From Pseudomonadota bacterium (GTDB lineage Bacteria > Pseudomonadota > Gammaproteobacteria > Burkholderiales > Thiobacillaceae): a stretch of 64,000 nt of DNA. Below, piece by piece: positions 1-64,000 of the stretch. How positions within the stretch are numbered: position 1 is the stretch's first letter; each line of letters begins with the position of its first letter. Made by a program: the position numbers and the translations under genes. Location of the stretch: NCBI GenBank assembly GCA_029558905.1, contig JAKQCX010000011.1, positions 100,570 to 164,569 of the forward strand. The letters are read 5' to 3'. The notes under the pieces are model-generated. The model saw only the letters and a list, made by a program, of their open reading frames with translations. It ran no database searches and had not been told where the DNA came from.

Positions 1-704
<704 letters not shown>

Positions 705-808
705 GTGAAAATCTCCGGAAGCGATGAAAAATGTGTGAACCCGCCCGTGTCTCGCATATGGGCGCGGGGTGTATGCGGCGAGCCTTTCCCCGGCTACGGA
801 AATCGCGC

Positions 809-1564
809 TCAGTGCCGCAGTTTATAGCCCGCGCGCAGCATCCACAAAGTGAGCAGGGACGCCACCAGGGCCGTGGGCACCACCACGGCCAGACTGAGTC
901 GGGGATCCACATCGGCGACGCCGAAAAAACCATAGCGGAAACCGTCGATCATGTAGAACACCGGGTTGAAGCGGGACATTCCCTGCCAGAAGTCCGGCAG
1001 GGAATGAATGGAATAGAACACGCCGGAGAGGAAGGTGAGAGGCATGATGAAGAAGTTCTGCACCCCTGCCAGATGATCGAATTTTTCGGCCCAGATGCCC
1101 GCCATCATGCCGATGCAGGAAAACACCACGCCTGCACCCACGCCAAACATCAGGATCCAGAGGGGATGGCGCAGATGCAGGTCCACAAACAACAGCCCCA
1201 CCATCAGCACCCCCACGCCGATCACCAGACCACGCACCAGGGCTGCCAGCACATACGCCATAAAGAATTCCAGATAGGACAGGGGTGGCAGCAGCACGAA
1301 CACGATGTTGCCGGTGATCTTGGACTGGATGAGGGAAGAGGAGGCGTTGGCGAAGGTGTTCTGCAGTACGGACATCATCACCAGGCCCGGCATGAGGAAG
1401 GCGGTATAGCCCACCCCGGGATACACCTGCACATGGGCCGCCAGCACATGGGCGAAGATGAGCAGATAGAGAAAGGCAGTGAGGATGGGGGCCGCCACGG
1501 TCTGCAGCAGCACCTTCCAGAAACGCAGGATCTCCTTCTTGAACAGGGTCCAGAAACCGATCAT
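809..1564 (-). CDS. ABC-2 type exporter permease (YadH-like)
   Basis: This 251-residue protein has about six hydrophobic segments and the ABC-2 permease layout. It begins with a cytoplasmic KKEILRFWK stretch before the first membrane helix, has a central SSLIQSKITGNIVFVLL loop, and carries the pattern MPLTFLSGVFYSIHSLP before the last helices, which is the conserved ABC-2 signature region. Its start overlaps the stop of the upstream ATPase gene by four bases, so the two form one exporter. The pair resembles E. coli YadGH, whose substrate is not known. The place between the mla genes and ibaG suggests an envelope role, but that is inference. Confidence 0.85.
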   Translation of the reverse strand: MIGFWTLFKKEILRFWKVLLQTVAAPILTAFLYLLIFAHVLAAHVQVYPGVGYTAFLMPGLVMMSVLQNTFANASSSLIQSKITGNIVFVLLPPLSYLEFFMAYVLAALVRGLVIGVGVLMVGLLFVDLHLRHPLWILMFGVGAGVVFSCIGMMAGIWAEKFDHLAGVQNFFIMPLTFLSGVFYSIHSLPDFWQGMSRFNPVFYMIDGFRYGFFGVADVDPRLSLAVVVPTALVASLLTLWMLRAGYKLRH

Positions 1565-2463
1565 GGTGCGGCCTCGCGCATGACCTTGAGGAACACGCTC
1601 TCCAGATCCGGCTTGCCCACCGTCAGGTCCCGCACCCCCACGCCGGCCTGGCGCAGTCCGGCAAGAATGCCTTCCAGCTCGGCGTAGTCCGGCAGGGCGA
1701 GCAGGTAACGGCCTGCCTCCCGTCCCCGCAGCCGGGCTTGCAGAAAGTCGGGCAGTTCCCCGTCAAGCACCAGCTCCAGATGACGTTCCGCCCCCGACTG
1801 CAATAGATTGGCCGTGCTGTCCAGGGCCACGATATGGCCCTCCTTCAACATGGCCACGCGCTGACACAAGGTTTCCGCTTCTTCCAGGTAATGCGTGGTG
1901 AGCAGGATGGTGTGCCCCCGCGCATTGAGCTGGTGGATGAAGGCCCACAGGGACTGGCGCAGTTCCACGTCCACACCAGCGGTGGGCTCGTCCAGAACGA
2001 TCACCGGGGGACGGTGCACCAGGGCCTGAGCCACCAGCACGCGCCGCTTCATGCCGCCGGACAGACGTCGAGTGTTGGTATCCGCCTTGTCCAGCAAGGC
2101 CAGATGACTCAGGAGCTCGTCGATCCAGGCGTCATCCCGCTTCAGACCGAAATAACCGGCCTGAAACTCCAGGGATTCCCGCACCGTGAAGAAGGGATCG
2201 AACACCAGTTCCTGCGGCACCACCCCCAGATTGCGGCGCGCCTGACGGTAGTGCCGCACCACGTCATGACCCATGACCTCGGCCGTACCCGCCGTGGCCC
2301 GGGTAAGGCCCGCCAGGATGCTGATCAGGGTGGTCTTGCCCGCGCCGTTGGGGCCCAGCAAGGCGAAGAACTCCCCCTGCTCGATGTCCAGGTCCACCCC
2401 GCGCAGCGCCTGGACCCGGGGAAAGCGCTTCTCCAGGCCGCGAATGCGGACCGCGCATGTCAT
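1561..2463 (-). CDS. ABC exporter ATP-binding protein (YadG-like)
   Basis: This 300-residue ATPase shows every nucleotide-binding motif: Walker A GPNGAGKTT near residue 38, the Q-loop VPQE, signature LSGGMKRR, Walker B VIVLDEPTAGVD and the H-loop TTHYLEEAE. A C-terminal region of about 90 residues follows the core, as in drug/polysaccharide-type CcmA/YadG subunits. The stop codon overlaps the start of the ABC-2 permease gene by four bases. It starts 12 bases after the end of mlaB, so it is probably transcribed with the mla operon. Substrate unknown. Confidence 0.88.
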   Translation of the reverse strand: MTCAVRIRGLEKRFPRVQALRGVDLDIEQGEFFALLGPNGAGKTTLISILAGLTRATAGTAEVMGHDVVRHYRQARRNLGVVPQELVFDPFFTVRESLEFQAGYFGLKRDDAWIDELLSHLALLDKADTNTRRLSGGMKRRVLVAQALVHRPPVIVLDEPTAGVDVELRQSLWAFIHQLNARGHTILLTTHYLEEAETLCQRVAMLKEGHIVALDSTANLLQSGAERHLELVLDGELPDFLQARLRGREAGRYLLALPDYAELEGILAGLRQAGVGVRDLTVGKPDLESVFLKVMREAAP

Positions 2464-2475
2464 GGCCAGTGGGGC

Positions 2476-2769
2476 TTACAGGTGCTCGGCCACGCCGTAG
2501 AGCTTGGCCAGACTGAGCAGGTCTTCGGGTATGGATCGGATCTGGACAGGTTGCTTCCGCGCCTGGGCATGGCGACGCAGGCTCAGGATCAGGCTGATGG
2601 CGGAGGAATCCATGTGTCCTACGCGGGACAGATCGATGGTCCCCACGCCCTGCTGCATGGCGGCCTTGCATTGCTCCAGCATGCGGGTGGCATGGGCCAG
2701 TGTCAGGTCGCCCTCGAGGAAGGCGACCCCATCCAGCAGATGCAGTTCGGCGCGGCTGTCCTGCTGCAT
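2476..2769 (-). CDS. mlaB: STAS-domain protein MlaB
   Basis: This 97-residue protein is a STAS domain. Its core is AFLEGDLTLAHA, then the switch-helix region IDLSRVGHMDSSAISLILSL, where the DSS serine/threonine position is typical of MlaB/SpoIIAA. MlaB binds the MlaF ATPase and is needed for activity of the MlaFEDB lipid transporter at the inner membrane. A longer frame exists upstream, but the ATG at 2769 gives the usual MlaB length and lies 7 bases after the mlaC stop, so it is preferred. It is the last mla gene in the order F-E-D-C-B. Confidence 0.85.
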   Translation of the reverse strand: MQQDSRAELHLLDGVAFLEGDLTLAHATRMLEQCKAAMQQGVGTIDLSRVGHMDSSAISLILSLRRHAQARKQPVQIRSIPEDLLSLAKLYGVAEHL

Positions 2770-2776
2770 CGGCGTA

Positions 2777-3391
2777 TCAGTTCGCGGTGGCCCTGTTGCG
2801 GCGCTGCAGGGCCGCAACAAGACCGTCTATACCGTTCTTGCGCACCTCGGAATTGAAGGAGTTGCGATACACGGTTACCAGGCTGACGTTGTCCACCAGC
2901 ACATCAAATACCTTCCAGTCGCCCGTGCGTTTCTCCATGCGGTAGTCGATGGGGATGGGAGGCGCGCCGGGCTTGCTGACCTCGGTATTTACCGTGACTT
3001 CGTCGGCTCCGGGTGCGGCCTTGAATGGCTTGAAGTCGATCCTGTAGTCCGCCACGCTGGAAATGGCGGAGGAATAGGTACGCACCAGCATGGTACGGAA
3101 CTCGTTCACCAGGGCCTGTTTCTGCTCCGCTGTGGCGCGCGGCCAGTTCTTGCCCACGGCCAGCTGGGTCATGTGCTCGAAATCGAAATTGGGCAGAACC
3201 TTCTGTTCCACCAGGCTCAGGATCTTGGCGTTATTCCCGTTCTTGATGTCCTTGTCCTGCTTGACGATGCGCAAGACCTCGTTGGTGGTGTTCCGGGCCA
3301 GCACGTCCGGTGCCACTTGGGCACGTGCCGGCGACGCCAGCAGCACGGCCACCAAGGCCGCCAGCATCCACGATGTCTTCCAGCGATACAT
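2777..3391 (-). CDS. mlaC: Periplasmic phospholipid-binding protein MlaC
   Basis: MlaC shuttles phospholipids between the outer-membrane MlaA complex and the inner-membrane MlaFEDB complex. The 204-residue product starts with a signal peptide (MYRWKTSWMLAALVAVLLA, cleavage near ARA-QVA). It has the family pattern VLPNFDFEHMTQLAVG and the C-terminal WKVFDVLVDNVSLV stretch that lines the lipid cavity. The ATG at 3391 is chosen over one 36 bases upstream because a good ribosome-binding site (GGAGAAAGGTGA) precedes it and the signal peptide then begins properly. The gene sits between mlaD and mlaB. Confidence 0.92.
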   Translation of the reverse strand: MYRWKTSWMLAALVAVLLASPARAQVAPDVLARNTTNEVLRIVKQDKDIKNGNNAKILSLVEQKVLPNFDFEHMTQLAVGKNWPRATAEQKQALVNEFRTMLVRTYSSAISSVADYRIDFKPFKAAPGADEVTVNTEVSKPGAPPIPIDYRMEKRTGDWKVFDVLVDNVSLVTVYRNSFNSEVRKNGIDGLVAALQRRNRATAN

Positions 3392-3455
3392 ATCTTCACC
3401 TTTCTCCGTCGTTATAACCTGGGCCACGCACGCCCGGGCCGGCCCTCATACCGGC

Positions 3456-3950
3456 TCAATCAGCCGCGCCCTTGCCTTCCGCACCCTTGCTTTCCGCGTC
3501 TTCGGCCTTGTTGTACAGGAACTGACCAATCAGATTTTCCAGCACTACGGCCCCCTGCGTCAGCTTCAGGCGATCACCCTCGGCCAGCATGCTGCTTTCG
3601 CCTCCCGCTTCCAGGGCGATGTACTGCTCACCCAACAGTCCGGAGGTCATGATGGACGCGCTGGTGTCCTTAGGAAACCTATAACGCGCATCCAGCCGCA
3701 TGGTTACCAGCGCCTCGTAAATCTGGTTGTCAAAACCGATTTCCACCACCCGTCCCACCACCACACCGGCGCTCTTCACCGGGGCACGCGGCTTGAGACC
3801 CCCGATGTTTTCGAATTCCGCCCGGACCGTATAGGTCTGTCCGCTCTCCAGACCGGTCATGTTGCCTACCTTGAGGGCCAGAAACAGCAGGGCACCCAGC
3901 CCCATCACCACGAAGATACCCACCCAGAGGTCAAGGGTCGCGCGCTGCAT
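3456..3950 (-). CDS. mlaD: MCE-domain lipid transport protein MlaD
   Basis: This 164-residue protein has one N-terminal membrane helix (WVGIFVVMGLGALLFLALKV) followed by an MCE domain: VRAEFENIGGLKPRAPVKSAGVVVG and later LLGEQYIALEAGG. MlaD forms a hexameric ring in the periplasm on top of the MlaE permease and hands lipid to MlaC. Length is close to E. coli MlaD (183), with a short charged C-terminal tail. It starts 2 bases after the mlaE stop, consistent with one operon. Confidence 0.93.
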   Translation of the reverse strand: MQRATLDLWVGIFVVMGLGALLFLALKVGNMTGLESGQTYTVRAEFENIGGLKPRAPVKSAGVVVGRVVEIGFDNQIYEALVTMRLDARYRFPKDTSASIMTSGLLGEQYIALEAGGESSMLAEGDRLKLTQGAVVLENLIGQFLYNKAEDAESKGAEGKGAAD

Positions 3951-3952
3951 GG

Positions 3953-4747
3953 TCAGACTCCGGAAAACATGAATGCGGTGAGAATGAAGTCCAGGCCCAG
4001 GATGGCCAGGGAAGAAGTCACCACCGTACGGGTGGTGGCACGGGACACTCCTTCGGCCGTGGGTGGGGCATCATAGCCCTCGAACAGGGCGATGGCCGTC
4101 ACGGCCACACCAAACACCACGCTCTTGATGACGCCATTGAGGATGTCTTCGCGCAGGTCCACGGCGGCCTGCATCTGGGACCAGAAGGATCCTTCATCCA
4201 CGCCGATCAGCACCACGCCCACCAAATAGCCACCGAAGATCCCCATGGCGGAGAACAGGGCCGCGAGCAGTGGCATGGAGATCACCGCGCCCCAGAAGCG
4301 CGGCGCCACCACGCGGGCAATGGGGTCCACGGCCATCATCTCCATGGCGGAGATCTGTTCCGTAGCCTTCATGAGGCCGATCTCGGCGGTGATGGCCGAA
4401 CCGGCCCGGCTGGCGAACAGCAGGGCCGCCACCACGGGCCCGAGTTCACGCACCAGTGACAGGGACACCAGAACGCCCAAGGCCTCTTCCGAACCATAGG
4501 TCTGCAGGGTCTCGTAGCCCTGCAGGCCCAGCACCATGCCCACGAACAGGCCCGATACGAGGATGATGATGAGGGACAGCACACCTGCGCTGAAGATTTC
4601 ACGTACGGTCAGCTGGAAACGGCCGAAGCTTTGCCCGGAGTGCAACAGGGTCAGGGCGAAAAAACGCGTGCCCGTACCGATGCGCCAGACGGAATTGATG
4701 ACCCGGGCGCCGATACGACGCAGGCCGGCGCGCGGCATGTCCATCAT
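3953..4747 (-). CDS. mlaE: Lipid ABC transporter permease MlaE
   Basis: MlaE is the inner-membrane permease of the retrograde phospholipid transporter. The 264-residue product has the family layout: an amphipathic N-terminus, five or six hydrophobic segments, and the conserved coupling region [20 protein letters not shown] followed by [17 protein letters not shown], where the EQISA segment contacts the ATPase. The start overlaps the mlaF stop by four bases. Two other Met codons lie within the first four residues, so the exact start is uncertain by a few codons. Confidence 0.93.
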
Positions 4748-5544
4748 GCCCGCAGCTCCAGATCATGGATGTAGGCTGGCGCCGGGTAATGGAAGGGCAC
4801 AGGCCCGTCTTCCTCGCCATGCACGAACTGATGCACAAAGGGTTCACGCGAGGCACGCAGCTGCTCCGGGGTACCTTCCGCGGCGATCACGCCCTCGGAA
4901 ACGAAATACACGTAGTCCACCATACGCAGGGACTCCTGAATGTCATGGGTCACCACGACGGAGGTGATGCCCAGGGTATCCGTCAGACGGCGAATCAGAT
5001 TGCCGGTCACCCCCAGGGAAATCGGGTCCAGACCGGCAAATGGCTCGTCATAGAGGATCAGACGCGGCTCCAGGGCAATGGCCCGGGCCAGGGCCACGCG
5101 TCGCGCCATGCCACCGGAGAGTTCTGCGGGCATCAAGGCATGTGCGCCCCGCAGACCCACGGCATTGAGCTTCATGAGCACCAGGTCGTGGATCATTTCC
5201 GCGGGCAGATCCGTGTGTTCCCGCAGCGGAAAGGCCACGTTGTCGAATACGGACATGTCGGTGAACAAGGCACCGAACTGGAACAGCATGCCCATGCGCC
5301 GGCGCAGCCGGTAGAGGCCCACGGCGTCGACGCGGCTCATGTCCACGCCATCCACACGCAACAGGCCCCTGGTGGGACGCAGCGCACCGCCGATCAGGCG
5401 CAACAGGGTGGTCTTGCCCCCCCCGGAGATGCCCATGATGGCAACCACCTGACCCCTTCTGGCGGTGAGGTTGATACCCTTCAGCACCAACCGCTCGCCA
5501 TAGGCGAAGGACAGATCTCGGATTTCAATCAGGTTATCGGACAC
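4744..5544 (-). CDS. mlaF: Lipid ABC transporter ATP-binding protein MlaF
   Basis: The 266-residue ATPase powers MlaFEDB. It has Walker [12 protein letters not shown], signature [13 protein letters not shown], Walker [14 protein letters not shown] and H-loop VVTHDIQES. The phrase GLDPISLGV after Walker B is typical of the MlaF/Ttg2A subgroup, and a C-terminal extension of about 25 residues is seen, the region that in E. coli MlaF reaches MlaB or the neighbouring subunit. It is the first gene of the mla operon. The upstream spacer of 65 bases before the DUF72-like gene may hold the promoter, but no clear boxes were recognised. Confidence 0.94.
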
Positions 5545-5609
5545 GGGTCAGGTTCGTGAGGCGGCGAGCCGCATTCTACAGGCGCAAGGCATGCAGGGGT
5601 ATGCGGGGC

Positions 5610-6083
5610 TCAGTCCGGCGCCGCAGCGCCCAGGAGCTGCAGCAACATGCGCACACGCTCCAGTTGCACCAGATCACCGTCCTCGCTGATGAGAAAGCGC
5701 GCCTGTGCAGAGGGCTGGCGCAAATGCGTGGTCAGTGTCCTGAGATCGCTCCGGGCATCGAACCAGACGATGCACTCATCCCGCGCAGGCAGGCACAAGG
5801 CCCTGTCATGCAAGGCTTGCGGCGGCGCCGTACCCGCATGCCCCTCCAGCAAGAACAGAAAATGTGCATGGGTGTCCTCACGCCACTGCAGGATGTCCTC
5901 CGCTGCCACCCCCCGCCAATGTGTCTCGGGCAGGAACACGCATGGAAACTGGGTATTGAAATAAGTCAGCCGCCATTCCGGCGGCATGTCCGCGGGATAG
6001 AAGCCGGCATCCCAGGTGGGCCAGTCCCAGCCCTTCACCCCCAGAAGGACTGGTGCCACATCCGTACTCACTGCCGATTGCAC
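5610..6083 (-). CDS. Short DUF72-like (YecE-related) protein, function unknown
   Basis: The proposed product has 157 residues and begins at a GTG (6083) preceded by GGAGCAAGGTC. Its N-terminal half reads VKGWDWPTWDAGFYPADMPP and then an aromatic-rich YFNTQF segment, which follows the pattern of the DUF72 family (GTSGW-x-YP-x-W-x-x-x-FYP, then L-x-YYA-x-F). Typical DUF72 proteins have about 240-300 residues, so this one keeps only part of that fold. The C-terminal half, with WFDARSDL and a Leu/Arg-rich end, was not matched to any domain. A longer in-frame reading to 6227 exists, but it would run into the promoter region of the divergent gene at 6251. No function is assigned. Confidence 0.6.
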   Translation of the reverse strand: MQSAVSTDVAPVLLGVKGWDWPTWDAGFYPADMPPEWRLTYFNTQFPCVFLPETHWRGVAAEDILQWREDTHAHFLFLLEGHAGTAPPQALHDRALCLPARDECIVWFDARSDLRTLTTHLRQPSAQARFLISEDGDLVQLERVRMLLQLLGAAAPD

Positions 6084-6157
6084 GACCTTGCTCCAGGAAC
6101 CATGTGGCTGTTTTGCTACAGAAATCCTTTCACCTAACCTGTGTAGGCTAACAGCTT

Positions 6158-6186
6158 TTGCGTAAATTAGGACATATCGATATTCT
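6158..6186 (+). promoter_or_regulatory. Possible sigma70-type promoter of the repeat-protein gene
   Basis: A TTGCGT hexamer at 6158-6163 and TATTCT at 6181-6186 are separated by 17 bases in an AT-rich patch that stands out from the surrounding GC-rich sequence. This would give a leader of roughly 55 bases before the gene at 6251, which has a good ribosome-binding site (AGGAG). Both hexamers are only partial matches, so the call is tentative. Confidence 0.35.
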
Positions 6187-6250
6187 TCGCACACAACGAA
6201 ATCGTTGCCCACCGCAGTAATCCACAAACCGTTTCAATCAGGAGATAGAG

Positions 6251-7042
6251 ATGAAAGTGAAAGTATTGGTCGCCTCCCTGCTGGTCGCCGCCGCGCCCGT
6301 CGCTTTTGCCAATGACGCCGCGCCCGCCCAGCCCGTTCCCCAGACCCCGGAAGCCTGGCTGCAGCGCATGACCGACTTCACCAAGAACATGTCGGCCTAC
6401 AAGGATCCCAAGGTGTTCGTGCCCTGGTTGAACGCCGTGACCGAGCCCGGCTTCTACACCACCATGGGCACCCACATGATGGATCCCGCCAACTGGCTGA
6501 ACATGATGGTCTCCATGACCCATCCCGGTGCCTACACCAACATGGCGCAGTGGGCCGATCCCAACATCTACATGAAGTGGCTGGCCGCCTCCCTGGACCC
6601 CAACTTCTACACCGCCGTGCTGACCCAGCTGACCGACCCGGGCAAGCTGATGCGCTGGGCCATGTCCCCCCTGGATCCCAAACTGTGGAACATGGCGCTG
6701 AACACCCTGAACCCCAACATGTACCTGAAGTGGATGATGTCGCCGCTCGATCCGCGCGTCCTGCAGCTGATGACGGCCCCGATCAATCCCAATCTGTACA
6801 TGGGCTGGCTGGGTGCTTCCATGAACCCCGCCTCCTATGGCGACATGTGGGCCGGCTTCATGAACCCCGCCAACTACAGCGTGCCCACCTTCAACCTGCC
6901 GACCGTACCGGTTGGCACCGCCGCCACGCCGTGGACCGTGCCTGCCCTGCCGGCTGGCACCTTCAACCCCTTCGATCCCAACTCCTGGACCAAGCTCTTC
7001 CCGGCACCGGCTGCCCCGGCTGCTGCCCCCGCCAGCAAGTAA
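6251..7042 (+). CDS. Secreted DP-x-x-Y-x-x-W repeat protein, function unknown
   Basis: The 263-residue product has a clear signal peptide (MKVKVLVASLLVAAAPVAFA, cleavage before NDAAP), so it is exported. From about residue 30 to 220 it is made of degenerate 12-13 residue units that start with Asp-Pro or Asn-Pro and then carry aromatic residues, for example DPNIYMKWLAASL, DPNFYTAVLTQLT, NPNMYLKWMMSPL and NPNLYMGWLGASM. Two units form a longer repeat of about 25 residues. The C-terminus is Pro/Ala-rich. Met, Trp and Tyr are unusually frequent. AGGAG precedes the ATG and a strong terminator follows, so it is a single-gene unit. Codon choice is strongly biased to preferred C/G-ending codons, as in abundant proteins. 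No known family was recognised; a structural or periplasmic matrix role is only a guess. Confidence 0.85.
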   Translation: MKVKVLVASLLVAAAPVAFANDAAPAQPVPQTPEAWLQRMTDFTKNMSAYKDPKVFVPWLNAVTEPGFYTTMGTHMMDPANWLNMMVSMTHPGAYTNMAQWADPNIYMKWLAASLDPNFYTAVLTQLTDPGKLMRWAMSPLDPKLWNMALNTLNPNMYLKWMMSPLDPRVLQLMTAPINPNLYMGWLGASMNPASYGDMWAGFMNPANYSVPTFNLPTVPVGTAATPWTVPALPAGTFNPFDPNSWTKLFPAPAAPAAAPASK

Positions 7043-7060
7043 TCGAAGGGTGCTCCCCGA

Positions 7061-7091
7061 AAACGGCTGCTTCGGCAGCCGTTTTTTTTTT
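7061..7091 (+). terminator. Strong intrinsic terminator
   Basis: A perfect stem CGGCTGC-TTCG-GCAGCCG with a stable UUCG loop is followed by a run of ten T residues. It ends the repeat-protein gene, 18 bases after its stop. Read on the other strand the stem ends in TTTT, so it may also stop transcription of cysS, whose stop lies at 7101. Confidence 0.95.
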
Positions 7092-7100
7092 GATTGCTGC

Positions 7101-8510
<1,410 letters not shown>

Positions 8511-8529
8511 GGTGTCACTTTGCCCGGGT

Positions 8530-10209
8530 TTATCTGCTCCAGGTGTCCTTCAGGCTCACGGTGCGGTTGAAGACGGGCCTGCTGCCCGGCACATGATCGA
8601 AACGGTCGGTACAGAAATAGCCCAGACGCTCGAACTGGTAGTGCTCCTCCGGCCGGGCCCGGACGGCCGCGGGCTCGACCCAGGCCTGCACCACCTGCAA
8701 GGAGTCTGGGTTGATGAAGTCCAAGAAATCCCGGTCCTTGTGGCCATCCGGCACTGGATCGGTGAACAGGCGATCATAGAGTCGCACCTCCGCCGTCACG
8801 GCATGGGCCGCGGACAGCCAATGGATGACTCCCTGCACCTTGCGCCCCTGGGGATTGCGCCCCAGGGTGTCGTGGTCGATGCTGCAGCGCAGCTCCACCA
8901 CCTGGCCATCCCCATCCCGCACTACCTCGTCACAACGGATGACGTAGGCATAGCGCAGGCGCACTTCCCCACCCAGGGTCAGACGCTGCCAGCCCGGAGG
9001 GGGCTCCAGGGCAAAATCATCCTGCTCGATCCAGATCTCCCGACCGATGGGCACCTCCCGCTCGCCGAACTCCGGGTGGTTGGGGTGGAAACCGGCTGTG
9101 CGGCTGCGGGTAAGCCCTTCCTGGTAGTTGCCAAGCACCACCTTCAACGGCTTGAGCACTGCCATGACCCGAGGAGCAGTATTTTCCAGATCTTCCCGCA
9201 TGCACGCTTCCAATACCGCCAGATCGATGACGTTCTCGCTCTTGGAGATACCGATGCGGCGGGCGAATTCACGGATGCCCGCGGGCGTATAACCGCGCCG
9301 GCGCATGCCATGGATGGTAGGCATGCGCGGATCGTCCCAGCCCGCCAGCAGCCCCTTGGACACCAGTTGCAACAGCTTGCGCTTGGAGGTGACGGTATAG
9401 CGCAGCTCCAGGCGGGAGAACTCGATCTGCCGCGGATGACAGGGCACGGGCAGGTTGTCCAGCACCCAGTCATAGAGGGGGCGATGGTCCTCGAACTCCA
9501 GGGTGCACAGGGAGTGTGTGATGCCTTCCAAGGCATCTGAGATGCAGTGGGTGTAGTCGTACATGGGATAGATGCACCAGGCATCCCCCGTGCGCATGTG
9601 ATGGGCCCGCTTGATGCGGTAGATGACCGGGTCCCGCAGATTGATGTTGGGGCTGGCCATGTCGATCCTGGCCCGCAGGGTACGGGCCCCGTCGGGAAAC
9701 TCCCCTGCCTTCATGCGCCGGAACAGGTCCAGGTTCTCCGCCACGGAGCGGTTGCGATAGGGACTGTCCCGCCCCGGCTCGGTGAGGGTGCCACGGGTCT
9801 CCCGGGTCTCCTCTGCGGTCAGGTCACAGACGAAGGCCTTGCCCTGCTGGATGAGCATCTCTGCGTAGTCGTAGAGCTGCTGGAAATAGTCCGAGGCCCA
9901 ACGCACCTCTCCATCCCACTGGAAGCCCAGCCAGCGTACGTCCTCCTGAATGGCGTTGGCGTACTCCTCGCTCTCCTTTTCTGGATTGGTGTCATCGAAG
10001 CGCAGGTTGCACTGGCCGGAATAATCCAGCGCCAGACCGAAGTTCAGGCAGATGGACTTGGCATGGCCTATATGCAGGTAGCCGTTGGGCTCAGGGGGGA
10101 AACGGGTAGAGATGCGCGTATGCTTGCCACTGTGCAGATCGTCTTCGATGATGGCGCGAATGAAGTGCTGTACGGCGGCAGGTGATGGCGGACGCGCATC
10201 GGGGCTCAT
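8530..10209 (-). CDS. glnS: Glutaminyl-tRNA synthetase
   Basis: This 559-residue class I synthetase charges tRNA-Gln. It shows [17 protein letters not shown] with the HIGH motif near residue 40, the KMSKS equivalent as VTSKRKL, and the GWDDPRMPT stretch shared with E. coli GlnS. The C-terminal beta-barrel region ends with [13 protein letters not shown] as in the family. The ATG at 10209 gives the normal N-terminus; the upstream in-frame Met at 10320 lies in the region of the divergent gene and was rejected. Presence of GlnRS fits a gamma- or betaproteobacterium. Confidence 0.97.
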
Positions 10210-10322
10210 GATCTGAAGGCGGAAGGTGGGAGACGATTTTGAAATGTGTCCTGCGAAGGCTAGAATTCGCCAGGCCTTTTGCACCGATGCAGCCGCATAC
10301 AACCGCGAAAAGAATAGCACAG

Positions 10323-11297
10323 ATGTCTCTCACCCGTTTCTCCGCAGCCTTCCTGCTGTCACTCCTGTCGGCCGTCGCTCTGGCCGCACCATCCACCCTC
10401 CAGGATGCCACCCAGGCCATGCGCAAAGGCCAGAACGCCATAGCCCTGGACAAGGTCAACGCCTACCTGAGCAACAACCCCAAGGATGCGCAGGGGCGCT
10501 TCCTGAAAGGTCTGATCCTCACGGAACTGGGCCGTAATCCGGAAGCCATCAAGGTATTCACGGAGCTGACCGAGGACTATCCCGAACTGCCCGAACCCTA
10601 CAACAATCTGGCAGTGCTCTATGCCGCGCAGGCGGATTACGAGCACGCCAAGCAAAGCCTGGAAATGGCCATCCGCACCCATCCCAGCTATGCCACCGCA
10701 CACGAGAACCTGGGTGACATCTATGCCAAGCTCGCCTCCCAGGCATATGACAAGGCCATGCAACTGGACAAGGCCAACGTCTCGGCCCAGACCAAGCTGG
10801 CCCTGATCCAGGAGTTGTTCAGCCCGACGTCCCGCACGCCGGAAGAGACCAGGGCCCCGGCCAAGCCCGAACAGACTGCGCAGACCAGCCTACCCCAGGA
10901 ACCGGACCGGACCGCAGCTCCCCCGACCCAGCCCGGCGATTCCGGGTCCGTCGGTCCAGTACTCGCGCCAAAGGATGCCGTGCTGGCCACCGTGCATGCC
11001 TGGTCTACCGCCTGGTCAGGCAAGGATGTACGAACCTATCTGTCTTTCTACGATGCGGACTTCAAGACTCCACGCAACACCGACCGGGCCACGTGGGAGG
11101 CCATGCGTACCGACCGATTGACCACCCCCGAGTACATCAAGCTGGACATCAGCCAGATCAAGGTCAGCATCGAGGGTGACAGCGCGACCGTCCGTTTTCG
11201 TCAGCGCTATGAATCCAATACCTACAAGAGCAACGACTATAAAACCCTGATCCTGGTGCACCGGGATGGCGCCTGGAAGATACTCGAAGAGCGATGA
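10323..11297 (+). CDS. Periplasmic TPR protein with NTF2-like C-terminal domain
   Basis: The 324-residue product has a signal peptide ([21 protein letters not shown]) and then about four tetratricopeptide repeats (residues 25-165), with typical units such as [20 protein letters not shown] and [16 protein letters not shown] Pro/Thr-rich linker follows. The last 105 residues (from [16 protein letters not shown] to the end) look like an NTF2/SnoaL-like domain of the type found beside L,D-transpeptidases. The stop overlaps the start of the YkuD gene by four bases, so the two are translationally coupled and probably act together on peptidoglycan. The ATG at 10323 is chosen because it starts the signal peptide. 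The exact role is not known. Confidence 0.8.
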
Positions 11298-12544
11298 AAC
11301 GGAGCATTTCCCGCCTTGCTGCCACGGTCTGCCTGTTGCTCGCCACGGCCTGCCTGAGCGGTGTTCAGGCCCGCGAGCTGGAGGCCCCCATCCTGTTGGC
11401 CGCCAACAGCAATAACTTCCTGCCCTCCCCCGATGCCCTCATCGGCAAGACCCTGCAGGATATTCGTGCCAGCCGCCTGGATGACGCCCTCAAGGAGGTG
11501 AACCGGGTCATTGCCATCCGCCCGGACTTCAAGCTGGCCTATCTCATCAAGGGTGATCTCCTGATGGCCCGGGCCCGCCCCCTTGCAGGTGTCGGGGCCG
11601 TGACCGTCAAGGCGCCGCATGACCAGTCCCTCTCGGACCTGAGGGAAGAGGCACGGGTACGCATGCTGCGTTACATCGATCAACCGGACCCCAGTCTGCT
11701 ACCACGGCAGATTCTGCAACTCGCTCCCCAGCAGCGCTATGCCCTGCTGGCCGATGCCTCCAGGGCGCGCCTCTACCTATTCGAGAACGTGGATGGTGAA
11801 CCACGGCTCATCCAGGACTACTACATGACCATCGGCCGCAACGGCACCGACAAGCGTGTCGAAGGCGACAAGCGCACCCCGGTCGGGGTCTACCAGGTCA
11901 TATCCCGCATGCCACGGGCCCAGCTCGCCGATCTCTACGGCAGCGGTGCCTTTCCCCTGAACTACCCCAATGCCTGGGACCAGGTCCAGGGCCGTGGGGG
12001 ACACGGAATCTGGCTGCACGGCGTGCCCTCCGACACCTACAGCCGGCCACCCCGCTCCAGCGATGGCTGCTTGGCCGTCACCAATCCGGATCTGAACGAA
12101 CTCAGCCAGTACATCCAGATCGGCGTCACCCCCATCGTCATCACTGAACGCGCAGATTGGGTGACGCGGGAAGAATGGGAACGCAGCCGCGAAGATCTGC
12201 GTGAAGAACTCGCCCAATGGCGCATGGACTGGCAGACCCGGGATGCCAGCCGCTTCCTGACGCATTACGCGCCCGAATTCCTGCAAGGCAGCGGCTGGGC
12301 TGAAAGCAAGCGCCGCAACATCGAGAACAAGACCTGGATCAAGGTGGGCCTGCGCGATGCCAGCATCTTCCTGTATCCGGGTGGGGACATGGCCTATGCG
12401 GAATTCACCCAGGACTATTTCAGTGATCGGCTCAGCAGTGTTTCCAGGAAACAGATGTACTGGAAACGGCACACGGATGGCTGGCGCATCGTTCTGGAAA
12501 AATCCCGAGGCATGTCCGACCGGACTCAACTCGTCACACGTTGA
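11294..12544 (+). CDS. L,D-transpeptidase (YkuD domain) with C-terminal NTF2-like domain
   Basis: The enzyme family cross-links peptidoglycan or attaches proteins to it in the periplasm through a Cys nucleophile. The 416-residue product has an N-terminal signal peptide, possibly a lipoprotein type (LLATACLSG gives a weak lipobox at Cys20), a short TPR-like helical part, and a YkuD domain at about residues 150-280. Active-site residues are visible as GIWLHGVP and, later, [13 protein letters not shown], with the nucleophile in SDGC. The last 115 residues ([21 protein letters not shown] to the end) resemble the C-terminal domain of the upstream TPR protein. Genes of this layout are common in proteobacteria. 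Confidence 0.9.
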
Positions 12545-12645
12545 TCCCCATGCACAGCAGACTTCGTCGCCAACTCATCACACTTCTCGCTGTCGCTCCC
12601 TGGGCGATGTCCGCATATCCCGCATCCAAGAAACGAAAGGCACCC

Positions 12646-13140
12646 ATGGTCAGGCTCACCACCAATTTCGGCAGCATCACCCTGGAACTGAATGACAAGG
12701 CTGCCCCTGAGACCGTGGCCAACTTCCTGCAATATGTGCGTGAGGGCCACTATGATGGCACCCTCTTCCACCGCGTCATCGACGGTTTCATGATCCAGGG
12801 TGGTGGTTTTACCGCGGACATGCAGCAGAAACCCACGCGTGCCCCCATCCGCAACGAGGCCTTCAACCGCCTGAAGAACGAGGCCTATACCATAGCCATG
12901 GCGCGCACGCCCAATCCGGATTCAGCCACCAGCCAGTTCTTCATCAATGTGGCCGACAACGATTTCCTGAACTTCCGTGAACCCAGCGCCCAAGGCTACG
13001 GCTACTGCGTCTTTGGCAAGGTGGTGGAAGGCCGGGACGTGGTGGATCGCATCCGCAGGGTGCGCACCGGCTCCCGTGACGGTCACCAGGACGTGCCCAC
13101 GGAGGACGTGCTCATCGAGAAGGCCGAGTTCCTGGGGTAA
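12646..13140 (+). CDS. ppiB: Peptidyl-prolyl cis-trans isomerase B (cyclophilin)
   Basis: PpiB speeds proline isomerisation during folding. The 164-residue product matches E. coli PpiB closely: [16 protein letters not shown] contains the catalytic Arg and Phe-Gln residues, followed by [20 protein letters not shown] and [16 protein letters not shown]. The ATG at 12646 has GAAAGG seven bases upstream and gives the normal cytosolic length. A longer reading from an ATG at 12550 would add a hydrophobic stretch ([15 protein letters not shown]) that resembles a signal peptide, so an exported form cannot be excluded. The gene sits between the transpeptidase gene and lpxH, near cysS, a common neighbourhood. 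Confidence 0.92.
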
Positions 13141-13206
13141 GCCGACTTTCCATGCCCCTTGGTGGAGATCACCCGGGTGCCACCGGCAGGCCGATGCCCC
13201 AGCCAC

Positions 13207-13953
13207 ATGGGAGAAAAGCCCGTGTTCTTCGTGGCCGACGTGCATCTCACGCCGGAGCGACCCTGGACTACGGACCTGTTCCTTTATTTTCTCGCACGAG
13301 TCGCCGGTCAGGCCCAGGCCCTCTACATCCTCGGGGATCTGTTCGAGGCCTGGGTGGGAGACGACGACCTGGATGACCCCTTTCATGCGCGTCTGACCAC
13401 ACGGCTTCGCAGGCTGAGCGATGTGGGCGTGGCCATGTACTTCATGGCCGGCAACCGGGATTTCCTGGCGGGAGACACACTTGCCCAGGCCACAGGCTGG
13501 ACACCCCTGCCCGATCCCTGCCGTATCGATCTGTACGGCGTGACCACCCTGCTCAGCCACGGTGATGCCTACTGTACGGACGACCATGCCTATCAAGCCT
13601 TTCGCCGTCAGGTCAGAGACCCTTCCTGGCAGGCGGCATTCCGCGCCAGACCCCTGGCGGAACGACGGGCAATGGCGCAGGCCATGCGTGAACAAAGCGA
13701 GGCCGCCAAGGCCGGCAAGCGTCCCGCCATCATGGACGTGCACGCGGCGGCCATCCACGAGGCCCTGTCCAGTGCCGGCGCCACACGCATGATCCATGGC
13801 CACACCCACCGTCCCGCCCGACACACCCTGTCGGTCGACGGAGTCGAGTGCGAGCGCTGGGTGCTGACGGACTGGTATGCGGAAGGGGGGTATCTGGCCT
13901 GCGATGCAGGTGGCTGCCGGGCCGAGACCCTGTCCGCCAGCTCGCCGACCTGA
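13207..13953 (+). CDS. lpxH: UDP-2,3-diacylglucosamine diphosphatase LpxH
   Basis: LpxH cleaves UDP-2,3-diacylglucosamine to lipid X in lipid A synthesis, at the inner face of the cytoplasmic membrane. The 248-residue product has all calcineurin-like metallophosphatase motifs in order: FVADVHL, LGDLFEAWVGDDD, AGNRDFLAG, LSHGDAYCTDD and HGHTHRPARH. Length matches E. coli LpxH (240). A TTG start 48 bases upstream is possible, but the ATG at 13207 places the FVADVHL motif at the usual distance from the N-terminus. It follows ppiB by 66 bases. Confidence 0.95.
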   Translation: MGEKPVFFVADVHLTPERPWTTDLFLYFLARVAGQAQALYILGDLFEAWVGDDDLDDPFHARLTTRLRRLSDVGVAMYFMAGNRDFLAGDTLAQATGWTPLPDPCRIDLYGVTTLLSHGDAYCTDDHAYQAFRRQVRDPSWQAAFRARPLAERRAMAQAMREQSEAAKAGKRPAIMDVHAAAIHEALSSAGATRMIHGHTHRPARHTLSVDGVECERWVLTDWYAEGGYLACDAGGCRAETLSASSPT

Positions 13954-13981
13954 GGCAGGCGCACCCCGCGGGCACGGGGCG

Positions 13982-14857
13982 TCAGCGATGCGCGCCGCCT
14001 GCCACCTCCGTGAGGGTATCGCGGATGATGCCCGGGGCCTCTACGATGCGCATGAAGCTCCCCATACCCACATTCGGCCAGCCCAGGGCGATACGGAAGC
14101 GGGCGAACAGGTGGCTGGCCTTGTTGTTCACCACAAAAATCTCGTATGGCAAGGCCGCGATATTGTCGGCACCGATGGTCTTGACCCACCAACCCTCGCC
14201 TTCCTTGGGGTCGTTCAAGGCCACGCCGAACACGGCCATCTGCTTGTCCGGCAGGACGATCTCATACACCTTGGCGGTCTTGCCCACATTGCGGGCCAGG
14301 TTGTCGCGGATGGCCTGTACCGCGTCATCGAACACCAGATGCTCCATGAGCAGATTCTTGTCCGACTCGAAGCCCTCCATGCCGAACATGTACTGGTAAT
14401 CCGCCAGATCCTTGGTCGCCACATCGCCGCCAAAGGGCTTGCCCATGCCCAGGGCACGCGCCAGGCGTGCCTGCGCCGCCGTCACGGCCTTCTGTGCAAG
14501 GGAATAACGCTTGCGCAGGTACGCGCGGGTCCAGTATTCAAGATTCATGTAGGAGACCGTGCCATCGGCCTTGACGCCTACCCGTATGGGCGCGGCGACG
14601 ATGCTCGCTCCCCCGAGCTGGCGCACAACATCGAGCAGGGACTTGTCCGAGACCACCACCACGCCATATCCGGGCAACCCGGAAGGCGCATATTTGCCCA
14701 ATACCTTGAACCCCGCCTTCGCAAGCTTGCCTTCGACCTGGGACATCACCGCCTGAACGTCACCCGCCGGGACCTTGGTTCCCAAGAAGTAGGGGCTGAG
14801 GGCAAACGCCAAGGGGGCCCAGAACACCAGGGCCATGACAGCGACAATGTGTCTCAT
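13982..14857 (-). CDS. Exported protein of unknown function
   Basis: The 291-residue product begins with a signal peptide (MRHIVAVMALVFWAPLAFA, cleavage before LSPYF). The mature part has mixed alpha/beta character with no transmembrane segment. Notable stretches are GLPGYGVVVVSDKSLLDVV, APIRVGVKADGTVSYMNLEYW and, near the C-terminus, ALPYEIFVVNNKASHLFARF. I do not recognise the family; the middle part has some flavour of DUF302-type proteins but not enough to claim it. It is transcribed alone downstream of the FadL-type gene's terminator and converges with lpxH. The neighbourhood of sulfur-trafficking genes may be relevant but proves nothing. Confidence 0.75.
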   Translation of the reverse strand: MRHIVAVMALVFWAPLAFALSPYFLGTKVPAGDVQAVMSQVEGKLAKAGFKVLGKYAPSGLPGYGVVVVSDKSLLDVVRQLGGASIVAAPIRVGVKADGTVSYMNLEYWTRAYLRKRYSLAQKAVTAAQARLARALGMGKPFGGDVATKDLADYQYMFGMEGFESDKNLLMEHLVFDDAVQAIRDNLARNVGKTAKVYEIVLPDKQMAVFGVALNDPKEGEGWWVKTIGADNIAALPYEIFVVNNKASHLFARFRIALGWPNVGMGSFMRIVEAPGIIRDTLTEVAGGAHR

Positions 14858-14894
14858 GATGATTTCCGCGATGAACGAACGTGGTGCATTCTAA

Positions 14895-14920
14895 ACAAAA
14901 AAGCCGGGGTGACCCCGGCC
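14895..14920 (-). terminator. Intrinsic terminator of the FadL-type gene
   Basis: On the minus strand, GGCCGGGGTCACCCCGGC forms a GC-rich hairpin followed directly by TTTTTTG. It lies 22 bases after the stop of the outer-membrane protein gene and before the next gene on that strand. Confidence 0.9.
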
Positions 14921-14942
14921 TCTCTGCGCAGCTCGATAGAAA

Positions 14943-16181
14943 TCACATCTTCCAGCCGTAGGCGATGCCCACCGCGTTCTGGTTCATCTTGATCGTGCTG
15001 ATGGCAGCACCCCCCAGTTGTGGCGTTGCCCCAGTTACGGATTCGTTGAAGGCATGCATGTAATACCCACTCAATTCCGCACCGTTCCGCAGCCTCCATG
15101 TGGCGCCCAGGGTCAGGTGATTTTCTATCGTGGCGGGAGCCAGGATATTGAAGGCGACCTCGGTGTTCGGAATCACGCCGGTGCCATGGTTGTAACCCGC
15201 GCGCACCGTCAGATTGTCGCTCACGTCGTATGAGACCCCAAGCTTGTAGACAGTCTGGTCTTCCCAGCCGAAGCCCGCGCAGTTCGCGCACCCAAGCCCA
15301 TTGGCAAGCAGTGAGATGGGGTTGGCGATGGACTTCACGTCACCGTAATTGATGCGCACCACATCCAACGCGACGGAGGTCTTGGGGCTGGCCTGCACCG
15401 CGATGCCCAGGCCATAGTTTTCGGGAATGTCGAAATCCCCCCTCTCCGCGAAGAGTTCACGATATTTATCGAGTTTCGACATCCTTGTCTTGCTCTGGTA
15501 GGTGGCGCCCACCGTCACAGTGGAACTGAGCTTGCCGGTCCACCCCAAACGAATGCCCAGGCCGTAGGAGTCGTCGTAACCGACGTCAGACAGGAAGTTT
15601 GCTGTGCCACTGGGGGTTGCCGCGGCAAAGTTGCCGGCACCATAGGCTTTGAAGCGTTGATATGCGAGGTTGAGCGAGGCGCCGACCGCGTGGTTCTCGT
15701 TGACTTTCATGGCCACGGTCGGGGAAATGAACAACTGCATCAAGTCCACGCCTGTCTTTAGTCCACCAAGATTGAAGGCCGGGATGGGTCTGTACTCGGT
15801 ATTCATGCCGCCGTTGCCGAATACGGAGACACCCACGGACAAATCCGGTTTGATCATGCGGTTATAGCCAAACTCGGGAATCAGAAAAAAATCCTTGTCA
15901 CTTTCAAACGTGCCATCGGTAAAGCCACCCGGAGAGCCGGAAATGGTTGTTTCCCGGTTCGGATTGAACAGCTCGGCACCAAAATCAATGCGATCACCCA
16001 CCCTCACCATGCCGGCCGGGTTGGTGGCCGCCGCCAAGGCATCCTGGGGGTAAGCGATGCCAGCGCCAGCCATGCCCTTCGCCTTGATGCCATAGCCATG
16101 GGAAAAATAGCCATTGGTTGCCAAAGCGGAACCGGCGAAGCCGAGGGTGGCCAGGGCCACCACGAATTGGGCCTTGCGCAT
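14943..16181 (-). CDS. FadL/TodX/OmpP1-family outer membrane transport protein
   Basis: The 412-residue product has a signal peptide (MRKAQFVVALATLGFAGSALA) and starts its mature part with TNGYFSHGYGIKAKGMAGAG, the plug-like N-terminus of FadL proteins, in which asparagine-proline-alanine-glycine (NPAGM) follows. The rest shows alternating beta-strand patterns of a 14-stranded barrel. The last residue pattern ends in AYGWKM rather than the common terminal Phe. FadL proteins bring hydrophobic molecules such as fatty acids or aromatics across the outer membrane. The ATG at 16181 has AGGAGA seven bases upstream. In sulfur oxidisers such porins often occur, but the substrate here is not known. 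Confidence 0.9.
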   Translation of the reverse strand: MRKAQFVVALATLGFAGSALATNGYFSHGYGIKAKGMAGAGIAYPQDALAAATNPAGMVRVGDRIDFGAELFNPNRETTISGSPGGFTDGTFESDKDFFLIPEFGYNRMIKPDLSVGVSVFGNGGMNTEYRPIPAFNLGGLKTGVDLMQLFISPTVAMKVNENHAVGASLNLAYQRFKAYGAGNFAAATPSGTANFLSDVGYDDSYGLGIRLGWTGKLSSTVTVGATYQSKTRMSKLDKYRELFAERGDFDIPENYGLGIAVQASPKTSVALDVVRINYGDVKSIANPISLLANGLGCANCAGFGWEDQTVYKLGVSYDVSDNLTVRAGYNHGTGVIPNTEVAFNILAPATIENHLTLGATWRLRNGAELSGYYMHAFNESVTGATPQLGGAAISTIKMNQNAVGIAYGWKM

Positions 16182-16335
16182 GGATGTCTCCTCTCGAATA
16201 AGGCGCGTCATAGATGTGGGCACATACATGCGGCGTGATGGTATAGACCACCTATCACCCCGGCAACAGGTTTTTCGCGCAGGCACTCCTGAACGGGTCC
16301 GCTCCGGCGGGGATCACGCGCCAAGGACAAAATGG

Positions 16336-16362
16336 AAAAGCCGCCCACAGGCGGCTTTTTTG
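16336..16362 (-). terminator. Intrinsic terminator (bidirectional form)
   Basis: The stem AAAGCCGCC-CACA-GGCGGCTTT is flanked by T runs in both directions. It lies 17 bases after the dsrE2 stop on the minus strand and separates the sulfur-trafficking cluster from the FadL-type gene. Confidence 0.88.
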
Positions 16363-16378
16363 CGTGTACTGCGGGCGA

Positions 16379-16891
16379 TCAGATGAACAGGCAGATGTCC
16401 GATTCGCCCGCGAATTCAAAGAACGTGGCGGCACCACCATACTCCACGCCATCGATGAAGTCGTTGTGCTCGAATCCAAACAGTTCCACGGTCATCTGAC
16501 AGGCGATGAACTTCACCTCGGCCTCCTGACACAGTTCGCGTAGTTCAGGGATGGTGGCCACGCCGTTGTTGGCGATGGTCATCTTCATCAGGCTGGTCGC
16601 GACGTTCTCATAGAACGGCACGATGGACTGCACGGCGTTGGGGATGTTCCAGTTGATGTCCTTGAACCACTTGGGGCCGAAAGGCATCTTCATGGGCATG
16701 CCCGGATTGCCCAGGGGGCTGACCTTCAGGCCGGACAGGTCCTTGCGCAGCATCTGCAGACCGTAGAAGGTGAAGAAGATCTGGGTTTCATAGCCCAGGG
16801 CCGCGGCCGTGGACGCCAGAATGAAGGGGGGATATGCCCAGTCCAGGGTGCCCTTGGTGGCAATGATCGCCAATTTCTTTTGATCGTCCAT
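16379..16891 (-). CDS. dsrE2: DsrE-family sulfur-trafficking protein DsrE2
   Basis: The 170-residue product belongs to the DsrE2 group, membrane-associated relatives of DsrE. It opens KKLAIIATKGTLDWAYPPF, has hydrophobic stretches around ILASTAAALGYETQIFFTFYG, and carries the conserved cysteine in VKFIACQMTVELFGF. In sulfur oxidisers such as Allochromatium vinosum, DsrE2 is encoded with a rhodanese and TusA, and these proteins pass sulfane sulfur through the cytoplasm to oxidation enzymes. Here the same trio is present in the order rhd-tusA-dsrE2. The ATG at 16891 is chosen because it starts at the conserved N-terminus (MDDQKKL); the frame is open further upstream. Confidence 0.9.
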   Translation of the reverse strand: MDDQKKLAIIATKGTLDWAYPPFILASTAAALGYETQIFFTFYGLQMLRKDLSGLKVSPLGNPGMPMKMPFGPKWFKDINWNIPNAVQSIVPFYENVATSLMKMTIANNGVATIPELRELCQEAEVKFIACQMTVELFGFEHNDFIDGVEYGGAATFFEFAGESDICLFI

Positions 16892-16961
16892 GTGTCCGCC
16901 TCTCACCAACCGTGTTGACAATACAACTCGCCGACTGCCTCCAGGCAGCGGCATGCATCAA

Positions 16962-17189
16962 TCACTTCTTCTTGATGAAGAAGGTGTACTCGCTGCCCGC
17001 CTCGGCGGAGGACAGCAGCTCATTGCCGGTCTGCTTGGCAAAGGCCGCGAAATCCTTGACGGAACCCGGGTCCGTGGCAATCACCTTCAACACCTGCCCG
17101 GAGGTCAGATCGTTCAGCGTCTTCTTGGTACGCAGGATGGGCAGGGGGCAGTTCAGGCCACGCGCATCCAGCTCTTTGTCGAAATTCAT
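16962..17189 (-). CDS. tusA: TusA-family sulfur carrier protein
   Basis: TusA proteins carry a persulfide on a conserved Cys and pass sulfur between enzymes. The 75-residue product has the diagnostic LDARGLNCPLPILRTKK, with Cys in the CPLP motif near residue 14, and the fold ends with SEYTFFIKKK. A ribosome-binding site (GGAG) precedes the start. Placement between a rhodanese and dsrE2 indicates the sulfur-oxidation version of TusA rather than the tRNA-thiolation one. Confidence 0.95.
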   Translation of the reverse strand: MNFDKELDARGLNCPLPILRTKKTLNDLTSGQVLKVIATDPGSVKDFAAFAKQTGNELLSSAEAGSEYTFFIKKK

Positions 17190-17307
17190 GATCGCTCCTT
17201 CAAAAAATTAGCAACTGCTTAAAAAGGCGGCCCGTACTGTAAACCGCCGAGGGGTCGGATGGCAATGAGGTAAACGCGAGCCGGCAGGATAGGCGATCCG
17301 TGCAGGA

Positions 17308-17634
17308 CTAGGACAACGCTGCCAGGGGCCGGCCGGAGCGGGCCCATGCCAGGATGCCGCCAGTCAGGTTATGCATGTTGCCGAACCCCTTGGCGTTCAT
17401 GAAGGCGCAGGCTTGGGCGGAGCGCGCGCCGGAGTTGCAGTAGATCACCACGGGCCTGTCCTGCGGGACTTCACCGGTACGCAGCGGAAGCAGGTGCAGC
17501 GGAATATGGATGGCGCCGCTGATCACGCCACGCGCCACCTCTCCCTCCGTACGCACGTCGATGAGGTGGATACCCTCCCGGCTGTCCTCCAAGGTGTCCA
17601 CATCCATTTCCCTGATGTTGTACATGCCAAACAT
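17308..17634 (-). CDS. Single-domain rhodanese (sulfurtransferase)
   Basis: The 108-residue product is one rhodanese domain with LIDVRTEGEVARG, then the active-site loop CNSGARSAQA, whose first Cys takes up the sulfane sulfur, and GGILAWARSGRPL at the end. It has no signal peptide, so it acts in the cytoplasm. As first gene of rhd-tusA-dsrE2 it probably loads sulfur (for example from glutathione persulfide) on to TusA. The upstream region is AT-rich near 17650-17690 and may hold the promoter. Confidence 0.93.
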   Translation of the reverse strand: MFGMYNIREMDVDTLEDSREGIHLIDVRTEGEVARGVISGAIHIPLHLLPLRTGEVPQDRPVVIYCNSGARSAQACAFMNAKGFGNMHNLTGGILAWARSGRPLAALS

Positions 17635-17783
17635 TCCGGACCTCCAACATGAATATTAGAGCCGACTAATGTACATTTTTGCTCCGCGGATTTCAAGATA
17701 CGGGGGCACACTCGGCCGCCAGGCGGCCCCGAGGAATACCTTGGGCCGAAGCTCCGGAGATGTATAATCCGCGACCGTCATCC

Positions 17784-17859
<76 letters not shown>

Positions 17860-17889
17860 TCTGCCCTTTTCTCTAGGCCCTCGCCGCGC

Positions 17890-18858
17890 GTGACTCAACC
17901 CCATTTCCTATCTCTGCTTCAGCCGGACATGGCGGAAGTGGACCGGGTCATCCGCGCACGGCTGCATTCGGAAGTGGCCTTGGTGCGGCAGGTGTCCGAA
18001 TACATCATACATAGCGGCGGCAAGCGGCTGCGTCCGGCACTGGTGGTGCTGGCCGCCAGGGCCCTGGGCTACAGGGGCAGTGCGCATCATGAACTGGCGG
18101 CCGTGGTGGAGTTCATCCATACCGCCACCCTGTTGCACGACGATGTGGTGGATGCCTCGGACATGCGTCGCGGGCATGAAACCGCCAACACCTTGTTCGG
18201 CAATGCCGCCAGTGTCCTGGTCGGTGACTTCCTCTATTCCCGTGCCTTCCAGATGATGGTGTCGGTCCAGGACATGCGCGTCATGGAGGTATTGTCCGAG
18301 GCCACCAACATCATTGCCGAGGGAGAAGTCCTGCAGCTCATGAACTGCCATGATCCCGACATCAGTGAAGACGCCTACCTGCGGGTCATTCGATACAAGA
18401 CCGCCAAGCTTTTCGAAGCCGCGGGCAGGCTGGGCGCCATCGTCCATGGAGGGGATCGGGCCACCGAGGAGTCCCTGGGCCAGTACGGCATGCATCTGGG
18501 CACCGCGTTCCAGATCATCGATGACGTGCTGGACTATTCCGGCGACCCCGAGGTCATCGGCAAGAATGTGGGTGATGACCTGGCCGAGGGCAAGCCGACC
18601 CTGCCCCTGCTGTTTGCCATGCGCCACAGCCAGCCCGAAGAGGCCGCCATCGTTCGCGATGCCATCCTGGAAGGCGACAACACGCACTTCGAGGCCATCC
18701 TCCAGATCGTGCGTCGTTCGGGCGCCCTGGAACGCGCGCGTCACCAGGCCAGGACCGAGGCGGACCTGGCCATCGCAGCCATTGCTGCGCTACCGGATAG
18801 CCAATACAAAACCGCCCTGCTAGAATTGCCAGCCTTCGCGGTCAGCCGCGAGTTCTAG
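17890..18858 (+). CDS. ispB: Octaprenyl (polyprenyl) diphosphate synthase
   Basis: This trans-prenyltransferase extends farnesyl diphosphate with isopentenyl units to make the side chain of ubiquinone. The 322-residue product has GGKRLRPALVVLA for substrate binding, the first aspartate-rich motif LLHDDVVDASDMRRG near residue 80, and the second, IIDDVLDYSGD near residue 210. Length and order match E. coli IspB (323). The start is a GTG at 17890, 30 bases after tRNA-Thr. It ends 23 bases before tRNA-Pro. Confidence 0.95.
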   Translation: MTQPHFLSLLQPDMAEVDRVIRARLHSEVALVRQVSEYIIHSGGKRLRPALVVLAARALGYRGSAHHELAAVVEFIHTATLLHDDVVDASDMRRGHETANTLFGNAASVLVGDFLYSRAFQMMVSVQDMRVMEVLSEATNIIAEGEVLQLMNCHDPDISEDAYLRVIRYKTAKLFEAAGRLGAIVHGGDRATEESLGQYGMHLGTAFQIIDDVLDYSGDPEVIGKNVGDDLAEGKPTLPLLFAMRHSQPEEAAIVRDAILEGDNTHFEAILQIVRRSGALERARHQARTEADLAIAAIAALPDSQYKTALLELPAFAVSREF

Positions 18859-18881
18859 GACGGCGCATGCCGTACCACAGT

Positions 18882-18958
18882 CGGGGTGTAGCTTAGCCTG
18901 GTAGAGCGCTACGTTCGGGACGTAGAGGCCGGAGGTTCGAATCCTCTCACCCCGACCA
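18882..18958 (+). tRNA. tRNA-Pro (anticodon CGG)
   Basis: The acceptor stem pairs CGGGGTG with CACCCCG. The anticodon stem CTACG/CGTAG holds the loop TTCGGGA with anticodon CGG, reading CCG. The T arm contains GGTTCGAATCC, the discriminator is A and CCA is encoded. The unusual first C of the acceptor stem is characteristic of bacterial tRNA-Pro. Confidence 0.97.
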
Positions 18959-19059
18959 CTCCGCCCCCCTCGAAGCATGTCCGAGCGCCTGGATTTGACT
19001 CTGCGCATGAACAATGCCCCAAGGCTCAGGAACGGTTCGCCCATCCACGTCCGCCGCCC

Positions 19060-19314
19060 ATGAAATCCATCGTGCTATTGCTTTGGCTGTCCATGTCCGC
19101 GGGCAAAGAGCAGTTCGTGCTGAGCCGCCATGTCGATGACCGGGCTGTCTGTACGCAGGCTGCCCAGGCCCTGGTGGCCGAGTATGCCCAACGCGGCCAG
19201 AGGGCGCGTTATCTGTGTCATGAAGTCGTGGAAGAAGAGGGGGAGGTGGATGCCCATGGCAATCCCCTGCCCGCCACTGTCCAGCCCGCCAATGCGGGAA
19301 CTCTCAGTCCCTGA
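19060..19314 (+). CDS. Small possible exported protein, unknown
   Basis: An 84-residue frame begins with MKSIVLLLWLSMSAG, a weak signal-like or anchor segment, and has two cysteines (CTQAAQALVAEYA and YLCHEVVEEEGEV) and a Pro-rich end. No family is recognised. There is no strong ribosome-binding site, and its last 11 bases overlap the end of the convergent yceI gene. In favour of it being real are the hydrophobic start, the charged mature part and the free space it occupies after tRNA-Pro. Confidence 0.45.
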   Translation: MKSIVLLLWLSMSAGKEQFVLSRHVDDRAVCTQAAQALVAEYAQRGQRARYLCHEVVEEEGEVDAHGNPLPATVQPANAGTLSP

Positions 19315-19897
19315 AACCCTCCACCTCGATGGCAAGCCTGACCTCGTCACCCACCAGGGGAATCCAGGCAGTCATGCCGTATTCGGCACGCCGCAACACC
19401 CCGTGCACGTCGGCGCCACACATGCTCCGACGCGTCAGGAAGTGTTTGGTGCAGGCATAGTCACGTATCTCCAGCTCCATCGGCCGGGTCTGGCCAAGCA
19501 GGGTGAGCTGTCCCCGGGCCAGAACCGGTCGGCCCTCCCTGAATTCGATCTGCGTGGCGCTGAAGCGCACCTCCGGATATTGGGCCACGTTGAAAAAGCT
19601 GCCCCCGCGCAGGATCTGGTCGAGGTTGTCCATGCCGGTATCCACCGAGCTGGCATCCACGCTGACTTCAATGCGGTTCTCCTGGCCCAGCGGGTCCAGC
19701 ACCACCTGGCCCTTGGTGCGGGTGAACTTGCCCCGCATGGTGGAAATGCCCTGGTGACGGATCTCGAAACTTGGGAAGGTGTGGGTAGGGTCCAGGGTGA
19801 AACGCTCCACCGCCTGGGCCGTGACCGTACATGACAGGGGCCACAGCAAGGCCAAGGGTACCCACATTCGAGCCCGCGACGTAACGCCCTTTTGCAT
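19304..19897 (-). CDS. YceI-family periplasmic protein
   Basis: The 197-residue product has a signal peptide (to about AQA) and a YceI lipocalin-like domain: FTLDPTHTFPSFEIRHQGIS, then MRGKFTRTKGQVVLD and DNLDQILRGGSFFNVAQYPE, the family's most conserved region. YceI proteins bind isoprenoid-type lipids in the periplasm and are often found near ubiquinone-type genes; here ispB lies 450 bases away. The second of two adjacent Met codons (19897) gives a seven-base spacing from AGGAGG and is preferred. Confidence 0.9.
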   Translation of the reverse strand: MQKGVTSRARMWVPLALLWPLSCTVTAQAVERFTLDPTHTFPSFEIRHQGISTMRGKFTRTKGQVVLDPLGQENRIEVSVDASSVDTGMDNLDQILRGGSFFNVAQYPEVRFSATQIEFREGRPVLARGQLTLLGQTRPMELEIRDYACTKHFLTRRSMCGADVHGVLRRAEYGMTAWIPLVGDEVRLAIEVEGFRD

Positions 19898-19947
19898 CAT
19901 CGTCCCTCCTTACTCATTGCATCCGTCCGAAAAACCGACCCCGAGCC

Positions 19948-20418
19948 TCATAACCACCTGCGCACCCGGGCCTTGAACTGCCGGTACTCCGCACCGAAAC
20001 GTGCTTCCAGATGCCGCTCCTCGTGACGGATCACGCCAAAGCGGATGATGATCCACACCAGGGGCGCGAAAGCCAGGGGCCACAGGGTCCGCAGCAGCAG
20101 CATCACGCCCAGATAGATGAGCCAGTCCCCCACATAGATGGGATTGCGGGAAAGGCGGAACGGCCCGTCCTGCACCAGATTGGAAGCCGCCTTATAGGGG
20201 TTCACCGTTGTGTGATGGCGCCAGAAGGTGGACAGGGCCCAGGCAAACAACGCCAAGCCCATGCCCACCGAGCACCAGCCCAGCCAGTCATTCACCGACC
20301 CCAGGCTGAAAGGCCAGGGCCAGAGGTCCCGGTCCAGGCGCCAGGAGACATACAGTGCCAGGGCGTAAGGCAGGGGTGGCAGGACCAGGGTGGCCGGACG
20401 CCGGGCGGGGTCATGCAT
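19948..20418 (-). CDS. Isoprenylcysteine methyltransferase-like integral membrane protein
   Basis: The 156-residue product has about four hydrophobic segments and the signature of the ICMT/PEMT membrane methyltransferase group: NPYKAASNLVQDGPFRLSRNPIYVGDWLIYLG, of which GPFRLSRNPIY is the conserved core, and a C-terminal HEERHLEARFGAEYRQFKA, which matches the family's EE-x-x-L-x-x-x-FG-x-x-Y pattern. Substrate is not known. It starts two bases after the folE stop, so it is part of a three-gene operon with folE and a DUF2238 membrane protein. Confidence 0.82.
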   Translation of the reverse strand: MHDPARRPATLVLPPLPYALALYVSWRLDRDLWPWPFSLGSVNDWLGWCSVGMGLALFAWALSTFWRHHTTVNPYKAASNLVQDGPFRLSRNPIYVGDWLIYLGVMLLLRTLWPLAFAPLVWIIIRFGVIRHEERHLEARFGAEYRQFKARVRRWL

Positions 20419-20420
20419 CC

Positions 20421-21062
20421 TTAAACCATCCGGCCGGAGATGGACCGCAGGAATTCATTTCGCAGTTGGGCATCTCCCTGGAAGTCGCCGGCAAAGGCCT
20501 GGGTCACCACACGTTCGTCTCCCCGTCGGTCCTCCCCCAGAAGCAGGCAGAGCTGTTCCGCCTCGATGATGCAGGCCGCGCCCCGGGCCTTGCCATACCG
20601 CATCAGGGCCTCCGCCACGTCCCGTGTCATCCATTCCTGGTAGGTGAAACGGTGCCCCACCGCATCGACCAGTCGGGCAATGCGGCCGAAGCCGTGCAGC
20701 CGCCCGCCCGGCACGTAGGCCACATGCGCCACGCCCCGGAAGGGCACCAGGTGGTGGGGGCATACGCCATGCACGGCAATGCCCCGCACCACCACCATGT
20801 CCTCACGGGGGTCGTTGAAGCCCTCCCCCAGGGCCTCGCCCGGATCCATCTCATACCCTCCCAGCAGGCGGCGTTCCCAAAGCTCGCGCACGCGGCGGGC
20901 GGTCTTGCCGGTATGCACGGAATCCGGGGCCACGCCGCAGGCGCGCAGCAGATCCGTCACCGCCTGTTCGAAGGCCTGGGCATCGAAGCGGCCCATGCGG
21001 GGAATTCCCAGTTGGCCCGAATCATGGGGAGCAGGGCAGTCGTGATCACCGCAATGGCTCAT
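20421..21062 (-). CDS. folE: GTP cyclohydrolase I-type enzyme, atypical active site
   Basis: FolE normally converts GTP to dihydroneopterin triphosphate. The 213-residue product aligns with the family through VHGVCPHHLVPFRG (Cys101, His103, His104), the GRIARLVDA helix and the C-terminal RNEFLRSI. Zinc ligands Cys101, His104 and Cys172 are kept. Two changes are striking. The residue in the place of E. coli His179 is Gln170 (IIEAEQLCLLL), and the usual CEHH is CPHH. In E. coli, His179 mutants stop after ring opening, so this enzyme may release a formamide product or act on another substrate. The N-terminus MSHCGDHDCPAPHD is rich in Cys and His. The start overlaps the DUF2238 gene by four bases. 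Whether it is the cell's only FolE cannot be told from the window. Confidence 0.82.
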   Translation of the reverse strand: MSHCGDHDCPAPHDSGQLGIPRMGRFDAQAFEQAVTDLLRACGVAPDSVHTGKTARRVRELWERRLLGGYEMDPGEALGEGFNDPREDMVVVRGIAVHGVCPHHLVPFRGVAHVAYVPGGRLHGFGRIARLVDAVGHRFTYQEWMTRDVAEALMRYGKARGAACIIEAEQLCLLLGEDRRGDERVVTQAFAGDFQGDAQLRNEFLRSISGRMV

Positions 21063-21691
21063 GGAGCATCCTGTATCAACATCGGCCTGAGCTGCCGGTC
21101 ATGCCAGCGGCGCAGAAGTAATTGCGAGCATAACGCGCCCAGCAGGGCCAGGAACATGTCCCATTGGGTATCCCAGACATCCCCCTGGGTGGCCAGGAAG
21201 GCCACGGCCTCCTCCCCGGACGCTGCCGCCACCCACCATTCGATGAGTTCGTAGAAAGCCGACAGGGCCAGGCAAACGCAGGTCGTCAGAAAGAACAGCC
21301 AGCCTCCGGGTGTCAGGGGCGAGGTCCGCAGCAAGATCTCCCGCGCGACGATGGCGGGAAAGAAGCCCTGAGCCACATGGCCCAGGCGGTCGTAATGGTT
21401 GCGCGCCAGCCCAAATTGCTCTCGCACCCAGTCGAACAGGGGCATCTCCGCATAGGTATAGTGCCCTCCCACCATGAGGATCAGGGCGTGCAGGGCCATG
21501 AGGCCATACGCCAGGGAGGTGAAGGGAAACCGAGCCCAGGTCCACATCAGCAAGGGCAGGCCCAGCAGGACCGGCAACACCTCCAGAAGCCAGACGAAGC
21601 GATCCTTGGGGGCGTGGCCGGACCAGGCCAGGACACCCAGGGTCAGACCCAACAGGAGAAGATGGAAAAACGAGAGGCGGCTGGAGGGCAT
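21059..21691 (-). CDS. DUF2238 (YjdF-like) integral membrane protein
   Basis: The product of about 210 residues has six or so hydrophobic segments. Conserved DUF2238 features are visible: GGHYTYAEMPLFDWVREQFG, then RNHYDRLGHVAQGFFPAI and FYELIEWWVAAASGEEA followed by GDVWDTQWDM. Function of the family is not known. Its stop overlaps the folE start by four bases, so the pair is coupled. An in-frame Met 30 bases upstream (21721) is an alternative start. Confidence 0.85.
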   Translation of the reverse strand: MPSSRLSFFHLLLLGLTLGVLAWSGHAPKDRFVWLLEVLPVLLGLPLLMWTWARFPFTSLAYGLMALHALILMVGGHYTYAEMPLFDWVREQFGLARNHYDRLGHVAQGFFPAIVAREILLRTSPLTPGGWLFFLTTCVCLALSAFYELIEWWVAAASGEEAVAFLATQGDVWDTQWDMFLALLGALCSQLLLRRWHDRQLRPMLIQDAP

Positions 21692-21828
21692 GTCGGCATT
21701 CTCGCCCCCAACGCCGTGCAAGCAAACCGCTTGCGCGCGAGCCCAGGTGTCAGCAGGCCAAGCCCTTGCCCATGGCGTCCTGGAGACCTACCATGGCCTT
21801 CGGAACCGCGTTCGCGGGAGGAGGCCCT

Positions 21829-22788
21829 GTGTCCGTCAAACACCCCATCGTCGCCGTCACCGGCATGTCCGGTTCGGGCCTGTCCACCGTACGGCATGCC
21901 TTCAAGGACGTGTTCGAGCGCCTGGGCATCCAGCCCGCCATGGTGCACGGCGACGGTTTCCGCCGCTATACGGAGCGCCAATTCACCGCCCTGCTGACCG
22001 AAGCCAAGACCAGCGGCCGCAAGACCTCCTGGTTCGGCCCCGACTGCAATCACTTCGAGGAACTGGAGTCCTTCTTCCAAAGCTACGCCGAGAGCGGTGG
22101 CGGCATCTGGCGGGAATATGCGCACAATGCGGAACACGCGCGGCGCCTGCGCATCCAGGCGGGGGAGTTCACCCACTGGAAACCCCTGCCGGCTGGCAGT
22201 GACCTGTTGTTCTACGAAGGCCAGCACGGTGGCGTCATGGCCCGTACCTGGACCCGTCGCCAGGTGGACAGTCGTCATTTTCCGCCGGAAGTTGACCGCC
22301 GCGTGGGCAAGCCGGGGGTGGACGTGGCCCAGCACGTGGATCTGCTCGTCGGCGTGGTGCCCGCCGTCAACCTGGAGTGGATCCAGAAGATCCACCGGGA
22401 CTGTGCGAAGGGCTACTGCACGGAGCAAGAGTCCGTGGAGACCATCCTGCGACGCATGGACGACTATCTCCACTTCATCGTGCCCCAGTTCGGCATCACC
22501 GACATCAACATCCAGCGCATGCCCCTGGTGGACACCTCCAACCCCTTCATCTCCCGCGATGTGCCCAACCCGGACGAATCCTTCCTCGTGGTGCATTTCC
22601 GCGACCGGCGCAGGTACGACTTCGTGGAACTGCTGCGCAAGATCCCCGGTTCCTTCATGAGCCGGCCTTCCACCATCGTGGTGCCAGGTGGGGCTCTGAA
22701 ACTGCTGCTGGAGATGGTCTGCGCCCCCATTTTGCTGCGCATGATGCACGCCAGGCAGGACGAAGGCGGGCTGGCGGACGCGCGATGA
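21829..22788 (+). CDS. prk: Phosphoribulokinase (bacterial class I)
   Basis: Phosphoribulokinase makes ribulose 1,5-bisphosphate for RuBisCO, so the gene marks the Calvin cycle. The 319-residue product has the P-loop variant VTGMSGSGLSTV near residue 13, HGDGFRRYTE, and then GPDCNHFEEL and YEGQHGG, as in proteobacterial CbbP/PrkB proteins. The C-terminal part has the class I sequence MPLVDTSNPF. The GTG at 21829 follows GAGGAGG with four bases between, which decides the start. No RuBisCO genes lie in the window; prk stands alone between convergent and divergent neighbours. Confidence 0.93.
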   Translation: MSVKHPIVAVTGMSGSGLSTVRHAFKDVFERLGIQPAMVHGDGFRRYTERQFTALLTEAKTSGRKTSWFGPDCNHFEELESFFQSYAESGGGIWREYAHNAEHARRLRIQAGEFTHWKPLPAGSDLLFYEGQHGGVMARTWTRRQVDSRHFPPEVDRRVGKPGVDVAQHVDLLVGVVPAVNLEWIQKIHRDCAKGYCTEQESVETILRRMDDYLHFIVPQFGITDINIQRMPLVDTSNPFISRDVPNPDESFLVVHFRDRRRYDFVELLRKIPGSFMSRPSTIVVPGGALKLLLEMVCAPILLRMMHARQDEGGLADAR

Positions 22789-23178
22789 CCCGAGGGCAGT
22801 CATCGCGGACCAGGGATGGCCATGCCGGGTGCGGCGAGGGATACGGATACCGGGCATCAGGTACCTGATTTCTCCCATTGCTCGAAATGACGCGCGGGTC
22901 CTCCGCCAGCTGCAGAGTCGGGCATGGCCCCTGCATCACGTCGAACACCAGGACAATCATTCCGGATTACGAAATCTGCCCTTCTGCGCGGTAACGGATG
23001 CCGCGCCGAGTTCGGTGCTGGCCATTCCGAACGCCGTGAGGAATCCTGAGGCAGGCCCGCAAGACGAGGTTACGTCCATCGGCAGGAATGACAGGCGTTA
23101 TACCCATGGAGCGAAATCACGAATCCGGCCTGTCTGCATCGATATGTCCTGACAGACGGCGCGCGGGCCAGCCCCCGG
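22789..23178. repeat. Intergenic region of 390 bases with a dispersed repeat copy
   Basis: No gene is supported here. At 23024-23057 the region contains ATTCCGAACGCCGTGAGGAAT, a copy of a short repeat that also occurs at about 31007 and 52890. Short frames across it translate into repeat-like text without any ribosome-binding site. It separates the convergently oriented prk and hemW genes, and no clear terminator hairpin with a T run was seen. Confidence 0.6.
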
Positions 23179-24378
23179 CTAAGGCAGGAACAGTGCCAAC
23201 AGATCGTTGAGAAAGCGCCGCCCCCGCGGACTGGGGGTGACGCGATGCAGCGCGCGGGTAATCAATCCCCGCCGTTCGGCCTCGGCCAGGCCCCGGTACA
23301 GGGCATTGACGCCCAGACCCGTGCGCGCGGCGAACAGTTCCAGTTCAAAACCCTGGTTCAGACGCAGAGCATTCATCATGAACTCGAACACCCGATCTTG
23401 CCTGTCCAGATCACGGCTCTCGCTGACCGGCGCGCCCCCCCGCTCCAGGGTTTCCATATAGGTGCGAGGGTGTTTCAACCGCACCTGGCGTTGTACACGG
23501 TCCTGGAAGGAAAGCTTGCCATGCGCGCCGGCACCGATGCCCAGGTAGTCGCCAAAGGTCCAATAGTTGAGGTTGTGATGGCATTGCTGGTCCGGTCGCG
23601 CGAAGGCAGAGGTCTCATAATGCCCATAGCCCGCCGCCCCCAAGATCTCTTCCACCCGGGTCTGCATGTCCGCCGCCGTGTCGTCGTCCGGCAGGGGTGG
23701 CGGCGCGGCGGCGAAGGGCGTGTTGGGCTCCAGGGTGAGGTGATAGGCACTGACATGGCCCGGCGCGAGGCTCAAGACGCGGGCCAGATCCTGATCCAGA
23801 CCCGCCACGCCTTGTCGCGGCAGGGCATACATCAGGTCCAGATTGACCCGCTCGAACAACTCCCGGGCCTGCTCCGCCGCGTTCCAGGCCTGACGCCCAT
23901 CATGCATGCGCCCCAGGGCCCGCAGATTTGCGTCATCGAAGCTCTGGATGCCCAGGGACAGGCGATTCACCCCGGCATCCCGATAGCCCCGGAAGCGGGC
24001 CGCGTCGAACGTGCCGGGGTTGGCCTCCAGGGTGATCTCCGCCAGGGGAGAGACCCGCAGCAGGGTACGACAGAAGGCGAGCAGTCGGTCGATGCCCTCC
24101 GGCGTGAACAGGCTTGGGGTGCCACCACCAATGAAGATGCTGCCCACCTCTCGCCCCCACACCAAGGGCACGGCCTGTTCCAGGTCCCGCTCCAGGGCAT
24201 CCAGATAACGGCCCTCGGGCAACTCCTCCCGCAGGGCATGTGAATTGAAATCGCAGTAGGGACACTTCCGCGCGCACCAGGGCAGGTGCACGTAAAGCCC
24301 GAGCGGTGGAAGTGTTGCCAGCCGCCCGTCCAGCAGCACCGGGGTGACGGCGGCGAGGAGCGGCCCGGAAAAGGACAT
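23179..24378 (-). CDS. hemW: HemW, radical SAM heme chaperone
   Basis: The 399-residue product has the radical-SAM cluster motif CARKCPYC (CxxxCxxC) near residue 36 and follows with DFNSH, as in HemW rather than the coproporphyrinogen oxidase HemN. It continues with IFIGGGTPSLF and NRLSLGIQSFDD, and the C-terminal HemN_C region is present (RVFEFMMNALRLNQGFEL). HemW binds heme and delivers it to respiratory enzymes. The start overlaps the rdgB stop by one base (TGATG). The order rph-rdgB-hemW is widely conserved. Confidence 0.93.
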   Translation of the reverse strand: MSFSGPLLAAVTPVLLDGRLATLPPLGLYVHLPWCARKCPYCDFNSHALREELPEGRYLDALERDLEQAVPLVWGREVGSIFIGGGTPSLFTPEGIDRLLAFCRTLLRVSPLAEITLEANPGTFDAARFRGYRDAGVNRLSLGIQSFDDANLRALGRMHDGRQAWNAAEQARELFERVNLDLMYALPRQGVAGLDQDLARVLSLAPGHVSAYHLTLEPNTPFAAAPPPLPDDDTAADMQTRVEEILGAAGYGHYETSAFARPDQQCHHNLNYWTFGDYLGIGAGAHGKLSFQDRVQRQVRLKHPRTYMETLERGGAPVSESRDLDRQDRVFEFMMNALRLNQGFELELFAARTGLGVNALYRGLAEAERRGLITRALHRVTPSPRGRRFLNDLLALFLP

Positions 24379-24971
24379 CAGATTCCCAGGTTCTGCAGTT
24401 TTCCTGCCAGTTCCCGCAGGGCCTGGCCCCGATGGCTGAGGCGGTTTTTGCTGTCCATGTCCAGTTCGGCCCCGGTCTTGCCGAATTCCGGCACGAGGAA
24501 ATATGGGTCGTAACCAAACCCTCCGTCCCCTCGGGGAGAGTCGATGATCTCCCCATGCCAGCGGCCCTCGCCGATGAGCGGCTGGGGATCGTCCGGATAG
24601 CGCACATAGACCATGACACAGTAGTAATGCGCCTTGCGGTTGGCCTCTCCGCGCAGGGCCTCCACCAGTTTATGGTTGTTGCGCGCGTCGGACCTGGGGT
24701 CGCCGGCATAGCGGGCGGAATACACCCCGGGTGCGCCGTTCAAGGCATCCACGCAGAGCCCCGAATCGTCCGCAAGGGCTGGCAGTCCCGTGTGGGCCGA
24801 GGCATGACGGGCCTTGGCGATGCAGTTTTCGATGAAGGTGACGTGGGGCTCCGGGCACTCCGGCACTCCGAAATGGCCCTGGGGTTGGGCATCCAGCCCC
24901 AGGGGTTCCAGGATGCGGGCGATCTCCCGCAGCTTGCCCGCGTTGCTGGAGGCGATCACCACTTTTTTCAT
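24378..24971 (-). CDS. rdgB: dITP/XTP pyrophosphatase (RdgB/HAM1)
   Basis: RdgB removes non-canonical purine triphosphates (dITP, XTP) so that they are not built into DNA. The 197-residue product has the N-terminal VIASSNAGKLREI, then TFIENCIAKARHAS, ALADDSGLCVDAL and GGFGYDPYFLVPE, followed by KNRLSHRGQAL near the end, all diagnostic for the family. It lies 10 bases downstream of rph on the same strand and overlaps hemW by one base. Confidence 0.95.
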   Translation of the reverse strand: MKKVVIASSNAGKLREIARILEPLGLDAQPQGHFGVPECPEPHVTFIENCIAKARHASAHTGLPALADDSGLCVDALNGAPGVYSARYAGDPRSDARNNHKLVEALRGEANRKAHYYCVMVYVRYPDDPQPLIGEGRWHGEIIDSPRGDGGFGYDPYFLVPEFGKTGAELDMDSKNRLSHRGQALRELAGKLQNLGI

Positions 24972-24981
24972 GCGTCACACC

Positions 24982-25722
24982 TCATCCCGCCAGGGCGGAC
25001 CGTTGCGCCGCCATGAGTTCGCCGATGCCCCGGGCCGCCAGGTCCAGCAGGCGATCCAGCTCGTCGCGATACAGGGGCGCACCCTCCGCCGTGCCCTGCA
25101 CCTCGATGAGGCCCTCGGGTTCGCCAGCCCGCCCCAGCATGACCACGTTCATGTCCGTATCACAGGCCACGTCCTCGGCGTAGTCCAGGTCCAGCACCGG
25201 CGCGCCGCGCCATATCCCCACGGACACGGCGGCCACCTGGGCGCACAGGATGTTTTCTGACAGTTTGTCTTCCCGCACCAGCCATTCCAGGGCGTCGTGT
25301 ACTGCCACCCATGCACCGGTGATACTGGCGGTACGCGTGCCACCATCGGCCTGGAGCACGTCGCAGTCCACCTGCAGGGTACGCTCCCCCAAACGCGAGA
25401 GATCCACCGCTGCGCGCAGGCTGCGACCGATGAGACGCTGGATCTCCTGGGTGCGGCCGCTCTGCTTGCCCCGGGTCGCCTCCCGCTCTCCCCGGGTGTG
25501 CGTGGCGCGGGGCAGCATGCCGTATTCCGCCGTCAACCAGCCCCGACCACTACCCTTCACATGGAAGGGCACTTTCTCCAGCACACTGGCGGTGCACAAC
25601 ACCTTGGTGTCCCCGCAGGCCACCAGCACACTGCCTTCGGCATGCCGGGTGTAGCCACGGGTCAGGGAAACGGGGCGCAGCACGTCGGCGGCGCGCCCCG
25701 AGGGGCGTAGCGGCTCAGTCAT
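24982..25722 (-). CDS. rph: Ribonuclease PH
   Basis: RNase PH trims the 3' ends of tRNA precursors by phosphorolysis. The 246-residue product has the N-terminal arginine-rich start ([14 protein letters not shown]), [33 protein letters not shown] with the RNA-binding Arg residues, and [18 protein letters not shown], which holds the catalytic Asp region. Length equals that of functional RNase PH proteins (238 in E. coli). It begins 9 bases after the end of the phosphatase gene, so it may be cotranscribed with the PP2C gene and, perhaps, the kinase. Confidence 0.96.
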
Positions 25723-25731
25723 GCATTTCCT

Positions 25732-26643
25732 TCAGTGAGGTTTTCCATACTTGGCAATGGCGGCCTTGATCTCCGCCATGGCCTGTTCGAGCTCTTCGTC
25801 CTGGATCGGCGGCAGATTGGGCTTGGCTCCCAGCTTGTTGAGCTGGGTAGTGAAACCGTCCAGGCTGAGATCATCCTCCTGGATCAGCTCATCCACCTTG
25901 TAGTGCTCTTCGCCGTAGCGCATGGCGACCACGGACAGGTTGTCGCACTCCTGGCCACCACGGAACTCGGCATGGTCCATCATGTTCTTGACCGCCTTCT
26001 CCAAGGGGTAGGCCCGCAGGGTGGAGAACATCTCACCGGGCGTGAGTTCCGGCCACACCCCATCCGTGCACATCAGCAGCACGTCACCGGCATGCAGTTT
26101 GATGGGCTGGCATAGCTCGATGTCCGGCAGGGTGAACCCCCCCACCGAGTTGTACAGCTTGTTGCGGTCGGGGTGTATACCCATTTCCGCCTCCTGGATC
26201 ACGCCATCATCCAGCAGCTGCTGCACCGCGGAATGGTCACGGGTACGGCCGAGGAAGCCCTGGCGGTCGAAGTGATACAGGCGGGAGTCGCCCACATGGG
26301 CCCAGCAGGCCATGTCCTTCTGTACCACGCTGACCACGCAGGTGGTGCGGGGCGGCTCCGGCAGGCGCTTGCGCGTGGCGTATTCATTGATGGCGTCGTG
26401 CGCCGCATAGATGGCATCCAGCAGGAAGGTCGTCATGTCCGGCAATACAGGCCTGGCGCGGGAGCGGAACAGGCTGGTGATGACCTGCACCGTGAGCTGG
26501 GCCGCCACCTCGCCCTTCACGTGCCCGCCCATGCCGTCACACAGCACCATGACCATGGCCTCGGGCGTATAGGCATAGGCCACGCGATCCTCGTTGTACG
26601 AGCGCCCGCCGCGTCGGCTGGCTTGATAGATGACGTATTTCAT
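25732..26643 (-). CDS. PP2C-family Ser/Thr protein phosphatase
   Basis: The 303-residue product is a PPM/PP2C metal-dependent phosphatase. It has RSYNEDRVAYAY at the N-terminus with the metal-binding Asp, VLCDGMGGHVKGE, WAHVGDSRLYHF, LLMCTDGVWPELT and ECDNLSVVAM, so all metal ligands are in place. A C-terminal tail of about 60 residues (after KVDEL) is acidic and lies outside the catalytic domain. There is no membrane segment. It is encoded 99 bases downstream of a Ser/Thr kinase on the same strand, and the two probably form an opposing pair. Targets are unknown. Confidence 0.92.
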   Translation of the reverse strand: MKYVIYQASRRGGRSYNEDRVAYAYTPEAMVMVLCDGMGGHVKGEVAAQLTVQVITSLFRSRARPVLPDMTTFLLDAIYAAHDAINEYATRKRLPEPPRTTCVVSVVQKDMACWAHVGDSRLYHFDRQGFLGRTRDHSAVQQLLDDGVIQEAEMGIHPDRNKLYNSVGGFTLPDIELCQPIKLHAGDVLLMCTDGVWPELTPGEMFSTLRAYPLEKAVKNMMDHAEFRGGQECDNLSVVAMRYGEEHYKVDELIQEDDLSLDGFTTQLNKLGAKPNLPPIQDEELEQAMAEIKAAIAKYGKPH

Positions 26644-26742
26644 GGCGTGGGTTCTGTGTCAGACGGATACTGCAGGATTGGAAGGTGTCGTTTCTCTCAT
26701 GGGGAAGAGTCCTCGGATATGACGCCGTTATGCCGCGATGCC

Positions 26743-27678
26743 CTAGCGGGTGAGCCGTTCCCGCAGCAGCGCGAAGAACGAGTGCTTGTGGGTCCTGGAA
26801 ATGACCGCCATGGCGGCCAGCCGCTTTTGCACGGTAAACACGCTCTGCGGGCGCTCCGTATGGTTCAGACGCAACATGTGGTCCACCAGCTCCAGAAAGG
26901 GCTTGGAGTAGAGGCCCGCATGGCTCTTGACGAGTGGCGGCAGCGTATCCTTCTCCTGGCGCTGGTCGGCCGGGAGAGGCGGCCCCTTGGTGATGCAGGC
27001 ATACATGCTGGCACCCACGCTGTAGATATCCGTCCAGGGTCCCATGGGCGAGCGCTGGTTGTACTGCTCCGGCGCCGCGAACCCGGGCGTATACATGGAG
27101 GTGGCCAGGTGCAGATCGTGGCTGAAGGCTTGGCGCGCGGCACCGAAATCGATGAGCACCGGTGAACCATCGGCCCGGATATAGATGTTGGAGGGCTTGA
27201 TATCCAGGTGCAGGAGCTTGTTGGCATGCACCTCGCGCAGACCGTTGAGCAGTTGGATGAAGACACCGCGTATGAAGGACTCGCGCATGGGCTCCTTGAG
27301 CTGTGTGATGTGGCGCTGCACGGTGCGGCCCTGCTCGTAGCGCATCACCATGTACACGGTGTCGTTGGCGCGGAAAAAGTTGACCACCTCCACCACGTTG
27401 GGATGACGCAGATTGGCCAGGGCCCGGCCTTCCTCGAAGAAGCACTTCATGCCATAGAGGAAGGACCTGCCCAGCTCCTGGGAGATGGGCACCACCGTCC
27501 CCACTTCGTCCCGGGTCACCACGCCGCCGGGCAGGTACTCCTTGATGGCCACCGCTCGGCCTTCCATGTCATAGGCCAGATACACCAGGGAGAAGCCACC
27601 GCCGCCAATACGCCTGTCGATCACGTATTCGCTCAGGTGATACCCCCGGGGCAATGGGGGGGTGGATTGCGCGGCCAT
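26743..27678 (-). CDS. Hanks-type Ser/Thr protein kinase
   Basis: The 311-residue product is almost only a kinase domain. It shows the glycine loop RRIGGGGFSLVY, the ATP lysine in VAIKEY, the catalytic loop LLHLDIKPSNIYI, and the DFG motif in IDFGAAR, followed by the activation segment GFAAPEQY. The HRD arginine is Leu here (HLD), so it is a non-RD kinase and may not need activation-loop phosphorylation. No membrane segment or sensor domain follows; the C-terminal 50 residues are basic. It is divergent from yicC and is transcribed with the PP2C gene. Substrates unknown. Confidence 0.93.
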   Translation of the reverse strand: MAAQSTPPLPRGYHLSEYVIDRRIGGGGFSLVYLAYDMEGRAVAIKEYLPGGVVTRDEVGTVVPISQELGRSFLYGMKCFFEEGRALANLRHPNVVEVVNFFRANDTVYMVMRYEQGRTVQRHITQLKEPMRESFIRGVFIQLLNGLREVHANKLLHLDIKPSNIYIRADGSPVLIDFGAARQAFSHDLHLATSMYTPGFAAPEQYNQRSPMGPWTDIYSVGASMYACITKGPPLPADQRQEKDTLPPLVKSHAGLYSKPFLELVDHMLRLNHTERPQSVFTVQKRLAAMAVISRTHKHSFFALLRERLTR

Positions 27679-27747
27679 GCTGGGGTTGCGGGGAATGACG
27701 CGTTAATATGGGGACGAATCCAAGGACGGCCTAGCATAGCGAAATAT

Positions 27748-28686
27748 ATGCCCACTCCCAAGAAAGCCACTGTAGCCGGCAGCCACTCGACCTCGCCTTC
27801 CGTCCCGTCCCCGCGCAGCATGACCGGTTTTGCCGTGGAAACGGTGGACCTGCCCCATGCCCAGCTCATCGTGGAGCTGCGGGCGGTGAATGCCCGTTTC
27901 CTCGATCTGAGTTTCCGCATGGGCGAGGACTTCCGCGTCCTGGAGCCCCAGTTGCGTGAGCGCATCGGCCGTGCCGTGCAACGCGGCAAGCTGGAATGCC
28001 GCATCAACCTGGCACCCCGCGAAGATGCCGCCCTGCCCGCCAGCTTGAACAACGAACTGATCGTGCAGCTGCATGCCCTGGCCCAGGCAGTACACAGGCA
28101 ATTCCCCCAGGCCCGGCCCCTGTCCGTGGCGGAGATCCTGCGCTGGCCCGGCATGACCGGGGAGAGCACACCGGACTTCGCGGCCCTGCGGGCCACGGTC
28201 CTGGACCGCCTGGATGCCGTCCTGGGGCAGTTCAACGCCAGTCGTGACCGGGAGGGAGAAAAGCTGAAGGCCGCGCTGGTGGAACGCATCGCCGCCATGC
28301 GCACCCTGGTGGAACAGCTGCGCCCACGCACCACGGAGATCGTTTCGGTCTTCCGGGAAAAGCTGAACAGGCGCCTGCAGGAACTGCTGCCCAATCCACC
28401 CGCCAGCCTGGATCAGGACCGCCTGCACCAGGAGGTGGTGCTGTTCGCGCAGAAGATCGACGTGGACGAGGAGATGGACCGCCTGCTCACCCACCTGGAC
28501 GAGGTGGAACGCACCCTGGCCAGCGGCGGTGCCGTGGGCAAGCGCCTGGACTTCCTCATGCAGGAACTCAACCGGGAGGCCAATACCCTGGGCTCCAAGT
28601 CCGCCTCCCTGGATTACACCCAGACCTCGGTGGAACTGAAGGTGCTGATCGAGCAGATGCGCGAGCAGATCCAGAACATCGAATAA
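27748..28686 (+). CDS. yicC: YicC-family endoribonuclease
   Basis: YicC proteins are endoribonucleases involved in RNA turnover and sporulation or stationary-phase fitness. The 312-residue reading has SMTGFAVETVDLPHAQ, the family's most conserved N-terminus, then LRAVNARFLDLSFRM and GKLECRI, and near the end GKRLDFLMQELNREANTLGSK and ELKVLIEQMREQIQNIE. Family members have about 290 residues. The ATG at 27748 adds a Ser/Pro-rich leader of about 20 residues, so the real start may lie closer to 27820 (MTGFA). It sits 15 bases upstream of gmk, the standard pairing. Confidence 0.92.
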   Translation: MPTPKKATVAGSHSTSPSVPSPRSMTGFAVETVDLPHAQLIVELRAVNARFLDLSFRMGEDFRVLEPQLRERIGRAVQRGKLECRINLAPREDAALPASLNNELIVQLHALAQAVHRQFPQARPLSVAEILRWPGMTGESTPDFAALRATVLDRLDAVLGQFNASRDREGEKLKAALVERIAAMRTLVEQLRPRTTEIVSVFREKLNRRLQELLPNPPASLDQDRLHQEVVLFAQKIDVDEEMDRLLTHLDEVERTLASGGAVGKRLDFLMQELNREANTLGSKSASLDYTQTSVELKVLIEQMREQIQNIE

Positions 28687-28701
28687 GTCAGGAGGCCGGC
28701 C

Positions 28702-29316
28702 GTGTCGGGTCAGTTTTTCATCGTCTCCGCCCCTTCCGGGACCGGAAAGTCCAGCCTGGTGCAGGCCTGGCTGCAGCAGGACAGCAGGATCGGGCTGTCC
28801 ATCTCCCACACCACCCGCCCACCACGGGCCGGCGAGGTGGACGGTGTGCACTACCACTTCGTGGATCGGGAGACCTTCATGGCCATGCTGGGCCGGGGCG
28901 AGTTCCTGGAGAGTGCCGAAATCTACGGCAATTATTACGGCACCTCCCAGCCCTGGATCGATGCCCGCATGGCCGCGGGCCAGGACGTCCTGCTGGAGAT
29001 CGACTGGCAGGGCGCGGCCCAGGTACGCCGGCTCATGCCGCAGGCGGAGAGCATCTTCATCCTGCCTCCCTCCATCGCCGAACTGCGCCGCCGCCTGGAA
29101 GGCCGGGGTACGGACAGCGCCGAGGTGATCGAGCGGCGCATGGCCATGGCCCGGGAAGAGATCTCCCACGCCCTGGAGGCGGACTATCTGGTGGTGAACG
29201 ACGTGTTCGAAACGGCCCTGGCGGATCTCATGGCCATCGCCCGGGCCCGGCGCCTGCGCATGGACGTGCAGGGTTCGGCACAGGTCGACCGGATGACCTG
29301 GCTGCTGAACGACTGA
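28702..29316 (+). CDS. gmk: Guanylate kinase
   Basis: Gmk phosphorylates GMP to GDP. The 204-residue product has the P-loop [10 protein letters not shown], then [21 protein letters not shown], the GMP-binding region, and [14 protein letters not shown]. The start is GTG at 28702 with GGAGG upstream. Length matches E. coli Gmk (207). It follows yicC closely and is probably cotranscribed with it. Confidence 0.96.
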
Positions 29317-29355
29317 AGAAGGCTGTCCCAGCCCGGGATCGGCGCCGCCGCAGTC

Positions 29356-29682
29356 TCAGCCGAAATGGCAGACGTAGTGATACGGCTCCCCGCTGACCTC
29401 GATATCGAAGCTGGAGTTGCCCGGGACGTGGAAGGACTCGCCGGCCCGGCTGAGCCGCCACTCGCCCCCCTTCAGGCGGTAGCGGCAGGCCCCGGCCACG
29501 CATTCCATGACCTCCGGCGCCGACGTGTTGAAGCTCAGGCTGGCCGGCAGGATGACGCCGACGGACTTTGTCGTGCCGTCGGCGAACCGCACGGTGTGGG
29601 AGACACACTTGCCATCGAAGTAGACGTTGGCCTGCTTGACCACGCTGACATTGTCGAAGCGGGGGTCACCGGTGTGGGGCAT
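29356..29682 (-). CDS. ppnP: Pyrimidine/purine nucleoside phosphorylase PpnP (DUF1255)
   Basis: The 108-residue product has the small cupin fold of Ppn[18 protein letters not shown], then [13 protein letters not shown] and [11 protein letters not shown] near the end. E. coli PpnP (94 residues) phosphorolyses several nucleosides. This copy has about ten extra residues at the N-terminus (MPHTGDPRF). It starts two bases downstream of argG and is likely cotranscribed with it, though no functional link is obvious. Confidence 0.9.
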
Positions 29683-29684
29683 GC

Positions 29685-30923
<1,239 letters not shown>

Positions 30924-31330
30924 GTTTCTGGTAGGTGGAATTCAGTGTATGGAGCCCGTTGAGACGCGGCTGCCCGGGTTGGCCCGTGAATCGCGCCACT
31001 CCGGAAGATTCCTCGCTGCGTTCGGAACGACGAGTCCAGCCGTTCGGAATGACTGGCCCCCGACGCCAGTAATGACAGGCCCGGCCGTCCGAACCGATGA
31101 ACTTCGATACCCGGAATGACGATGGGTCTGCTTGCCCAGGTGAAGGGTGGAAACCCTGCATGCCATTCCGTCCAACATAAGGCATGCCCGCCGTTTCGGC
31201 CGATGAGCCATGTGCCTGCTTTCAACCATCCTGCAAGCCGCGCGCGTCATTTCGGCCGCGGTACCTGGTCTGCCGCATGCGGGTTCCCCGCCGCGTTCCA
31301 GGGGTGGGCTTGGCGGCATCCGACGCCTTC
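30924..31330. repeat. Intergenic region of 407 bases with dispersed repeat copies
   Basis: No gene is supported. GATTCCTCGCTGCGTTCGGAA at 31007-31027 and CCGTTCGGAATGAC at 31040-31053 are the reverse-strand form of the repeat seen at 23024 and 52890, followed by further GGAATGACGA-type fragments. The region lies upstream of argG (minus) and downstream of the DUF2283 gene, so the argG promoter should be here, but no clear boxes were recognised. Confidence 0.6.
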
Positions 31331-31558
31331 CTAGTGGGCCTGGCCGTCCACGGCCACCACTTCACCTGGGAAATTGCCCACCCGCAGGGCCTGAAGATCG
31401 GTCTGCCTGGAGGCCCGTTCGATCTCGATGCCCACCAGGCGACCGTCCGCGCTCATGTTCAGCACCAAACCAGTATGTGCCTCCCAGGCGTGGTCCGCAT
31501 TTTCCGGCGAGAGTTCGATGTAGAGGGTGTCCTCGTCCTTGAAATAGGCAATGTTCAT
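31331..31558 (-). CDS. DUF2283 family protein
   Basis: The 75-residue product matches DUF2283: YFKDEDTLYIELSPENA, then HTGLVLNMSADGRLVGIEIE, in which the D-x-x-G-x-[LV]-[VI]-GIEI pattern is the family hallmark. Function is unknown, though members often sit next to toxin-antitoxin or metabolic genes. Here it starts one base after the argF stop, so it is probably translated from the arg transcript. Confidence 0.82.
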   Translation of the reverse strand: MNIAYFKDEDTLYIELSPENADHAWEAHTGLVLNMSADGRLVGIEIERASRQTDLQALRVGNFPGEVVAVDGQAH

Positions 31559-31559
31559 G

Positions 31560-32486
31560 TCAATCCTCGATGCGTCCCAACAACAGATATTCCATCAGCG
31601 CCTTCTGGGTATGCAGCCTGTTCTCGGCCTCATCCCAGACCACGCTGCGAGGGCCATCGATGACCTCGGGGGCCACCTCCTCGCCCCGATGGGCCGGCAG
31701 GCAATGCATGAACAGGGCATCCCGGGCCGCCATCGCCATCATGTCTGTATCCACCTGCCAATCGACGAAGGCCTGCTTGCGAACCTCGTTCTCGGCCTCG
31801 AAGCCCATGCTGGTCCATACGTCCGTGGTCACCAGATCCACGCCTTGGCAGGCCTGCATGGGGTCGGCAAAGACCTGGAAGTGGTCGGTACCATCCAAGC
31901 CGGCCTGCTCCGGTTCCACCGCGTAGCCCGGGGGTGTGGAGACGTGCACCTTGAAACCCAGAATCTCTGCGGCCTGCAGCCAGGTGTAACACATATTGTT
32001 GGCATCACCGATCCAGGCCACGGTCCTGCCGCGGATTTCCCCCCGATGCTCGATATACGTGAAGATGTCTGCCAGGATCTGACAGGGATGAAATTCGTTG
32101 GTCAGGCCGTTGATCACCGGCACCCGGGAGTGCCTGGCGAAGCGTTCGATGATGGCCTGTTCGAAGGTGCGGATCATGACGATGTCCACCATGCGGGAGA
32201 TGACCTGGGCAGCGTCCTCCACGGGCTCGCCCCGCCCCAGCTGGGTATCCCGCGTGTTCAGATAGATGGCCACGCCCCCCAGCTGGTGCATGCCCGCTTC
32301 GAACGACAGGCGGGTGCGGGTGGAGCTCTTCTCGAAGATCATGGCCAGGGTACGGTCCGCCAGGGGATGATGGGGCTGATAGCGCTTGAACCGCTCCTTG
32401 ATCACCCGGGAACGCCGGAACAGGTATTCCAGCTCCTCCCGATCCAGATCCCTGAACTGGAGAAAGTGTCTGATCCCCAGCGTCAT
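31560..32486 (-). CDS. argF: Ornithine carbamoyltransferase
   Basis: ArgF makes citrulline from ornithine and carbamoyl phosphate. The 308-residue product has the carbamoyl-phosphate loop KSSTRTRLSFE, the FHPCQILADIFT motif (here EFHPCQ), and the ornithine/carbamoyl loop MHCLPAHRGEE near the C-terminus. It starts four bases after the argD stop, so argD-argF-DUF2283 form a unit. Confidence 0.96.
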   Translation of the reverse strand: MTLGIRHFLQFRDLDREELEYLFRRSRVIKERFKRYQPHHPLADRTLAMIFEKSSTRTRLSFEAGMHQLGGVAIYLNTRDTQLGRGEPVEDAAQVISRMVDIVMIRTFEQAIIERFARHSRVPVINGLTNEFHPCQILADIFTYIEHRGEIRGRTVAWIGDANNMCYTWLQAAEILGFKVHVSTPPGYAVEPEQAGLDGTDHFQVFADPMQACQGVDLVTTDVWTSMGFEAENEVRKQAFVDWQVDTDMMAMAARDALFMHCLPAHRGEEVAPEVIDGPRSVVWDEAENRLHTQKALMEYLLLGRIED

Positions 32487-32490
32487 GCAC

Positions 32491-33660
32491 CTACCCCAGG
32501 AAATCCATGATCAGGTCGGCCAGCTCCCGTGTCAGCAGGTCCGCGTCGGCCCGGGTCATGACCAGGGGGGGCAGCAGGCGCACCACATCGTCGTTGGTGA
32601 CGTTGATCAGCAGTTTGCGCGCCAGGGCCCTCGCCACCAGATCCCCGCAGGCCCGGTCCAGCTCGATACCGATCATCAGGCCCTGACCACGTATCTGGCG
32701 CACGCCGCTCACGCCACGCAGACGCCGCGCCAGATCGGTACGGATGGCCTCGCCCAGCTGGGCGGCGTTGCGCAACAGGCCCTCTTCCTCCATCACCGCC
32801 AGGGTGGTCAGGGCCGCCGTGCAGGCCAGGGGACCCCCACCAAAAGTGGAGCCGTGCTTGCCGGGCGTGAAGGTTTCGGCCGCCACGCCCCGCGCCAGAC
32901 ACGCGCCGATGGGCACACCGGAGCCCAGCCCCTTGGCCAGGGTCATCACGTCAGGCACGATATCGGTGTGCTGAAAGGCAAACCAGGTACCGGTGCGGCC
33001 GATGCCGGTCTGCACCTCGTCCAGCATGAGCAGCCATCGATTGGCGTCGCACAGGGTCCGCAGCCGCCTCAGGTAATCCGCCTCGGGGATGTTCACTCCG
33101 CCCTCCCCCTGGAAGGGCTCCACCAGCAGGGCCACGATATTGGCCTGTTCCGACAGCCTGGCCACCGCCTCGGCATCGCCGAAGGGAACGCGCACGAAGC
33201 CCGTGACCAGAGGCTCGAACCCGGCCTGCACCTTGCGGTTGCCGGTGGCGGACAGGGTGGCCAGGGTACGGCCGTGAAAGCTCTTTTCCATGACCACGAT
33301 GGCGGGGTTTTCGACGCCCCGGTGATGTCCGTGCAGACGGGCAAGCTTGATGGCCGCCTCGTTGGCTTCGGCGCCGGAATTGCAGAAGAACACCCGCTCC
33401 AGACCGGAAAGCGCACACAGACGCTCCGCCAGCCGCTCCTGTTCCAGGATGCGATAGATGTTGGAGGTGTGGATCAAACGACCGGCCTGCTCGCACAAGG
33501 CCTTGGCGAGCTTGGGGTGGCCGTGGCCCAGGCCGTTCACGGCCACGCCGGCCAGGGCATCCAGGTACCTGTCGCCATTCTCGGCATACAGCCAGGCCCC
33601 CTCGCCTTTCACGAAGGCCACGGGTTGGCGGGCATAGGTCTGCATCAGGGTGTCGGGCAT
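32491..33660 (-). CDS. argD: Acetylornithine aminotransferase
   Basis: ArgD is a PLP enzyme that makes N-acetylornithine. The 389-residue product shows FFCNSGAEANEAAIKLAR, the phosphate-binding region, then LDEVQTGIGRTGTWFA with the PLP-ring Asp, TLAKGLGSGVPIGAC with the PLP lysine and GSTFGGGPLACTAAL. Length is normal for the class-III aminotransferase family. It is the first gene of argD-argF-DUF2283 and lies downstream of two hairpin-forming palindromes. Confidence 0.95.
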   Translation of the reverse strand: MPDTLMQTYARQPVAFVKGEGAWLYAENGDRYLDALAGVAVNGLGHGHPKLAKALCEQAGRLIHTSNIYRILEQERLAERLCALSGLERVFFCNSGAEANEAAIKLARLHGHHRGVENPAIVVMEKSFHGRTLATLSATGNRKVQAGFEPLVTGFVRVPFGDAEAVARLSEQANIVALLVEPFQGEGGVNIPEADYLRRLRTLCDANRWLLMLDEVQTGIGRTGTWFAFQHTDIVPDVMTLAKGLGSGVPIGACLARGVAAETFTPGKHGSTFGGGPLACTAALTTLAVMEEEGLLRNAAQLGEAIRTDLARRLRGVSGVRQIRGQGLMIGIELDRACGDLVARALARKLLINVTNDDVVRLLPPLVMTRADADLLTRELADLIMDFLG

Positions 33661-33688
33661 CGTGGTTCCTGCCGCACAAGAAAGACAT

Positions 33689-33747
33689 ACGGCGGCCTAG
33701 GCCGCCGTGCGGAAAATGGTGACGATACCATCATTCAGCAATGATGG
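33689..33747. other. Two adjacent perfect palindromes between tex and argD
   Basis: ACGGCGGCCTAGGCCGCCGT at 33689-33708 is a perfect 20-base palindrome, and CCATCATT-CAGC-AATGATGG at 33728-33747 is a perfect 8-base stem with a 4-base loop. Read on the minus strand they follow the tex stop and precede argD. The first is followed by a T-rich stretch (ATGTCTTTCTTG) and may act as a weak terminator of tex. The second could be a protein site but does not match the ArgR box. Confidence 0.5.
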
Positions 33748-33812
33748 GGGCCGTGCACGACCCCCGGCCAGGCACCGAACCATGAAGGTGGCCGCCTCAG
33801 GGCCTGCCGCGC

Positions 33813-36119
<2,307 letters not shown>

Positions 36120-36443
36120 GAAAGCGGGGAATGGCGGAGAAAATGCACACAAGCATGGTGCAAGAGCGTCGCCACGGCAAGGCTCGACACCGGCCTACCG
36201 CAAGGGCTTCACGCCGCCCGCACATGCTCGGACTTCGATCCACAGACAGCCGCACTGCCTGAACGGGCGCCACCTCGATCCCTCCATGCGCATGGCCTGG
36301 CAAGTCCAGACGGCCGATCGCGGGCAAATGACATTTATCAATGGAAATAAGAACCGTTATCGTTAATGTTCCCATGGCCAGCCTGGTGTTCGTGCCACGT
36401 CACGGCCAGCCGGATCCTTCCCAATCTCTTGTCGGAGCCGAGC
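36120..36443. other. Region upstream of the ABC-NnrS operon with an AT-rich patch
   Basis: No gene is supported in these 324 bases. At 36326-36370 there is a marked AT-rich patch in which AATAAGAACCGTTATCGTTA stands out. Its AGAACC-N-TT-N-TC core recurs in the Fur-like sequence at 45605, so it may be a promoter-operator for the following operon. No FNR- or NnrR-type TTGAT-N4-ATCAA palindrome was found. Confidence 0.4.
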
Positions 36444-37004
36444 ATGCCGCCCGAAAACCCATCCCCCCTTCACCCTGGCGCGGTCGGGTGCCACAGCGGT
36501 CCCAGACACGCCGGTACAGGGCTGACCATCAAGCTCGCCGAGAGTCTGGACCGGATGTTGACGCACGGGCGGGCGGGCGGTGCCAGCTTCCTCCCGGGTG
36601 CATACACCCTGGATGCCGGCCCTGCCAGACCGCGGGACGGCAATGCGCGGCACGACCCGTCCCCATGCCGGATGCCCGCCCCGGAACCGCGCGTGTCATT
36701 GAGGCCGGCGCCGAAGAAGGGTCCGGGCTGGCGCGCCCGGATACGCAGCCTGACGAGGCAGGAGCGGGTCTCGGTGCCAATCTTCCATGCCACGGCAAAT
36801 GCCACACCCGGCCTTGCCCGTGTGGCCACGTGCCCGACTCGGGATTTTGGCGAGGCCGGGTCTCTGCTGGCCCCGGGCCCGGTTGTCCCGCTCACCATCC
36901 GCCTGGACAAGGGCTACCATGGGCAGCAGCCCGAAGGCGTTTCCGGTCGAGAGATCCAGACCGCGGGGCGAAGCTTCGGCCCGACCTTGAAAGGATGTCT
37001 CTGA
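36444..37004 (+). CDS. Possible small gene at the head of the ABC-NnrS operon, unknown
   Basis: A 186-residue frame from the ATG at 36444 (GGAG eight bases upstream) ends in TGA whose last base is the first of the next gene's ATG (TGATG), the classic arrangement for coupled genes. The frame shows a high proportion of G or C in third positions. The protein is rich in Gly, Pro, Arg and Ala and has a few ordered-looking stretches (LTIKLAESLDRMLTHGRAGG and VVPLTIRLDKGYHGQQPEG). It has no signal peptide or membrane segment and no family was recognised. A competing frame from 36341 also stays open into the next gene, so chance openness in GC-rich DNA is a real alternative. Confidence 0.35.
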   Translation: MPPENPSPLHPGAVGCHSGPRHAGTGLTIKLAESLDRMLTHGRAGGASFLPGAYTLDAGPARPRDGNARHDPSPCRMPAPEPRVSLRPAPKKGPGWRARIRSLTRQERVSVPIFHATANATPGLARVATCPTRDFGEAGSLLAPGPVVPLTIRLDKGYHGQQPEGVSGREIQTAGRSFGPTLKGCL

Positions 37005-38005
37005 TGCGCTTCGCACTGGTTCTGCTCACATTGCTCCTGGCTGGCACCGCGCACGCCGCCAAGCTGCCCAGGCTGATACTGGCCGGCCCCTATGCCTCCG
37101 TATCCAATCCCCTCATTCACATGGTGGAAAGTGGCGCCCTGCGGGACGTGGCCGACAAGGTGGAATTCGTGCCCTGGAAGGATCCGGACCAGTTGCGCGT
37201 GCTGGCCCTGGAGGGCCGGGCCGACTTCGTCGCCATGCCGACCAACGTGGCCGCCAACCTCTACAACCGGGGCGTGAAACTGAATCTGCTCAACGTCTCC
37301 ACCTGGGGCGTGCTGTGGATGATCTCCCGCGACCCGAAGTTGAAGACCCTGGCGGACTTCAAAGGCAAGGAGATCGCCATGCCCTTCCGCGCCGACATGC
37401 CGGACATCGTCTTCGGACTGCTGGCCCAGGCCCAGGGCATCGACCCACGCCGTGACTTCCGCCTGCGCTACGTGGCCAGCCCCCTGGATGCCATGCAGCT
37501 CCTGGTCATGCGCCGGGTGGACCATGCCCTGCTGGCGGAACCAGCGGTGTCCATGGCCCTGCGCAAGACACGGTCCTTCCCTGTCAGCCTCATCGCGCCC
37601 GAGCTGTATCGCAGCGTGGACCTGCAAAAGGAATGGGGCCGGGTGTTCAGGACGGAGGCGCGCATGCCCCAGGCGGGGATCGTCGTGCTGGGCAAGGCGC
37701 GCACCGATGCAAGACTGATCGAACGCTTCCAGGCCGAATATGCCGCCTCGTTGCGCTGGTGCCAGGCCAACGCCGTGGCCTGTGGCCGGATGGTGGCCAA
37801 ATACGTCGATCTGCTCACACCGGAGGCCGTGGCCGACTCCATGGCGGCCAGCCAGATGCGCGTCGTACCCGCGCGTCAGGCTCGCCCGGAGCTGGAGGCC
37901 TTCTTTCGGCGCCTGCACGCGCAACAACCCGCCCTGCTGGGCGGCAGGCTGCCGGATGCCGGATTCTATTACGCCCCTCCCACCGGTGGCGGAACCCGCC
38001 CATGA
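37004..38005 (+). CDS. ABC transporter substrate-binding protein (NMT1/SsuA-like)
   Basis: The 333-residue product begins with a signal peptide (MRFALVLLTLLLAGTAHA) and has the two-lobe fold of NMT1/THI5/SsuA-type binding proteins: ILAGPYASVSNPLIHMVESG, RADFVAMPTNVAANLYN, WMISRDPKLKTLADFKGKE and LVMRRVDHALLAEPAVSMAL. This type binds small organic molecules such as thiamine precursors, taurine or nitrate. The ATG at 37004 has AAAGG upstream; the ATG at 36995 is an alternative. The stop overlaps the permease start by four bases. Its cotranscription with an NnrS gene hints at nitrogen oxide or metal-stress physiology. Confidence 0.85.
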   Translation: MRFALVLLTLLLAGTAHAAKLPRLILAGPYASVSNPLIHMVESGALRDVADKVEFVPWKDPDQLRVLALEGRADFVAMPTNVAANLYNRGVKLNLLNVSTWGVLWMISRDPKLKTLADFKGKEIAMPFRADMPDIVFGLLAQAQGIDPRRDFRLRYVASPLDAMQLLVMRRVDHALLAEPAVSMALRKTRSFPVSLIAPELYRSVDLQKEWGRVFRTEARMPQAGIVVLGKARTDARLIERFQAEYAASLRWCQANAVACGRMVAKYVDLLTPEAVADSMAASQMRVVPARQARPELEAFFRRLHAQQPALLGGRLPDAGFYYAPPTGGGTRP

Positions 38006-38790
38006 GCCTGTTGCGTGCCTGGTTCGTCGGCATTCCCGCCTACCTGTGGAGCGGCTGGGGCGCCATGGCCAGCCTGTGCATGTTCCTGGCCCTGTGGGAC
38101 TGGGGTGCGCAGGTCTATGGCGACCTGGTGCTGCCCAGCCCGGTCGCCACCTTGCACACCCTGCTGGGTCTGCTGGCCGGGGTGGAAGCCTGGACGGAGC
38201 TGGCCATCACTGCCAGGCGCGCCCTGCTGGGCTTCGCCCTCTCCCTGGGCGTGGGCAGCGCCCTGGGCCTGCTGGCGGGCCTGTCCATGACTGCGTCCAT
38301 GATGTCGCGCCCCATCGTCACGGTACTGGTGGGCATGCCCCCCATCGCTTGGCTGGTGCTGGCCATGCTGTGGTTCGGCGCGGCGGATGCCACCCCCATA
38401 TTCACGGTGTTCATCGCCTGCTTCCCCATCGTCTTCGTGGGTGCCCTGCAGGGCACGCGCACCCTGGACGATCAGCTGAAGGACGTGACACGGGTGTACC
38501 GCCTGCCGGCGCGCATGACCCTGACCGATGTGTATCTGCCACACGTGGTGTCCTATCTGTTTCCGGCCTGGATCGCCGCCCTGGGCATGTCCTGGAAGAT
38601 CGTGGTGATGGCCGAACTGCTGTCCACTGCCGATGGTGTGGGGGCCGCCCTGGCGGTATCGCGTTCGCACCTGGATACCGCCGCCTCCATGGCCTGGATC
38701 GCCGCCGTGGTGATCCTGCTGCTGGCGGTGGAATACCTCGTGCTGGAACCCATCAAGCGCGAGGTGGAAGGCTGGAGAGCGCTGGCATGA
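38002..38790 (+). CDS. ABC transporter permease (SsuC/TauC-like)
   Basis: The 262-residue inner-membrane protein has about six hydrophobic segments and the BPD_transp_1 pattern. The coupling-loop region reads VTRVYRLPARMTLTDVYLPH, and IVTVLVGMPPIAWLVLAML and AALGMSWKIVVMAELL are typical of the SsuC/TauC group. Four-base overlaps join it to both the binding-protein and the ATPase genes. It is the channel of this importer; the substrate is unknown. Confidence 0.9.
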   Translation: MSLLRAWFVGIPAYLWSGWGAMASLCMFLALWDWGAQVYGDLVLPSPVATLHTLLGLLAGVEAWTELAITARRALLGFALSLGVGSALGLLAGLSMTASMMSRPIVTVLVGMPPIAWLVLAMLWFGAADATPIFTVFIACFPIVFVGALQGTRTLDDQLKDVTRVYRLPARMTLTDVYLPHVVSYLFPAWIAALGMSWKIVVMAELLSTADGVGAALAVSRSHLDTAASMAWIAAVVILLLAVEYLVLEPIKREVEGWRALA

Positions 38791-39647
38791 CGCTGCACGT
38801 GACTGGCCTGGGTCATCGCTATGCCCTGGTGGACGTGCTCGCGGGTATCGATCTGCACCTGGCCGCGGGCGAATCGGTGGCCCTGGTGGGGCCGTCCGGC
38901 TGCGGCAAGACCACCCTGCTGCAGCTCATCGCCGGCCTGGGCCACCCCAGCGCGGGACGCATCGACAATTCCTATGTCCGCCCTGCCTACGTCTTCCAGC
39001 AGCCGCGTCTGTTGCCCTGGAAAACGGCCCTGGACAACATTGCACTGGGCCTCAAGGCGGCCGGCATGCCCCGTCCGCGACGGAACGAACGGGCCCGGGC
39101 CCTGGGCGCGCGCCTGGGCCTGGCAGACGCGGATCTGGGCAAGTTCCCACACCAGCTCTCCGGGGGCATGCAAAGCCGTGTGGCCCTGGCCCGGGCCTTT
39201 GTGCTGGAGCCGGACCTGCTGCTGCTGGACGAGCCCTTCTCCGCCCTGGATGTGGGTCTGAAGGCCGAGCTCTATGACCTGTTGCTGGCGGAGATGCAAG
39301 CCCGCGGCACCAGCCTGCTGATGATCACGCATGACCTGATGGAGGCGGTGCGCCTGGCCGACCGCCTCCTCATGATGGCCCCGGACCCCGGCCGCATCGT
39401 GGCCGAATTCCGCTTGCGGCAGGACCGCGGCAGCCGCGACGAAGCCTGGATATACCGCACCACCGCGGAGTTCATGCAGACCCGGGCAGTGCGGGTGGGC
39501 TTCGGTCTGCCCCCGTTCCCGGGCTTGCCGCTGAAGGGGAACGCGGACGAGCCGGGTGCGCCTGGCCAGGACAGCGGGACAGGCCGCGCATCCATTTCCG
39601 ACCATGCCCCCACCCCGGAAAGGGCACACGCATGCGGCAGACACTGA
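38787..39647 (+). CDS. ABC transporter ATP-binding protein (SsuB/TauB-like)
   Basis: The 286-residue ATPase has Walker A GPSGCGKTTLLQLIAG, Q-loop VFQQPRLLPWKTALDN, signature LSGGMQSRVALARA, Walker B LLLLDEPFSALD and H-loop MITHDLMEAVRLAD. The C-terminal 60 residues form a Pro/Gly-rich tail that is not part of the core. The start overlaps the permease stop by four bases, and its last 16 bases overlap the start of the nnrS gene, so the operon is tightly packed. Confidence 0.9.
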   Translation: MTLHVTGLGHRYALVDVLAGIDLHLAAGESVALVGPSGCGKTTLLQLIAGLGHPSAGRIDNSYVRPAYVFQQPRLLPWKTALDNIALGLKAAGMPRPRRNERARALGARLGLADADLGKFPHQLSGGMQSRVALARAFVLEPDLLLLDEPFSALDVGLKAELYDLLLAEMQARGTSLLMITHDLMEAVRLADRLLMMAPDPGRIVAEFRLRQDRGSRDEAWIYRTTAEFMQTRAVRVGFGLPPFPGLPLKGNADEPGAPGQDSGTGRASISDHAPTPERAHACGRH

Positions 39648-40873
39648 GCACCCCGCGCGTCGCCCGGCTTGCCGCCCATCCCCTCTTCCTGTGCGGCTTT
39701 CGCCCCTTCTACCTGGCCACGGCCGCCTATGGTGTGCTGCTGCTCGCACTCTGGTCCGCCATGCTGGCCGGTGCACTGCCTGCGCCGGCCGTGCCGGGCG
39801 GGGCGGTGGCCTGGCACGTACATGAACTGCTGTACGGCTTTGCGATGGCCTCGGTGGCGGGCTTTCTGCTCACGGCCGTGCCGGAATTCACCGGCTGTGC
39901 CAGCGTCGGGCGCCTTGGTCTGCTGTATCTGAGCCTGCTCTGGCTGGCCGGGCGCGTTGCCTACTGGCTGGCTGGAAGCCTGGGAATATGGCCGGCGGCA
40001 CTGCTCAACCTGGCCTTCGTGGCCTGGCTGGCGGCCTTGCTGGCCCCACCTGTCTGGCGAGACCCGGGCCGGCCCCACCTGTCCTTCCTGTATGCCCTGG
40101 CGGCTCTGGCCGCCGCCCAGGCCGGCGTGTTTTTCGGCACCGACCCCATGGCCTGGCTGTACGCGGCTACCGGCGTGATGATGATCCTCATGATCGTCGC
40201 CATGAGCCGCATCTCCATGCGTCTAATCAACGGCATGCTGGAAGAGGACGGCGTGGTGGATGTGAATTATCTGGCCCGGCCGCCACGCCGCAACCTGGCG
40301 GTATTCAGCATCGGCCTGTTCACCATGACCGAATTTCTCCTACCCGGCAACAGCGTTGCGGGCTGGCTGGCCCTGGCAGCTTCGGCAGCCCTGCTCAACC
40401 TGCTCAATGACTGGCACATCGGCCGCGCCCTGTTCAACCGCTGGATCTTCATGCTGTATGCGGTTTACTGGCTCATGGCCTTGGGCTACGGCCTCATCGG
40501 CCTCTCCCTACTGGCTGACTGGGCCCTGCTGTCCGCAGGCCGTCACCTGCTGCTGGCCGGTGCCATGAGTCTGGCCATCTTCGCCGTCATGGTGGTGGCG
40601 GGGCGCATCCATGCCGGCTATTGGCTGGACCGCCGCCCCTGGGTACCCGTGGCGGTGGGGCTCATCGTCACCGCAGCCCTGGCGCGGGTCTCGGCGTCGC
40701 TGCTGCCGGGCAGTCTGCTCATGGCCCTCTCCGCGGGGCTGTGGATCATGGCCTTTGCCCTATTCCTGTGGCACCTATGGCAACCCCTGACCCATCCTCG
40801 TCCGGATGACGCGGACGGCTGCGCGGAGCCGGTGCGCACTCAGGAGACACCTGCCAATGAGTTCGCCTGCTGA
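39632..40873 (+). CDS. nnrS: NnrS family membrane protein
   Basis: The 413-residue product has about twelve hydrophobic segments and the NnrS pattern: FLCGFRPFYLATAAYG near the N-terminus, WHVHELLYGFAMASVAGFLLTAVPEFTG (a His-rich helix-loop), and MSRISMRLINGML, then a C-terminal tail. NnrS proteins contain heme and copper and help cells cope with nitric oxide and loss of [Fe-S] clusters. The overlap with the ATPase gene puts it in the same operon as the importer. Confidence 0.9.
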   Translation: MRQTLSTPRVARLAAHPLFLCGFRPFYLATAAYGVLLLALWSAMLAGALPAPAVPGGAVAWHVHELLYGFAMASVAGFLLTAVPEFTGCASVGRLGLLYLSLLWLAGRVAYWLAGSLGIWPAALLNLAFVAWLAALLAPPVWRDPGRPHLSFLYALAALAAAQAGVFFGTDPMAWLYAATGVMMILMIVAMSRISMRLINGMLEEDGVVDVNYLARPPRRNLAVFSIGLFTMTEFLLPGNSVAGWLALAASAALLNLLNDWHIGRALFNRWIFMLYAVYWLMALGYGLIGLSLLADWALLSAGRHLLLAGAMSLAIFAVMVVAGRIHAGYWLDRRPWVPVAVGLIVTAALARVSASLLPGSLLMALSAGLWIMAFALFLWHLWQPLTHPRPDDADGCAEPVRTQETPANEFAC

Positions 40874-41000
40874 CGCCGCAGAGCAGGCGGTGAATTCCGG
40901 GGAACGGCACCACCTGGTCCTCGATCGCACTGATCAGCCAACGGCGGCTGACACCCTTTCCGTCCCCCCTGAAGGCTGCAGCCGACAGCACCGCCGTTGA
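40857..41000 (+). CDS. Very small possible gene after nnrS, doubtful
   Basis: A 47-residue frame (MSSPADAAEQAVNSGERHH and onward) begins 16 bases before the nnrS stop and ends before the Fur-like palindrome. It is hydrophilic with no motif. There is a GGAG some bases upstream (CAGGAGACACCTGCCA), at a slightly long spacing. It could be an uncharacterised operon member or noise. Confidence 0.25.
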   Translation: MSSPADAAEQAVNSGERHHLVLDRTDQPTAADTLSVPPEGCSRQHRR

Positions 41001-41018
41001 AAAACAGGTTGTCTTTTT

Positions 41019-41037
41019 AATGAGAATGTGTATCATT
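41019..41037 (+). promoter_or_regulatory. Fur-box-like operator before the ferrosome-type cluster
   Basis: AATGAGAATGTGTATCATT lies in an AT-rich patch otherwise absent from this GC-rich region. The left half equals the AATGAGAAT half of a Fur box and the right half contains the inverted ATCATT. It is 191 bases before the GTG of the first cluster gene. Fur with Fe(II) would repress the cluster when iron is plentiful. Confidence 0.65.
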
Positions 41038-41227
41038 CGTTCACGTGACTGAAGTGATGAGCATGCTTCGTACTTGCGGATGGAGATATCCGCTCAAACC
41101 AACGACTGTCCCGCAGGCCAGCCCATGGGGATCGACCAGCAAGGACGTGTGAAATCCGCGAGTGGACATACAGATGCCGGGCAGCCTTACTTCGACCAAT
41201 CGGGAGTCGTTTCGTCAGGAGGAGGCC

Positions 41228-41581
41228 GTGAATGCTGACATGCAGCGGAAGGTTGCGGCCTTGCTGGACCTGCGCCGACACATCTCCATCGTGCACCATC
41301 TTCCTGGTCGCATCCGTCTGCGCCTGGGCCCGGCTCTCTGGAGCAGGATTGCCCAAGTGGGCCGCGGCCGCCTGCAGGCGCTGGCCGCTGAACTGGAGGC
41401 GGAGGGCATACGGGGAGTGCGCGTCAATGCCGCAGTGGCCTCGGTGGTGGTCGAGTACGACTCCGCGCAGGTCCCACCCGAGAATTGGGAGACCCTCGTG
41501 CAGGGCAACGCGCTGGAGGCGGGCGACATGTTGCGTCCGTGGCTGATGCGATACGGGCATTTGTTGCGTGACAACCCTTGA
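41228..41581 (+). CDS. HMA-like domain protein, ferrosome-type cluster gene
   Basis: The 117-residue product has a ferredoxin-like HMA fold in which the metal-binding CxxC is replaced. Its core is IVHHLPGRIRLRLG, followed by a helix (LQALAAELEAEGIRG) and the strand pair VRVNAAVASVVVEYD. The same HxxP-[GA]-R-[IL]-R-[LI] motif recurs in the cluster's ATPase and in the gene at 45718. The GTG at 41228 is chosen because AGGAGG lies five bases upstream; an ATG at 41162 would add a longer leader. It is the first gene after the Fur-like box and is followed 15 bases later by a small membrane-protein gene. Confidence 0.75.
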   Translation: MNADMQRKVAALLDLRRHISIVHHLPGRIRLRLGPALWSRIAQVGRGRLQALAAELEAEGIRGVRVNAAVASVVVEYDSAQVPPENWETLVQGNALEAGDMLRPWLMRYGHLLRDNP

Positions 41582-41596
41582 GAAATGGAGTCGGGA

Positions 41597-42154
41597 ATGA
41601 GTGAACAAGATATGTCCGGACAGGGCGGCCAAGACGTGCGCGGGATGAAGAGCGCAGGTCAGGCGGGATTGGCGCAGGATCAAGGCCAGGGTGGCCTGCA
41701 CCCGCCCCAGGGCGGCCAGGCAGGCGTGGGGCACGGGCAGGGGCTGCCACAATACCCTCCTCAGCAAGGCATGCCCTATTGGCCGGGCCATGGCTATGCC
41801 ATGCCCGGCATGCAGGGATACCAACCCGGCATGGGGCAGATGACCGGCCAGCATGTGGGGCAGCAAGCCGGCCAGGGCCATGGCATGACCCAGGCCATGC
41901 AGGAGATCGCCAACGGCGGCGGCCTGTCCAGCCTCACCAAACTGCTGGATTTCGACGACAAGGATTTCTGGAAGGGTGCCCTGGTGGGAGCGGCGGCGGT
42001 ACTGCTGCTGACCAACGAGAACGTCCAGCGTGCCCTGTTCCGGGGTGCGGTGAAGGGCCGGGACGCGGTGGAAGATGGGGTCGGCAAGGTCAGGGAGGGC
42101 GTGGACAAGGTGAAGGCGAAGGTGCGCGCCGGCAAGGAGAAGGGTGATGAGTGA
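41597..42154 (+). CDS. Gln/Gly/Met-rich small membrane protein of the ferrosome-type cluster
   Basis: The 185-residue product is in two parts. Residues 1-100 are low-complexity and rich in Gln, Gly, Pro and Met (for example QQGMPYWPGHGYAMPGMQG). Residues 115-140 form one glycine-rich membrane helix in KGALVGAAAVLLLTNENVQR, and the tail is a charged helix (EDGVGKVREGVDKVKAKV). The helix module is shared with the protein at 42826. The ATG at 41597 has GGAG six bases upstream. No known family was recognised; the layout recalls magnetosome-type membrane proteins, without sequence proof. Its stop overlaps the next gene's start. Confidence 0.8.
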   Translation: MSEQDMSGQGGQDVRGMKSAGQAGLAQDQGQGGLHPPQGGQAGVGHGQGLPQYPPQQGMPYWPGHGYAMPGMQGYQPGMGQMTGQHVGQQAGQGHGMTQAMQEIANGGGLSSLTKLLDFDDKDFWKGALVGAAAVLLLTNENVQRALFRGAVKGRDAVEDGVGKVREGVDKVKAKVRAGKEKGDE

Positions 42155-42533
42155 ACATGGCCTGGCGCCTCACATCCACGATGGCACCTGCCTGCCCGCC
42201 GTCTGCCTGCCCACGGTCGCGCCTTACATTGAACCCCGCACCTGCGATGCCCTGATCCACATGGCCGTGGTGGGTGCCGTGGTGGGAGGGTCCGCCGCTG
42301 CCGCGCACAACGCTCTGCGCATGAAGCGGGACGAGATCGAACTGGGCGAGGCCATGCTCTACACCGGACGCGCTGCCATCGCCAGCGCTGCGGCCACGGC
42401 CGTGGCGGGCGCCACGGCCAATGCGGTGGTGGGCGAAGGCATGCTGCGCCTGTCCGTCATGTTCGGTATCGGCGCGGCCATGCTCTATGGCCTCAATCGC
42501 TGGACCGGGAACAAAGGGGCGGGCGATGCATGA
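42147..42533 (+). CDS. Small glycine/alanine-rich membrane protein of the ferrosome-type cluster
   Basis: The 128-residue product has two or three membrane segments with many Gly and Ala residues: ALIHMAVVGAVVGGSAAAAH, then a polar loop with RMKRDEIELGEAML, then AAIASAAATAVAGATANAVV and LSVMFGIGAAMLYG. The N-terminus carries Cys and His residues (HIHDGTCLPAVCLP) that could bind metal. The glycine-zipper-like helices suit tight membrane packing. It overlaps the genes on both sides by eight bases. No family recognised. Confidence 0.78.
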   Translation: MSEHGLAPHIHDGTCLPAVCLPTVAPYIEPRTCDALIHMAVVGAVVGGSAAAAHNALRMKRDEIELGEAMLYTGRAAIASAAATAVAGATANAVVGEGMLRLSVMFGIGAAMLYGLNRWTGNKGAGDA

Positions 42534-42813
42534 CGCCGGCTATCAACATCATCACGGCGTGAAGAAGAACATCGTGGAGGGAGTTGGCGGCGTGCTCATC
42601 GGCGCAGCGGTGGTGCTGTTGCTGGCGCGGCTTTTCAGGAGCGGCAAGGCGGAGACTGGGGCAGAGCCGCCGCCCACGCCGGTAAACGCGCGGCGTGCCG
42701 CATCATCCAAGCAACGCGCAAGTGTGGCGTCCACCACCGGCAAGCGGCCCGGACGGGCCCGGGCACAGACCGTGCGCGAGCCCACCGCCGACGCCAAACC
42801 CAACGAATCCTGA
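42526..42813 (+). CDS. Small single-pass membrane protein of the ferrosome-type cluster
   Basis: The 95-residue product starts MHDAGYQHHHGVKKN, a His-rich end, and has one membrane helix, VGGVLIGAAVVLLLARLF, similar to the helix of its neighbours. The rest is a basic, Ser/Thr/Arg-rich tail (RAASSKQRASVASTTGKRPG). It overlaps the previous gene by eight bases. The His-rich N-terminus may bind metal; no family recognised. Confidence 0.75.
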   Translation: MHDAGYQHHHGVKKNIVEGVGGVLIGAAVVLLLARLFRSGKAETGAEPPPTPVNARRAASSKQRASVASTTGKRPGRARAQTVREPTADAKPNES

Positions 42814-42825
42814 TTGGAGCCAGCA

Positions 42826-43206
42826 ATGAACCATCCCATGTATACCCACCCCCAGTACCCTCAGCAAGGCACGGGCTCCATGAGCCAGGCCCAGGACCCC
42901 GCCCTGGCCCAGGGCATGGGGCAAGCGATGCAGGGCCAGTACCCCCAGCCCATGAGCTATGCCGGCTATCCCCGGTACGCACCCCAGTTCCAGCCAGCGC
43001 AAAACAGCAGCCTGTTCAACGATCGTTTTTTCAAGGGCCTGCTGATCGGCGCGGCTGCCGCCTATCTGCTCACCAACGAGAGTGTCCAGCGCACCGCCAT
43101 CAAGGGCGCGGTCAAGGCCTGGAGCCTGCTGCAGGGCGGCGTCGAGGAACTGAAGGAACGTTTCCATGACGCCGAGGCGGAGATCCGCGCGGAGGCCGAT
43201 GCGTGA
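42826..43206 (+). CDS. Small membrane protein paralogous to the 41597 gene product
   Basis: The 126-residue product has a Gln/Pro/Met/Tyr-rich N-terminus (MYTHPQYPQQGTGSMSQ and onward), then FFKGLLIGAAAAYLLTNE followed by SVQR and a charged helical tail (LKERFHDAEAEIRAEADA). The module KG-[LA]-L-[IV]-GAAA-x(3)-LLTNE-[SN]-VQR is shared with the protein at 41597, so the two arose by duplication. TTGGAG lies six bases before the ATG. Its stop overlaps the next gene's GTG. Confidence 0.8.
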   Translation: MNHPMYTHPQYPQQGTGSMSQAQDPALAQGMGQAMQGQYPQPMSYAGYPRYAPQFQPAQNSSLFNDRFFKGLLIGAAAAYLLTNESVQRTAIKGAVKAWSLLQGGVEELKERFHDAEAEIRAEADA

Positions 43207-43439
43207 TCAGCCCGGGATACCCCGTGAATAGGTGGGCTTCGACGCCCCCCTCAGGCGAAGGGGGCCAATTGGAGGGTGGCGCCGGCCAGCACCCGGACAC
43301 GGAACGGCAGACGCGGGCCAAGCGGGATCGCTGGCTGGTCGGACTGCTGGCCGGAGCCGCACTGATGTATCTCGCGGGCAAGCTGATGGGGCTCGGGCGG
43401 TCGCATGTCCCCAATGCTCTGCGCCCACGGAAGCACTGA
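43203..43439 (+). CDS. Small single-pass membrane protein before the P1B ATPase
   Basis: The 78-residue product starts at a GTG that overlaps the previous stop codon. The first half is polar; a helix DRWLVGLLAGAALMYLAGKL follows and the end is basic. The helix again has the GLLAGAA pattern seen in the cluster's other small proteins. The ATPase gene starts three bases after its stop. No family recognised. Confidence 0.7.
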   Translation: MISPGYPVNRWASTPPSGEGGQLEGGAGQHPDTERQTRAKRDRWLVGLLAGAALMYLAGKLMGLGRSHVPNALRPRKH

Positions 43440-43442
43440 GCG

Positions 43443-45572
43443 ATGAACACCCCCGTCATCCTGCACGAGACACCGGCCCGGCTGCGCCTGCGCCTGCCCG
43501 CGCTGGCCGACGGAACGTACGATCCGGCCTGGCTGGAGACCTGGCTGGAAGGACAGTCGGGCGTCAAGGAGGTGCGCATCAACCGCAAGGCCGCCAGCGT
43601 GGTGGTGATCTTCGACCCGGCCCGAGCCGACCGCGCGGCGGTGCTGGCGCGTCTGGCCGCCTTCCAGCCCTGTCAGAAGCCGGCCTCCGGTGCGAGGCCT
43701 ACGGTGGTGGGCGAGATCGCGCCCATGGTCACCAGCGCCGCGACCCTTGCCGCCCTGCCCTTTCTGTCACCTGCCGCGCGCCGATTGCTGACCTTCGCCA
43801 ACGTGGCGCCCATTCTCGTCCACGGTACAGAAACCCTGGCGCGCAAGGGCATCAAGATGGAAGTCTTGGACGCCTTGGCGGTCGGCCTGGCCACCTTCAA
43901 GGGTGAAGCCTACACCGCCAATATCACCGCATTCCTCCTGGCCATGGGGGAATTCCTGGAGCAACAGACACAACGCAAGTCGGACCGGTTGCTGCGTCGT
44001 CTGCTCAGCCCAGAACCCGCCCCCGCCTGGGTGGAAAGGCACGGGGAACTGATCCAGGTACCCGGCGACACGGTGCAGGTGGGGGAAATCGTGGTCGTGG
44101 GCATGGGTGAGACGGTACCCGTGGATGGCCGGGTGGTAGAAGGCACGGCCCTGGTCAATCAGGCTGCCGTCACCGGCGAGGATCTGCCGGTACGGCGCGA
44201 GCAGCGCCACCGGGTGGTGGCCGGCAGCGTGGTGGAAGAGGGGCGTATCCGCGTGGAGGCCCAGCGGGTGGGCTCCGAAACCACCACGGCACGGGTGGCC
44301 AGCTTCATCCAGTCTTCCCTGGAGAACCGCTCCGACACCCAACGCATGGCCGAGGAGCTGGCCGACAAGCGGGTCTGGCTCACCCTGATCACCGGCGGCC
44401 TGGTCTACGCCCTGACCCGGAACCTGACCCGCCTGGAGTCCGTCTTTCTAGTGGACTACTCCTGTGCGCTCAAGCTGGGCACGCCCATGGCCTTCAAGGC
44501 GGGCATGTACCGTGCCGCCACGCATGGCGTGCTGATGCGCGGCGGCCACGCCATCGAACACCTGGCCGAAGTGGACACAGTGGTGTTCGACAAGACGGGC
44601 ACGCTGACACACAGCGAACTGATCGTCACCGATGTGGTGGTGCTGGGTGGCAAGCCATTGTCGGAAGACGCCCTGCTGGCCCTGGTGGCCTCGGTGGAGG
44701 AGCACGCCAGCCACCCCCTGGCGCAGGCCATCGTCGAGGCGGCCAAGGAACGGGACCTGAAGCACATCACCCACGGCGAGGTGGACTACCTGGTGGCGCA
44801 CGGCCTGTCCACGGACGTGGACGGCAAGCGCATCATCATTGGCAGCCGCCACTTCCTGGAGGAGCATCACGACATCGCCTTTGATCGGCATGAAGCGGTC
44901 ATCGACCGGCTCCAGGACGAGGGCAAGACGCTGCTCTACGTGGGCGCCGCCGCCCAGGGCAGGCGGAAGGGTGGTCCCATAGGCGTGGTGGCCCTAAGGG
45001 ATACCCTGCGCGCCGACGCGGCTCATGCCCTGAAGCGCCTGCGCGCCCTGGGCATCAAGGAAATGGTCATGATCACCGGCGACAAGCGTGCCAAGGCCGA
45101 GGCCCTGGCGGCCGAGCTGGGCCTGGACGCGGTCCACGCCGAGGTGGCGCCCGAGGAGAAGGCCGAGATCATCAAGTCCTTCCAGGTCCAGGGCCGCAAG
45201 GTGGCCTTCGTGGGGGACGGCATCAACGACGGCCCGGCCCTGTCGGTGGCTGAGGTGGGCATCGCCATGCCCAGGGGAGCGGACATCGCGCGGGCCACGG
45301 CGGACATCGTGCTCATGGACGACCGCCTCACCGCCGTGGCGGATGCCCGGGAGATCGCCGCCCGCACCATGAGACTGATCCGCAGCAACTTCAACGTCGC
45401 GGTCGGTGTCAATACCGCCCTGCTCACCGGAGCCGTACTGGGCTGGCTCTCCCCCGTGATGAGCGCCGTGCTGCACAATGGCACCACCATTGGCGTACTG
45501 TTGCGCGCCCTGTCCGGGCCCGGCCTATCTCCCCGAAGCGACCCGGTCGTGTCCGGGCACGTCCTGCACTGA
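43443..45572 (+). CDS. fezB: P1B-type metal-transporting ATPase of the ferrosome type (FezB-like)
   Basis: The 709-residue product is a P1B ATPase. Residues 1-80 form an HMA-like domain with HETPARLRLRL and no CxxC. The actuator loop reads VTGEDLP in place of the usual TGES. The membrane metal-binding helix carries YSCALKLGTPM (Cys341), the SCA motif assigned to the P1B-6 group. The phosphorylation site DKTGTLT has Asp383, followed by ASHPLAQAI, MITGDKRAKAE and GDGINDGPALSVAE. FezB proteins of ferrosome loci in Desulfovibrio magneticus, Rhodopseudomonas palustris and Clostridioides difficile are P1B-6 ATPases. It is the largest gene of the cluster and lies next to HMA-like and small membrane genes. 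The metal is inferred to be iron, not shown. Confidence 0.85.
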   Translation: MNTPVILHETPARLRLRLPALADGTYDPAWLETWLEGQSGVKEVRINRKAASVVVIFDPARADRAAVLARLAAFQPCQKPASGARPTVVGEIAPMVTSAATLAALPFLSPAARRLLTFANVAPILVHGTETLARKGIKMEVLDALAVGLATFKGEAYTANITAFLLAMGEFLEQQTQRKSDRLLRRLLSPEPAPAWVERHGELIQVPGDTVQVGEIVVVGMGETVPVDGRVVEGTALVNQAAVTGEDLPVRREQRHRVVAGSVVEEGRIRVEAQRVGSETTTARVASFIQSSLENRSDTQRMAEELADKRVWLTLITGGLVYALTRNLTRLESVFLVDYSCALKLGTPMAFKAGMYRAATHGVLMRGGHAIEHLAEVDTVVFDKTGTLTHSELIVTDVVVLGGKPLSEDALLALVASVEEHASHPLAQAIVEAAKERDLKHITHGEVDYLVAHGLSTDVDGKRIIIGSRHFLEEHHDIAFDRHEAVIDRLQDEGKTLLYVGAAAQGRRKGGPIGVVALRDTLRADAAHALKRLRALGIKEMVMITGDKRAKAEALAAELGLDAVHAEVAPEEKAEIIKSFQVQGRKVAFVGDGINDGPALSVAEVGIAMPRGADIARATADIVLMDDRLTAVADAREIAARTMRLIRSNFNVAVGVNTALLTGAVLGWLSPVMSAVLHNGTTIGVLLRALSGPGLSPRSDPVVSGHVLH

Positions 45573-45604
45573 GTCCGATCCGAACGCGCGCATTTTTGTC
45601 AAAA

Positions 45605-45627
45605 GATGAGAATCAGAACCATTGATC
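45605..45627 (+). promoter_or_regulatory. Possible Fur operator before the HMA-feoAABC genes
   Basis: GATGAGAATCAGAACCATTGATC matches the first half (ATGAGAATC) of a Fur box well and the second half poorly. It lies in an AT-rich stretch, 90 bases upstream of the HMA-like gene at 45718 and would allow iron control of the feo genes. The gap between the ATPase gene and this gene, 145 bases, fits an internal promoter. Confidence 0.5.
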
Positions 45628-45717
45628 TCCATGGCCGCGCCTGTGTCGCCCACGACAGTTCAACCTCCAGGGTCCGTCCCCACCCAGTAACGACTGCTTA
45701 TCGAGAGGATTAACACC

Positions 45718-46080
45718 ATGACCGCCATCCAATACATGCACCACACACCCGGTCGCCTGCGCATCAAGGGCGCACATTTCAAGTGTCGCGGAGAGCAGGT
45801 GTGCAAGGCCGTGGCCGCCCTCCAAGCCATGCAGGGCGTGGAACGGGTACAACTGAACAGCCATGCCGGCAGTCTCATCGTGCACTACGATCCCAAGCTG
45901 CACACCCAAGATGACCTGCTGGATACCCTGGGAAAGGCCGGATGCCTGCACCTCGACTCCAGCACCCGCCACGCGCGTGTCGTGGCACCCAGGGACGGTG
46001 TGACCCAGCAGTTCGGCAGGGCCCTCGTGGGCGCGCTGGCCCAGCGCACGGCCACCAAGCTCATCGGTGCCCTGCTCTGA
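45718..46080 (+). CDS. HMA-like domain protein upstream of feoA
   Basis: The 120-residue product has an HMA-like fold beginning MHHTPGRLRIKG, with the same HxxPGRLR motif as in the ATPase N-terminus and the protein at 41228, then VERVQLNSHAGSLIVHYD. CxxC is absent; single Cys residues occur in HFKCRGEQVC and GKAGCLHL. The last 35 residues end in LIGALL and may be amphipathic. GAGAGGA precedes the ATG. It is followed after 10 bases by feoA, so it links the ferrosome-type cluster with Fe(II) uptake. Confidence 0.78.
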   Translation: MTAIQYMHHTPGRLRIKGAHFKCRGEQVCKAVAALQAMQGVERVQLNSHAGSLIVHYDPKLHTQDDLLDTLGKAGCLHLDSSTRHARVVAPRDGVTQQFGRALVGALAQRTATKLIGALL

Positions 46081-46090
46081 GGTCTGTCCC

Positions 46091-46327
46091 ATGCCAGCCA
46101 CTTTCCCCCTGAGCATGGCCGTCGAAGGCAGTCGTGTGCGCGTCGTAGCCCTGCGGGGAGGCATCAGACTGGACAAGCGCATGACCGAGATGGGCCTCAA
46201 CCTGGGCAGCGAACTCTCCGTGCGCCACCGTCAAGGAGGGGGCATGGTGGTATCCCGTGGGGAGACACGTTTTGCCCTGGGGGGTGGCATGGCACACAAG
46301 ATCATGGTGGAACGGGTGGAGCCATGA
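46091..46327 (+). CDS. feoA: FeoA-domain protein (first copy)
   Basis: FeoA is a small SH3-like cytoplasmic partner of the FeoB Fe(II) transporter. The 78-residue product has the FeoA pattern VVALRGGIRLDKRMTEMGL followed by NLGSELSVRHRQGGGM, and ends with GMAHKIMVERVEP. It starts 10 bases after the HMA-like gene. The second FeoA lies 124 bases downstream; two FeoA proteins beside one FeoB are seen in a number of proteobacteria. Confidence 0.88.
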   Translation: MPATFPLSMAVEGSRVRVVALRGGIRLDKRMTEMGLNLGSELSVRHRQGGGMVVSRGETRFALGGGMAHKIMVERVEP

Positions 46328-46451
46328 ACCACGCGGATATCCAGACTTCCGCGGCCCCGGGTGGAGCAAACCGACCACGCTCACCGGCCCCCAGGATGCG
46401 ACACGCACACCCGCACGGATCAAACACGTTACCCCGGAATGGAGTTACAGC

Positions 46452-46679
46452 ATGACCCTCAAGGACCTGAAGGTAGGCGACCGCGCCAAGGTAACCGGAT
46501 TCATGGAAGGGGGCGGGACCTACCGCCGCAAATTGCTGTCCATGGGCCTGACCCCGGGTGCGGAACTGGCCGTGACCCGGCTGGCCCCCATGGGTGATCC
46601 GGTGGAGATCCGCGTGCGTGGATTCGCCCTGTCCGTACGCCGTGCCGAAGCGGCTACCCTGGCCGTGGAGGTACTGTAA
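46452..46679 (+). CDS. feoA: FeoA-domain protein (second copy)
   Basis: The 75-residue product has the FeoA layout: TLKDLKVGDRAKVTGFM, YRRKLLSMGLTPGAELAVTR and MGDPVEIRVRGFALSVRRAE, which is closer to classic FeoA than the first copy. GGAG lies seven bases before the ATG. Its stop overlaps the feoB start (TAATG), so this copy is translationally coupled to feoB. Confidence 0.93.
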   Translation: MTLKDLKVGDRAKVTGFMEGGGTYRRKLLSMGLTPGAELAVTRLAPMGDPVEIRVRGFALSVRRAEAATLAVEVL

Positions 46680-49000
46680 TGCACAAGCAAGCCCACATCA
46701 TCGGCCTGGTTGGCAACCCTAACTGCGGCAAGACCACCCTGTTCAATGCCCTGACCGGTGCCAAGCAGCGCGTGGGCAACTGGCCCGGCGTCACGGTGGA
46801 GCGCAAGAGCGGCGAATACCGGCACGAGGGCACGCGCTACGAGGTGGTGGACCTACCCGGTACCTACTCCCTGGACGTGGTGGACCGGGAAGTATCCCTG
46901 GACGAGAAGGTGGCGCGCGACTATGTGCACGCCAACGAGGCGGACCTGATCATCAACATCGTCGATGCGTCCAACCTGGAGCGCAACCTGTATCTCACCA
47001 GCCAGCTGGCGGAGATGCGTGTGCCCCTGCTGGTGGTGCTGAACATGGTGGACGTGGCCGAGAGCAAGGGCATGACGGTGGATGCCCGGGCCCTGTCCAG
47101 GGAACTGGGCTGCCCCGTGGTGCCCATGGTGGCCTCCCTGGGCAAGGGCATACGGGAACTGAAGGAGGCCATTGCCGGGGCTGCGGACGAGCGTCCCCGG
47201 CCCTCGGTACATCTGACCTATCAGCCGGACCTGGAGCAGGCCGTCACGGAACTGGCCATGCATCTGGAGGAGACCGCGCGCACCAGCGGGGTATCCCCGC
47301 GCTGGCTTGCGGCACGCCTGCTGGAAGGGGACGATCTGGCCGGCCGCGCGGCCGGTCCCGCCCTCATGGCGCAGGCGCGCAACCTGGCCGGGGCCCTGGG
47401 AGAGGATATCGACATCAAGGTGGCGGATGCCCGCTACGGCCTGGCCAACCACATCGCCCACCACAGTGTGCAAGTCGCCGGACAGATGGGGCGGGATGTT
47501 ACGGACCGCATCGATCGGATCGTGCTCAACCGGGCCCTGGGCATCCCCATCTTCCTGGTGATGATGTATCTCATGTTCATGTTCACCATCAACCTGGGTG
47601 GGGCCTTCATCGACTTCTTCGATCAATTCGCCAGCGCCCTGTTCGTGGATGGCTTCGCCGAACTGCTGGCGGGCATGAACGCCCCCGAGTGGCTCACCGT
47701 GGCCCTGGCCAAGGGCATCGGTGGCGGCATGCAGACCGTGGCCACCTTCATCCCCATCATCGGCTTCCTGTACCTGTTCCTGTCCGCGCTGGAAGACTCC
47801 GGCTACATGGCCCGGGCCGCCTTCGTCATGGATCGCTTCATGCGCTGGGTGGGCCTGCCCGGCAAGTCCTTCGTTCCACTCATCGTTGGCTTCGGCTGCA
47901 ACGTTCCGGCCATCATGGCCACCCGCACCCTGGAGCACCGCCGTGACCGGCTCATGACCATCGCCATGGCCCCCTTCATGTCCTGCGGTGCCCGCCTGCC
48001 GGTCTATGTGCTGTTCGCGGCGGCGTTCTTTCCCCAGGGCGGACAGAACGTGGTATTCGGTCTCTACATCATCGGCATCGCCGTGGCCGTGGCCACGGGC
48101 CTGGTGCTGAAGAACACCGTGCTCAAGGGCGAGGCCACGCCCTTCATCATGGAACTGCCGCCCTACCATCTGCCCACCCTGAAGGGCATCCTGCTGCATA
48201 CCTGGGATCGCCTGAAGAGCTTCATCGTGCGGGCCGGTCGGGTCATCGTACCCATGGTGCTGGTGCTCAACTTCCTCAACGCCCTGGGCACGGATGGCAG
48301 CTTCGGCCACGAGGACAGCGACAGGTCCATGCTGGCGGAGGTGGGCCGTACCATCTCGCCAGCATTCGCGCCCATGGGCCTGACCCCGGAAAACTGGCCC
48401 GCGGCCGTAGGCATCTTCACCGGCGTGCTGGCCAAGGAGGCCGTGGTGGGTACCCTGGATGCGACCTACAGTGCCCTGGCCGCCAAGGATGGCGGGGTGG
48501 AGGACGCTGAGCCCCCCTTCCGGCTGGCCGAGGCCCTGGGCGCAGCCTTGGCCACCATCCCGGCCAACCTGGCGGATGCGCTCGGGGCCTGGTCCGATCC
48601 CCTCGGCCTGGCCGCGGTGGACTCCGCGGACCAGAAGGCCGTGGCCGAGGAACAGCACATCTCCAGCGGCACGTTCGGGGCCATGGCGGCACGCTTCGAT
48701 GGCGCCGCCGGGGCCTTTGCCTACCTGCTGTTCATCCTGCTGTACATGCCTTGTACCGCGGCCCTGGCCGCCATGTACCAGGAATCCGGCCCACGCTGGA
48801 CCGCCTTCGTGGCCTTGTGGACCACAGGCATGGCCTATGGCCTCTCCACCCTGTACTACCAGACGGCCATATTCGCCCGCGCACCCACCCAGGCCACGGT
48901 CTGGATCGGCGTGGTCGTGGCAGGCTTCGCGTTGGGTTTCCTGTGGCTGCGCTGGCAGGGCCGGCGGGAAATGACACAGCTCGCGACGGCGACGCATTAG
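46679..49000 (+). CDS. feoB: Ferrous iron transporter FeoB
   Basis: FeoB imports Fe(II) across the inner membrane. The 773-residue product has an N-terminal G domain with GNPNCGKTTLFN (G1), DLPGTYSL (G3) and LNMVDVAE (G4), then a membrane part with two Gate regions, visible as YMARAAFVMDRFMRWVGLPG and GFGCNVPAIMATRTLE (Cys in the pore) and a further CG in MSCGARLPVYVLF. Length equals that of E. coli FeoB (773). It is coupled to feoA at 46452 and followed by a feoC-like gene 190 bases on. Confidence 0.97.
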   Translation: MHKQAHIIGLVGNPNCGKTTLFNALTGAKQRVGNWPGVTVERKSGEYRHEGTRYEVVDLPGTYSLDVVDREVSLDEKVARDYVHANEADLIINIVDASNLERNLYLTSQLAEMRVPLLVVLNMVDVAESKGMTVDARALSRELGCPVVPMVASLGKGIRELKEAIAGAADERPRPSVHLTYQPDLEQAVTELAMHLEETARTSGVSPRWLAARLLEGDDLAGRAAGPALMAQARNLAGALGEDIDIKVADARYGLANHIAHHSVQVAGQMGRDVTDRIDRIVLNRALGIPIFLVMMYLMFMFTINLGGAFIDFFDQFASALFVDGFAELLAGMNAPEWLTVALAKGIGGGMQTVATFIPIIGFLYLFLSALEDSGYMARAAFVMDRFMRWVGLPGKSFVPLIVGFGCNVPAIMATRTLEHRRDRLMTIAMAPFMSCGARLPVYVLFAAAFFPQGGQNVVFGLYIIGIAVAVATGLVLKNTVLKGEATPFIMELPPYHLPTLKGILLHTWDRLKSFIVRAGRVIVPMVLVLNFLNALGTDGSFGHEDSDRSMLAEVGRTISPAFAPMGLTPENWPAAVGIFTGVLAKEAVVGTLDATYSALAAKDGGVEDAEPPFRLAEALGAALATIPANLADALGAWSDPLGLAAVDSADQKAVAEEQHISSGTFGAMAARFDGAAGAFAYLLFILLYMPCTAALAAMYQESGPRWTAFVALWTTGMAYGLSTLYYQTAIFARAPTQATVWIGVVVAGFALGFLWLRWQGRREMTQLATATH

Positions 49001-49190
49001 GGATGTGCGGATCCATGGGGAAGAGTCGCGAAGACGCGACGCCCGCGAAGATGGCATGTGGCGTCCGACATGGCAGACCCGGTCTGCTTCGGCCTCCACT
49101 GGAGAGACAACTGCTGCACCCGGCGCCCGGTGCGAGACGGGACGGCCATCCATACCCCATTCAGCATTCCTTCTGGGAAAGGGGGTCGAC

Positions 49191-49412
49191 ATGATCCTGT
49201 CCCGCATCAATGACTACATGCGGCTGCACCGTCGGGCCAGTGTCGCGGACATGGCCCTGGGCCTGGATGCCGCCCCGGAAGCGGTGAAAGGCATGCTGGA
49301 CGTACTGGAACGCAAGGGTCGGGTACGACGCCTGCCCTCCGGCACGGCCTGTACAGGCTGCTGCAAATGCGACCCCAACACGGTGGAACTGTACGAGTGG
49401 GTAGGCGGCTGA
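49191..49412 (+). CDS. feoC: FeoC-like winged-helix protein with Cys cluster
   Basis: The 73-residue product is a small winged-helix protein typical of FeoC: INDYMRLHRRASVADMALGL, then GMLDVLERKGRVRRLP, and a loop with four Cys residues (CTGCCKC) before a short strand (TVELYEWVG). FeoC is thought to modulate FeoB, possibly through an Fe-S cluster bound by these cysteines. The ATG at 49191 follows GGGAAAGGGGG. The gene is separated from feoB by 190 bases without other features. Confidence 0.85.
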   Translation: MILSRINDYMRLHRRASVADMALGLDAAPEAVKGMLDVLERKGRVRRLPSGTACTGCCKCDPNTVELYEWVGG

Positions 49413-49543
49413 AGTCCCGCTGGTAACGCCCAGACGGCCTCGCCTGGGTCGACCGCCGAAACCCGCGTACAGGGTGTCTGGCTCCGTCACACGGCCCCTG
49501 CGCGCGCTGCACCATCACCCCATACGAATCATTTTGTTGACAT

Positions 49544-49581
49544 TCATTCTCATTCGTACTCAAATGAGAACACATCTCATT
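49544..49581 (+). promoter_or_regulatory. Fur operator (perfect palindrome plus a second half-site) before bfd
   Basis: AATGAGA-ACACA-TCTCATT at 49563-49581 is a perfect 7-5-7 inverted repeat and the best Fur box of the window. Directly upstream, TCATTCTCATTCG at 49544-49556 adds another half-site cluster in the opposite sense. The site begins 32 bases before the bfd ATG at 49595, inside the expected promoter. It supports iron repression of bfd. Confidence 0.85.
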
Positions 49582-49594
49582 ATGGGTTCGCATC

Positions 49595-49795
49595 ATGTAC
49601 GTTTGTGTCTGCCAGGCGGTTACCGAACACCAAGTGCGCGAGGCGGTAAGCAAGGGTGTGACTTCCATGCGCGGCCTGCGTGAGCACTTGGGAGTGGCTT
49701 CGGAGTGCGGACGTTGTGCGCGCTGCGCACATGGCATTCTGAAGGAATGCCGGGGCTGCCCGTCGCGCGAGGAAGGCCTGGCCTGCGCCGCCTGA
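49595..49795 (+). CDS. bfd: Bacterioferritin-associated ferredoxin Bfd
   Basis: Bfd is a small [2Fe-2S] protein that donates electrons to bacterioferritin so that stored iron is released. The 66-residue product has the four cluster ligands in [18 protein letters not shown] (Cys4, Cys6) and [12 protein letters not shown] (Cys38, Cys41). The C-terminus adds further cysteines ([16 protein letters not shown]), which is longer than usual. It is preceded by a Fur box and followed by bfr 112 bases later. Confidence 0.94.
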
Positions 49796-49863
49796 TTCAC
49801 TACAATGCGGGCACGGCGCCCGTGTATCCGACAACCCGGGCAGGCGGGCACGCCGACATGATG

Positions 49864-49882
49864 ACGGAGCGCAATGCTCCGT
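49864..49882 (+). other. Hairpin in the leader of bfr
   Basis: ACGGAGC-GCAAT-GCTCCGT is a perfect 7-base stem with a 5-base loop in the space between bfd and bfr, ending 25 bases before the bfr ATG. It could attenuate read-through from bfd or protect the bfr mRNA end. No T run follows. Confidence 0.45.
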
Positions 49883-49907
49883 TCCCATACAGCCACCGGA
49901 GCGTTCC

Positions 49908-50387
49908 ATGAAAGGCGACAAGAAAGTCATCCAGTATCTGAACAAGGCCCTCACCGTGGAGCTGACGGCCATCAACCAGTACTTCCTGCATGCCCGCATG
50001 TACAAGAACTGGGGCCTGCATGCGCTGGGCAAGCACGAATATGAGGAATCCATCGAAGAGATGCATCATGCCGACAAGCTCATCGAGCGCATTCTCTTCC
50101 TGGAAGGCCTGCCCAATCTGCAGGATCTGGGCAAGTTGCTGATCGGCGAGAACGTGCCCGAATGCCTGGCCTGCGACCTCAAGCTGGAGCACAACGGCCA
50201 TGCCCTGTACATCGAGGCCATCGCTTACTGCGAGACGGTGAAGGATTACGTCTCGCGTGACCTGCTGCAGGCGATCCAGAAGGACACCGAGAGCCACATC
50301 GACTACCTGGAGACCCAGCTTGAATTGCTGGATAAGGTCGGCTTGCAGAATTACCTGCAGACCGGCATGGGGGGCATCGAGGACTGA
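49908..50387 (+). CDS. bfr: Bacterioferritin
   Basis: Bfr forms a 24-subunit shell that stores iron as ferric mineral. The 159-residue product starts [33 protein letters not shown] and keeps the ferroxidase ligands Glu18, Glu51, His54, Glu94, Glu127 and His130 as judged by alignment with E. coli Bfr. The heme ligand Met52 is present in EEMHHAD, so it is a heme-binding Bfr rather than a Ftn-type protein. It sits behind bfd, its reductase partner. Confidence 0.97.
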
Positions 50388-50526
50388 GGGTGCGAGCGTG
50401 GATCCTTCCGGTCGATGCCTCGTGACCGCGGCCCGGAGTGTCTCTCTGCGCGTGTGAAATCCGGGTGCAACCCACGGTGGCCCTGTCCTCCCGATCCACA
50501 GATCCGCGCTGAGCCGCGCAGCACGC

Positions 50527-51198
50527 ATGCGCCTGCTGCTGGTGGAAGACGACCCCATGATCGGCGAGGGCGTGCACCTGGGCCTGACCCAGGAAGGCTA
50601 CGCCACGGATTGGGTGAAGAACGCTACCGCGGCCGAATCCGCGCTGACGGCGGGGGCCTATGACCTGATGCTTCTGGACCTGGGTCTGCCCGGCCGGGAT
50701 GGGCTGGCGCTGCTGCGTACGCTGCGCATTCAGGGGGCAGTCCTGCCGGTGCTCATCCTCACGGCACGAGACGGTGTGGCCGATCGGGTCGCCGGCCTGG
50801 ATGCGGGGGCCGACGACTACCTGGTCAAACCCTTCGATCTGGAAGAACTGTTCGCCCGAATTCGCGCCCTGCTGCGCCGTCAGGCGGGCCGGGCCGAACC
50901 GCAGTTGCGGCATGGTGCCCTGAGTCTGGACCCGGTGCATGGCGCCGTGACCATGGCGGGGCGTACGGTTCTGCTGTCGGCCAAGGAATTCGCCATCCTG
51001 CAGGCCCTGCTGCACCGGCCGGGTCTGCCCCTGTCGCGCGGCCAGCTGGAACAGCATGTATACAGCTGGAAGGAGGCGGTGGACAGCAACGCGGTGGAGG
51101 TCCACATCCACGCCCTGCGGCGCAAGCTTGGGGCAGGCTGGATCCTCAACCTGCGGGGTGTGGGCTACTACGTGCCCGCCGAGCCACCTGTGGCCTGA
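50527..51198 (+). CDS. OmpR/PhoB-family response regulator (QseB/PmrA-like)
   Basis: The 223-residue product has a receiver domain with LLLVEDDPMI, phospho-acceptor Asp51 (LMLLDLGLPG), LTARDGVADRVAGLDAGADDYLVKPFDLEELFAR, and a winged-helix DNA-binding domain from about residue 125 (EFAILQALLHRPG and VDSNAVEVHIHALRRKL). The overall pattern is that of QseB and PmrA. It lies five bases before the histidine-kinase gene. A PmrA/QseB-like box lies at 52954, before the protease gene. Confidence 0.93.
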   Translation: MRLLLVEDDPMIGEGVHLGLTQEGYATDWVKNATAAESALTAGAYDLMLLDLGLPGRDGLALLRTLRIQGAVLPVLILTARDGVADRVAGLDAGADDYLVKPFDLEELFARIRALLRRQAGRAEPQLRHGALSLDPVHGAVTMAGRTVLLSAKEFAILQALLHRPGLPLSRGQLEQHVYSWKEAVDSNAVEVHIHALRRKLGAGWILNLRGVGYYVPAEPPVA

Positions 51199-51203
51199 GG
51201 GCC

Positions 51204-52529
51204 ATGCGCTCCATCCGCGCGCATCTGTCCGTCCATGTGCTGGCGGCCCTGCTCCTCGCCCTGGTACCCGGAGGGTACATCGCCTACCAGAGCGTTCTGC
51301 GGGAGTCCGACATCATTCTCGATTACCACTTGCGACAGGTGGCCCGCACACAGGCCCACCGGCCCGCCATGGCGGCCTTGCCCGAGACCGATGCCGCCTC
51401 CGCCGCGCGCTTCGATCTGGTCATCCAGATCTGGGATGCGACCGGCAGCCGACTCTATCTATCGCGCCCGCATACCGACCTGCCCGGTTTCGCGCAATTG
51501 GGCTACACGACACTGAACACGGCGGAGGGGCGCTGGCGGGTCTACAGCGAGCAGATCCGCGGCCGGGTCGTCCAGGTGGCCCAGCCCATGGCCGTGCGGG
51601 AAGGCCTGGCCCTGGAGATGGCCTTGCGGGTGATGCTGCCCTGGCTGGGAATGGTGCCCCTGCTCGTGGCCCTGGTCTGGTTTGCCATCGGCCGGGGCCT
51701 GGCCGTACTCGGGGCGGTGACCCAGGCAGTGGATGCGCGCAATCCGGACAGCCTGGAACCTCTGCGACTCGCTTGGGTACCCGACGAACTGCGCCCTCTC
51801 GTGGCGGCCCTGGACGCCCTGCTGGCTCGGCTGGCCCAGGCCCTGGAGGCGCAACGCACGTTCACCGCCGATGCCGCGCATGAGCTGCGCACGCCCCTGG
51901 CCGCCCTCCAGCTCCAGACGCAGATGCTGGCACGCAGCCGCAACGAGGAAGAGCGGCAACAGGCCTTGGGCAGGCTCCAGGGAGGCCTGCAGCGTGCCAC
52001 CCATGTGGTGGAACAACTGCTTACGCTGGCACGCCAGGAAGATGGTGCTCCGGCTCCGCGCGAGAACGTGGACCTACACGCCCTGGCGGTCGGGGTCATC
52101 GCCGAACGTGCCCCGCTGGCCCGGGCCAGAGGCATAGATCTGGGACTGGCGAGTGGCGAGACCACCGCCTCCATCCCGGGGGATGCGCGGGCCCTGCACA
52201 TCCTGCTGGCCAATCTGGTGGACAATGCCTTGCGCTTCACCCCCCCCGGTGGGCAGGTGGATGTGGATGTGGGGCGCGGGCGAGAAGGCGCCTGGCTGGC
52301 GGTACGTGATACGGGACCGGGTATCCGCACGGCGGACCGGGAGCGGGTCTTCGATCGTTTCTTTCGGGGTACGGCCGCTACGGACCAGGCCGGCAGCGGC
52401 CTGGGCCTGGCCATCGTGCAACGCATTGCCCAGCGGCACGGGGCCCGGCTGGTGCTGGAAGACGCCATGCCTGGCCCGGGTCTGCGGGTGAGTGTGGTCT
52501 TTACCGGGCATGAGGGTGTAGCGGCTTGA
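51204..52529 (+). CDS. Sensor histidine kinase (QseC/PmrB-like)
   Basis: The 441-residue product has two membrane helices (VHVLAALLLALVPGGYIAYQ near the N-terminus, and VMLPWLGMVPLLVALVWFAI at about residue 140), enclosing a periplasmic region of about 110 residues. A HAMP-like segment follows, then the H-box DAAHELRTPLAALQLQTQ with His226, the N-box LVDNALRFTPPGG and the G-box DTGPGI and GSGLGLAIV. It is coupled to the response-regulator gene. The periplasmic sensor has no recognised ligand motif. Confidence 0.93.
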   Translation: MRSIRAHLSVHVLAALLLALVPGGYIAYQSVLRESDIILDYHLRQVARTQAHRPAMAALPETDAASAARFDLVIQIWDATGSRLYLSRPHTDLPGFAQLGYTTLNTAEGRWRVYSEQIRGRVVQVAQPMAVREGLALEMALRVMLPWLGMVPLLVALVWFAIGRGLAVLGAVTQAVDARNPDSLEPLRLAWVPDELRPLVAALDALLARLAQALEAQRTFTADAAHELRTPLAALQLQTQMLARSRNEEERQQALGRLQGGLQRATHVVEQLLTLARQEDGAPAPRENVDLHALAVGVIAERAPLARARGIDLGLASGETTASIPGDARALHILLANLVDNALRFTPPGGQVDVDVGRGREGAWLAVRDTGPGIRTADRERVFDRFFRGTAATDQAGSGLGLAIVQRIAQRHGARLVLEDAMPGPGLRVSVVFTGHEGVAA

Positions 52530-52953
52530 CACGCGCGGCGCGGACATGCCGCAGTGACGCGGGCGCGGGTGGAACGCCCGCGCGTGTTCTCCTTCCACGC
52601 GCAGCGGGACTGCGATTTCCACTGGCCGCATCGACTGGGCGCCTCCTCACCCTGGTCGCCTTGACGGACATGGGGTTGGCTTCCAGCCCGTCAAGGCGAA
52701 GCCCCGACACCCGCCATACCGGACAGCCCGATTCCCGTCATCCACAGCCCAATGCCTATCGTCGCGGCGTCCCCATGCCCGCCATTGCGACCTGACGGGT
52801 TGCGTCTCTGGCCGACGCCGATGCCCTGCCAAGGCGACCGTCTCCATGCCAGTCATCCCGAATAACCAGATTCCTGTCATTCCGAGCGGCCAGATTCCTG
52901 TCATTCCGAGCGCAGTGAGGAATCTTCTGCATGGCAGGCCCCGCCGGCATCTT

Positions 52954-52970
52954 CCTAAGTTTCGCTTAAA
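52954..52970 (+). promoter_or_regulatory. PmrA/QseB-like operator before the protease gene
   Basis: CCTAAG-TTTCG-CTTAAA resembles the PmrA/QseB direct repeat CTTAAG-N5-CTTAAG with one mismatch in each half. It is 66 bases before the ATG of the HtrA gene and lies downstream of a QseBC/PmrAB-type gene pair, in an AT-rich island. It is a candidate site, not proven. Confidence 0.45.
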
Positions 52971-52995
52971 ACACATGCCTTACTCTGGTGCCATG

Positions 52996-53016
52996 GAACG
53001 GACGCGTTGTCCGTTC
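52996..53016 (+). other. Hairpin in the leader of the protease gene
   Basis: GAACGGAC-GCGTT-GTCCGTTC is a perfect 8-base stem with a 5-base loop, ending 19 bases before the ATG and close to the GGAG ribosome-binding site. It is similar in form to the hairpin before bfr. It could slow or regulate translation; no further evidence. Confidence 0.4.
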
Positions 53017-53035
53017 GAGAACCTCTGGAGAAACC

Positions 53036-54532
53036 ATGGAAATCTCAATCGCTTCCACACCCCCTGGCAACTCCGCCAGAAAAGACACCCTGGTCCGAAA
53101 CCTGGCCGTGCTGTCCGTAACGCTCCTGATCGTACTGGGCCTGGCCCTGGCGGCCTATGGCTGGCTGCACGGCTTCCGCTTTCAACCGGCAGGCCCCGAA
53201 ACGAACGTAACGGCGCAGCAGCCCGCGCCCATGCAGGCGGCGATCAGCGGCCTGCCCGACTTCACCCCCATCATCCAGGAGTACGGGCCGGCCGTGGTGA
53301 ATATTCAAGTCATTACCCAGGGCAGGCGGCACATCGGTCTGGGCGAGAGCGGGGATGACCCCATGTTCCAGTTTTTCCGTCGCTTCGGCGTGCCACTCCC
53401 CAGCCAACCCACACCACGGCAGGGTGCGGGATCGGGCTTCATCATCAGCCCCGACGGCATCATCCTCACCAATGCGCATGTGGTGGACGGCGCCAGCGAG
53501 GTGACCGTGAAGCTCACCGACCGGCGCGAGCTCAAGGCCAGGGTGGTGGGTCTGGACAAGCCCACGGATGTGGCCGTGCTGCGGGTGGACGCCCGCGACC
53601 TGCCCGTGGCGCGGCTGGGCGCCTCGGAGCCCCTGCGGGTGGGCGAATGGGTGCTGGCCATCGGCGCGCCCTTCGGCTTCGAAAACAGTGCCACGGCGGG
53701 CATCGTCTCCGCCAAGGCCAGGGCACTGCCCGACGAGGCCTATGTGCCTTTCATCCAGACCGACGTGGCGGTCAATCCAGGCAATTCCGGCGGTCCCCTG
53801 TTCAATCTGCGCGGTGAGGTGGTGGGCATCAACTCCCAGATATACAGCCAGACCGGCGGCTATCAGGGCCTGTCCTTCGCCATTCCCATCGATGTGGCGT
53901 TGAAGGTCAAGGATCAGATCCTGCACGACGGCAAGGTCACACGCGGCCGCCTGGGCGTGGGCATCCAGGATGTCAATCAGGCCCTGGCCCAGTCCTTCGG
54001 GCTGAAGAAACCGGCCGGCGCCCTGGTGAGCATGGTGGAAAACGGCAGCCCCGCCGAGCGGGCGGGCATGAAGGCCGGGGATGTGATCCTGGCGTTGAAC
54101 GGTACGGCCATCCAGTCCGCCCAAGAACTTCCCCCCGTTGTGGCCGCCCTGCAACCCGGCGCCAAGGCCGTGCTGGAAATCTGGCGCAATGGCAGCATGC
54201 ACAAGCTCACCGTGCAGGTGGGAGAGCTGACGCAGGAACTGGCGGTGGACGATGCCCCCGCCGAGGGTGGGCGCCTGGGACTGGCGGCACGGCCCCTGAA
54301 TGCGGACGAAAGGCAGCAGCTGGGCGTGGCGGGTGGTCTGCTGGTCCTGGAGGCAACGGGCCCCGCCCTCCGGGCCGGCATCCGTGAAGGCGACGTGATC
54401 CTGGCGCTGAACGGCAATCCGCTGCGCAGCGTGGAGGAACTGCGCAACCTCGCAGACAAGGCAGGCAAGCGCTTTGCCCTGCTCATCCAGCGCGGCGAGG
54501 CCAAGCTCTTCGTGCCGATGACGCCGGGCTGA
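53036..54532 (+). CDS. Do-like HtrA serine protease, membrane-anchored with two PDZ domains
   Basis: The 498-residue product starts with a cytoplasmic tail and one hydrophobic helix (about residues 22-45), so it is probably anchored by that helix or a long uncleaved signal. The trypsin-like domain has the catalytic triad His148 (TNAHVVDG), Asp178 (KPTDVAVLRVD) and Ser251 (NPGNSGGPLFN). Two PDZ domains follow, with GRLGVGIQDVNQALAQSFGL and GLAARPLNADERQQLGV at their starts. The layout is DegP/DegQ-like but with an N-terminal anchor as in DegS. It degrades misfolded periplasmic proteins. It follows a two-component system and may be controlled by it. Confidence 0.93.
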   Translation: MEISIASTPPGNSARKDTLVRNLAVLSVTLLIVLGLALAAYGWLHGFRFQPAGPETNVTAQQPAPMQAAISGLPDFTPIIQEYGPAVVNIQVITQGRRHIGLGESGDDPMFQFFRRFGVPLPSQPTPRQGAGSGFIISPDGIILTNAHVVDGASEVTVKLTDRRELKARVVGLDKPTDVAVLRVDARDLPVARLGASEPLRVGEWVLAIGAPFGFENSATAGIVSAKARALPDEAYVPFIQTDVAVNPGNSGGPLFNLRGEVVGINSQIYSQTGGYQGLSFAIPIDVALKVKDQILHDGKVTRGRLGVGIQDVNQALAQSFGLKKPAGALVSMVENGSPAERAGMKAGDVILALNGTAIQSAQELPPVVAALQPGAKAVLEIWRNGSMHKLTVQVGELTQELAVDDAPAEGGRLGLAARPLNADERQQLGVAGGLLVLEATGPALRAGIREGDVILALNGNPLRSVEELRNLADKAGKRFALLIQRGEAKLFVPMTPG

Positions 54533-54559
54533 GGCGGGAAAAGCGTGGCCCGGGCGCCA

Positions 54560-55912
54560 TCAGAGACCGCGGAAGTAATCCAGGGCTTCGGCCAGGCTGG
54601 TCACGCCCTTCACCTCCAGGCCGGGAACTTTGGTCTTGGGCAGGTTGGCCCGGGGACACAGGGCCTGGGTGAAGCCCAGCTTGGCCACTTCCTTCAGGCG
54701 TTCCTGGCCCCGCTGCACGGGGCGGATCTCGCCCGCCAGGCCGACCTCGCCGAACGCCGCCAGCTTGTGGGGTATGGGCTTGGTGCGCAGGGAGGACACC
54801 ACCGCCAGGGCCACTGCCAGGTCCGCCGCAGGCTCACTGATCTTCACCCCGCCCACCGCATTCACGAACACGTCCTGGTCATAGCAGGGCACGCCGCCAT
54901 GCCGGTGCAGTACCGCCAGCAGCATGGCCAGGCGGCTGCCATCCAGGCCCACGCTCAGGCGGCGGGGATTGCCGCCGTGGGCCGTGTCCAGCAGGGCCTG
55001 GATCTCCACCAGGAGGGGCCGGGTACCTTCCAGGGCCACCACCACGCAGGAGCCCGGTGCCTCGCGCCCGTCGCGGTTGAGGAACAGGGCCGAGGGGTTG
55101 CTCACGCCCTTGAGGCCCTTGTCCGTCATGGCGAATACGCCCAGCTCGTTGACCGCGCCGAAGCGGTTCTTGAAGGCGCGGATGAGACGGAAGCTGGAAC
55201 CCGTATCGCCCTCGAAATACAGCACCGTGTCGACGATGTGCTCCAGCACCCGGGGTCCGGCCAGGGTGCCTTCCTTGGTGACATGACCCACCAGCAGGAT
55301 GCAGATACCTGCCTGCTTGGCATGCCGGGTAAGCTCCTGGGCGCATTCCCGCACCTGGGCCACACTGCCCGGGGCGGACTGGAGCTGCTGCGTGTACACG
55401 GTCTGGATGGAATCGATGACCGCCACCTGGGGCCGTTCCGTCCGTAAGGCGGTCAGGATGGCCTCCATGCGGATCTCGGTGAGCAGCGGGATGTCGGCGG
55501 CAAGACCCAGGCGCTGGGCGCGCAGGGCGATCTGCTCGGCGGATTCCTCACCGCTCACGTACAGGGTACGGGCCCGGGCGCTGATGTCCGCCAGGGCCTG
55601 GAGCAGGAGGGTGGACTTGCCGATGCCCGGGTCTCCTCCCAACAGCACCACTCCACCCCCCACCAGGCCGCCCCCCAGGACCCGGTCGAACTCGGGCTGC
55701 CCCGTCTCCAGACGGGCGATCTCCCGCGCCTGGACGGCGCCGAGGCGCACCACCTCGCCACTCGCGGCCAGGGACGAAAAACGGTGGCCCTTGGCTTCCA
55801 GCACGCTTTCGCTCAAGGTGTTCCAGGCCAGGCAGTGGGGACACTGCCCCTGCCATTTGCTGGTCTGCCCCCCGCATTGGGCACAGACATGGATAGAGGT
55901 CGGTTTGGCCAT
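54560..55912 (-). CDS. radA: DNA repair protein RadA
   Basis: RadA drives branch migration in recombination. The 450-residue product has the N-terminal C4 zinc finger CAQCGGQTSKWQGQCPHC, the RecA-like core with Walker A GGDPGIGKSTLLLQ, the RadA-specific KNRFGAVNELGVF motif, and a C-terminal Lon-like domain (SEPAADLAVALAVVSSLR). Length equals E. coli RadA (460). It is convergent with the HtrA gene. Confidence 0.96.
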   Translation of the reverse strand: MAKPTSIHVCAQCGGQTSKWQGQCPHCLAWNTLSESVLEAKGHRFSSLAASGEVVRLGAVQAREIARLETGQPEFDRVLGGGLVGGGVVLLGGDPGIGKSTLLLQALADISARARTLYVSGEESAEQIALRAQRLGLAADIPLLTEIRMEAILTALRTERPQVAVIDSIQTVYTQQLQSAPGSVAQVRECAQELTRHAKQAGICILLVGHVTKEGTLAGPRVLEHIVDTVLYFEGDTGSSFRLIRAFKNRFGAVNELGVFAMTDKGLKGVSNPSALFLNRDGREAPGSCVVVALEGTRPLLVEIQALLDTAHGGNPRRLSVGLDGSRLAMLLAVLHRHGGVPCYDQDVFVNAVGGVKISEPAADLAVALAVVSSLRTKPIPHKLAAFGEVGLAGEIRPVQRGQERLKEVAKLGFTQALCPRANLPKTKVPGLEVKGVTSLAEALDYFRGL

Positions 55913-56057
55913 GATCCGGGCTTATACCGTGGGGAACGTCCCGCGCTCAAGCTGGCCCGGGCCCATCCGTGGCGCGTATCATGCGAACTTCCGATCTTGC
56001 ACGCGCAGCGCCGACCGGTGAGCTTCCAGTCCATCCGCTGCCCGGGACGCCAACTCT

Positions 56058-57323
56058 ATGAAATGTGTCGATGATTTCCGCCTGCGTCTGGGCCAGCACG
56101 AGCTGGTACCCATCGTCATCGGCGGCATGGGCGTGGACATCTCCACGGTGGAGCTGGCCCTGGAAGCCGCCCGCCTGGGTGGCGTGGGCCACATCTCCGA
56201 CGCCATGGTGCCCACGGTCATTGACCGACATTGCAAGACCCGTTACGTCAAGGACAAGCTCCAGCTCTATAAGGCCAACGTCAAGAACCTGCTGGACAAG
56301 TCGCAGGTGAAGTTCCATCTGGGAGAGCTGGAAGAGGCCACCCGTCTGCACGTGCGCAGGGCCATGGACGCCAAGCAGGGCAGCGGTATGGTGTTCATCA
56401 ACTGCATGGAAAAGCTCACCATGAATGCCCCCCGGGAGACCCTGAAGGTGCGCCTGAATGCTGCCTTGAGCGCGGGTATCGACGGCATCACCCTGGCAGC
56501 GGGCCTGCACCTGGGCAGCTTCGGCCTCATGGAGGAGCATCCGCGCTTCCGGGACGCCAAGCTGGGCATCATCGTCTCCTCCCTGCGGGCCCTGCAGCTC
56601 TTTTTGCGCAAGAACAGCCGCAGCGGCCGTCTGCCGGACTACGTGGTGGTGGAGGGCCCCCTGGCTGGTGGTCACCTGGGTTTCGGCCTGGATGACTGGA
56701 TGAAGCATGACCTGGCCAGCATCGTGGCCGAGATCCAGGCCTGGATGAAGACGGAAGACCTGGCCATTCCCCTGATCGCCGCCGGTGGTGTATTCACCGG
56801 CACCGACGCTGCCAACTTCCTGGAGCTGGGGGTCGGCGCGGTACAGGTGGCCACCCGTTTCACCGTCACCCGCGAATGCGGCCTGCCGGATCCGGTGAAG
56901 CAGGAGTATTTCAAGGCCGAGGAGGCGGACATCGAGGTCAACGACATCTCCCCTACCGGCTATCCCATGCGCATGATCCGGAAGAGTCCGGGCATTGGCG
57001 CCGGCACCCATCCCAACTGCGAGTCCTTCGGCTATCTGCTGGATGCCAAGGGCCGCTGCGCCTACATCGATGCCTATAACCGGGTGGTGGCAGCCATCGC
57101 CGCCAATCCGGAGGAAGGCAGAAAGATCAAGGTCATGGACAAGACCTGCCTGTGCACCCACATGCGGGATTTCAACATCTGGACCTGCGGCCACAATACC
57201 TACCGTCTGAAAAGCACCAGCCTGCAAAACCCGGATGGCAGCTACCGGCTGCTGAGCGCCGAGCACGTTTTCCGTGACTACCAGTTCAGTCGGGACGGCA
57301 AGATCGCCCTACCGGACGAGTAA
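56058..57323 (+). CDS. Nitronate-monooxygenase-like flavoprotein with Cys-rich C-terminal extension
   Basis: The 421-residue product belongs to the 2-nitropropane dioxygenase/PfaD TIM-barrel flavoproteins. It opens with VIGGMGVDISTVELALEAARLGG, has VVEGPLAGGHLGFGLDDW and ends the barrel with IPLIAAGGVFTGTDAANFLELG and GAVQVATRFTVTREC. A C-terminal part of about 110 residues follows with YPMRMIRKSPGIGAGTHPN and, near the end, CLCTHMRDFNIWTCGHNTY. The Cys cluster (C-x-C...C) is not part of usual nitronate monooxygenases and may bind a metal or Fe-S centre. Substrate unknown. It is upstream of earP and may be cotranscribed, the gap being ten bases. Confidence 0.8.
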   Translation: MKCVDDFRLRLGQHELVPIVIGGMGVDISTVELALEAARLGGVGHISDAMVPTVIDRHCKTRYVKDKLQLYKANVKNLLDKSQVKFHLGELEEATRLHVRRAMDAKQGSGMVFINCMEKLTMNAPRETLKVRLNAALSAGIDGITLAAGLHLGSFGLMEEHPRFRDAKLGIIVSSLRALQLFLRKNSRSGRLPDYVVVEGPLAGGHLGFGLDDWMKHDLASIVAEIQAWMKTEDLAIPLIAAGGVFTGTDAANFLELGVGAVQVATRFTVTRECGLPDPVKQEYFKAEEADIEVNDISPTGYPMRMIRKSPGIGAGTHPNCESFGYLLDAKGRCAYIDAYNRVVAAIAANPEEGRKIKVMDKTCLCTHMRDFNIWTCGHNTYRLKSTSLQNPDGSYRLLSAEHVFRDYQFSRDGKIALPDE

Positions 57324-57333
57324 TGTGCGTCCC

Positions 57334-58476
57334 ATGGCCTGGGACATCTTCTGCAGGGTCATCGACAACTACGGCGACATCGGCGTCAGCTGGCGCCTGG
57401 CCCGGCAGCTGGCCGTGGAACACCGACTGAAGGTACGCCTGTGGGTGGACGACCTGACCGCCTTCCAGAGTATCCGTCCACAGATCGATCCCTTCCTGGA
57501 CACCCAGACCCTGGCCGGCGTGGAGGTACGCCGCTGGAGCGACCCCCTGCCCCGGGTGGACCCCGGAGAGGTGGTCATCGAGGCCCTGGCCTGCGACCTG
57601 CCGGAGGCCTTCGTTCAGCGCATGGCGGCACGCCGGCCCCGACCGGTATGGCTGAACCTGGAATATCTCACCGCGGAATCATGGGCCGCAGGGGTACACG
57701 GTCTGCCCTCGCCCCATCCCCGGCTGGGACTGACCAAGTATTTCTTCATGCCCGGCTACGACACCAGGACCGGGGGGCTCATCCGGGAGGCGGATCTGCT
57801 GGCGACACGGGATGCCTTTCAGAACGATCCCGGCGCACAAGGCCGCTTCTGGGCCCGGCTGGGCCTGCCCGCCCACCCGCCCGGGGAATGGCACATCTCC
57901 CTTTTTTCCTACGAGAACGCCGCCCTGGATTCCCTGCTGACCACCCTGGCCCAGGGGAAAAGCGCGGTCCGCCTGCTGGTGCCCAGGGGCAAGGTCCTGC
58001 CAGCCATCGCCCGCTGGCTGGGGCTTTCGCGATTGCAGCCCGGAGACAACCTGAGGCGGGGTGCCTTGGACCTGCATGTGCTGCCCATGCTGGACCAGGA
58101 CAGCTATGACCGGCTGCTCTGGGCCTGTGGGCTGAACTTCGTGCGTGGCGAGGACTCCTTCCTGCGGGCCCAGTTCGCCGCCCGCCCCCTGGTATGGCAG
58201 GCCTACCGTCAGGAGGAAGGGGCGCATCTGGCCAAGCTGGAAGCTTTTCTGGCCCAGTATTGCGCGGACATGGATACCGATGCGGCAGCTGCCACCCGTC
58301 AGCTGTGGTCTGCCTGGAACGATGAAAGCGACGTGAGCGAGGCCTGGTGCAACTGGTCCCGACGGCTGGAAGTCCAGCACGCGCATGCCGGACACTGGGC
58401 TGCGCAGCTGGCGACACAGACGGATCTTGCCACCCGGCTGCTGACGTTTTGCGAAGATGTTCGCACAAAATGTTAA
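57334..58476 (+). CDS. earP: EF-P arginine rhamnosyltransferase EarP
   Basis: EarP transfers rhamnose from dTDP-rhamnose to an arginine of EF-P, which activates the factor in stalled polyproline translation. The 380-residue product has [22 protein letters not shown] at the N-terminus with two conserved Asp residues, and [21 protein letters not shown] near residue 270, the nucleotide-sugar site. The neighbouring efp carries Arg32, the residue this enzyme modifies. The ATG at 57334 gives the usual start; the frame is also open to 57274 inside the upstream gene. Confidence 0.93.
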
Positions 58477-58513
58477 TATTCAAGGCTTTCCGAACATCCT
58501 GCAGGACAACCCG

Positions 58514-59074
58514 ATGAAGATCGCTCAAGAACTCCGTGCCGGCAACGTGATCATGGTGGGCAAGGACCCCATGGTGGTGCAAAAAGCCGAATTCTCCAAG
58601 TCCGGCCGCAACGCCTCCGTGGTAAAGATGAAGCTGAAAAACCTGCTCACCGGCACGGCCACCGAGTCGGTGTACAAGGCCGACGAGAAATTTGAGACCG
58701 TGACCCTGGAGCGCAAGGAGTGCACCTACTCCTATTTCGCCGACCCCATGTATGTGTTCATGGACGCGGAATACAACCAGTACGAGGTGGAGGCGGAGAA
58801 CATGACCGAGGCCATGCCCTACCTGGACGACGCCATGCCCGTGGAAGTGGTGTTCTACGACGGCAAGGCCCTCTCCATCGAGATGCCCAACACCGTGGTT
58901 CGGGAAGTGGAATATACCGAGCCTGCCGTCAAAGGCGATACCTCCGGCAAGGTCATGAAACCCTGCCGCATCAAGCCCACCGGCCATGAGGTCCAGGTCC
59001 CCGCCTTCGTGGAAATCGGTGACAGGATCGAGATCGACACGCGCACCAACGAATACAGGAACCGGGTCAAGTAG
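58514..59074 (+). CDS. efp: Elongation factor P, rhamnosylation type (Arg32)
   Basis: EF-P relieves ribosome stalling at consecutive prolines. The 186-residue product has the three-domain form of EF-P, with the tip loop [15 protein letters not shown] in which Arg32 replaces the lysine used in E. coli-type EF-P. This is the arginine modified by EarP in Pseudomonas and Shewanella. A later stretch ([18 protein letters not shown]) is typical of domain II-III. The ATG at 58514 follows the preferred start; the frame extends 57 bases upstream into earP. Confidence 0.96.
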
Positions 59075-59092
59075 GCGATTCACGCCCAGGGG

Positions 59093-59119
59093 AAAGGGCG
59101 CCCGCGTGGCGCCCTTTTG
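59093..59119 (+). terminator. Intrinsic terminator after efp
   Basis: AAAGGGCGCC-CGCGT-GGCGCCCTTTT forms a 10-base stem followed by a short T run. It lies 18 bases after the efp stop and ends the NMO-earP-efp transcript. Confidence 0.88.
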
Positions 59120-59209
59120 TACGTTCCCAGTTTCCTGCGCGCGAATACTGCCGCGTGACCACGCACGCCATACCCCCATGCAATCGGCCCGCTGCCCAAG
59201 TAGGCCGGC

Positions 59210-61807
<2,598 letters not shown>

Positions 61808-61833
61808 GGCGAACTCCCTAATTGGATGACTGA

Positions 61834-62772
<939 letters not shown>

Positions 62773-63027
62773 TCCACGGCGCCTGTCATGGCATCCCCGG
62801 AAAGATCCGGGATGTGGACGAAACGCCGCACGGCCCCGATGCCGCACGCCGCTCATGCTCTGAGCCCACCCCGGTCTGGGAATTCGCGGCTTGTCGTTCC
62901 CGGCGCAATGCGCAATCGCCGGATTTGGCAAGCTTTGCCGCGCTCGCTCAGGCAGCAGCGCTTCTCTAAAGTATTCTCTACACTGGTCGATATGCGCTGC
63001 AGGATATTCGAGTTGCAAACAACTCCA

Positions 63028-63120
63028 CCAACTCAAGGGCAAACCCGTTGAAAGACGGGGACGCAAAACCACCGGCCTAACGGGGTGTCCCCCCAAGGCA
63101 GCGGGGCTGCAGGGTGAGGT
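63028..63120 (+). ncRNA. Cyclic-di-GMP-I (GEMM-I) riboswitch
   Basis: The sequence has every conserved part of the class: GGGCAAACC, the GAAA tetraloop stem CCGTTGAAAGACGG, GGGACGCAAAACC, ACCGGCCTAA and the tetraloop-receptor segment GGCAGCGGGGCTGC. It closely follows the Vibrio cholerae Vc2 aptamer. CTCA and TGAG close the aptamer. Downstream, CCGGC at 63162-63166 can pair with GCCGG at 63178-63182, which overlaps the GGGAG of the ribosome-binding site, so translational control of the next gene is plausible. It is 75 bases from the ATG of the DUF1631 gene. Confidence 0.95.
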
Positions 63121-63194
63121 AGGTTTGCCTGGTGTGCATGGCCGCTCCCGCGGCAGTTCAGCCGGCGCCCCCATCAAGCCGGGAGTACGGAGTG

Positions 63195-64000
63195 ATGACA
63201 CGGGGCCGGAGCATGGACGACGTTCTCAAAGACACACTGATGATGAGGAACCACGGACAAACGCAGACCACGGGACCCGCCATGACCACCGTCTTGCTGG
63301 ATGAGATCCGCGATGTGGCCATGGCGGATCTGTCCTCCGCGTTTGCCCGGATTCTGGAGCGTTCAGTGCCTGAACTGCTGGATCTTGCGGGACGCAATCC
63401 CTCGCATGCCATGTATTGTCTCTACATGGACACCCGGGACCAGATCCTCACGCAGCAGGAGGCAATGATCAGCGCCTTCCGCCGCGGCTTGTTCCAGGGT
63501 TTCAATACGGCCCGCAGACGGGGGGGCCCACCGCCTACCGCATACCGTACAGGGGCGGCTGCGGACTTTGACCTGGTGGAGCCGGATGAACTGGAGCTGA
63601 CCCTGGCCGGCAACACCATCAGCCATGCGCTGCGGGTGCACTGCAGTGGGGAACTGCCAGGACTGGATCGACGCATGGGCCTGCTGCTGGACGACCCGGA
63701 GCAGCGTCTTGGCGCCAACCCCGTTGGCCCCGAGGCCATCGGCGACATCTTGATGGATGCCATTCGCACCCTGCCTGCCGGCAACAAGGTCAAGCTCATG
63801 CTGGTCACGCGGGTGAATGCCCACCTTCCCTCGCTGGTACTGGAAATCTATCAGAAGCTCAACCGGCTGCTCATCCAGAAAGGCATATTGCCCTCCATCC
63901 GGCCCGAGTTTCGCCGCGCACAGTCTGTGCCGGCCAGCGCGCAGGGAGCCGGAGCGCCAGCCGGCGACCTTGTCACGCCAGAGGCTTCCCCGCATCAGGG
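63195..64000 (+). CDS. DUF1631 family protein, N-terminal part (cut by window edge)
   Basis: The visible 268 residues match DUF1631: LVEPDELELTLAGNTISHAL, LPGLDRRMGLLLDDPEQ, LGANPVGPEAIGDILMDAIR and LEIYQKLNRLLIQKGILPSI, of which the NPVGPEAI and GILP segments are family hallmarks. Function of DUF1631 is unknown. The frame is open at the right edge, so the gene is incomplete only because the window ends. The ATG at 63195 is chosen because GGGAG lies nine bases upstream; ATGs at 63213 and 63282 are alternatives. The preceding cyclic-di-GMP riboswitch means the product is probably under c-di-GMP control. Confidence 0.85.
   Translation, partial: MTRGRSMDDVLKDTLMMRNHGQTQTTGPAMTTVLLDEIRDVAMADLSSAFARILERSVPELLDLAGRNPSHAMYCLYMDTRDQILTQQEAMISAFRRGLFQGFNTARRRGGPPPTAYRTGAAADFDLVEPDELELTLAGNTISHALRVHCSGELPGLDRRMGLLLDDPEQRLGANPVGPEAIGDILMDAIRTLPAGNKVKLMLVTRVNAHLPSLVLEIYQKLNRLLIQKGILPSIRPEFRRAQSVPASAQGAGAPAGDLVTPEASPHQ

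Follow-up and report, generated by a model that had tools for sequence, protein, structure and literature searches.

A predicted ferrosome (fez) operon of a Thiobacillaceae bacterium and the apparent relation of its p3 protein to the magnetosome protein MamC

Ferrosome systems and the layout of the locus

Ferrosomes are membrane-bounded stores that hold iron in amorphous form, and Shewanella putrefaciens is among the bacteria that form them. Ferrosome (fez) clusters of Desulfovibrio magneticus, Rhodopseudomonas palustris, Shewanella putrefaciens and Clostridioides difficile are reportedly the subject of the work of Grant (2022) and Pi (2023). According to the accessible parts of four papers (PMC12016538, PMC12748827, PMC10979944, PMC12574912), ferrosomes are known in R. 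palustris, which has six fez genes, in D. magneticus and in C. difficile, where the system includes FezA and FezB and is repressed by Fur; one of these papers describes FezC as a heme-binding ferrosome protein (PMC10979944).

The locus analyzed here lies in a 64,000-nucleotide stretch of DNA (the window) from a draft genome of 2.6 Mb (G000; 35 contigs, 90% complete). The computations reported here show the genes and their order, how the ATPase groups, how far the genes recur in other fez loci, the Fur-like box, and the homology of one small protein to MamC. The locus spans positions 41021-46080 of the plus strand and is followed by feoA, feoA and feoB up to position 49000 (Table 1). An earlier reading of the sequence alone (the sequence-only reading) had recognized five tightly spaced small genes, two HMA-like genes (the first with a GTG start) and a Fur-like box, and all of these are present. 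It had assigned the locus to a sulfur-oxidising gammaproteobacterium; the family is Thiobacillaceae, that of Parasulfuritortus, which NCBI places in Betaproteobacteria.

Table 1. Features of the fez-type locus and the adjoining feo genes, in positions of the window
Feature	Description	Position	Strand	Basis
Fur-like box	TGAGAATGTGTATCA	41021..41035	+	3 mismatches to TGATAATNATTATCA; overlaps promoter-like pair 41009-41036
hmaN	HMA_2-like, 117 aa, GTG start, GRIRLRL arginine motif, without CxxC	41228..41581	+	Pfam HMA_2 E 9.3e-6, 26.1 bits (below cut-off 30); 58% identity to counterpart in L019
p2	189 aa, G/Q/M-rich N-terminal stretch and single short hydrophobic segment KDFWKGALVGAAAVLLLTNENVQ	41585..42154	+	composition; homology to p5
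p3	putative MamC-family membrane protein, 129 aa	42144..42533	+	NCBIfam MamC E 2.5e-9, ~37 bits (below cut-off 100)
p4	small single-span protein, 95 aa, HHGVKKN...GGVLIGAAVVLLL	42526..42813	+	family in 32/93 loci
p5	YtxH-like small membrane protein, 126 aa	42826..43206	+	Pfam YtxH 12.6 bits (cut-off 37.5)
p6	small single-span protein, 78 aa	43203..43439	+	family in 5/93 loci
fezB	P1B-type ATPase, 709 aa	43443..45572	+	DYSCALK in TM4; N-terminal HMA_2-like domain without CxxC; tree
hmaC	second HMA_2-like protein, 120 aa, without CxxC	45718..46080	+	Pfam HMA_2 E 5.4e-7, 30.1 bits (at cut-off 30); 55% identity in L019
feoA-like gene 1		46091..46327	+	Pfam FeoA E 3.4e-15; start 11 bases past hmaC end
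feoA-like gene 2		46452..46679	+	Pfam FeoA E 3.6e-21
feoB-like gene	ferrous iron importer, 773 aa	46679..49000	+	named by eye from GNPNCGKTTLFN motif; 77% identity to gene in same place in L019

The five small genes p2-p6 are packed, with overlaps of 11, 8 and 4 bases and gaps of 3 to 12 bases, and 145 bases separate the end of fezB from hmaC. The GTG start of hmaN is directly preceded by AGGAGG. Because the gene ends overlap or nearly touch and feoA follows hmaC so closely, a single transcription unit is likely, perhaps broken before hmaC. The GC content showed no break between the locus and its flanks. In Parasulfuritortus cantonensis (L019), all 11 genes, feoA, feoA and feoB included, have counterparts in the same order, and the ATPase there is 81% identical; the arrangement is therefore not a matter of chance.

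The window contains three Fur-like sites against 0.32 expected, and the stretch contains one promoter-like pair, at 41009-41036, against 0.5 expected. The search for Fur-like boxes was extended to 89 of the 93 fez loci collected (see below), leaving out one duplicate and three loci with too little upstream sequence. Counting from the first operon gene, the region from -350 to +60 contained a box with no more than 3 mismatches in 24 of the 89 loci, where around 3.3 were expected (about 0.038 per region, as derived from the rest of the same loci), and none at this threshold in the remaining 65. The box was perfect in two Shewanella loci. With the 3-mismatch box upstream and the enrichment across fez loci, the locus may be controlled by Fur.

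Like the known fez clusters, the locus encodes a FezB-type P1B ATPase, HMA proteins that lack CxxC and small membrane proteins, and it has a Fur-like box. The comparison was made with four named Shewanella loci (L099, L108, L125 and L126), which match the gene order of the window for an HMA gene, two genes of the p2/p5 type, p3 and fezB. Unlike the known clusters, the window adds p4, p6, a downstream HMA gene and feoA, feoA, feoB, all in one run. The FezC system has HMA-containing proteins beside FezB, as is the case here, but a two-span His segment, which in view of the accessible text on FezC (PMC10979944) was taken for its heme segment, was not found in the window with a Hidden Markov Model (HMM) seeded from two loci. 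The segment was present in 13 of the 93 loci, the Shewanella loci not being among them, and only one of five such proteins tested matched DUF4405, and weakly so. The locus is of the ferrosome kind with extras of its own, and the link between p3 and MamC is its point of interest. In our judgement it probably represents an iron-regulated ferrosome operon of a Thiobacillaceae bacterium that is joined to a ferrous-iron importer.

FezB and the make-up of fez operons

The P1B ATPase with an SCA motif and a CxxC-less N-terminal HMA-like domain that had been read from the sequence was retrieved as such. FezB carries DYSCALK in TM4, SHP and DKTGTLT, and its N-terminal HMA_2-like domain scores 20.6 bits (Pfam cut-off 30); the other Pfam matches are the E1-E2 ATPase and hydrolase domains. 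The NCBIfam models that it exceeds are generic P-type, heavy-metal and cadmium-family ones (TIGR01512, 382 bits), and it stays below the cut-offs of the copper subfamily, CopA and ZntA models. Since the copper pumps of the same genome also exceed TIGR01512, this match is not specific. In a tree that left out the ATPase frame L006/L007 of this genome, 26 FezB-type proteins (that of the window and 25 others, those of Shewanella included) were on one side of a single branch with support 83/98, and the other side comprised two copper-type pumps, one zinc/cadmium-type pump and one KdpB pump of this genome together with the distant ATPase of G846. The support for this branch is moderate (bootstrap 83), and it sets FezB apart from the copper-, zinc- and Kdp-type pumps, as the ferrosome assignment of the sequence-only reading implied. 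The TM4 motif reads (Y/F)(S/A/T)C-x-x-K in all 26 proteins and also in seven FezBs that lie beside weak MamC matches (see below), and CxxC was encountered in only 2 of 93 FezB N-termini. Identification of FezB as a copper, zinc or Kdp pump was rejected on basis of the motif and the tree.

A probe of 103 residues around TM4 was used to search for FezB-type relatives. Of 117 genomes of the family, three carry one: that of the window, G033 (86% identical) and G015, of the same genus (44%). In a sample of 398 genomes drawn from the phylum there were nine carriers, the genome of the window again counted; among them, G846 differs in its TM4 motif and provided the outgroup. When 84,980 genomes were scanned, 477 FezB-related stretches came up. 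The FezB of the window groups with those of P. cantonensis, Thiothrix and Chromatiaceae and that of G015 is of the Azospirillum/Arcobacter type, so that the locus has probably moved between lineages.

The 93 loci for the comparison of operons were chosen because they resemble FezB; 79 come from the 80 top-ranking of the 477 matching stretches, and the set therefore leans towards relatives of the window. Excluded were L047 (on the same contig as L019), L046 (a second Arcobacter plasmid) and L041, whose ATPase is 34% identical with another motif and was used as an outgroup. As one Vibrio locus was counted twice (L034 and L121), the 93 loci represent 92 distinct ones and the 83 with p3 represent 82; several loci end early.

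The recurrence of the small genes, which the sequence-only reading had left to a synteny search, is evident. At least one p2/p5-type gene was found upstream of fezB in 91 of the 93 loci and two or more in 77, p3 in 83, p4 in 32 (mostly in Chromatiaceae) and p6 in five, namely the window, L019, L048, L049 and L056. Separate small HMA genes, the N-terminus of FezB not being counted, occur in 79 loci; among 140 such ORFs, a GRIRLR-like arginine motif was seen in 99 and CxxC near the start in two. The earlier expectation that the accessory proteins differ from described ones is unsupported for most of them: p2, p3, p5 and the HMA proteins recur in most of these operons and only p6 is restricted. 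In Shewanella, Vibrio, Photobacterium, Ferrimonas and Kluyvera the locus comprises six genes, in the order HMA (divergent), HMA, p2-type, p3, p5-type and fezB, and the layout of the window is shared with Shewanella, Vibrio, Ferrimonas and Chromatiaceae loci. Together with the ATPase tree and the enrichment of Fur-like boxes, this layout supports the ferrosome-type assignment. The feoB gene was found in 18 of the 93 loci, and feoA, feoA, feoB lie downstream on the same strand in the window, L019, L048, L049 and L025.

The p2 and p5 families are homologous (99.1% in a profile comparison). The p5 family weakly resembles YtxH-like proteins (PF12732), with a weak match in 11 of 44 members (best E 1.4e-4), although the p5 of the window falls far under the cut-off. 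The p3 gene was absent or undetected in ten loci. Three of these are cut short near a contig end (L036, L072 and L074), and L051, with around 2 kb upstream, shows no recognised partner genes. Four largely complete loci (L037-L040) lack p3, and it was undetected in L025, which has a diverged fusion, and in L059; p3 is therefore not needed by every fez operon.

One may ask whether such an operon could serve export or detoxification, with the P1B ATPase in the cell membrane expelling iron or another metal, no organelle being formed and the small proteins being regulators or chaperones. P1B ATPases are mostly efflux pumps, the NCBIfam models that FezB exceeds are of a general or cadmium-related kind, and import by feo beside an exporter could form a homeostatic pair, yet the conserved small membrane proteins beside the pump, some with low-complexity tails, are atypical of efflux, the operon includes a relative of MamC, a family otherwise known from an iron organelle, and fez operons are reported to make ferrosomes in the accessible parts of the papers cited above. 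We consider export unlikely, and a ferrosome operon the better description of the locus.

The p3 family and MamC

The relation of p3 to MamC, which is absent from the sequence-only reading, is the most interesting feature of the locus. MamC (Mms13) is a protein of the magnetic organelle of magnetotactic bacteria. In the accessible text of two papers, MamC is strongly conserved in magnetotactic alphaproteobacteria and has no conserved domain listed (PMC3905215), and its loop binds Fe2+ and acts on magnetite via an Asp and a Glu (PMC6206293). Compared with MamC as described there, p3 is of similar length, with a hairpin and loop that can be aligned.

The p3 family was seeded from the genes of the window and P. 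cantonensis only and iterated over the ORFs of the fez loci; 93 of the 96 matches lay at most 3 kb upstream of FezB and on its strand, and removal of redundancy left 79 members. Against 18,950 NCBIfam models, 68 of the 79 matched MamC (E <= 0.01, best 2.3e-12); the other 11 did not, no other NCBIfam model matched more than one member, and no Pfam family matched more than two of the 79. The p3 of the window scored 37.3-37.6 bits with the MamC model (NF038051), short of the curated cut-off of 100, and all p3 scores shown, which range up to 47 bits, are below this cut-off. In a profile comparison with 25 distinct MamC proteins from the order of a Magnetovibrio metagenome-assembled genome (MAG), p3 reached 98.4% (E 6.6e-15, 89 columns), as opposed to 0.7% for p5, 1.8% for p2 and 2.3% for p4; with a small MamC-type set the values were 98.6% (E 8.6e-16) for p3 and only 0.2-0.4% for the other three. 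Individual matches to MamC were likewise lacking in the control alignments, which held 44 of 50 p5 members, 39 of 57 p2 members and all 27 p4 members after redundancy removal (0/44, 1/39 and 0/27, respectively). Conversely, the p3 HMM built from fez loci alone recovered MamC in 30 of 30 MamC loci (37.5-63.5 bits), in four of which the gene sits off its usual place, and 3000 shuffled MamC cores scored at most 12.2 bits. An artefact of composition was rejected on the basis of the p2, p4 and p5 controls and the shuffles. The homology extends over the whole hairpin at around 26-29% identity, and the alignment crosses the charged loop, with common G, N/Q, G, A, K/R, A and Y positions.

The distribution of MamC matches agrees with this picture. 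At E 0.001, the MamC model matched 4 of 369 genomes of the class (that of the window, two over the cut-off and one with a lone gene) and none of 14 control genomes, 8 of which matched at a loose E of 1. A MamC search of the Magnetovibrio MAG's order, which is not that of the window and was covered by 317 genomes, gave a match in 40, of which 31 were over the cut-off. Eight of the nine remaining genomes carry one weak match of near full length (23.9-40.4 bits), which in seven cases lies upstream of FezB with an adjoining p5-type gene and HMA genes around, and in the eighth adjoins an HMA gene in an apparent fez remnant; no fez genes were seen in the stretch examined around the gene in pieces of G873 and a second partial copy in G971. 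When nine fez genomes or records were searched as a whole, six had MamC-profile matches and all eight places were inside fez loci (ranges compared by hand); the other three had no match at the threshold, although the p3 HMM finds p3 there.

Given the low identity, the scores of 37 bits against a cut-off of 100 and the matches at the loose E of 1 in the control genomes, convergence of two small Ala/Gly-rich membrane hairpins might be proposed; but such matches vanish at E 0.001, p2, p4 and p5 also contain Ala and Gly and have no MamC match by profile comparison, the shuffled cores stay within 12 bits, the alignment runs through the charged loop and the reciprocal searches agree. Convergence is in our view very improbable, and p3 seems distantly related to MamC. 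The p3 gene was annotated as hypothetical in the three annotated records examined. The literature searched holds no statement on a link of p3 or ferrosomes with MamC in its accessible parts, and Grant 2022 and Pi 2023 may mention one.

The label of at least one fez carrier (Magnetovibrio MAG, L101) marks it as related to a magnetotactic genus, which raises the question of whether p3 is a borrowed magnetosome gene and the organism or the donors are magnetotactic. A tree of 105 proteins separates 76 fez p3 proteins from MamC and three lone relatives (29 proteins) by one branch with support 99/96; it is unrooted, is based on 122-125 usable columns and leaves out three p3 rows with long branches. 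MamM (E 1e-40) was not found in the draft genome of the window, which is 90% complete, and exceeded its cut-off in none of 17 fez genomes, those of the window and the Magnetovibrio MAG included (G869 had one match below the cut-off), versus 5 of 5 MamC genomes. Considering in addition that, in the six fez genomes or records with MamC-profile matches, these are confined to the fez loci, the borrowing of p3 can be regarded as extremely improbable, and the distant kinship of p3 and MamC stands as the preferred reading. A clear magnetosome context for MamC is provided by L175, where the gene has MamM (454 bits) at a distance of around 1 kb and an Mms6-like gene (53 bits, cut-off 200) as neighbour. 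This locus was used in place of those of G138 and G286, two genomes that both carry MamM over the cut-off; they were discarded as proof of context, since by eye MamC is near isc-type genes there and no magnetosome cluster is visible (ORFs of G138).

Unlike MamC, p3 sits in fez operons and the Glu of the mineral-binding pair is mostly replaced by A, T or D. More explicitly, the columns that, judging by the D-x-G-x-E-T spacing, presumably correspond to the acidic pair in the published MamC numbering contain D/E in 24 of 25 (first) and E in 25 of 25 (second) MamC proteins; in the 79 p3 proteins the first contains D/E in 39 and the second D in 16, A in 28 and T in 20. The p3 of the window has Y and A, and thus lacks the acidic pair. 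The basic residue between the pair is K in 25 of 25 MamC and K/R in 63 of 79 p3 proteins. As the acids of MamC are mostly changed, any action of p3 would involve other residues or another mineral. The AlphaFold model of p3 (pLDDT 70.5; three helices at 33-61, 67-95 and 100-123) is too weak to argue from, and none of the four matches from a sequence search of the PDB with p3 was better than E 0.07; they were designed proteins and a glycosyltransferase.

A possible common part of two iron organelles

From the genes described above we infer that an organelle forms, in which direction transport runs, and where each small protein (p3 among them) is placed and what it does. Upon iron shortage, Fur would leave the box at 41021 and the operon would be made. 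FeoAAB would then import Fe2+ into the cytoplasm, and the FezB-type ATPase would pump it into a membrane-bounded compartment. The arginine-rich, CxxC-less HMA proteins and the N-terminus of FezB may keep the components assembled or provide docking sites for iron and phosphate, and the paralogous p2 and p5, the former with a low-complexity tail, may shape or coat the vesicle. As a MamC-family hairpin in the vesicle membrane, p3 could have its loop towards the mineral, like MamC in magnetosomes, and could modulate how full or how large the amorphous store becomes, and not the growth of a crystal.

The relation of p3 to MamC suggests that the two iron organelles share a part. A further proposal, which we put forward tentatively and hold to be somewhat short of even odds, is that the MamC family consists of a ferrosome branch (p3) and a magnetosome branch and represents a core part common to both organelles. 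MamC would then have been recruited from an iron-store organelle, or both would derive from one ancestor; p3 would face the lumen and set the size or nucleation of the granule, and the gain of the Asp and Glu in the loop would have led to magnetite binding.

The analysis places ferrosome operons in sulfur oxidisers (Thiobacillaceae, Thiothrix and many Chromatiaceae), a few of them coupled to feoA, feoA and feoB, and ties a conserved hypothetical protein of most of the proteobacterial fez operons examined to MamC. This provides an evolutionary link between two bacterial iron organelles that can be tested, and a testable function for an unannotated ferrosome gene. If true, ferrosomes and magnetosomes, which have been taken as separate inventions, would have a membrane component in common.

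p3 copies, an apparent remnant and lone MamC-like genes

Two copies of p3, the small membrane-protein gene distantly related to magnetosome gene mamC, were found on the FezB strand in twelve fez loci, mostly of Chromatiaceae, and the copies lay mostly one on each side of p4. A thirteenth two-p3 locus (L101) had its second copy on the opposite strand. In genome G1071 p3 was accompanied by an HMA gene, no FezB was found near the pair and the downstream genes were unrelated; this stretch is apparently what remains of a fez operon. Three lone MamC-like genes were adjoined by neither fez nor evident magnetosome genes, and for two of these the same genome also has a MamC over the cut-off (100 bits).

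Positions and sources of the features discussed
Feature	Location	Remark
Two p3 copies, FezB strand	L050, L052, L060, L063, L066, L071, L073, L077, L079, L080, L081, L088
p3 + HMA gene	L166:6595-7592	G1071; apparent fez remnant
Lone MamC-like genes	L020:6432-6809, L023:6886-7191, L022:6522-6821
Two-span His-containing segment	L090:10583-10996, L042:3018-3497	others among 13 loci
DUF2202/rubrerythrin-like genes	L045:3279-3962, L085:1123-1668	six more loci
fez operon	L025:4207-6453	G015; Azospirillum/Arcobacter lineage
fez operon (L043)	NZ_CP089968.1	Cereibacter; plasmid typed conjugative
fez operon (L045)	CP129951.1	Arcobacter; plasmid or megaplasmid
fez operon (L044)	NZ_CP045339.1	Vibrio; plasmid or megaplasmid

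Candidate FezC and ferritin-like genes

A two-span, His-containing segment, which may represent the published FezC cytochrome, occurred in HMA or stand-alone proteins of 13 of the 93 fez loci compared; it was looked for in the window and the Shewanella loci and not found there. Eight of the 93 contained a ferritin-like gene (DUF2202/rubrerythrin-like), and one of the two checked against Pfam exceeded the DUF2202 cut-off.

Genomic setting of fez operons

The fez operon of G015, which belongs to the window's genus, is of a distantly related type, its FezB being 45% identical to that of the window, and is followed by the same feoA, feoA and feoB genes. A similar place is thus occupied by different fez lineages. 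Three other operons reside on plasmids or megaplasmids, and the fez system may therefore travel.
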